From Sorangium cellulosum (GTDB taxonomy: Bacteria > Myxococcota_A > Polyangia > Polyangiales > Polyangiaceae), in the NCBI GenBank assembly GCA_020720045.1, contig DYPH01000071.1, forward strand, positions 1-32,225: DNA of 32,225 nt, read 5' to 3'. Both the position numbers and the translations under genes were made by a program. Each line of letters begins with the position of its first letter. Positions within the stretch are counted from its first letter, which is position 1. Below, piece after piece: positions 1 to 32,225 of the stretch. The notes under the pieces were generated by a model. That model did not search any database, was not told where the DNA came from, and saw only the letters and a program-made list of their open reading frames with translations.

Positions 1-222
1 GAACGTTCGCACCCTCGTCGATTGACGAAAGCATCGAACTTCTTCGCGATTCTAGCTACGCCGACCGCCGCACGATCCCCCATCGTCGCGGCGGTCTTCG
101 TTTTCGGGGGCATTGTTCGCCGAAGGTTCTGCGAGCTTGTCAAGACAAATCATAAGCTCATCCGTACATTTTCCGGATTCGCTTGGAGGCAATCGCCAAC
201 AGGGGTATAGCTCGCGCCTTCG

Positions 223-1296
223 ATGGAGCCGAAGTCCCCCTCCACCCGTCGCGTGGCCCCGCCCGACGACGACTTCGACGCGCTGCCCGGCTTCCCGACG
301 CTCGCCCCCGAAGCAGACCTCGCGCCGAGTGGCTCGGAACTCCCCGTCGACGAAACCGACCCTGCCCTGTTCGACCGCGTTTCTGCCACCCCGCCGGTCG
401 TTCGGCGCGACCCGGCGAAATCGCCCCTCCCGCGCAGCGTCCGTGAACCTCGAGCGCTTCGAGACACGCCACCGCCCGCCTCGGTCCGGAGCCGGCGTGG
501 GAGCGAGCCCGACGAAGATGCGCCCGTCTCCCGGCGCGCGTGGTCCCGCAACGACGGTCCCCGCAGCGAAATCTCGCGACCGCTCTCGACGCGCGGTTCG
601 GTCCCGCCACCGCCCGCCTCTCGCCGAAGCGACCCTGGCCGTGGCGGCCTCTCGGAGCCGATCAAGCCGGCGATCCCCGCCCAGCTTGCCCGTGAGGTCT
701 CCTCCGGCGAAAACGATGCCCGCGTCGCGCGCGCGCAAATGGGGGTAGCCCTCGTCGTCGGCTTGCTCGTCGCGATGTCGCTCTACGTGTGGCGCCGACC
801 GCGAACGGAGACGCCGGCCACGCCGCCGGAGAGTGCATCGCTTGCGACGAGTTCGGCCGCCCCCGTTCGTGACCTCGCGACGACCCCGGTCACCGTCGGG
901 AACCCGAGCGCTGTCGCCGCGGCAGCGGCCCCCGGCGCAAAAGTCGCCGTATCCGAGGCACGCACCATCGCGTGCGCGAGTGCCGGCAGAAAGCTGGGCG
1001 ATGAAGGGTGCGAGCGCCTTCCCGAGGTCGAAAAAGCGCTCGTTGCTGCGATTCAGGCAAGCGGAAACTGCCTCGGCGCGACACGCGGAGGTACGATTGA
1101 GTACCAGGCCGATGTCCACTTTGAGGGGCGCAAGGTCAGCGTCGTCGCTCCGCGCTCGGGCCGAACGGTCCAGGGGACAAAAGCGGTGACAACGTGCGCA
1201 CTTGCCGTCAAGCATGCCCTCGCAGAGACGGTCCCGTGGGAGGCGCCGAACCGGAAGCATGAGCACCTCCGGTTTGCCGTCGTCGCCTCCTATTGA
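223..1296 (+). CDS. Proline-rich single-pass membrane protein, unknown function
   Basis: I do not recognise a family. The 357-residue product has a long charged, Pro/Arg/Ser-rich N-terminal part (about residues 1-165) that looks disordered, then one hydrophobic segment at about 173-189 flanked by Arg, a Pro/Ala/Thr-rich linker (190-245) and a small C-terminal domain (about 246-357) with four cysteines at 251, 263, 283 and 325. The likely topology is N-terminus in the cytoplasm and the Cys-containing domain outside, where disulfides could form. The ATG at 223 begins an acidic, Pro-rich reading frame with no strong Shine-Dalgarno. A long opposite-strand frame covers the same DNA, but it is Arg-rich with no domain logic and is taken as a GC artefact. 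It converges on alaS across a terminator hairpin. Confidence 0.7.
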   Translation: MEPKSPSTRRVAPPDDDFDALPGFPTLAPEADLAPSGSELPVDETDPALFDRVSATPPVVRRDPAKSPLPRSVREPRALRDTPPPASVRSRRGSEPDEDAPVSRRAWSRNDGPRSEISRPLSTRGSVPPPPASRRSDPGRGGLSEPIKPAIPAQLAREVSSGENDARVARAQMGVALVVGLLVAMSLYVWRRPRTETPATPPESASLATSSAAPVRDLATTPVTVGNPSAVAAAAAPGAKVAVSEARTIACASAGRKLGDEGCERLPEVEKALVAAIQASGNCLGATRGGTIEYQADVHFEGRKVSVVAPRSGRTVQGTKAVTTCALAVKHALAETVPWEAPNRKHEHLRFAVVASY

Positions 1297-1345
1297 GGGG
1301 TATTTCCAAGGCCGATAGCGGTCTGCATCACCAGTCGCAAACGAA

Positions 1346-1374
1346 CGCCCCGCTCGCTGTTTGCGAACGGGGCG
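1346..1374 (-). terminator. Rho-independent terminator of alaS
   Basis: A 12-bp stem (one G-T pair) closes a 5-nt loop: CGCCCCG at 1346-1352 continues as CTCGC, loop TGTTT, then GCGAA and CGGGGCG to 1374. Read on the minus strand it follows the alaS stop and is followed by a T-rich tract (TTCGTTT). On the plus strand the tail is not T-rich, so it mainly serves alaS, although it sits between two convergent genes. Confidence 0.7.
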
Positions 1375-1401
1375 ACAACGGTGGCGCGTCGTAGACGTTT
1401 G

Positions 1402-4119
1402 TCAGGCGAAGAAGCCTTTGAAGGCCGTGACCGCTTCGTCGATCTTGGTCACGTCGGGGCCGCCCGCCTGGGCGAGGTCGGGGCGACCGCCCCCCTTGCC
1501 GCCGACGACCGCCGCCGCCTTCCCGGCGAGTTCCCCCGCCTTGAAGCGGGCCGTCATCCCCTTGCTCACGGCGACGACGAGCGCGACTTTGTCAGATCCG
1601 GCCGAAGCGACAAACACAACGCCTTCACCGAGTTTGTCGCGGAGCTTTTCGGCAACTTCGCGGAGCGACGCCGGATCGAGGCCGTCGCGGCGAACCGCAA
1701 GGACGCGCCCGCCTTCGATGGAAAACGCCCCTTCGAGCTCATCGCCACCGCCAGCGCCACCGCCGCCGAGCGCGAGCTTCTTCTTGAGATCGGCGACCTC
1801 TTTTTCGAGAAGCTTCGTTTGATCGAGGAGCTTTTCGACCTTCGTCGGGATCTCGGCGGTCGCCGACTTAAGGGTCCGCGCCGCTTTCTTGAGCGTCCCT
1901 TCGAGGTCGCGGACGTAGGCGATCGCGTTCTCGCCGGTCGCACATTCGACGCGGCGGACCCCGGCGGCAACGCCCCCTTCCGAGAGGATCTTGAATAGGC
2001 CAATGTCGCCGAGGGCGGCGGCGTGGGTCCCGCCGCAGAACTCGACGGAGTCTTCGGTCATCGTGAGCACGCGGACGACTTCGCCGTATTTCTCGCCGAA
2101 CATCGCCATCGCGCCTCGGGAACGCGCCTCCTCGATCTTCAGGACCTCGGTAATCACCGGCGCATTCGCGAGGATCTTCCCGTTGACCAGATCTTCGATC
2201 TTGGTCAACTCGGCTTCCGTCAGCGGTTTCCCCCAGGAAAAGTCGAAGCGGAGCCGATCGGAACTGACGAGGGAGCCCTTCTGAGTCGCCTGGTCGCCGA
2301 GGACGGTGCGGAGCGCCCAGTGGAGGAGATGGGTCGCCGAGTGGTTACGGCGCGTCGCGGAACGGCGCGCGTGATCGACGGTGAGGGCGACCTTCTGACC
2401 GACGCGGACGACGCCGGCGGAGACCCGTGCATGATGCAAGTGAACGCCGCCGTGGGGCTTCTGGGTGTCGTCGATGGCGATGCGCAGGCCGTCGCTGTCG
2501 GTCGCGGTGCCGGCGTCACCCATCTGGCCGCCGCTCTCCGCGTAGAAGGGGGTCGCGTCGCAAATCAGCGTAATTTCTGCGCCGGCAGAGGCGCTCTCGA
2601 CGAGGGCCCCATCAACGACGATCGCCTTGACCGTCCCCTCGCCCGCCTCCTGCTCGTAGCCGAGGAACGTCGTCGCCGCGCCGACCTTCTCGGCGACGGC
2701 GCGCCAGATATCGGCCAGCGCCTCGTCGCCGAGCTTCGACCCGGCGCTCTTCGCCTTCTGGGCGGCCAGGGCCCCTTCAAAGCCGGCATGGTCGACGGTC
2801 AGGCTCCGCTCGGCGGCGATGACCTCGGTGAGATCGAGGGGGAAGCCGTAGGTGTCGTTGAGCTTGAAGGCGACGTCGCCGCGAATGACCGTTTCGCCCC
2901 GATCGGTCATCCCCTGCACTTCTTCGTCGAGGAGCTTCAAGCCGCGGTCGATCGTCTCGCGGAAACGGACCTCTTCCTGCTCGGCGACGGCGAGGATGAC
3001 GTCCTTGCGGCGGGTCAACTCCGGGTAGGCGTCGCCCATGAGGCGGACGACCTCGCCAGCGACCTCGTGGAGGAACGGCTTGGTGATCCCGAGCCGGTGG
3101 CCATGGCGGATCGCGCGGCGCATCACGCGGCGGAGGACGTACTCACGGCCAGCGCGGTCGGGGAAAATCCCCTCGGCGACGAGGAAGGCGGTCGTGCGTG
3201 CGTGGTCGGCGATGACCCGCATGGAGACGTCGTCGTTCCCCTGGGTGCCGCCGTAGGGCTTCTTCGCGAGTTCCGCCGCCTTTTCGACGAGGGAGCGGAG
3301 GAGATCCCCTTCGTAGTTGGAGGTCTTCCCCTGAAGCACCGCGGAGACACGCTCAAGGCCGGCGCCGGTGTCGACGGACGGTTTCGGCAACGATTTCTGG
3401 ATGATAGAGCCGTCGGCGCCGAGGGAGCGCTCGTACTGCATGAAGACGAGGTTCCAGATTTCCATCCAGCCGCGGCCATCAGGAAGCGGCTCGTCGAGGA
3501 TCTTCTTCGGATCGGGGTCATCCCCGTGAAAGAAATGGATTTCCGTGCAGGGCCCGCAGGGGCCGACGTCGCCCATTTGCCAGAAGTTGTCCTTCATCCC
3601 GAGGCCGATGATCCGCTCGTCGCCGAAGCCGGTCACCTTCCGCCAGAGGGCGCGCGCTTCGTCGTCGGGGCCAAGGCCCTCGGCGCCACCAAAGACGGTG
3701 ATCACGAGCTTCTCTTGGGGGATTTCCCAGGTCTTCGTGATCAAGTCCCAGGCGGAGACAATCGCCTCTTCTTTGAAGTAGTCGCCGAAGGAGAAGTTCC
3801 CGAGCATCTCAAAAAACGTGTGATGGCGAGCGGTTACGCCGACGTTTTCGAGGTCGTTGTGCTTCCCCGAGATGCGAATGCACTTCTGCGAGCTCGTCGC
3901 CCGCGTGAAGGGGCGTTTGTCTTTCCCGGTGAAGACGTCTTTGAACGGCACCATCCCGGCGTTCGTGAACATGAGCGTCGGATCGTTCTGCGGAATGATC
4001 GGAGCGCTCTCGCAGATGGTGTGCCCGCGACCCTGGAAGTGGTCGAGGAAGCTCTGACGAACAAGCGACGAAACGGGGCGATTTGCGAAGGATGCCGGGC
4101 CTGACATGGCGCGTTGCAT
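1402..4119 (-). CDS. alaS: Alanyl-tRNA synthetase
   Basis: This charges tRNA-Ala with alanine in the cytoplasm and edits mischarged Ser/Gly. The product (about 905 residues, slightly longer than the roughly 875 usual in bacteria) has the class II catalytic core at the N-terminus, with the typical stretch TSSQKCIRISGKHNDLENVG near residue 85. The editing-domain zinc ligands follow as HSATH at about residue 592 and CGGTH at about residue 695. A coiled-coil/C-Ala region rich in Lys and Leu comes after, then a Gly-rich C-terminus. ATG codons at 4119 and 4107 and a GTG at 4128 are all possible starts. I chose 4119 because a weak GAGTGG precedes it, while 4107 has no ribosome site. It is monocistronic and followed by a strong hairpin terminator. 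Confidence 0.97.
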   Translation of the reverse strand: MQRAMSGPASFANRPVSSLVRQSFLDHFQGRGHTICESAPIIPQNDPTLMFTNAGMVPFKDVFTGKDKRPFTRATSSQKCIRISGKHNDLENVGVTARHHTFFEMLGNFSFGDYFKEEAIVSAWDLITKTWEIPQEKLVITVFGGAEGLGPDDEARALWRKVTGFGDERIIGLGMKDNFWQMGDVGPCGPCTEIHFFHGDDPDPKKILDEPLPDGRGWMEIWNLVFMQYERSLGADGSIIQKSLPKPSVDTGAGLERVSAVLQGKTSNYEGDLLRSLVEKAAELAKKPYGGTQGNDDVSMRVIADHARTTAFLVAEGIFPDRAGREYVLRRVMRRAIRHGHRLGITKPFLHEVAGEVVRLMGDAYPELTRRKDVILAVAEQEEVRFRETIDRGLKLLDEEVQGMTDRGETVIRGDVAFKLNDTYGFPLDLTEVIAAERSLTVDHAGFEGALAAQKAKSAGSKLGDEALADIWRAVAEKVGAATTFLGYEQEAGEGTVKAIVVDGALVESASAGAEITLICDATPFYAESGGQMGDAGTATDSDGLRIAIDDTQKPHGGVHLHHARVSAGVVRVGQKVALTVDHARRSATRRNHSATHLLHWALRTVLGDQATQKGSLVSSDRLRFDFSWGKPLTEAELTKIEDLVNGKILANAPVITEVLKIEEARSRGAMAMFGEKYGEVVRVLTMTEDSVEFCGGTHAAALGDIGLFKILSEGGVAAGVRRVECATGENAIAYVRDLEGTLKKAARTLKSATAEIPTKVEKLLDQTKLLEKEVADLKKKLALGGGGAGGGDELEGAFSIEGGRVLAVRRDGLDPASLREVAEKLRDKLGEGVVFVASAGSDKVALVVAVSKGMTARFKAGELAGKAAAVVGGKGGGRPDLAQAGGPDVTKIDEAVTAFKGFFA

Positions 4120-4195
4120 ACCACTCACAACGACCCCGGGGACCGGGAAATGAAGGCTGGCGCCGCGAGGCGACTTGACGAGAAACTCCGGGGCG

Positions 4196-4786
4196 ATGCA
4201 GCCCCCGCAGGAACGCCACGTCGTCGGCGCGACGCCCCATGGCGTCCTTCACGAGGCGATCCAGAACGGAACGTCGCTAGGGATCGGCGACACACTTTGC
4301 GGTTTGGAAGCGGCGTTTGGGACCTTTGACCGCGCCCCCCAGTTCCGGAGCGTTGCGGCCGCCGAAGAGGCGAACCTCTTTGGCCTCCTCCACGCAAATG
4401 TCGTCTTCAGCGAAGACTACGATATCTATGAGCGTGGCTCACTGACCCGTTTGAATGCACTTGTCCGCTCAAAGCTCCTCGTCTCTCTCAGCGGCCAATC
4501 GGCAGCGCTAGCCTTCGATTTTGCTCCCCAAAAAGGTGACTACCAGCTCGCGTACGCCTACAGCGGGGATACCTTCTTCCCGCTCGATCTCCTCTTCGAA
4601 GACTTCGTCTACTACTTCGAGCGCTTCGGCGGTACGAACGGGTTCTTTGCCTTCCTCACAAAGAAAGCAGAGGCAGAGATGAACATTGATTTCGTCCTAG
4701 AAATCGAACGTTCCCTCGCCCCTTTTCAAGACGACTTTTCGCGCGATGTCGGCGCCCTGCTGAAGCAGGCAAGAGCGCGACGCTGA
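4196..4786 (+). CDS. Hypothetical protein, about 196 residues
   Basis: I do not recognise this family. The sequence is not low-complexity: it is a compact, soluble, mixed alpha/beta-like protein with an aromatic-rich central part (about residues 120-155, many Phe/Tyr/Asp, e.g. FEDFVYYFERFGG) and no signal peptide or membrane segment. The codon pattern and lack of Arg-rich low complexity argue for a real gene. The frame is open from a TTG at 4175, but the ATG at 4196 is the more natural start. It is transcribed away from alaS and its TGA stop abuts the stop of the glycosyltransferase on the other strand with no spacer. Confidence 0.7.
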   Translation: MQPPQERHVVGATPHGVLHEAIQNGTSLGIGDTLCGLEAAFGTFDRAPQFRSVAAAEEANLFGLLHANVVFSEDYDIYERGSLTRLNALVRSKLLVSLSGQSAALAFDFAPQKGDYQLAYAYSGDTFFPLDLLFEDFVYYFERFGGTNGFFAFLTKKAEAEMNIDFVLEIERSLAPFQDDFSRDVGALLKQARARR

Positions 4787-5914
4787 CTATCGCTTGAGCA
4801 TCTCCAGATAGAGAGCGTCGTGCTTCGCGGCGACCGCTTCCGGCGTGTAATTGCTGCGATAGGCGCTGCGACGCGCCTCCCGGGCCGCTTCATCGTCCGC
4901 GGCGAGCGCGCCTAGGACCGCCTCGGCGAGCGCCTGCGGATCGCGGGGCGGGATCACGCGGGCGCCGACGAGCTCTTCGAGGGGGCCGCCCGCCGCGACG
5001 ATCACCGGCGTGCCGACGGCGAGCGCTTCGAGGAGCACGAGGGGCAAGTCGACCTTTCCGTAGAGATCATCGACGGGAAATGCAACGACATCGACCGCTT
5101 GGAGAAGCGCTGCCATGTCGTCGACGGTCCCAAGGTGGTGGGTCGCGCTCGCGACGCCATCGGCCACGAGCTTCGCTTCAATGGCAGCCCGCGCTTCCGC
5201 GGCGCGCGGCGTCTTCGGCCGACAGGCAAACACGACGGAGATTTCCTTGCGGAGTGCATGCAATTTGCCGGTCGCCCGCGCCACGGTATCGGCCCCGGAG
5301 GAGACCTCATAGTCGCCGGGATAGAGGACGATCGGCCCGTCGCCGAGGCCGTAGCGGCGTCGAAGGGCGCGGCGCTCTTCCGCGGAAATCGTCGGTGGAA
5401 CCGGCGCACTCGGCGGAATGACGACGACTTTCGCTTTCGGTGCATGCTGCAACAATTGGCGCTTCGACCACTCGGAGAGGGCGATCACCGTGTCGCCGAA
5501 GAGCAGCTTGGCTACCGACTCCCACTCCCGCGGGCGGCTCGCGATCGTCTGCACCACCGGGACGCGTCGACCCCGGAGGCGACGGGCGAGGAGCGCAGCA
5601 TGGGCGGCGCCGCTCGACGCGGTATTCGGAGCAAATACAAAGTGAAGGAGCTCGGCGTCCCGATCTTCGAGGAGATGCTTCAGAACCCGTGCATTCTGCA
5701 TGATTCCCGGCGAGAAGCCGCCCGCCGTCGAGTAGACGCGGTCGAGGGCCGCCTGCGGAGCCGCAAGCGCTTCCGCGCGGCCCGGGCGGTCGTCCACAAG
5801 GACGCGGGGCGCAACGGCGCGGACGTAGCGGGCGAGGTCGCGAACGAGGTTTTTCGAGCCGTCGTGCCAAGGGGGGACGATCGGCTTCGAGACGTAGAGC
5901 ACGCGCGGCTTCAT
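4787..5914 (-). CDS. Glycosyltransferase, GT4-like (GT-B fold)
   Basis: A 375-residue GT-B glycosyltransferase that probably transfers a sugar from a nucleotide-sugar donor to a lipid or polysaccharide acceptor at the inner face of the membrane. The N-terminal half starts with a beta strand followed by a Gly-containing loop (MKPRVLYVSKPIVPPWHDGS), as in acceptor-binding domains. The C-terminal half has the donor-binding signature: IVLYPGDYEVSSG near residue 195, and a VLLEALAVGTPVIVAAGG stretch near residue 290, which is the classical glycosyltransferase family 4 E-x7-E region. It starts 14 nt after the stop of the HEAT-repeat gene, so it is probably co-transcribed with it and with the TlpA-like gene. 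Donor and acceptor cannot be told from sequence. Confidence 0.88.
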   Translation of the reverse strand: MKPRVLYVSKPIVPPWHDGSKNLVRDLARYVRAVAPRVLVDDRPGRAEALAAPQAALDRVYSTAGGFSPGIMQNARVLKHLLEDRDAELLHFVFAPNTASSGAAHAALLARRLRGRRVPVVQTIASRPREWESVAKLLFGDTVIALSEWSKRQLLQHAPKAKVVVIPPSAPVPPTISAEERRALRRRYGLGDGPIVLYPGDYEVSSGADTVARATGKLHALRKEISVVFACRPKTPRAAEARAAIEAKLVADGVASATHHLGTVDDMAALLQAVDVVAFPVDDLYGKVDLPLVLLEALAVGTPVIVAAGGPLEELVGARVIPPRDPQALAEAVLGALAADDEAAREARRSAYRSNYTPEAVAAKHDALYLEMLKR

Positions 5915-5928
5915 GAGCGCCGCTTACT

Positions 5929-6885
5929 CTACTGGGTCGCCGCCTTCAGCCCCTTTTGGGCGCCGGTGATCGCGCTCTCCACGGCTCCGTCGATGGCACG
6001 CTCCCGAAGGGCGACAAGCGCCGCCTTGTCGCTGCTCGTCCCCGCGGTCGTAGCGCCCCCACCAAAGCTCCCTTTGAGGGTTTGATCCGGAGACTTTCGA
6101 ATGAGAAACTCAAGTTGAGCTTTCATCGTCGTCCGCCCCCCTTCCGACCCTTGATCAAGCTTCTTGAGCTGGGTATCGAGGACGAGGACAGGGATCTTCT
6201 TCGCGACCGCCTGCTGCACAAGCGGACCGTCGGCGTCGACGCAGACGACCCCCTTCAATTTGGAGCGGCATTGCGTGCGAATCGCAGCGCGGACGAGGCC
6301 ATCGACATCGGCCTCTTTCGTAAGGTTTTTCACAACGCCGACCTGAAGGACGTAGCTCGCTCCGGTGAGCGTCGGAGCGGGCGGATTCTCAAGAGCGGAA
6401 ATGCTCTTGTCGAGCACCTTCTGCACGGAGGCGTCGCTCTCTTTGCTTCGCGCGCGCTTCAATGCCGGTATTGCCCCCGGGTCATTGAGCGTAGTTAGCG
6501 CAGATGCCGCGGCAGCTCGAACCGACTTCTCGCTATCAAAGAGCGCTTTTTCGAGTTCGTTTCGCGCGCCGACGGGCCGCGTCTTGCCGAGGGTGAGCGC
6601 CGCGCCCATGCGGACCCGGTAGTCGGAAGCGCCGGTCACGTCCTCCTTCGGGTCCCCCGCGTCCGCCTCGCGCGCCGCAGCCGCGAGGACCACGGCAAAG
6701 CCGGCGGCCCATGCCAGCCACGCCCGACCAAAGGGACGTGCGGGCGCCGACGGACCGGAAGCGGCAGGGGGCAAGGAATGCTCCACGAAAGGGCGATGTT
6801 CGCCCGTCTCTGGCGCCGTGAAAACGGAAATAGTCGGTCGTGCGCGCTTTCGCGCAGACGCGGCAACCGGGAACGAAGGGAACAC
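5929..6885 (-). CDS. HEAT-repeat protein with N-terminal export/anchor segment
   Basis: The 318-residue frame has a hydrophobic segment at about residues 54-71 (AWLAWAAGFAVVLAAAA) that acts as signal peptide or anchor. It is followed by HEAT-like helical repeats (about 85-165, with MGAALTLGKTRP and VRAAAASALTTL) and then an alpha/beta domain of unknown type up to residue 318. It is probably a periplasmic scaffold or protein-binding factor. The GTG at 6885 lies only 3 nt after the stop of the thioredoxin-like gene, and no good ribosome site marks the true start. A GTG about 33 codons further in would give a more ordinary signal peptide. Tight spacing on both sides argues for one operon with the TlpA-like and glycosyltransferase genes. 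Confidence 0.72.
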   Translation of the reverse strand: MFPSFPVAASARKRARPTISVFTAPETGEHRPFVEHSLPPAASGPSAPARPFGRAWLAWAAGFAVVLAAAAREADAGDPKEDVTGASDYRVRMGAALTLGKTRPVGARNELEKALFDSEKSVRAAAASALTTLNDPGAIPALKRARSKESDASVQKVLDKSISALENPPAPTLTGASYVLQVGVVKNLTKEADVDGLVRAAIRTQCRSKLKGVVCVDADGPLVQQAVAKKIPVLVLDTQLKKLDQGSEGGRTTMKAQLEFLIRKSPDQTLKGSFGGGATTAGTSSDKAALVALRERAIDGAVESAITGAQKGLKAATQ

Positions 6886-6888
6886 GCC

Positions 6889-7440
6889 TCAGGGGCGCGC
6901 GACGAGCGCTTCGACGGCGGCGGAGATGCGGTCGTCGGCCCCCGGTTCGGCCCCCACGAAGACGCCACGAACGACGCCAGCGCGGTCGATCACGAAGGTG
7001 ACCGGGAGCGCCGGCGGGAGCGCCCATAGCGATGCCGCCTTTTTCTCATCGTCAAAGACGAGCGGCATTTGGAGGCCGAGCTTGCGGGCGAAAGGGAGCG
7101 CGTCGGCGGTGTTGTCGTCTTCAGAAACACCAATTACTACAAGGGTATCCGGATGCTTTGCCGCGAGTGCATCGAGCTTCGGGAGCGCTTGCCGGCAGGG
7201 CTCGCACCAGGTCGCCCAGAAGTCGACGACGACCACGTTGCCCGCATAGGCGCTTGGCTCGCGGGGACGCGCATCGGCACTCGCACCGATCGCCATCGGC
7301 GTGCCGCCAAGAACCGCGGCCGGCTTGCCGACGAGCGGATGATTCGCTTCGTCGGAGGCAAACCGGGACGGCGCGTTTCCGCCACAGGCAAGAAGGAGCG
7401 CCGCGACGGCGACCGCGAAGGGCCGCGTTGAATGAATCAT
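6889..7440 (-). CDS. TlpA/ResA-like thioredoxin-fold lipoprotein
   Basis: An extracytoplasmic thiol-disulfide oxidoreductase of 183 residues. A lipoprotein signal ends in LLLAC (Cys19), then a flexible linker leads to a thioredoxin-fold domain with the active site WCEPC (Cys79, Cys82) after FWAT, and a cis-Pro loop in ALPVTFVID. Such proteins reduce or reshuffle disulfides in exported proteins, for example apocytochromes. The ATG at 7440 is chosen over an upstream in-frame start because GAAAGG lies 9 nt before it and the lipobox then falls at the usual distance. The HEAT-repeat gene follows after 3 nt. Whether it works on the CxxCH or Cys-rich lipoproteins elsewhere in this window is speculation. 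Confidence 0.9.
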   Translation of the reverse strand: MIHSTRPFAVAVAALLLACGGNAPSRFASDEANHPLVGKPAAVLGGTPMAIGASADARPREPSAYAGNVVVVDFWATWCEPCRQALPKLDALAAKHPDTLVVIGVSEDDNTADALPFARKLGLQMPLVFDDEKKAASLWALPPALPVTFVIDRAGVVRGVFVGAEPGADDRISAAVEALVARP

Positions 7441-7528
7441 GTAAAATACACCTTTCGAGAGCCCACGAGATGGCGAAGCGGAGAGCACGGCTGAGATGCC
7501 GCAGGCAAGGCGGCGGTTTCACGGCGGC

Positions 7529-7563
7529 GAACCGCCGACGGCGGTGAGGAAACGGCGCGCAGA
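7529..7563 (+). repeat. Mini-element copy (partial), radA/tlpA spacer
   Basis: This 35-bp segment differs at only two positions, in the hairpin loop, from the corresponding part of the MOSC copy at 16131-16165. It holds the hairpin ACCGCC-GAC-GGCGGT followed by the conserved tract GTGAGGAAACGGCGCGCAGA. The 5' end of the element is not recognisable here; instead a further GGCGGTT upstream can pair with AACCGCC, giving two alternative stems. It ends 7 bp from the radA stop codon. No flanking direct repeat is visible. Confidence 0.75.
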
Positions 7564-7570
7564 GACGTAG

Positions 7571-8974
7571 CTACCGCAAGACGCGGTCGAGGGCATCGGC
7601 GAGACGGGTGACCGCCTCGACGGCGAGGGGCCCTCGCGTCCCGGCGCGGGTCGCTTTCTGAGGCTTTCCGCCGGAAATTCGCCCCAGTTCGCTGCTCGGA
7701 CCGACGACCCGGCCGAAGCCCATCGCCTCCGCTTCGGCAAGACGGAGCTCGGTCCGGACGACGTTGCGCACCTCGCCGGCGAGACCTACCTCGCCGTAAA
7801 CGACGGTGTCGGCGTCGACGAGGCGCCCGGTGTGACTCGAAGCGACCGCCAGCGCGACGGCGAGATCAAGGGCCGGCTCGTCGACGCGGAGGCCACCGAC
7901 GACGTTCACGAAGACGTCGGCGCGACCGAGGACGAGACCGCACGAGCGCTCGAGCACGGCGAGGAGCATCGCGAGGCGCCCGCCATCGACGCCGCGAGCG
8001 ACGCGCCGACCTGACCCAGAATCTGCCGGAGAAACAAGCGCTTGCACTTCAACAAGCATGGCGCGATCCCCCTCACAGGTCGCCGCGATCGCGCTCCCAG
8101 GCAACCCCTTCGGTCGCTCGGCGAGGAAGAGCGCGGACGGGCTCGGCACCTCGGCAAGGCCTGTTTCACGCATCTCGAAGACGCCGACCTCGGTCGCCGA
8201 TCCGAAGCGGTTCTTCTGCACGCGGAGCGTCCGCAACGCTTGGCCGCGCTCCCCTTCGAAGGCGAGGACGGTGTCGACGAGGTGCTCAAGGACCTTCGGC
8301 CCGGCGAGGGATCCGTCCTTCGTGACGTGACCGACGAGGAACGCCGCGATGCGGTCCTTCTTGGCACGATCGACGATTCTTGCTGCCACTTCGCGAAGTT
8401 GGCTCACGGTACCCGCCGCCGAATCGAGCGTACCAGAGCGTGCAGTCTGCACGGAGTCGAGGACGATGACGTGAGGCTTGGTGTCGGTGATCGCCTGCTC
8501 GATGACGGCGAGGTCGCTCTCGGCAAGGATCAGCACGTCATCAACGGCGGTGCTGTCGCCGCTCAAGCGACGGGCCCGCGCCGCCGTCTGGCTCGCGCTC
8601 TCTTCGCCGGAGATGTAGAGCGCACGCATTCCGCGGGTTGCCATCGCCGCGAGCGCCTGCATCAAGAGGGTCGATTTCCCGATGCCCGGATCCCCACCGA
8701 GGAGCACCACGCCGCCGAGGACGATCCCGCCGCCAAGCACCCGATCAAACTCGATAATTCCTGTTTTCACCCGGGACGCTGTGTCGACCTGAACGTCTCC
8801 GATGCGCAGCACCGCCGACGCCCGCGAGCCCGGTTGGACCGCGGCCGCCTTTCCTGGGGCGACCGTCTCTTCGATCATCGTGTTCCAGTTGCCGCAGCCG
8901 CCGCACTTGCCGACCCACTTGGGGCTCGTCGCGCCGCAGTCCTGGCACTGGTACATCGTCTTCGCTTTTGCCAT
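7571..8974 (-). CDS. radA: DNA repair protein RadA (Sms)
   Basis: A RecA-like branch-migration ATPase that helps process recombination intermediates in the cytoplasm. All family parts are present in its 467 residues. The N-terminal four-Cys zinc finger has Cys10, Cys13, Cys24 and Cys27. Walker A is GGDPGIGKST at about 93-102. The RadA-specific KNRFG motif is near residue 255, and the C-terminal Lon-protease-like domain contains VNVVGGLRVDEPALDLAVA. Length fits the family. The start ATG is preceded by GAGGGG at a 4-nt distance, which overlaps the end of dapE (8-nt intergenic gap), so translation is probably coupled to dapE. Confidence 0.97.
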   Translation of the reverse strand: MAKAKTMYQCQDCGATSPKWVGKCGGCGNWNTMIEETVAPGKAAAVQPGSRASAVLRIGDVQVDTASRVKTGIIEFDRVLGGGIVLGGVVLLGGDPGIGKSTLLMQALAAMATRGMRALYISGEESASQTAARARRLSGDSTAVDDVLILAESDLAVIEQAITDTKPHVIVLDSVQTARSGTLDSAAGTVSQLREVAARIVDRAKKDRIAAFLVGHVTKDGSLAGPKVLEHLVDTVLAFEGERGQALRTLRVQKNRFGSATEVGVFEMRETGLAEVPSPSALFLAERPKGLPGSAIAATCEGDRAMLVEVQALVSPADSGSGRRVARGVDGGRLAMLLAVLERSCGLVLGRADVFVNVVGGLRVDEPALDLAVALAVASSHTGRLVDADTVVYGEVGLAGEVRNVVRTELRLAEAEAMGFGRVVGPSSELGRISGGKPQKATRAGTRGPLAVEAVTRLADALDRVLR

Positions 8975-8982
8975 CGCGCCCC

Positions 8983-10098
8983 TCAGCCCTTCTCGGCAAG
9001 CGCCGAAAGCCAGCGATCAAAAATCATGTATCCTGCATGCATCAACGGCAGGCTCGTCGACTCATGACGCTGGTGGGCCTGGGCATTTTCGCCGGGCCCG
9101 AAGTTCACCGCGGCGACGCCAAGGAGCGAAAACCGCGCGACGTCGGTCCACGCTTGTTTGGGGGCAACGTCGGTCACGCCGGCACGAATCAATGCCTGTA
9201 CAAGCGGATGGGACGCCGACGGGAGCGCGCCAGGACTGCGATCGGTGAACACGATCTCGGCGTCCGGCGCGTGCTTTGTGAGGAACTTCGTGAGGTTCTC
9301 CACCGCCTCGTCGACGGAATAGCTCGGCGCGAAACGGTGATTGATATTGAGCGAGAACGTATCGGGGACGACGTTGCGTCCGCGACCACCATCCTTCGCC
9401 TGGGTGACCGTCGAGCAGGTCCGGTAAATGTGGCCGTCAAGGAGCGTCTCTTCCGGCGCCTGGGCCGCGAGCGCGGCGAGGAGGGGCGCCGCCTTGACGA
9501 CCGCGTTGTCCCCTTCCCAGGGTCGCGCCGAGTGGCCGGTGCGCCCATGAAAGGTGACCGTCGCGTGGAGGCTCCCGCAGCAGCCGAGGTGGAGTCGGTT
9601 GTCGGAGGGCTCAAGGCAGACGGCCAGGTCGATGGCGGCGAGCCACGGCTCCGCGTCGAGGAGCGGGCCAAGCTCATTCTCCGCAAAAGGGCCTTCTTCG
9701 CGGCTGTAGAAAATGAGCGTCAGGTCGACCGATTCACGAAGTTTTTCCGCGTGTTCGGCGAGCGCGATCATGATCGCGAGGCCGCTCTTCATGTCGGCCG
9801 CCCCCGACCCGAAGAGGCGATCCCCCTCGATGCGCGCCGGCCCGTTCTCGGTACGGACCGTGTCGAGGTGGCCGACGAGCGCGATCTTTGGCCGCCCCCC
9901 GCTCCGCGCCGGATCGTAAAGGGGGACGACGAAGGAGTTCATCGTACGCCGCGGCGGGGGTGCCCCCCAAGCCTCTGCCCAACGGAAGGCACGCGCAAAG
10001 AGCTGATCACACAGCGCTTTCTCCTCCCCGATCGGCGAGGAGACCGCACAGAGGTCGAGGAGGGTCTGGTCGAGAAAGCGGGCGAGGTCACCGTCCAT
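8983..10098 (-). CDS. dapE: Succinyl-diaminopimelate desuccinylase (M20 family)
   Basis: This removes succinate from N-succinyl-LL-diaminopimelate in the succinylase branch of lysine and peptidoglycan synthesis. The 371-residue M20 metallopeptidase has the expected zinc ligands: His and Asp in VGHLDTVR (about residue 85), the bridging Asp in GSGAADMKSG (about 110), the catalytic Glu pair in SREEGPF (about 150) and a C-terminal His region (NFGPGENAQAHQRHES). A dimerisation domain lies between. M20 peptidases are hard to tell apart by sequence, but dapD directly upstream (57-nt gap, same strand) makes the DapE role the best reading. radA follows after 8 nt. Confidence 0.9.
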   Translation of the reverse strand: MDGDLARFLDQTLLDLCAVSSPIGEEKALCDQLFARAFRWAEAWGAPPPRRTMNSFVVPLYDPARSGGRPKIALVGHLDTVRTENGPARIEGDRLFGSGAADMKSGLAIMIALAEHAEKLRESVDLTLIFYSREEGPFAENELGPLLDAEPWLAAIDLAVCLEPSDNRLHLGCCGSLHATVTFHGRTGHSARPWEGDNAVVKAAPLLAALAAQAPEETLLDGHIYRTCSTVTQAKDGGRGRNVVPDTFSLNINHRFAPSYSVDEAVENLTKFLTKHAPDAEIVFTDRSPGALPSASHPLVQALIRAGVTDVAPKQAWTDVARFSLLGVAAVNFGPGENAQAHQRHESTSLPLMHAGYMIFDRWLSALAEKG

Positions 10099-10155
10099 GG
10101 CGTGCCGTTAACGGACGCAAGACGGCGGCACAAGGGAGCGCCGGCCTTCCCCTTG

Positions 10156-11049
10156 TCAGACGGCGACACCAAAGTCGCGCAATGCCTCATTGAGGCTCGT
10201 CTTCTGGTCGGTGCTTGCTTTCCGGGATCCGATAATGAGCGCGCACGGGATGTGGAATTCACCGGCCGGGAATTTTTTCGCCCGCGTGCCCGGAATGACG
10301 ACGGCCCGCTCGGGGATTTCCCCTTTGGATTCGACCGGTTCACTTCCGGTCACGTCGATGATCGTCGTCGACGCGGTGAGCACCACACCGGCGCCGAGGA
10401 CCGCCTCTTTGCGGACGCGAACCCCCTCGACCACAATCGCGCGTGAGCCGAGGAAGGCACCGTCTTCAATGATGACCGGCGACGCCTGCGGAGGCTCCAA
10501 GACGCCCCCAATGCCGACGCCGCCCGAAAGATGCACATTGCATCCGATCTGCGCGCACGACCCGACGGTGGCCCAGGTGTCGACCATCGTCCCGGCGCCG
10601 ACGTAGGCGCCGATGTTCACGTAGCCGGGCATCACAATCGCCCCACGCTCCAGGAAGGCGCCGTAGCGGACCGTCCCCGGCGGTACGACCCGAACGCCCT
10701 GACCGGCGAGATCGGTCTTTACGGGAATCTTGTCGTGAAACGCGAGCGGTCCGACCTCGAAAGACTCCATTTTCCGAAGCCCGAAGTACATCAAGATCGC
10801 CTGCTTCACCCAGGCGTGGACGGTCCATCGGTCTTCCGCGGGGCTCGAAGGCGGCGTAGCTACGCGAACTTCCCCACGATCTAGGAGGGCGATCGTCGCC
10901 TCGACGGCGGCCGCGTAGTCGGGTTCGCCGAGGAGCGCGCGGTTGGCGAAGGCGGCCTCGACCTTTTCCTTCAATGCATTGGCATCGAACTCCGCGCCGT
11001 CTCCCGCTTCGCGGACGGACGCGTTTGTCACTTCGGGCGATGAATCCAT
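10156..11049 (-). CDS. dapD: Tetrahydrodipicolinate N-succinyltransferase
   Basis: This transfers succinyl from succinyl-CoA to tetrahydrodipicolinate, the step before DapC and DapE. The 297-residue product has the N-terminal helical domain followed by a left-handed beta helix built of hexapeptide repeats (e.g. GAIVMPGYVNIGAYVGAGTM and IGCNVHLSGGVGIGGVLE), matching DapD over its length. The ATG at 11049 is supported by GAGGT 5 nt upstream. Compared with typical DapD, the N-terminus is extended by about 20 residues. Residues 10-23 (including VREAGDGAEF) are encoded by a copy of the dispersed mini-element at 10982-11022, and the normal domain begins just after it at ALKEKVEAAF. The gene lies directly downstream of the ndk terminator, so it needs its own promoter, probably in the AT-rich stretch at about 11055-11085. 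Confidence 0.95.
   Translation of the reverse strand: MDSSPEVTNASVREAGDGAEFDANALKEKVEAAFANRALLGEPDYAAAVEATIALLDRGEVRVATPPSSPAEDRWTVHAWVKQAILMYFGLRKMESFEVGPLAFHDKIPVKTDLAGQGVRVVPPGTVRYGAFLERGAIVMPGYVNIGAYVGAGTMVDTWATVGSCAQIGCNVHLSGGVGIGGVLEPPQASPVIIEDGAFLGSRAIVVEGVRVRKEAVLGAGVVLTASTTIIDVTGSEPVESKGEIPERAVVIPGTRAKKFPAGEFHIPCALIIGSRKASTDQKTSLNEALRDFGVAV
10982..11022 (-). repeat. Mini-element copy inside dapD
   Basis: This 41-bp segment is identical to 16175-16215 in the MOSC gene and nearly identical to 29735-29772. On the minus strand it starts GCGTCCGTCCGCGA and carries an imperfect hairpin, CCGTC paired with GACGG around an inner CGCG/CGGG stem. It is read in frame as residues 10-23 of DapD. 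Similarity between this copy and the MOSC copy continues a few bases beyond the 41 bp on the 10976 side (GATGC..ATGCA). No flanking direct repeat was found. Confidence 0.85.
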
Positions 11050-11089
11050 GACCTACCTCTATTGAAATATTCGAAAGAACGCCGCAAAA

Positions 11090-11117
11090 AAGCCCCTCTC
11101 CCGGAGGAGAAGGGCTT
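11090..11117 (-). terminator. Rho-independent terminator of ndk
   Basis: A 12-bp stem with one mismatch (AAGCCCCTCTCC against GGAGAAGGGCTT) closes a 4-nt loop. On the minus strand it is followed directly by a run of six T (plus-strand A run 11086-11091). It separates ndk from dapD, which are otherwise in the same direction. Confidence 0.88.
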
Positions 11118-11191
11118 GCTCGGTGATCGCGTTCTCCGGTCCGGCATCCCGCCGGGCGGAGACAACCGCTTCGCGTCGCGATCGCTTCCGC

Positions 11192-11617
<426 letters not shown>

Positions 11618-11842
11618 GGGAAATTTCCTTTTCGGTGCCGACGGCCCTTTGCCATGGGCACCAGCCCCAGCAGAAAGACGGTCGAAATCTGCGGCGCGTA
11701 TATTGAAAGCGACGGCGCGCCGCAACGGAGAAGCGACACAGCCCGCCGCCCAAAGCCTGCCGTCGGTCGGCAGCGCAGGAATCGGCGTCTTGCACACATT
11801 TCCCCTCCTCAGCGCTGGCAAGACGCGTGATGCTGGGGCGTG

Positions 11843-13756
11843 ATGAAGTCGTTTCCCGTCGCCCCCCTCGCCCTCTCGCTCCTCCTCGCGACCGCGTGCG
11901 CCGCCGAGAGTGAAGTCGCAGAGACCGGCGACGCCGACGAATTGAAGGCGCTCCGCTTTGTAGACGACCATCCGACGGTCGCTCTGCGCAGCCCGGAGAC
12001 GATGATTTCCCTCGAAAAAAGCCTACACTTAGGCGTATTTATGGGGGCACGCAGCGGCTCGATGAAGGACCTCGCCGGCAGCGATCGCTTCGCCACAATC
12101 CGTGGCGCCGTCGGCGATGAGGTCAAGGCGATCGACGACGCCGATCGGAGCGCCGGCATCGGTGTAGACTACATCCATCGTCTGTTTGATCCGAGCTGGC
12201 TTGCGTCGCCGGAAGTCCGCTTCGAGCTTACTGGGATCACCAACCGCCTCGATCTCAAACACCGGACTCCGGGTGCCTGTGGCGAGGTTCACTTCCTCTA
12301 TCGGCTCGCATACACGACGCAACCCCCCGCCGACGACGGCGGAACGCCCGATCCGAGCACCAAGATCGATTCGCGCCTTCCAATGACGATGTCGGTGATT
12401 TTGCGGCAGCCCGACGACGGAGCAAATTGCTCGAAGGTTGCGCAAAAATGGCTTAATTTGCCGACGATCGGACCGGTTAATTTCTTTGCGCAAGATCGGC
12501 TCGGCCTCGGAACGACCCCTTCGCGCGTCGAAATCAACTTCCAGGCGGTGCGGTGGCCGTCGACGATCCGCAAGGATATGGGCGGCCACGCCGAATACGC
12601 ACTTCGCGCCTTCACGCTGACGAATGGAAAACTTCTCCCCGCGCCACTGACCGACACGCCGCGCCCTGATCTACCGACGACCGAGAAGACCAAGCTCGTC
12701 GCCTGGATTCGCGACAACCTAGGCGCCATCGACGAGGGGACGGCGGTCGTGCCGGCGGCGTTTCTCGCGACGAAGACGTCGTCGATCGCTCCGAAGCCGC
12801 TGATTCGCGCAGGAAATCAGATATTTGCCACCATCCTGTCGGACGTCACGTTTGATCCCGGGACCCTCGGGACGACCTCGATGAAGACCAAGGACGACCT
12901 CATCCGCCGTCTTGACGGAATGACCTGCCAGGGGTGCCACCAGAATCGCGGGATCGCCGGCTTCCACTTCCTCGGCGAAGAACGGAACGGGAAAGCGCGT
13001 TTGAATGCCCTTCTCGTTGGCGCATCGCCGCACATGCAAGACTTCCTCGTGTGGCGCGAGAGTTTCCTCCAGTCGGTCGCGAAAGGGCAAATGCCGTCAA
13101 AGCGCCCCTACCCGGATCACGCGCGGACCGATGGGCGCTTCGGCGATCATTGCGGATTGACGAACGATCCTGTTTTTTCGACCTGGAAGTGCGGTGCCGG
13201 TCTCGCCTGCCGCGACGTTGGCGACCCGCTTGTCGGCTCCTGCGAGACGCCGGATGTGCGGATGCCCGGCGATTCCTGCGAGGTCTCCCATAACGATGGA
13301 AACCTGAATCCGCGAAAGGATCTGGTCACTTCCGAGAGCTTCGCGTGCAAGGCTGACAAGTGCTCGCCGAGCGGAAATGGCTTCCCGAACGGCACCTGCA
13401 ACAGCTCGTGTGCGCGCATCGGCCAACTGACCAACGGTCGAAAAACGATCTGCGCCGGGCTCCCTTTCGGGACCGGTCAATACGGGGGGTTCACGAAGTG
13501 TACGCTTACGCTTCGCCTCCCCTTCCAGGCGTGCCTGGAAGACGATCAACGCCCAACGGTCCTTCGCGCCTGCGATGCGACCTCTCCGTGCCGGGACGAC
13601 TATGTCTGCGCACGCGTCTACACGAAGCCCCTAAAGAAGGGGGAGGACCCCGTCGAACTCAATCCTGAAACCGGCGCCTGCATGCCTCCGTACTTCCTGT
13701 TTCAGGGGCGGGTAGATGGTCACCAGCTCTTTGGGAGTTCCGTTTCGACCAAGTAG
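11843..13756 (+). CDS. Large Cys-rich lipoprotein with one CxxCH motif
   Basis: I do not recognise a named family. The 637-residue product has a lipoprotein-type signal (SLLLATAC, Cys19) and a long N-terminal domain (about 30-340). A single CQGCH motif at residues 362-366, in [19 protein letters not shown], would bind c-type haem covalently. A C-terminal domain (about 430-600) has more than a dozen cysteines in spaced pairs, suggesting disulfide-stabilised EGF-like or similar modules. It is probably on the outer membrane or cell surface. ATG 11843 (one codon after an in-frame GTG) follows GGGG at 4 nt. Haem attachment needs a Met or His distal ligand that cannot be assigned here, so CxxCH could also be a disulfide/metal site. 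Confidence 0.85.
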
Positions 13757-13911
13757 AAGGTAGGACTTTCGGGCGTCGAGGACGGATAATTTCCGAGCGA
13801 TTCTCCTCACCGCGGCCTATCGTGAACGCGGGGATTTCCGCAGCGCGCACTCGAAGGCGGTTCTGCCAGAACCGTCGAGGGCGGGACCGGCGGTGCGGAA
13901 AGAAGGGAACT

Positions 13912-15507
13912 GTGGGGACGAAAGCGACCGTGCGAGCCGAAGGAGTGAGGGGAAAAGCAAGCGCGCTCGCGGAGGCGGCCGATGCCGACCTTTTCCTGCT
14001 CGCGATGCCCGACCTGATCTTCGTCTTCGACGAACAATCACGATTCCAGACGATTTACGCGCAGGACGAAGCGCTCCTGGCGGCCCCGGCACGCGTGCTT
14101 CGCGGGCGTCGCATTGCCGACTTTTTTCCGGCGGTTGTGGTCCAGGCGTTCGACGAGCGGATCGCGATCGCGCGCGTCGGGAAGGTGCCGCCGCCGATGG
14201 AATACGACGTCGACCTTGGCGACGGCCCGCGCCGCTTTGAGGGGCGCTTTTCCCACGTCGGCGACGGTCGCGTCCTTGTCGCCTGTCGCGACATGACCGA
14301 AGTTCGCGCCGAAGAGGCGCGGCGCCGGGAATTCACCGCGCGGCTGACGGAAGCCCAGAAGCTGGAATCGCTCGGCGTCCTGGCTGGCGGTATTGCTCAC
14401 GATTTCAATAATCTTCTCACGACGATCCGTGGCAATGCCGCAGCCGCCGCGGCGGCGTTGGGCGATCAGGAGCTCGTCGTAGCCGCCCTGGACGACATTG
14501 AGCGAGCCTCGGCGCGCGCGGCAGAACTCTGCCGGCAGATGCTGGCTTATGGGGGGCGTGCGCCGAAAGGGAGCTTCCCTATTGCCCTGGCGGCGGTCGT
14601 CGAAGAGACCCGCCTTCTCCTGGAAGCATCTCTGGGAAAACAGGTTTCATTTAAAGTACTTAGCGAGGAAGGCCCCACCATACTTGGCGACGCCGCCGAA
14701 CTCCGCCAGCTCACGATGAACCTTGTGACAAACGCCTCCGAAGCGCTCGACGAACGGGGCGGGACGGTGACCGTCGAGACCGGCGAGCAGGCGTTCTCGG
14801 AAGAAGAACTCGCGACAATGTATCGGAGCGACGAGACGGCGCCCGGCTCGTTTGCCACGCTCGTCGTCCGCGACGACGGCCCCGGCATGGATGCGGAGGT
14901 CCGCCGGCGAATTTTTGAACCGTTTTTTTCAACAAAATTCGCGGGACGCGGCCTCGGACTTACCGCCGCGCTCGGAATCATCCGTCGCCACCACGGCGCG
15001 ATTCACGTCGAATCTTCGCCGACGCAAGGGACGACCGTCCTTGTCGCCATCCCAGCCAGCTCGGACCGACCGACGCCGATTGAAGCGCCGCCGCCAACCA
15101 CCGAGCCGGGGCACTCGCAGGCGCTCGTCGTCCTCGTCGTCGACGACGAGCCGCAGGTTCGCCGCGCGGCGTTTCGCCTGCTTCGTCAGGAAGGGCACGA
15201 ACCGATCGAGGCGCCCGACGGCTTCGAAGCGGAGCGGATCCTGCGGGAGCGGGCAGACATCGACATGGTCCTCCTCGACCTGACGATGCCGGTTCGCTCG
15301 GGCGTCGAAACCTTCCAGGCGCTGCGGGCGGAGGAGCCCTCGCTCCCGGTTGTATTTTCGAGCGGCTATTCGGAAGAAGAGCTGCGCTCGCGGGCGCCCG
15401 CGGAGAAGACCTTGAATTATCTTCCAAAACCGTACAGCCGCGACGAGCTTCGGGCGGTGCTCGCCTGGGCGCTTACCGCGCGCCGTTTGCGACGCCGGGC
15501 AACCTAA
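13912..15507 (+). CDS. Soluble hybrid histidine kinase (PAS-HisKA-HATPase-REC)
   Basis: A signalling protein of 531 residues with no membrane segment. A PAS-like sensor covers about 25-130 (LLAMPDLIFVFDEQSRF), followed by a HisKA dimerisation helix with the phosphoacceptor His163 in GGIAHDFNNLLTTIRGN. The HATPase domain has the N box NLVTNASEAL, then DDGPGMD and GRGLGLTAAL. A C-terminal receiver domain has VVDDEPQ and the phosphoacceptor Asp in LLDLTMP, with Lys in LPKPYS. The HDFNN type autophosphorylates and passes phosphate to its own receiver. The frame is open from GTG 13822, but GTG 13912 has AGAAGG 5 nt before it and is preferred. It overlaps the MOSC gene by 4 nt (convergent). It resembles the kinase at 20334-22445; no output regulator is adjacent. 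Confidence 0.93.
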   Translation: MGTKATVRAEGVRGKASALAEAADADLFLLAMPDLIFVFDEQSRFQTIYAQDEALLAAPARVLRGRRIADFFPAVVVQAFDERIAIARVGKVPPPMEYDVDLGDGPRRFEGRFSHVGDGRVLVACRDMTEVRAEEARRREFTARLTEAQKLESLGVLAGGIAHDFNNLLTTIRGNAAAAAAALGDQELVVAALDDIERASARAAELCRQMLAYGGRAPKGSFPIALAAVVEETRLLLEASLGKQVSFKVLSEEGPTILGDAAELRQLTMNLVTNASEALDERGGTVTVETGEQAFSEEELATMYRSDETAPGSFATLVVRDDGPGMDAEVRRRIFEPFFSTKFAGRGLGLTAALGIIRRHHGAIHVESSPTQGTTVLVAIPASSDRPTPIEAPPPTTEPGHSQALVVLVVDDEPQVRRAAFRLLRQEGHEPIEAPDGFEAERILRERADIDMVLLDLTMPVRSGVETFQALRAEEPSLPVVFSSGYSEEELRSRAPAEKTLNYLPKPYSRDELRAVLAWALTARRLRRRAT

Positions 15508-16439
15508 AGAATCGTGCAGGGGGCGCCGAGCGCGACGCGCCCACCGAGGCTCGCGGCGGTGGCGAGGAGGTTCGCCCCGAAGACGGCGCTCCGCTTTGTT
15601 CCGACAACCCGCGGGTGGACCGTCGCGACTTGGGTAAGGGGTGCCGCTCCGACGTACGGGGCAATCTCGCCGGAATGTTCGGGGAGGGAAATGGAATTGA
15701 CCATCGGGCACCGGGAGCACGGTTTTACCGATTGAAATTCCACGTGATCGCCGACGCGAAAGCCGGCAAAATCGTCCTCCGCGAAGGCAGCGAGGCCATC
15801 AAGTACGAGATTGGGCCGGAACCGCTCCATCGGGATCCCAGCGCCAAGCGCTTCGAGGGATGCGACGACGGTTGCGAGAAAGGGGAACCCATCGGCGAAG
15901 CTAACTTCGTGGCCTGCGGGCGCATAGCGAGCGTCGACCGGGCGATGTTCGTCGTCAGCCAAATAGGCGAGACGTACCGGAAATCCCAAATATTCTGAGA
16001 ACATGGAATCCGCTTCGCCAGAAAAGCCTGCGCGCGCAGCGACCCGATCGTCCCAAATGGTGACCGTGCACGTCGCTCCGTCGGACGGGTCAAGCGGAAG
16101 ACGGAGCGAACGCATCTGCGCGTCCGCCCGGAACCGCCAAAGGCGGTGAGGAAACGGCGCGCAGAACTGCATCTGCATCGAACTCCGCGCCGTCTCCCGC
16201 TTCGCGGACGGACGCATAGACGGGAACGTCAGCCGAAGGATATCGCCGTCTTCAATGGCTGTTTCGACGAGCAGCAGCTTCGGAAACTCGCGCGCTGTCA
16301 CGAACTTCCCCTCGCGATCGACGAGCATAAAACGGCGGTCGTGACGAAAACCACGTGAAGTAATTGTCGCTTCTTTCACCGGGATCCCCGCAAGCGACTT
16401 GACCGGGTAGATCCAAAGCGAAACGACGACCGGGCTCAT
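15504..16439 (-). CDS. MOSC domain protein (MOSC_N + MOSC) carrying two mini-element insertions
   Basis: MOSC proteins of this type bind molybdenum cofactor and sulfur carriers, as in the YcbX / mARC family that reduces N-hydroxylated compounds. The 311-residue product shows the MOSC_N start (VVSLWIYPVKSLAGIPV), then FVTAREFPKLLLV. The MOSC core has FRPNLVLDG and the Cys-containing SVKPCSRCPMV, whose second Cys is the expected cofactor ligand region. Residues about 75-109 are foreign to the family: they are encoded by two mini-elements (16120-16168 with an 8-bp direct repeat, and 16175-16215), both leaving the frame open. ATG 16439 is used; a GTG two codons earlier is possible. The insertion sits between strands of the N-terminal domain, so activity may survive. 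Confidence 0.9.
   Translation of the reverse strand: MSPVVVSLWIYPVKSLAGIPVKEATITSRGFRHDRRFMLVDREGKFVTAREFPKLLLVETAIEDGDILRLTFPSMRPSAKRETARSSMQMQFCAPFPHRLWRFRADAQMRSLRLPLDPSDGATCTVTIWDDRVAARAGFSGEADSMFSEYLGFPVRLAYLADDEHRPVDARYAPAGHEVSFADGFPFLATVVASLEALGAGIPMERFRPNLVLDGLAAFAEDDFAGFRVGDHVEFQSVKPCSRCPMVNSISLPEHSGEIAPYVGAAPLTQVATVHPRVVGTKRSAVFGANLLATAASLGGRVALGAPCTIL
16120..16168 (+). repeat. Complete mini-element, 49 bp, in-frame insertion in MOSC gene
   Basis: The element starts GCGTCCGCCCGGAACC and ends GCGCAGAACT. It is flanked by the 8-bp direct repeat GCATCTGC (16112-16119 and 16169-16176). Inside is the hairpin ACCGCC-AAA-GGCGGT followed by GAGGAAACGGCG. Element plus one repeat copy is 57 bp, exactly 19 codons, so the host frame is kept. 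About 42 of 49 positions match the reverse complement of the VOC copy. Confidence 0.88.
16175..16215 (-). repeat. Second mini-element copy in MOSC gene
   Basis: Its 41 bp are identical to the copy in dapD (10982-11022) but are read in a different frame here (RPSAKRETARSS). The 49-bp element at 16120-16168 lies against its end, and the 8-bp target repeat of that element includes the first two bases of this copy, so the 49-bp element probably inserted second. Confidence 0.85.
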
Positions 16440-16504
16440 TTGCACGGTCGTCGTTCTAGCGCATTTTCAGCCCGCGGGGCGGGCGAGCCTGTCAGGAGAT
16501 TCCG

Positions 16505-16535
16505 TAGACGGCACCCATATCGGTGGTGCCGTCTA
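16505..16535. other. Perfect 11-bp inverted repeat
   Basis: TAGACGGCACC at 16505-16515 pairs with GGTGCCGTCTA at 16525-16535 across a 9-nt loop. It lies in the 169-bp space between the cupredoxin gene and the MOSC gene, both on the minus strand. There is no T run after it on either strand, so a simple intrinsic terminator is unlikely. An operator, an RNA-stabilising hairpin or a weak terminator are alternatives. Confidence 0.6.
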
Positions 16536-16608
16536 GGACCGGCGTCGTCGCCAAGCCCCGGTGCCGGAAAAACAATCGCCGCTCCGTGACGACGCTCGCT
16601 CGCGTCAC

Positions 16609-17175
16609 TCAGGGGATGACGTACACAACACCGACCATCGACGCATGGGCGGTGCACTTGTAGCCAAAGGTTCCGGCGTTCGGGAAGGTGATGTTGGCGG
16701 TGTTCGTGATCGGGCTGGCGACGTCGCCGCCGTTCGTCCCGATGGGGTGCGTCGCCAAGCTTCCGTTAAACATGACGGTTTGTCCGGCCTTGATGATCAT
16801 GCAATGTTCCGGCGTCTGGGCAACGGAAAAATCCCAGGTGATCGTCCGTGAGGCAGCGGCTGCGGTGCGATCGGTGTAGTTGACGCAGCCGTTGAGGGCC
16901 GGTCCCGTCGGCCCGGCATCGACGGGACCCGCGTCGACGACGACGACGCCGGTGTCCGGCTTGCCCGCATCGACGACCGGAGTTCCGGTATCCGGCTTCG
17001 TCGAGCCGTCGACGAGGGGTGCCGCCACGTCGCCGACATTCGCGTCTGCCGAGATCCCCGAGTCGATGTAGACGATGCCGCCGTCGGCGGGGGTCGTCGA
17101 CTGGGTATCGTCGTCGCTGCAGGCGGCGAGGGCGGCGAAAAATACGGCAAAGGCAGTTGCGGCGCGGAGCTTCAT
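16609..17175 (-). CDS. Cupredoxin-type copper lipoprotein
   Basis: An exported blue-copper-like protein of 188 residues, likely an electron carrier or copper binder on the cell envelope. The lipoprotein signal ends in LAAC (Cys19). A linker at about 30-90 is built of Val/Asp/Ala/Gly repeats (VDAGKPDTG, VDAGPVDAG), a feature often seen in Polyangia-type lipoproteins. The C-terminal 95 residues form a plastocyanin/azurin-like domain with likely copper ligands His in ATHPI and Cys, His and Met in YKCTAHASM. The ATG at 17175 is chosen because it begins the signal peptide. It lies downstream of the sucCD terminator and so is expressed separately. Confidence 0.87.
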   Translation of the reverse strand: MKLRAATAFAVFFAALAACSDDDTQSTTPADGGIVYIDSGISADANVGDVAAPLVDGSTKPDTGTPVVDAGKPDTGVVVVDAGPVDAGPTGPALNGCVNYTDRTAAAASRTITWDFSVAQTPEHCMIIKAGQTVMFNGSLATHPIGTNGGDVASPITNTANITFPNAGTFGYKCTAHASMVGVVYVIP

Positions 17176-17232
17176 GGTGCGGCGCAATGTCGCACCTGGT
17201 GGGGAAGCGTCCAAGGAGAAAGCGCACAAAAA

Positions 17233-17261
17233 GCAGCGCCCCCGGAGTTCGAGGGCGCTGC
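17233..17261 (-). terminator. Rho-independent terminator of sucCD
   Basis: A 9-bp perfect stem, GCAGCGCCC at 17233-17241 with GGGCGCTGC at 17253-17261, closes an 11-nt loop. On the minus strand it is followed by TTTTTG (plus-strand A run 17228-17232). It lies 65 bp past the sucD stop. Confidence 0.85.
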
Positions 17262-17325
17262 GTTTCCCGAGCGTCGCTTCCGCCTAGGGGCAAAAGCGGA
17301 CGGTTCGGTAGGCTTTTCGCGAGGA

Positions 17326-18203
17326 TTACTTCTTCATCATCGCGAGGAGCGTGTTCGCCATCTCGCTCGGGTTCGGCGCGACGCGGACGCCGGCGCTCTC
17401 GAGGGCTTCGATCTTCGCCGCGGCAGTGCCGAGGCCACCGGAAATGATGGCGCCTGCGTGGCCCATGCGCTTCCCGGGGGGGGCGGTGGTGCCGGCGATG
17501 AAGCCCGCTACCGGCTTCTTGAATTCCCGCTTGATGTATTCCGCGGCGCGCTCTTCCGCGCCGCCGCCGATTTCACCAATGAGAATGACGCCATCGGTCT
17601 CGGGATCTTTGTTGAAGAGTTCGAGGACGTCGATGAAGTCCATGCCGGCGACCGGGTCGCCACCGATACCGACGCAGGTCGACTGACCGACGCCCGCGGC
17701 GGTGAGCTGCCCAACGGCTTCATAGGTGAGCGTGCCCGACTTCGAGACGACACCGATTTTGCCCGGGCGGTGGATGTGGCCCGGCATAATGCCCATCTTG
17801 CACTGGTCCGGCGTGATGATGCCGGGGCAATTCGGGCCGATCAGACGCTGTTTCCCGGCGAGCCCTTCGAGCACGCGACGGACCTTCAGCATGTCGATGA
17901 CGGGGATGCCTTCGGTGATGCAGACGACGAGCTCGATGCCGGCGTCGAGCGCCTCGAGGAGCGCGTCGGCGGCGCCGGGCGGCGGCACGAAGATCAAGCT
18001 GGCATTTACGCCAGCCTTTTCGCGGGCTTCTGCGACGGTATCGAAGACGGGGACCTTGTCCTCGAACGTCTCACCGCCGCGGCCGGGCGTGCAGCCGGCG
18101 ACGACCTGCGTCCCGTAGGCGAGGCACTGCTTCGCGTGGAAGCTGCCGGCGCTACCGGTGATCCCCTGGACGACGACCTTCGTCTCTTTCCCGACGAGGA
18201 TGC

Positions 18204-18207
<4 letters not shown>
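17326..18207 (-). CDS. sucD: Succinyl-CoA ligase, alpha subunit
   Basis: With SucC it converts succinyl-CoA to succinate with formation of ATP or GTP in the TCA cycle. The 293-residue product shows the CoA-binding Rossmann start ([17 protein letters not shown]), [13 protein letters not shown], and the phosphohistidine His250 in [10 protein letters not shown]. Length is normal. Its ATG overlaps the sucC stop in an ATGA tetranucleotide, giving translational coupling and equal amounts of both subunits. The SucCD pair also makes or uses the succinyl-CoA needed by DapD nearby, although this is general metabolism rather than a local link. Confidence 0.98.
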
Positions 18208-19424
<1,217 letters not shown>

Positions 19425-19538
19425 GAAGACTCCTCCATTCGCGGCGAACTGGTACTGCGCGAAGACGCAGCACATTTTTCCTATCGCCGGGGTCGTACTG
19501 GACGGCACCGGTAGCACGAATCGCTCAGGGGCCCCGGG

Positions 19539-19562
19539 GGAAATGGGCCCGCCGTCGCTCGC
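19539..19562 (-). repeat. Mini-element-related palindromic segment, sucC/ung spacer
   Basis: On the minus strand it reads GCGAGCGACGGCGGGCCC followed by ATTTCC. It matches the segments at 24752-24776, 27041-27064 and 31924-31947 with few changes. It lies in the divergent 209-bp space between sucC and ung. No flanking repeat is seen. Confidence 0.65.
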
Positions 19563-19633
19563 GACGCCGCCTTCCGCAATTCGGCCGTTTCCGTTGACGG
19601 CTCGCCTCCCAACAGCGCAACGTGCGCACGACG

Positions 19634-20329
19634 ATGAACGACGGGATCAAGCTCGAAGCGCAGTGGAAGGAACGGATCGGCGAGTACTTGCTGCGGCCGG
19701 AGATGCGTGAACTCTCCCAGTTCCTCCGGAACGAAAAGCAGGCGGGGAAAGTCATCTATCCGGCGGGCGGAGATATTTTCGCGGCCTTCTCCCACACGCC
19801 TTTTGAAAAGGTGCGTGTGGTAGTTCTTGGGCAAGACCCCTACCACGGCCCATCGCAGGCCCACGGGCTCAGCTTTTCCGTGCGACCGGGGGTAACCATC
19901 CCCCCATCTTTAGACAATATTTTCAAAGAGATTTATCGAGACCTTGGGATCGCCCGGCCCGATCATGGCTGTTTGATTCCCTGGGCTGATCGCGGCGTGC
20001 TCTTGCTGAATGCCGTATTGACGGTCGAAGCGTCGAAGGCAAATTCGCACCAGGGTCGCGGTTGGGAAGGCTTCACCGATGCGGCGATTGGTGCACTGAG
20101 CCGCGAGCGCGAGGGCATTGTGTTCCTCCTCTGGGGCTCCTACGCCCAGAAAAAAGGGCAAATGATCGACGGGAAGAAGCACCTCGTCTTGAAGTCGGTG
20201 CACCCGTCGCCACTTTCCGCCCACCGCGGTTTTCTTGGCTGCGGTCATTTCTCCAAGGCCAACGAGTACTTCCGCGGACGCGGCGAGCCCGAGATCGACT
20301 GGGCGCTACCGGCGCGCGCCGACCTTTAG
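19634..20329 (+). CDS. ung: Uracil-DNA glycosylase, family 1
   Basis: This removes uracil from DNA as the first step of base excision repair. The 231-residue product carries the family 1 motifs: the catalytic Asp68 in [28 protein letters not shown], and the His190 loop [11 protein letters not shown], which inserts into the DNA minor groove. ATG 19634 is chosen; a GTG at 19622 is in frame. No strong ribosome site precedes either. It ends 4 bp from the stop of the opposite-strand hybrid kinase. Confidence 0.97.
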
Positions 20330-20333
20330 GCCT

Positions 20334-22445
20334 TCAGACCTTCTTCTCCCGGTTGGGGAGGATGGCCGCGATCGCCGCTTCGAGCTCGGGGATCGTGAAC
20401 GGTTTCTGGAGGAAGCGTACGTTGGGGGCGGCGGTCAGGTCGGCGATGTCGTCGGGGGCTGCGTAGCCGCTGACGAAGAGCGTCGGCGCCGCAAATCCCT
20501 GGGCTGCCAGATGTTCCTGGGTTTGTACGCCGTCGAGATCGGGCATTGTGAGATCGAGGATCGCAAGCGCGATCGTCGATCCATGTTCGCGATGCAACGA
20601 GAGAGCTTCGCGCCCCGAGGCAGCGAGAAGCGGTTTGAAGCCGAGGTGCTTCGTCATCCGCCCAAAGAGGTTTCGCAGCGCCGCTTCGTCGTCCACCACA
20701 AGGACGGCGGGCGTCGAATCGGTCGAAAGAACGGGTGTATTGGCGTTCGCCGCGAGCGGAAGGTAGACACGGAAGACGGTACCGTGGCGCTCGACGTCGA
20801 CGTTGCTCTCGACGACAAGAGCGCCGGCGTGGCGACGAACAATACCAAGAACTGCGGAGAGCCCCAACCCTCGCCCCTCAAGCTTGGTCGTGAAGAATGG
20901 CTCAAAGATTCGCGGAAGATGCTCATCGGCAATGCCGGTTCCGTGGTCGCGTACGCTCACGACGAAGTAGCGCCCCGCGAGGCAGTCGCTGCCGACGGGG
21001 GCGAGGCGGAACGCGTCCCGCGCGACGTGCTCGACGCGCGTTTCGACGTCGACGACGCCGTCTTTGCCTTCGAGGGCTTCGGAGGCGTTGAGGACCAAAT
21101 TCAGAATGACTTGCCGTAGTTGAGCGCTGTCGGCGAGCACCGGCGCCTCACCGCCATTCGTGCGGAAGACAAGCCGCGTCCGCTTCGGGAGCATTGCGCC
21201 GAGGAGCGTAAGCGTGTCGCCGACGAGGGCGGCACCGTCGACCTCCGAGAGCGTCGCGTTCGAGCGGCCCGCGTAGGAAAGGAGCTGGGTGGAGAGCTCG
21301 CTGGCGCGTCGCGCCGCGGTTTCGATCTGGTGGAGGGGGGCGTCCGGCCCTTCGAGGTTCGGATGCTCGATGCGGAGGAGGCTCGACGCCCCCATGACGA
21401 CGCCGAGGAGGTTGTTAAAATCGTGGGCGACGCCGCCGGTGAGAACACCAAGAGATTCAAGTCTTTGTGTCTCTGCGAGCTTCAGATCGAGGGAGCGCTC
21501 GCGCACTTCGCGGAGCCGCTCGTCGGTCACGTCGGAGACCGCGCCGACGATGCCGTTGCCGTGGCTCCGGGCAAAACGCCGCAGCCCGATCGACAGGTGA
21601 CGGCGCGCGGCGCCAGGAAATACGTAGGTCACTTCGCAGCGAGCGGCCCCTTCGGCAAGGGCTTGCGTCCGGGCGGCGTCGAAGGCGCCCCTCCCCTCGT
21701 CGTCGAGGGCACTTCGGAACTCGCCGATCGGAATGCGGCGACCACCGGCCCCTTCGCCAGGCGCCGAATGGAGGGATTGTGCGGGGAGCAGGTGCTCAGA
21801 AAGTGGCTTTGAAAGGACCAGTACTTCATCGAAAGCATTAATGAAGAACCAGCCGAAGCGGGCGAGCGACTGAGCCTCTTCGAGGACTCTCTCCCGCGCG
21901 CCGAGCCGCTCCTTGGCGAGCCGCGCGTCGAGGGTCGCCTGGCACGCCACCGCGAGATCACTAAGTGTTTTAACGACTTCGTCGTCGTAGGTGCGCGACG
22001 CGCCGTCGATCACACAGAGCGCACCGATCGGATGGCGCCGGGAATCATCGGCGTAAATCGGGACGCCGGCGTAGGCGACAATCCCCGCTTCTGTCGTGCC
22101 ACGGTTGAGGCGTAGCACCGGATGCTCGCGCGCGTCGTCGACGACCAAGGGCGCATTCAGTGCGACTACATACTTGCAAAACGAGTGCGTCAGCGGTGAC
22201 GTGCGGCGCGTCGCCCACGGCTCGTGGAGGCCGACCGCGCTCTTGAAGTGCTGGCGGGCGTCGTCGACGAAGGTGAGCAGAGACGTCGGGCTGTTCGTCA
22301 GCCGAGCCGCTAGGCGCGTGAAAAGGTCGAAGATTTCCTCGGGGGGTGATCCGGGGAGGCCCGTCTCCGCAAGGAGCGCGAGGCGCCCTTCATCGAGGAG
22401 GGTGGCGAGGAGAGCTTCGTCGGAGGGGAGATCACGATGGGTCAC
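20334..22445 (-). CDS. Soluble hybrid histidine kinase (GAF-PAS-HisKA-HATPase-REC)
   Basis: A cytoplasmic sensor kinase of 703 residues. A GAF domain covers about 30-175 (LTHSFCKYVV, APLVVDDAREHPVL, GIVAYAGVPI, IGALCVIDG), followed by a PAS-like domain at about 190-315 ending VGAVSDVTDERL. HisKA has His341 in GGVAHDFNNLLGVVMGAS. The ATPase domain has NLVLNASEALEG and GRGLGLSAVLGI. The C-terminal receiver has VVDDEAAL, the phosphoacceptor Asp in ILDLTMPDLDG and Lys in FLQKPF. The Cys in the GAF stretch occupies a position sometimes used for ligands, but no ligand can be predicted. It is a relative of the 13912-15507 kinase with an added GAF domain. No separate response regulator is next to it. 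Confidence 0.94.
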   Translation of the reverse strand: MTHRDLPSDEALLATLLDEGRLALLAETGLPGSPPEEIFDLFTRLAARLTNSPTSLLTFVDDARQHFKSAVGLHEPWATRRTSPLTHSFCKYVVALNAPLVVDDAREHPVLRLNRGTTEAGIVAYAGVPIYADDSRRHPIGALCVIDGASRTYDDEVVKTLSDLAVACQATLDARLAKERLGARERVLEEAQSLARFGWFFINAFDEVLVLSKPLSEHLLPAQSLHSAPGEGAGGRRIPIGEFRSALDDEGRGAFDAARTQALAEGAARCEVTYVFPGAARRHLSIGLRRFARSHGNGIVGAVSDVTDERLREVRERSLDLKLAETQRLESLGVLTGGVAHDFNNLLGVVMGASSLLRIEHPNLEGPDAPLHQIETAARRASELSTQLLSYAGRSNATLSEVDGAALVGDTLTLLGAMLPKRTRLVFRTNGGEAPVLADSAQLRQVILNLVLNASEALEGKDGVVDVETRVEHVARDAFRLAPVGSDCLAGRYFVVSVRDHGTGIADEHLPRIFEPFFTTKLEGRGLGLSAVLGIVRRHAGALVVESNVDVERHGTVFRVYLPLAANANTPVLSTDSTPAVLVVDDEAALRNLFGRMTKHLGFKPLLAASGREALSLHREHGSTIALAILDLTMPDLDGVQTQEHLAAQGFAAPTLFVSGYAAPDDIADLTAAPNVRFLQKPFTIPELEAAIAAILPNREKKV

Positions 22446-22552
22446 GGCGGCGGGAATGTCTCACCGATCGGTCATGCATGGGGGGGGAAATCGGCGGGCA
22501 AGCGTCGGCGATGGGCGGTGCAAACCGCTGCGTTTTCGACTACTCGCCAGCC

Positions 22553-23006
22553 ATGAACGGAGTTCCGAAGCTCGGCTATGTGATCATCTACGTGGCCGAC
22601 GTGGCGGCGAGCGTCGCCTTCTACGAGCGCGCCTTCGGCCTTCAGGCACGCTTCGTTCACGAGAGCGGCACCTAAGTTCCGTGCTCGCCGTTTCCTCGCC
22701 GCCTCCAGCGGCTCCGGGCGGACGAGCACCTACGCAGAGCTCGAAACCGGCGGCACCGCGCTGGCGTTTGCTGCCGAGTCGATGCCGGCGTTCCCGGGCG
22801 GCTTTGCGCCGAACCGGCGCGTGGAAAGACCGGCCGGCGCAGAGGTCGGGCTCGTCACGGACGATGTCGATGCATTGTACAAGCAAGCGGTCGCCGCCGG
22901 CGCCTTGGCGACGCTCGAACCGACGGTGAAGCCTTGGGGACAAACCGTGGCGTATGTTCGCGATCTTGATGGATTTCTTGTAGAACTTTGCTCGCCCGTG
23001 GGGTGA
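22553..23006 (+). pseudogene. VOC-family (glyoxalase-fold) gene broken by a mini-element
   Basis: The first 40 residues (MNGVPKLGYVIIYVADVAAS and FYERAFGLQARFVHESGT) are the start of a vicinal-oxygen-chelate protein and then meet TAA at 22673. The rest of the fold (AELETGGTALAF, GLVTDDVDALYKQAVAAGA, YVRDLDGFLVELCSPVG) continues in another frame to 23006. Between them is a 51-bp mini-element flanked by the 7-bp direct repeat GCACCTA (22668-22674 and 22726-22732). Removing 58 bp rejoins HESGT to YAELE and gives a continuous 131-residue frame, the usual size for single-domain VOC proteins (glyoxalase, dioxygenase or resistance-type; exact role unknown). The coding quality outside the insertion is intact, so the event looks recent. 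Confidence 0.92.
22675..22725 (-). repeat. Complete mini-element, 51 bp, with 7-bp target duplication
   Basis: On the minus strand the element starts TCGTCCGCCCGGAGCCGC and ends GAGCACGGAACT. It has a stem GCCGC/GCGGC around a short loop and the conserved GAGGAAACGGCG. The direct repeats GCACCTA lie immediately outside. This copy defines the ends of the family most clearly because the host reading frame shows what was there before insertion. Confidence 0.92.
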
Positions 23007-23015
23007 CGATCGCCG

Positions 23016-23744
23016 CTACTTTGCGAGAACGGGCACGAAGGTCCACCCCTCGGCGGCGAAGGGGGCGACGACCTCCGCGAGTTCGTCGAAAGGGGTGGCC
23101 GGATCGGCCTGCAGGGCGACCGTTTTCACGCCACCGGCGGCGACGAAACCGATTTGTTTCGCACAGTTGGCAACCGCGTTTGGGCGGAACTCCCCTTGTG
23201 CCGACCGGGAGAGGGCGACGCCGGGACCGATCGACGCGCAGCCGGGACCGACGGCACCGCCGGCGCTACGGAGGCTCACGCCGCTCGGGAGGATCATCAT
23301 GGAAAGCGAATGCGGCGCCACGGCAGCGCCCGCTTGGGCCGGCGCCTCAAGGGCGAGGTCGATGCCGCGCACCGCGCCGTGAAGGCGAAGGCGCGGGCTC
23401 CCGAAATACTGGCTCGTTGCGAGGAGTTCTTCGAGGAGCCGATAGCTTGTGGAGCCGTCGACCTCGATGGCGACGCCGGCGGCGCGCCCCCCACGATCGG
23501 CGCGCTGAAGGGCATCTCCGACGGGGACGAGGTAGAAATCGGCGAGCCCACGGCGTTTGAAGGCTTCGGGAGCACCTCGTGATGGGTCTCCAGAAAGGGG
23601 AATGAGCACGCTCCCATCGTGGGCAAGAATGGCCTCGGCGGTGACGGCGAACTGGATGCCGTCGGCGAGCGGTGCGTGGGGGGCCGTCGACGACGAGCAG
23701 CCGGCGAGGAGCGGGAGCAAGAAGGCGAAATACTTCGTAGTCAT
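23016..23744 (-). CDS. Lipoprotein with two ExbD/TolR-like segments
   Basis: A 242-residue envelope protein with a clear lipoprotein signal, LLAGC (Cys16). Two stretches resemble the periplasmic domain of ExbD/TolR: VAIEVDGSTSYRLLEELLAT (about residues 90-110) and VALQADPATPFDELAEVVAP (about 208-228), each followed by a short strand (RLRLHGA and WTFVPVLAK). ExbD itself is anchored by an N-terminal membrane helix and works with a proton channel; here there is only a lipid anchor, so a motor role is unlikely, and peptidoglycan or partner binding is an alternative. This assignment rests on pattern resemblance only. It is convergent with the broken VOC gene. Confidence 0.75.
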   Translation of the reverse strand: MTTKYFAFLLPLLAGCSSSTAPHAPLADGIQFAVTAEAILAHDGSVLIPLSGDPSRGAPEAFKRRGLADFYLVPVGDALQRADRGGRAAGVAIEVDGSTSYRLLEELLATSQYFGSPRLRLHGAVRGIDLALEAPAQAGAAVAPHSLSMMILPSGVSLRSAGGAVGPGCASIGPGVALSRSAQGEFRPNAVANCAKQIGFVAAGGVKTVALQADPATPFDELAEVVAPFAAEGWTFVPVLAK

Positions 23745-24162
23745 CGTTTTACCGCCAGCTTGGAGAGTCGTTCACCGACAGGCCGGTGTCGTATACGTTG
23801 CGATGCCGGGCCCCCCGCGAACATTCGAAGCTTGTCCATTTTCTTTGAAAGTCGACAATGGACAGAATGGCAAGCGAAGGGCCAGCAATTCGACGACTTC
23901 AATAGGTCTACCTGCGTTTGTCTCGGCCTGGCGAAACGCCGGATCCGAGAACAAGTTCGTCCTCGCCCGCTAGCGCGGCTCAAGGAACAAATGCGCCACT
24001 CAGCGGCTCGCGGACGGGGATGACCGTGTTCCCTCCCCTCCTCCGTTGTCGGCACCGGCGGCCCCATTCGCGGGGAGCGGCGTCAAATGCGCGATTTTTG
24101 GGGCCCGCGACGCGCAACCAAGGCTTGCACCGAGGGCCCAGGCCAGTAGAGAGGCGCTTACG
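23745..24162. other. 418-bp space without a supported gene
   Basis: Short open frames here are all unsupported. The space separates the minus-strand lipoprotein from the plus-strand small genes, so it should hold divergent promoters. It contains an inverted repeat at 23833-23864 and, near 24005-24025, a short GC-rich stretch (CTCGCGGACGGGGAT) that vaguely resembles the mini-element end. Confidence 0.5.
23833..23864. promoter_or_regulatory. Imperfect inverted repeat, possible operator
   Basis: TGTCCATTTTC (23833-23843) and GACAATGGACA (23854-23864) match at 10 of 11 positions as an inverted repeat with a 10-bp spacer, in a locally AT-richer stretch about 90 bp upstream of the ExbD-like lipoprotein gene. 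The centre-to-centre distance of the arms (about two helix turns) fits a dimeric regulator. No regulator gene is adjacent. Confidence 0.4.
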
Positions 24163-24390
24163 ATGACAGCGAAGCACGACGGCCGCCACGCAGCGAACAA
24201 CCTCTGGGTCACTCAGCAGAATCTGGCGCGCGCCAAAGGGGGGCGTCCCCAGTACGAAGCGAAGCCGCGTGGACCAAAAGCGCCCGTCGCCGCGAAGAAG
24301 GTCCCGCTCCGGGGACCGGCCGCGCGCGCGCCGAAGCCGGTCACCGAAGCGAGCCCGGCCGCCGACACGCCGGCGACGGAAACGCCCTGA
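24163..24390 (+). CDS. Small basic Ala/Pro-rich protein
   Basis: A 75-residue product that is basic and low-complexity in its C-terminal half (repeated Pro/Ala/Lys: RGPKAPVAAKKVPLRGPAAR), with an N-terminus MTAKHDGRHAANNLWVTQQN that looks helical. AGAGG lies 8 nt before the ATG. No signal peptide. Such tails often bind nucleic acid, but no function can be claimed. It is followed after 56 bp by the PhnA-type gene in the same direction. Confidence 0.5.
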   Translation: MTAKHDGRHAANNLWVTQQNLARAKGGRPQYEAKPRGPKAPVAAKKVPLRGPAARAPKPVTEASPAADTPATETP

Positions 24391-24446
24391 TTCTGGCGCC
24401 GTCGAAAAAGCGGCACCGACCGAGCGGATGAGGTAAGCGCCACCGG

Positions 24447-24659
24447 ATGCCCGTCAAAGACAGCAACGGAACGCTCCTCGCGGAAGGTGACTCGGTCACC
24501 GTGATCAAAGACCTCAAAGTAAAAGGGGGCTCCTCCGATTTGAAGCGGGGGACGATGATCAAGAAGATCCGATTGATCGACGACGACGAGGAGGCCATCG
24601 AGTGCCGCGTGGATGGGAGCACACTCGTCCTGAAGACCTGCTTCCTCAAGAAAGCCTGA
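24447..24659 (+). CDS. PhnA/YjdM C-terminal domain protein
   Basis: The 70-residue product matches the C-terminal domain of the E. coli YjdM (PhnA) family almost end to end: [38 protein letters not shown] and CRVDG. The N-terminal zinc-ribbon half of YjdM is absent, and the gene starts exactly at the domain edge. The biochemical role of this domain is not established; the old link to phosphonate use is doubtful. The ATG lacks a strong ribosome site. It is closed by a bidirectional terminator shared with icd. Confidence 0.9.
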
Positions 24660-24698
24660 CGACGTTTCGCGGCACCACTACCGCGGAACAAACGAAGA

Positions 24699-24734
24699 AA
24701 CCCTCGATGCCGCGAACGGCTTCGAGGTTTTTTT
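24699..24734. terminator. Bidirectional terminator between PhnA-type gene and icd
   Basis: AACCCTCGATGCCG pairs with CGGCTTCGAGGTT (one bulge, one mismatch) around CGAA, which reads TTCG on the other strand. The plus strand continues into a run of seven T, and the minus strand into TTTCTTCGTTTG. Both convergent genes end close by. Confidence 0.85.
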
Positions 24735-24751
24735 GCGGCGGGGACGGGCCT

Positions 24752-24776
24752 GGTAATTTGGCCCGCCGTCCGTCGC
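24752..24776 (-). repeat. Mini-element-related segment, downstream of icd
   Basis: On the minus strand it reads GCGACGGACGGCGGGCC followed by AAATTACC, resembling the copies at 19539 and 27041. It lies between the icd stop and the shared terminator. Confidence 0.55.
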
Positions 24777-24784
24777 GACGCGGC

Positions 24785-26068
24785 TCACATGTGGGCGATG
24801 ATGTTGTCGCCGAACTCGGAGCACTTCACTTCCGTGGCCCCTTCCATCATGCGGGCGAAGTCGTAGGTGACCTTCTTGGAGGCGATCGCGCCGTCCATGC
24901 CCTTGATGAGGAGGTCGGCCGCTTCGTGCCAGCCGAGGTGACGGAACATCATTTCGCCGGAGAGGATGACCGAGCCCGGGTTGACCTTGTCGAGGTCGGC
25001 GTACTTCGGCGCGGTGCCGTGGGTCGCCTCGAAGATCGCGTGGCCGGTGACGTAGTTGGCGTTGCCACCGGGGGCGATGCCGATGCCGCCGACCTGCGCG
25101 GCGAGGGCGTCCGAGAGGTAGTCGCCGTTGAGGTTGAGCGTCGCGATGACGTCGAATTCCTTCGCGCGGGTGAGGACCTGCTGAAGGGTGATGTCGGCGA
25201 TGGCGTCCTTGACGAGGATCTTGCCGCTGGCGAGGGCCGCCTTCTGCTCGGCGTTCGCGGCGTCTTCGCCCTTCGCCGCCTTCGTGCGCTCCCACTCGGA
25301 CCAGGTGTAGACCTTGTCGCCGAACTCGCGCTCGGCAAGGGCGTAGCCCCACTTCATGAAGGCACCTTCGGTGTACTTCATGATGTTGCCTTTGTGGACG
25401 AACGTGACGCTCTTGCGCTTCGCTTCAATCGCGAACTCAATCGCCGCACGGACGAGACGCTCGGTCCCCTCTTCGGAGACCGGCTTGATGCCGATACCCG
25501 AGGAGCCCGGGAAGCGGATCTTCTTGAAGTCCTTCGGGAATTCGTTCTCGAGGAACGCCATGATCTTCGCAACTTCGGGGCTCTTCGCCTCGAATTCGAT
25601 GCCGGCGTAGATGTCTTCGCAGTTTTCGCGGAAGATCACCATGTCGACGTCTTGGGGGCGCTTGACCGGGCTCGGAACGCCCTGGAACCAACGCACCGGG
25701 CGGAGGCAGACGTAGAGGTCGAGCATCTGACGGAGGGCGACGTTCAGCGAGCGGATGCCGCCGCCGATCGGCGTCGTGAGCGGCCCCTTGATGCCGACAA
25801 GGTAGGTGCGGAAGGCTTCGACGGTCTCGTCGGGGAGCCAGTTGTTCGTCTTCTCGAAGGCCTTTTCGCCGGCGAGGACTTCGTGCCAGGCGATCTTCTT
25901 CTCGCCCTTGTAGGCCTTCTCGACGGCGGCATCAAAGACGCGGACGGAGGCGCGCCAGATGTCGCGGCCGGTGCCGTCGCCTTCGATAAACGGGATGATC
26001 GGGTTGTTGGGGACGTTGAGCTTGTTGCCCGCACCCATCGTGATCGGCTGGCCCTGAATCGCAGTCAT
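24785..26068 (-). CDS. icd: Isocitrate dehydrogenase (NADP-type)
   Basis: This oxidatively decarboxylates isocitrate to 2-oxoglutarate in the TCA cycle. The 427-residue product shows the start [17 protein letters not shown] and the substrate Ser loop in [13 protein letters not shown], then [25 protein letters not shown], and the C-terminal cofactor region [11 protein letters not shown]. Lys/Tyr after HGTAPKYA fits NADP specificity of the E. coli type. The ATG at 26068 is chosen because GGAG lies 6 nt before it and the conserved fold follows; the open frame reaches 26206. It is preceded by a 149-bp leader after the rhomboid/TPR gene. Confidence 0.98.
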
Positions 26069-26217
26069 CGAAATCTCCGCTGCTTGAAGAACGTCGCCGA
26101 TTGCCGAACGTGGCGATCTTGGTCGACTTTCCGTCGGTGTGTTAGAAACGTAGGCTTCGAGTGCCTTTCGCAAGGTCGCTCGTGGGCGGGCACCTACCAC
26201 ACTCACAAAGGGGCCGG

Positions 26218-27920
26218 CTAGCGGGACGCGCGCTCCGGGCAGTCGCCAGCGTCGACGAGGAGCTTCTTGGCGTAGTCGCCGTGGGTACCTGCGCAGACCG
26301 CCACCCGGATTGGCGGCGTCTCTGCGTCGCGCTTCAATTTGAGGAGCGAAAAGTACTTCACCGCGCTCAATACGCCGAGATCGACCCCTTTCGGGAACGC
26401 CGAAGCGACGCCGGGCACCGCCGCCTCCGCGGAAGCAATCTCCGCAAGTGCGCGTTCGAAATCCTTGGCATTGTAGGCTCTCAATGCCGCCTGCTTATGG
26501 ACGCGCGGGTCCTTCGGATAGCGCTTGAGCCACTCGTCGAGGTGAGCGTTCCAGACGGCAACGCTATCGGGCCCCATCGGGTTCAGCTCGTTCGGGAGGA
26601 GGTCAAAGAAGACGCGGTCCCCCTCCAATGACTTGAATTCTTCGTCAAATTTCCGCTTCTGGTCGGCGCCAAAGTAGGACTCGGTGCGGGCGCTCGCCGC
26701 GTAGCCGGCGCCGATCGCGCGATCAAAGGCCTCCCGATCTTGGGAGTCACGGGCCTGTTCCGCCTGCCAAAGGAGCACGCGCGGATCGTCCGGAAAGCGG
26801 GACGCCCAGGCCCGAAAGAGCTCATTGTGGGGCCCGCTGTCCTTCGGAAGATCTTCGTTCGGAATCAGCGTTGCTGCAAGAGCGACTTCTGCGCGCATCG
26901 GCGCGTAGGCACGGCTCGGGATACGGGAGAGAGCGACGGCATTCAGCAGCACGGTCGCCGCGGCAAGCGCTGTCACGAGCGGCGCCGTGAGCGCGCGCTT
27001 CCAGGCGGTATGCCCATCCCGTTCGCGACTGGGCCCTTGTGGAAGTGGGCCCGCCGTCTCTCGCGGACGGGGGCATCCCCGTGGACGGCGAGCGGGAGCA
27101 GGCTCGGCACGAGAACGCGTGCAAGCTGCAACCGAATTCCGGTGCGGATCGGCTCCGCCAGGACCATGCCGGCCGTCACGACGCCGAGGATCGCCCCGGA
27201 AGCGCCGACGGAGAGGACGTTCCCTTTGTTGGCAAGGACCGACCCAAGAGAGCCGAAAAGACCCGAAATTCCGTAAAGAAGGACGAACCAGCGGGCGCCG
27301 ATTTTCCGCTCCAGGAAGACGCCCGCCATGCCGAGGGCGACGCCGTTGAGCGCGAGATGCACCGGATCGGCGTGGAGGAATGTCGCCGTGAGCAGCCGGA
27401 AGTAGTCGCCGTCCCGGAGCGCCTCTTTTCCGAGGGCGCCCAGCGCTTGGAGGGTAAGAATATTCGGGGCGAAGCCGGTTCGCGGCGCGACCGGGAGCGC
27501 GTATTCGAGGAAGAGCCCGACGACGAGCACCGCCAGCAACGTGAACGTCGCCGTCATCGGCTGGGCCGGGAGTTCGCCGAGCGAGTCGGGGGCGCCCGGT
27601 TGTTCCAGGGCACGCAGAAGATCGTCGTGATCGGCTGCGCGAATCACGAGTGATTTCTTGAAGTTGCCCCACCAGCGATCGTAGGAAAGCTCGAGGTGGA
27701 GCGGCTCTTCACCGACGGCGAACGAGAAGGTGCGGCTGCGCGGGACAGGGCTTTGCACCGTGGCGACGAGGACGTGATCGCCGGCGCCGAGGTCGACGGC
27801 GACGTGGGCACCGGCCCGAAAGGAACCGGCGTGGACGACCACGCCATCCACTCGAAACTCCAAAGGAAAATCGACGGCGTAGAAGCCCGGCGGCGCGAAG
27901 GAAAGCACGACGGTCGCCAT
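26218..27920 (-). pseudogene. Rhomboid-TPR gene split by a mini-element
   Basis: The N-terminal frame (27920 to about 27077) encodes a domain of about 140 residues and then rhomboid membrane helices: HLALNGVALGMAGVFLERKI and the catalytic-Ser motif GASGAILG. A second frame (about 27014 to 26218) begins with a membrane helix (LTAPLVTALAAATVLLNAVA) and then TPR-like repeats ([35 protein letters not shown]). Between them is a 53-bp mini-element flanked by CATCCC (27015-27020 and 27074-27079). Removing 59 bp gives one 547-residue frame, reading PLAVHGD then GHTAWKRAL. The family's second catalytic residue, His in a late helix (AHxGG), is not seen on either side, so an accompanying deletion or an inactive rhomboid is possible. 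As it stands, both halves cannot be made as one protein. Start is 12 nt after the S41-like gene. Confidence 0.82.
27021..27073 (-). repeat. Complete mini-element, 53 bp, in rhomboid-TPR gene
   Basis: On the minus strand it starts CCCCCGTCCGCGAGAGACGG and ends CCCAGTCGCGAAC, and can fold through GGGCCC pairs and CGTTCGCGA/TCGCGGACG arms. The flanking direct repeat is CATCCC (6 bp). Its ends, CGTCCGC and GAAC, match those of the VOC and MOSC copies, while its interior matches the segments at 19539 and 31924. Confidence 0.82.
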
Positions 27921-27932
27921 TAGAAGGCGGGA

Positions 27933-29594
27933 TTATCGCGCCTTGCGCGTCGCTCCCAGCGCTTTGTCGAGGCGCCGCTCCGCTTCGGCGACGGCGTCGT
28001 CGACCCAGGCATCATGCCCTTCCTCGACGGGGGGCGCCTCGGGGGCGGTCCAGTCGAGGTGGATAGGCTGACCTTCGAGGGGGGCGTGGCCGGCGAAGGC
28101 CTCGCTGGAGAGCGCGATCGAAAAACGCCCCAGGTCCCGGTTGTCGGGACCGACGAGCGGGAACGAATGGCGGACCGTCGTAAAGCCATGCATCGGCTGT
28201 TTGCCAACGATTGGCCCCTCGTCGAAGGTCCCCCAAAGGGCGGAAAACGCATCACAACTCGACGTGCATTCCGGGCCGGTGATCACGGCGATGGCCGCGT
28301 CCGTCACGCGCTCAGCCGGTCGCGAAGGCACGTGGTCGCAGGCGTGTTCGTGGCCGGGCGCGTCCTCCCGAGAGCAGAGGAACGGGTACTCGAGCGTCTC
28401 CTGGTTCGCCGCCACCGCCTTCTGATAGCGGTCGACGAGCGCCTGGTTCCCCCAAAGAAAGGTGCGAGTTTCGTCCTCGGAGAAGGCCTTCGAGACGTGT
28501 ACGGAAACGCGTTCATGCCCCCAGGGCTTCTTCGCGAACCAGCTTAGAAAAATGAACGGGTTGTAGCCGCCGTGATTCTCATGCAGGTCGACAATCACGC
28601 GTTCGTCGCGTTTGAGTGCGGTGGCAAGGAGATCGTGGTCGACTTTGATCGTGCGGAGGGCGGCGTCGGTCTCTCCGTGATTGATGTCGTACATAAATGA
28701 CAGAAATTGAACGATGACCGGTCTCTTCGAGTCACGCGCAATGGGGCGGTAGACGCAGACGTTTGCTCCGACGGTCGCGACCGCGTACCCCTTATAAGCA
28801 CCTGTTTTTTCTTGGTCGCAGGCGATCTTTGCCATCGGTGGTTCGTCGTCCACATCGAAGGTCTCCCCCGGCGTTTCGAAGGTCTGCGGGCGCTGGAAGC
28901 GGAGCGTGTGTTCACCGGACGCGCCCGAATGGACGATGCGCAGCGTACGGGTGTCCCCCTCTTTGGTACGTGTCCACGGCGCCGTCTGGTGGGTCGCCTC
29001 GCGGAGCGCTTCGTTACGCGAGGCATCCGGATTCAGCGCATTGCTGGCGAACGGATGTTGGGCAAGAAAAGCGGCGATCGACGCCCCTTCAATTGCAACA
29101 ACTTCGTCCCCCACGGAAATACGCGTCTTGAGCGAACGGTCTTCGATCGCGGCGACGTAGGCGCGCACGTCGGAAGGGCCACTCCCGGCAACCGCGACGA
29201 GGTCGAGGCCGATCGAAAAGCGCTTCGGGCGCAAATCGTTGGGGGACGAAAGGCGGCAGTGGCGGTCGCCGAGGGCATTCTGGAGGTGCTGAAGGGCGAT
29301 GATCGCATCGTCGCGCGTCGCCGCAGCGACAAATTCTTTTTGGAGAACAGGCTTTTGCGCCTCCCAGAACGGGCGCCGGCCCGCGGCGAATTGGTGATGA
29401 GCGTCGATGGTCGCGACGAGGGACGTGAAGAGCAGCAGGTACGAGAGCGGCACCGACGCAGCTACGGAGGCGACGGAGGGGGCCGTCGGCAGCGGGGCTC
29501 GTTGGGGCTCCTGGCTGGGAGGCGCACCGGGCGCGCCGCAGCCGGCGAGGAGGAGGAGGGTGCCACATCGTTTCGAGAATCGACGGATTGCCAT
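27933..29594 (-). CDS. S41-type (tail-specific protease-like) lipoprotein
   Basis: An exported protein of 553 residues with lipoprotein signal LLAGC (Cys19). It has a PDZ-like region (about 145-190, VGDEVVAIEGASIAAFL) and a C-terminal S41 peptidase fold. The segment VDLHENHGGYNPF (about residue 330) takes the place of the DLRxNxGG strand of S41 enzymes, and VITGPECTSSCDAFSALWG (about 435-455) holds the likely catalytic Ser. A Lys partner after it is not certain. S41 proteases cut C-terminal tails of envelope proteins. The rhomboid-TPR gene follows after 12 nt, so a proteolysis-related operon is plausible. Confidence 0.85.
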   Translation of the reverse strand: MAIRRFSKRCGTLLLLAGCGAPGAPPSQEPQRAPLPTAPSVASVAASVPLSYLLLFTSLVATIDAHHQFAAGRRPFWEAQKPVLQKEFVAAATRDDAIIALQHLQNALGDRHCRLSSPNDLRPKRFSIGLDLVAVAGSGPSDVRAYVAAIEDRSLKTRISVGDEVVAIEGASIAAFLAQHPFASNALNPDASRNEALREATHQTAPWTRTKEGDTRTLRIVHSGASGEHTLRFQRPQTFETPGETFDVDDEPPMAKIACDQEKTGAYKGYAVATVGANVCVYRPIARDSKRPVIVQFLSFMYDINHGETDAALRTIKVDHDLLATALKRDERVIVDLHENHGGYNPFIFLSWFAKKPWGHERVSVHVSKAFSEDETRTFLWGNQALVDRYQKAVAANQETLEYPFLCSREDAPGHEHACDHVPSRPAERVTDAAIAVITGPECTSSCDAFSALWGTFDEGPIVGKQPMHGFTTVRHSFPLVGPDNRDLGRFSIALSSEAFAGHAPLEGQPIHLDWTAPEAPPVEEGHDAWVDDAVAEAERRLDKALGATRKAR

Positions 29595-29734
29595 CGGTCG
29601 CGAAGCTACCGGTTGCCGCGGTGCGTGTCCCCTGCGCGCACCCGGAGCGGCACGATTTCGAGGAGGATCGAGCGTTCGTGCGACTCGACCCCGGTTGCGA
29701 ACGCCGACATCTTGCGTCGTGAGACGCGTTTGTT

Positions 29735-29772
29735 GCGAACTCCGCGCCGTCTCGCGCTTCGCGGACGGACGC
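29735..29772 (-). repeat. Mini-element copy, intergenic
   Basis: 38 bp matching the dapD and MOSC (16175) copies with one substitution in the shared core. The substitution makes the inner stem perfect: on the minus strand CGCG-AAG-CGCG inside CCGTC/GACGG with one bulged A. It lies in the 228-bp space between the S41-like gene and the Ser/Thr kinase. GACGCGTTTGT beside it (29723-29733) also occurs at the end of the dapD copy. Confidence 0.8.
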
Positions 29773-29822
29773 TTTAGGGCGCACGAGAGGCCGTTTTTGA
29801 AATACGCTGCCGGGCCGCCCCG

Positions 29823-31229
29823 ATGACCTCCCAGCCGGCCACCCCCCCTACCGCCGAGACGCCCCTCGGCATCGCCGTCCTTTCAGAACGGATCGGCGCT
29901 GGCGGAGCGGCGGATGTGTTCCGGTGCGTCGTCGGCGGGGTGCCGCTCGCCGTGAAAGTTCTGCGAAGCGAGTTTGCCCTCGATCGCGAAATGATGGACC
30001 GTTTCGCCCAAGAAGTGGCGGTGGTCGACGCGCTTCGCCACCCCGGAATTCCGGAATGTTATGGGCACGGGTTCACGAGCGACGGCAGGCCATTTGCGGC
30101 CTTTGCGCTCGTCGCCGGCGAGACCCTTCGCGACCGCATCAATCGCGGACCGCTGCTCTTGGCCGACGGACTTCGCATTCTCGACGACGTCCTTGAGATC
30201 CTGATTCTGGCCCACCAGAAGGGGATTGCCCACCGCGACATCAAGCCCTCAAACATCATGCTCGGGCCGGGCGGCCTCGTCCACCTGCTCGACTTCGGGC
30301 TCGCGAAGCTCTTCGAAGCGCGCGGCCATGACGAAGCGCCGATCTCGACGCTCGGCGTGCCTCTGGGGACCCCGTCGTATATGGCGCCCGAACAGGCGCT
30401 CGGGATCCGCGTCACAAATGCGGCTGATTTGTTTGGTCTTTCGCTCACGATCGCGACGTCGCTCGCCGGGCGCCCGCTCCGAACGGGGACGACGCTCGAC
30501 CTGCTCCAAGGGGCGAGTCGGCCGTTCCCGCCGCTGCGAACCTTCGGTTTTCCCCTCCCGATCGCCGTCGAAGAGCTCCTCGACCGCGCCCTTTCCTTTG
30601 CTCCCAGCGAGCGTTTTGCGAGCGCGGAAGAGATGCAGCGGGAGACGCGGATCGCCGGCCGCGCGGTCGGTGTCCGCCTGCCGTTCCGCCCGGCGAACGA
30701 CTCAGACATCGATGGAATCACAGCGATTTCAATGGTAGGCTCCCCATCGGCACCTCCGGGACCGCTGGAGGGTGCCCCGGTGGCACCGCTCGCGCTGCTC
30801 GCCCTCCCCGATGCGCCCAAATTCAGCGCCGCAATCCCGGCCAACCTGGCGAGCGACGTGCCGGTCCCCGCGCCGGTCGCCGACGTGCCGGTCCCCGCAC
30901 CCCCACCGCGGCCCGCCGTGGAGTTCGCCGATCCGGCGCCTCGGCGGGCGGAGGCGAGCGACTGGAAGCCGCCGACGGAGGTCGGCCTTCCGCCACCGGT
31001 TTCTCGTGCACCGGTTCGAAGTCACTACGAATTTGACGATCGTGGCCCCGGCTCGCTCCCGATGCCGCGCCACGCCGGCGCGCCGCTCAACCTTGCTCCA
31101 ACACGGACCGCCGAGGACGACGCGTCACGACGGCCGCGCACCTACTTCCTGATCGGCATCGTGCTTGGGCTCACCTTCGCGACGATCATCGTCGGGGCGG
31201 CGATCGCCATTTTGCGTTCGGCGCGTTGA
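29823..31229 (+). CDS. Hanks-type Ser/Thr protein kinase, membrane-anchored
   Basis: A 468-residue kinase with a complete catalytic domain at about 15-280: Gly loop IGAGGAADVF, Lys45 in AVKVL, Glu64, catalytic loop HRDIKPSNIML (Asp139, Asn144), DFGLAK (Asp157), and YMAPEQ. HRD with Arg suggests activation-loop regulation. After it comes a Pro/Ala-rich linker with a doubled DVPVPAP unit (about 345-365) and one C-terminal membrane helix (YFLIGIVLGLTFATIIVGAA) with only four residues after it, so there is no large outer sensor domain. The kinase is thus tethered at the inner membrane facing the cytoplasm. The downstream acyltransferase-like frame overlaps or starts 11 nt later. Confidence 0.95.
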   Translation: MTSQPATPPTAETPLGIAVLSERIGAGGAADVFRCVVGGVPLAVKVLRSEFALDREMMDRFAQEVAVVDALRHPGIPECYGHGFTSDGRPFAAFALVAGETLRDRINRGPLLLADGLRILDDVLEILILAHQKGIAHRDIKPSNIMLGPGGLVHLLDFGLAKLFEARGHDEAPISTLGVPLGTPSYMAPEQALGIRVTNAADLFGLSLTIATSLAGRPLRTGTTLDLLQGASRPFPPLRTFGFPLPIAVEELLDRALSFAPSERFASAEEMQRETRIAGRAVGVRLPFRPANDSDIDGITAISMVGSPSAPPGPLEGAPVAPLALLALPDAPKFSAAIPANLASDVPVPAPVADVPVPAPPPRPAVEFADPAPRRAEASDWKPPTEVGLPPPVSRAPVRSHYEFDDRGPGSLPMPRHAGAPLNLAPTRTAEDDASRRPRTYFLIGIVLGLTFATIIVGAAIAILRSAR

Positions 31230-31240
31230 CGGGACCGGCC

Positions 31241-31894
31241 ATGGACGGTGCACGGGAAACGATGAAGTGGCCGAGCGACGCCGAAATCGCAGCGACCGGT
31301 CTCCTGCCGCCGACGGTGATCTTTCGGCGTTTTTCCGACGCCGAGCTGGCAGCGCTCCCGGAAGCGATCGCCGCCTGGTACCCGACGGCGACCGTCGGCT
31401 CCGAGTCGGTCTTTTGCGACCGCGACTTCCTCAGGCGGGCAGCAACGAGCGTCACCCAAGAGACCGATCTTCTTGCGCTTCGCATCGAGCGGGACGACGA
31501 ATTCGTCGGCTTTCTCTCCTTCGAGCGGCAGCCGGCGGCGCGCACGCTCCACGCCCGGTTGGGGCTCCTCGCCCCCACCGCGCGGACCGGGCTCCTCGGG
31601 GCGCTCGGCTTTCCGATGTTTGAAGCGATCGGGCGGCTTTGTGGCGCCGAGCTGCTCCTCAGCTGGGTGACGCTCGCCTCGCGCCACCAGCAAATTTTCG
31701 CCGAACGACGCGGCTTCCGGGCGGTTGGCGTCGTACCCGGCTTCGACCGCGACCGGCAGCCCGACGGCACCGTCCGGCGCGTTTACGAGGCGCTCTACGC
31801 GAAAGCGCTTGGCGACGAAGTGGCGCTCCGACCGGCGTCGGAGGCGCTTACGCCGGCGGTTCGGGCGCTCCTCGCGCTCATCGAGCCAGGCTGA
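31241..31894 (+). CDS. Putative GNAT-like acyltransferase
   Basis: About 217 residues, soluble. The middle part (EFVGFLSFERQP, ARLGLLAPTARTGLLGALG) and LASRHQQIFAERRGFRAVGV resemble the central strands and the acetyl-CoA-binding and late helix of GNAT proteins, but the Arg/Gln-x-x-Gly-x-Gly/Ala signature is not clear, so this is a fold-level guess. Possible starts are a TTG overlapping the kinase stop (31226), ATG 31241 and ATG 31262 (with GGGAAA before it); none is decisive. The tight link to the kinase gene suggests co-expression. Confidence 0.65.
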   Translation: MDGARETMKWPSDAEIAATGLLPPTVIFRRFSDAELAALPEAIAAWYPTATVGSESVFCDRDFLRRAATSVTQETDLLALRIERDDEFVGFLSFERQPAARTLHARLGLLAPTARTGLLGALGFPMFEAIGRLCGAELLLSWVTLASRHQQIFAERRGFRAVGVVPGFDRDRQPDGTVRRVYEALYAKALGDEVALRPASEALTPAVRALLALIEPG

Positions 31895-32205
31895 CGGCAA
31901 AAAGAAGCCTGCGCGGCTCCCGCCGAAGTGGGCCCGCCGTCTCTCGCAACGCCTCCGCTAGCGAATTTGCTGGCGGTCGCGAACGGACGGGCCCAGTGGA
32001 CGGGGTCGCGCAGGCTCGTGTGCTCGATTTTAGACGTCAGTTCGAGGCGTTGCGACGCCTCGACGACGCCGTCGCAGGTGCACGTAGAACGCTCGGGCCT
32101 CATGCTGCAGACGTCGGCACCGAGCGTCTGATCGCAGGGGGTGCGCTTCACGCAGGCGAGAAGCGCGAGGCCAAGAAAGCCAGAAAGGAGAAGGCGCCCG
32201 GGCAT
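31795..32205 (-). CDS. Small Cys-containing lipoprotein, 3' end uncertain
   Basis: The N-terminus is a clear lipoprotein signal (SGFLGLALLACVK, Cys18), followed by a short Cys-rich part (TPCDQTLGADVCSMRPERST, then CTCDG) up to about residue 60. Beyond that the frame runs through a terminator-type hairpin and mini-element sequence and then antisense into the GNAT-like gene, so the last 70 or so residues are unlikely to be native. Stops in the two other frames (near 32025-32040) lie just before the hairpin, which suggests that the true end was there and that a frameshift, or a slightly different 3' end, produced the extension. Function unknown. Confidence 0.5.
   Translation of the reverse strand: MPGRLLLSGFLGLALLACVKRTPCDQTLGADVCSMRPERSTCTCDGVVEASQRLELTSKIEHTSLRDPVHWARPFATASKFASGGVARDGGPTSAGAAQASFCRQPGSMSARSARTAGVSASDAGRSATSSPSAFA
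31899..32016 (-). terminator. Terminator stem with a mini-element in its loop
   Basis: AGCCTGCGCG (31906-31915) pairs perfectly with CGCGCAGGCT (32007-32016), with partial pairing continuing inward. On the minus strand the stem is followed by TTCTTTTTG (plus-strand A run 31899-31903), as expected for the terminator of the small lipoprotein gene. The loop is about 90 nt, far longer than usual, because it contains the palindromic element at 31930-31994. Confidence 0.65.
31924..31994 (-). repeat. Mini-element-related long palindrome
   Basis: GGGCCC at 31930-31935 and 31989-31994 bound a long imperfect palindrome; the arms GCCGTCTCTCGC and GCGAACGGACGG pair in part. 31925-31947 is identical over 23 bp to 27042-27064 in the rhomboid copy. 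CCGTTCGCGAC is also shared with that copy, but in a different arrangement, so the copies are mosaics of common modules. Confidence 0.72.
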
Positions 32206-32225
32206 TTGCGTGACCTAAGCGCTAG

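Follow-up and report, generated by a model that had tools for sequence, protein, structure and literature searches.

A dispersed hairpin mini-element of Sorangium cellulosum and its copy within a VOC gene

Introduction

Dispersed hairpins that lie within genes, stay in frame and add a peptide to the product have been described as Rickettsia palindromic elements (RPEs) and as intragenic REPs (Di Nocera et al., 2013; PMC3733652), the hosts of intragenic REPs including recBCD genes. The RPEs as first described are given as ~150 bp in PMC10969869. REPs of the GTAG and CGTC superfamilies are small, high-copy, imperfect palindromes; the CGTC type, as characterised in PMC3733652, has an unpaired CGTC at one end and a stem of 8–9 bp with A-T first pairs, is without a dedicated transposase, and has its mobilisation left open there. 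MITEs are non-autonomous, have ends that form an inverted repeat and carry a target copy at these ends. It is not yet clear how REP-like hairpins spread, and the titles and abstract openings of the open-licence papers listed in our searches described no target duplication for them.

Here we describe a hairpin family, designated hereafter as family A, of which one copy lies in a VOC (glyoxalase superfamily) gene within a 32,225-nt stretch of Sorangium cellulosum DNA (the window). The window is contig C128 of G000, a 6.34-Mb draft genome of 357 contigs. The closest described kinds are RPE and intragenic REP elements; among the open-licence papers listed in literature searches there was no report of family A itself. 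Comparison of two related genomes yields ten clean pairs of filled and empty sites, together with a motif at the target and a short copy of it, so that the chemistry of movement becomes testable.

The interrupted VOC gene and its orthologue

At positions 22668–22732 of the window the VOC gene contains GCACCTA, 51 inserted bp (22675–22725, forward strand) and GCACCTA again. The 5' part of the gene (22553–22674, forward strand) begins with ATG at 22553 and as assembled is read for 40 codons up to a TAA at 22673–22675 (codon 41), formed by the last TA of the left direct repeat (22668–22674, forward strand) and the first A of the insert; the 3' part (22726–23006, forward strand) is open in the other frame, the 58 bp having moved the frame by one. 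Within the insert a left spacer, AGTTCCG (22675–22681, forward strand), precedes a 47-nt hairpin core, TGCTCG...CGAGCA (22682–22728, forward strand), and the GCA of the right direct repeat (22726–22732, forward strand) doubles as the end of the element stem. As the first-pass annotation had stated, deleting the 51 bp together with one GCACCTA, 58 bp in all, restores a stop-free frame of 131 residues, and the joined protein matched Pfam Glyoxalase (PF00903) with 62.1 bits against a cut-off of 20.6, which places it in the VOC/glyoxalase superfamily; the stop codon and the shift of frame by one that had been ascribed to the insert were likewise found. Given the TAA at the junction and the 58-bp gain, translation would end at residue 40 of the 131, and on the grounds of this stop and the shifted frame the gene is most likely null.

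The alignment with orthologues that had been proposed as a check was made with G001, the only further member of the genus encountered among the genomes searched across the order. Its VOC gene (G001:C731, locus L038) is intact, 89% identical across 131/131 residues, and contains a single GCACCTA without the 51 bp. Between the joined gene and this orthologue dN was 0.057 and dS 0.377 (ratio 0.15; neighbouring genes 0.03 and 0.18), with ratios of 0.19 before and 0.14 after the insert, in agreement with the earlier reading that the remainder of the gene is undecayed. As the gene is otherwise constrained, the loss of its reading frame probably postdates the divergence from G001. The further claim that the movement was recent is only moderately supported: the absence of the copy from G001 and the constraint downstream speak for it, whereas the VOC copy departs from the consensus by three substitutions outside the loop, which speaks against a newly made consensus copy, and none of the 163 family A copies collected offers an identical source, the closest of the others matching the VOC core at 42 of 44 non-loop positions.

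Copy number, distribution and anatomy of family A

The description of the insert as a mini-element was borne out, with the correction that it is one copy of a high-copy family. A blastn search with the VOC insert gave at least 61 matches within its own genome, itself counted, a lower bound with 40 of 274 first-look candidates scored. When 183 genomes of the order were searched with the 33-base core pattern at up to three mismatches, G000 gave 173 copies, G001 gave 67 and the remaining 181 gave none; a reversed-pattern control had no match. Among 39 relatives searched by blastn there were matches in four, namely the two of the genus and two with one short partial match each. A wider contig scan gave at least 38 family A stretches, which among the matches listed all belonged to one assembly and are thus uninformative on other taxa. 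A 23-base pattern had no exact match in viral contigs, where a phage origin was sought, and an Rfam scan of window positions 22400–23100 gave no match up to an E value of 5.

A typical copy consists of GCASCTGC, a 5-nt spacer such as ATCCG or AGTTC, a 47-nt imperfect hairpin (TGCKCG...CGMGCA) and NSTGC. Copies occur singly (83 of the 163 collected) or as arrays, the spacing of which is 57 in 33 of 40 cases and 56, 59, 61 or 81 in the remainder. The usual net gain per insertion is likewise 57 bp, equal to 19 codons; the VOC copy is the usual element with a spacer one base longer and for this reason gains 58 bp. Across 81 single copies the K/M pair of the outer stem (pair 4/44) was T-A in 39, G-C in 37 and neither in five, an alternation that is not evidence of many separate changes, since the types also resemble two subfamilies. 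Predicted folding was more stable than that of shuffled sequences for the consensus (z −3.2) and for the VOC copy (z −2.2; 10 of 200 shuffles equal it). The core was free of mismatches outside the loop and the K/M pair in 50 of 81 copies, a proportion subject to bias towards conserved copies, as these were collected by pattern.

A second family A copy in the window (16117–16163, reverse strand) is bordered by a perfect 8-nt direct repeat, GCAGATGC; at the orthologous place (L137) G001 holds a different core variant. At this and two further pairs of orthologous places (L016/L106 and L175/L140) the core is kept and the adjoining 8-nt repeats differ between the species. At one and the same GCAGCTGC site (L027 and L204), the orientation of family A in G000 is opposite to that in G001.

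Empty sites and copying of the target

Twenty-eight places could be aligned on both sides between G000 and G001, and ten of these, the VOC gene included, are clean empty sites; the other 18 are not, which counts against the explanation that we favour below. A first set comprised 18 G000 places with both flanks aligned in the G001 loci then collected. Nine were clean empty sites (the window, L009, L010, L019, L022, L083, L159, L166 and L168), four were occupied (by a decayed copy at L158, an opposite copy at L027, another family at L169 and an array at L179) and five were locally different (L015, L020, L023, L154 and L164). A second set of 11 pairs, ten of them aligned, yielded one clean empty site (L074), two occupied places (L112 and L137) and seven locally different ones, L118 and L167 having an apparent family A remnant. 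A pattern-free scan for gaps of 20–150 bp yielded 35 in all, and in 13 cases the similarity of the flanks was 70% or more; among these 13 were four 57-bp family A insertions, the 58-bp VOC insertion, one gap of 72 bp that holds a copy, and two 45-bp insertions of a second family, B.

The first-pass annotation had reported a 7-bp target duplication in the VOC gene. The repeat is real, and it forms part of a family-wide 8-nt repeat of consensus GCASCTGC that in this copy matches at seven of eight positions (GCACCTAA/GCACCTAC). Across 83 single copies the left and right 8-mers matched at a mean of 5.14 of 8 positions, compared with 4.44 after shuffling, with none of 5000 shuffles reaching the observed mean, and 23 of 81 copies matched at seven or eight positions (shuffled mean 11.9, maximum 22); some of the copies counted are orthologous pairs of G000 and G001 and so not fully independent. 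This matching beyond chance argues that part of the target is copied. The excess lies in columns 4, 5 and 7 (z 4.0, 3.6 and 2.5; 81 copies), no z exceeds 1.3 outside the eight columns, and columns 1–3 are almost fixed on the right side. On that side nearly every copy begins with GCA, also at L019 and L074, where the left side and the target have other letters, so that the right GCA probably belongs to the element, as the terminus of its stem. On this reading at least columns 4–7 are copied from the target, with 4, 5 or 8 nt as candidate lengths. Family A shares target site duplication with MITEs, as seen in the empty sites and the repeat statistics, with an excess in three of eight columns.

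Several observations count against plain duplication. Columns 6 and 8 are variable and without an excess of matches (z 0.7 and 0.4); L159 is flanked left and right by GCAGCTGC, the G001 site reading GCAACCGC; and at L074 the right repeat departs from its target. Left and right repeats differ at a mean of 2.9 of 8 positions beside cores that are near-invariant, a difference left unaccounted for by a duplication that has simply aged.

Search for a mobilising enzyme

Half-elements were sought in both genomes, which are fragmentary. Across the two genomes, lone left ends numbered 29 and 13 (against 4 and 2 for the reversed control) and lone right ends 13 and 10 (against 2 and 1). Forty such loci were viewed, and a Pfam scan of ten chosen ORFs beside nine of them revealed an ordinary domain in seven, none in three and no transposase; no autonomous partner was found among these ten.

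Both genomes contain Y1 genes that are distantly RAYT-like (NF047646, 36.1 and 41.0 bits, cut-off 80), one of six scoring above the cut-off of PF01797. A RAYT-driven REP is expected to flank a RAYT gene in inverted orientation. Within at most 1.5 kb on either side of these six loci there was no family A copy, and the Y1 genes examined have another hairpin upstream; a RAYT link of family A was rejected on these two grounds. A further family, C, has a hairpin behind the Y1 gene of L071 and a degenerate hairpin behind that of L068. At L126 a further Y1-like gene starts ~1.4 kb from two family A copies, which do not form a flanking pair.

Proposed mechanism and alternatives

We consider it likely, taking the proposal as a whole, that family A is a non-autonomous hairpin mini-element moved in trans, which copies a short target and is frame-neutral at 57 bp. 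An enzyme from elsewhere in the genome would insert it at GCASCTGC-like sites and leave a short target copy on both sides, as the empty sites and the matching repeats suggest. The usual gain would add 19 codons in frame, as is seen in several genes, and the 58-bp gain of the VOC copy, with its TAA at the junction, would give a truncated product and presumably a null gene. Selection would keep in-frame, harmless copies, and frame-breaking ones may last only in dispensable genes. For the VOC gene itself, the earlier claim of a mini-element inserted with a short target repeat is supported by the empty site in G001 and by the nine further empty sites.

In an alternative, the 8-nt repeat travels with the element: a 57-nt unit of spacer, hairpin and GCASCTGC would be taken out and joined to a matching site, with no target duplicated; the agent would be an IS200/RAYT-like single-strand transposase, or recombination, for example from a tandem array, and the site would be chosen by homology. 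Arrays are mostly spaced at 57 (33 of 40), the same figure as the usual gain, the right GCA goes with the element rather than with the target, Y1 genes distantly similar to RAYTs occur in both genomes, and according to PMC2817692 the known members of IS200/IS605 do not produce larger target site duplications. Unusual targets are nevertheless repeated on both sides of the element (GCAGGTGC at L009, GCAGATGC at L168 and GCACCTA in the window), and the Y1 genes have their other upstream hairpin and no family A at six loci. We therefore regard movement with an own repeat as unlikely, though it is the foremost competitor of target copying by an enzyme acting in trans.

An error of assembly or base calling, by which the organism would lack the 51 bp, or the one base that takes the gain from 57 to 58, is very improbable. 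G000 is a draft of many contigs, N runs adjoin some other copies and a repeat of more than 170 copies can mislead an assembler, but the VOC copy is a private variant among the 163 collected, and therefore not one of those misplaced here, and its junctions obey the family rule. Local replication slippage or template switching, which would combine a duplicated GCACCTA with a chance palindrome, accounts for the direct repeats flanking the insert and is scarcely credible for a member of a dispersed family of more than 170 copies.

Insertions within genes

Coding stretches were called by codon usage, the score being derived from 217 long ORFs, and the calls are not annotation. By this score the flanks are coding on one strand at 20 of the 92 family A places. 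The frame is kept at 12 of the 20 (ten open, two with a stop) and broken at the other eight, the VOC gene being one of the eight; the remaining 72 places lie between genes, have coding sequence on one side or on opposite strands, or could not be called. With thresholds set differently, a previous run yielded 15 and 9 of 76 places. Since the usual gain is 57 bp, a genic insertion adds 19 codons and leaves the frame unbroken. Seven of the ten open places share one frame, read as ARPPGTAxGGEETA or near it, a preference with a chance of 0.0035 given four equally likely frames, a model picked after seeing the data.

Seven host proteins were scanned, and in four the insert lies within the family match. 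These are MurE-like (TIGR01085, 252.6 bits, just below the cut-off of 257.3), YggS (TIGR00044, 185.6, cut-off 106.25), CrtC-like (NF045922, 162.3, below the cut-off of 400) and RecC-like (PF04257, 98.8, cut-off 25). In L167 and L074 the insert is outside the family match, and the L118 protein had no match. The CrtC-like insert is common to both species. The MurE-like host, likely a cell-wall gene, has the insert in G001, while its G000 orthologue is without it and reads on. Proteins including a MurE-like ligase thus bear a 19-residue insert, and the VOC gene shows the cost of one extra base.

Comparison with known repeats

Like the RPEs and intragenic REPs, family A combines in-frame genic insertion with a conserved peptide (ten of 20 places open, seven of them alike), and its RecC-like host recalls the recBCD hosts of intragenic REPs reported in PMC3733652. 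It differs from both in sequence and taxon, RPE being set apart here by description rather than by sequence alignment, and also in its short target copy and GCASCTGC site; the main text of PMC3733652 contains neither 'duplicat...' nor 'target site'.

As in the GTAG and CGTC REPs, the copies of family A are small, numerous, imperfect palindromes, and the absence of a dedicated transposase from the loci scanned recalls what is said of the CGTC type. The consensus core of 81 copies is without the unpaired GTAG end of the GTAG REPs. A reverse-strand CGTC does lie near one end, yet the predicted fold leaves only one of its four bases unpaired, and the stem is unlike that of the CGTC REPs; family A differs from both superfamilies also in its 47-nt core and its restriction to one genus of the order searched. 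As the REP tags and a flanking transposase were both wanting, we did not file it as a REP. Non-autonomy, ends forming an inverted repeat and the target copy at the ends are shared with MITEs, from which it is distinguished by a strong target motif, a unit of only ~49–52 bp and a search in which no parent element was found. RAYT/IS200-like systems are represented here by the Y1 genes, but family A is absent from the six Y1 loci.

Other mini-hairpin families in the genus

Three further families of repeat accompany family A. Family B (GAACTCCGCGCCGTCTCCCGCTTCGCGGACGGACG) occurs in the window at 10987–11021, 16180–16214 and 29737–29771, has a tandem spacing of 45 bp in L147, and accounts for the two 45-bp insertions relative to G001. 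Family C (GTTCTCCGATCCGGCG...) occurs in the window at 11130, 23937 (reverse strand) and 30922, as well as in L240 (1776–1864) and L208 (1485–1540), with spacings of 36 and 39 bp. Family D is a longer repeat around GGGCCCGCCGTCTCTCGC (window 19545, 27047 and 31930), which in G001 occupies a site held by family A in G000 (L169/L198).

The left-right repeat test gave, for 26 copies of family B, 5.42 versus 5.01 of 8 at the best of 64 registers (reached by 3 of 5000 shuffles) and, for 17 copies of family C, 4.35 versus 3.46 at the best of 120 registers (reached by 0 of 5000). As these registers were scanned and no clean 8-nt repeat emerged, target copying is claimed for family A only.

The repeat units of the sequence-unrelated families A, B and C are all multiples of three (A 57 bp, B 45 bp, C 36 and 39 bp), and each of these families has members that, lying in coding sequence, are read as short peptides. 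It is conceivable, though we hold it as a tentative and rather doubtful idea, that A, B and C are genome-wide, frame-preserving, protein-decorating mini-elements sharing one target-copying mobilising enzyme; such an enzyme would contrast with the duplication-free chemistry expected of REP transposases. At L151 and L126, units of families B and C adjoin and are read through in frame in a coding-scored stretch.
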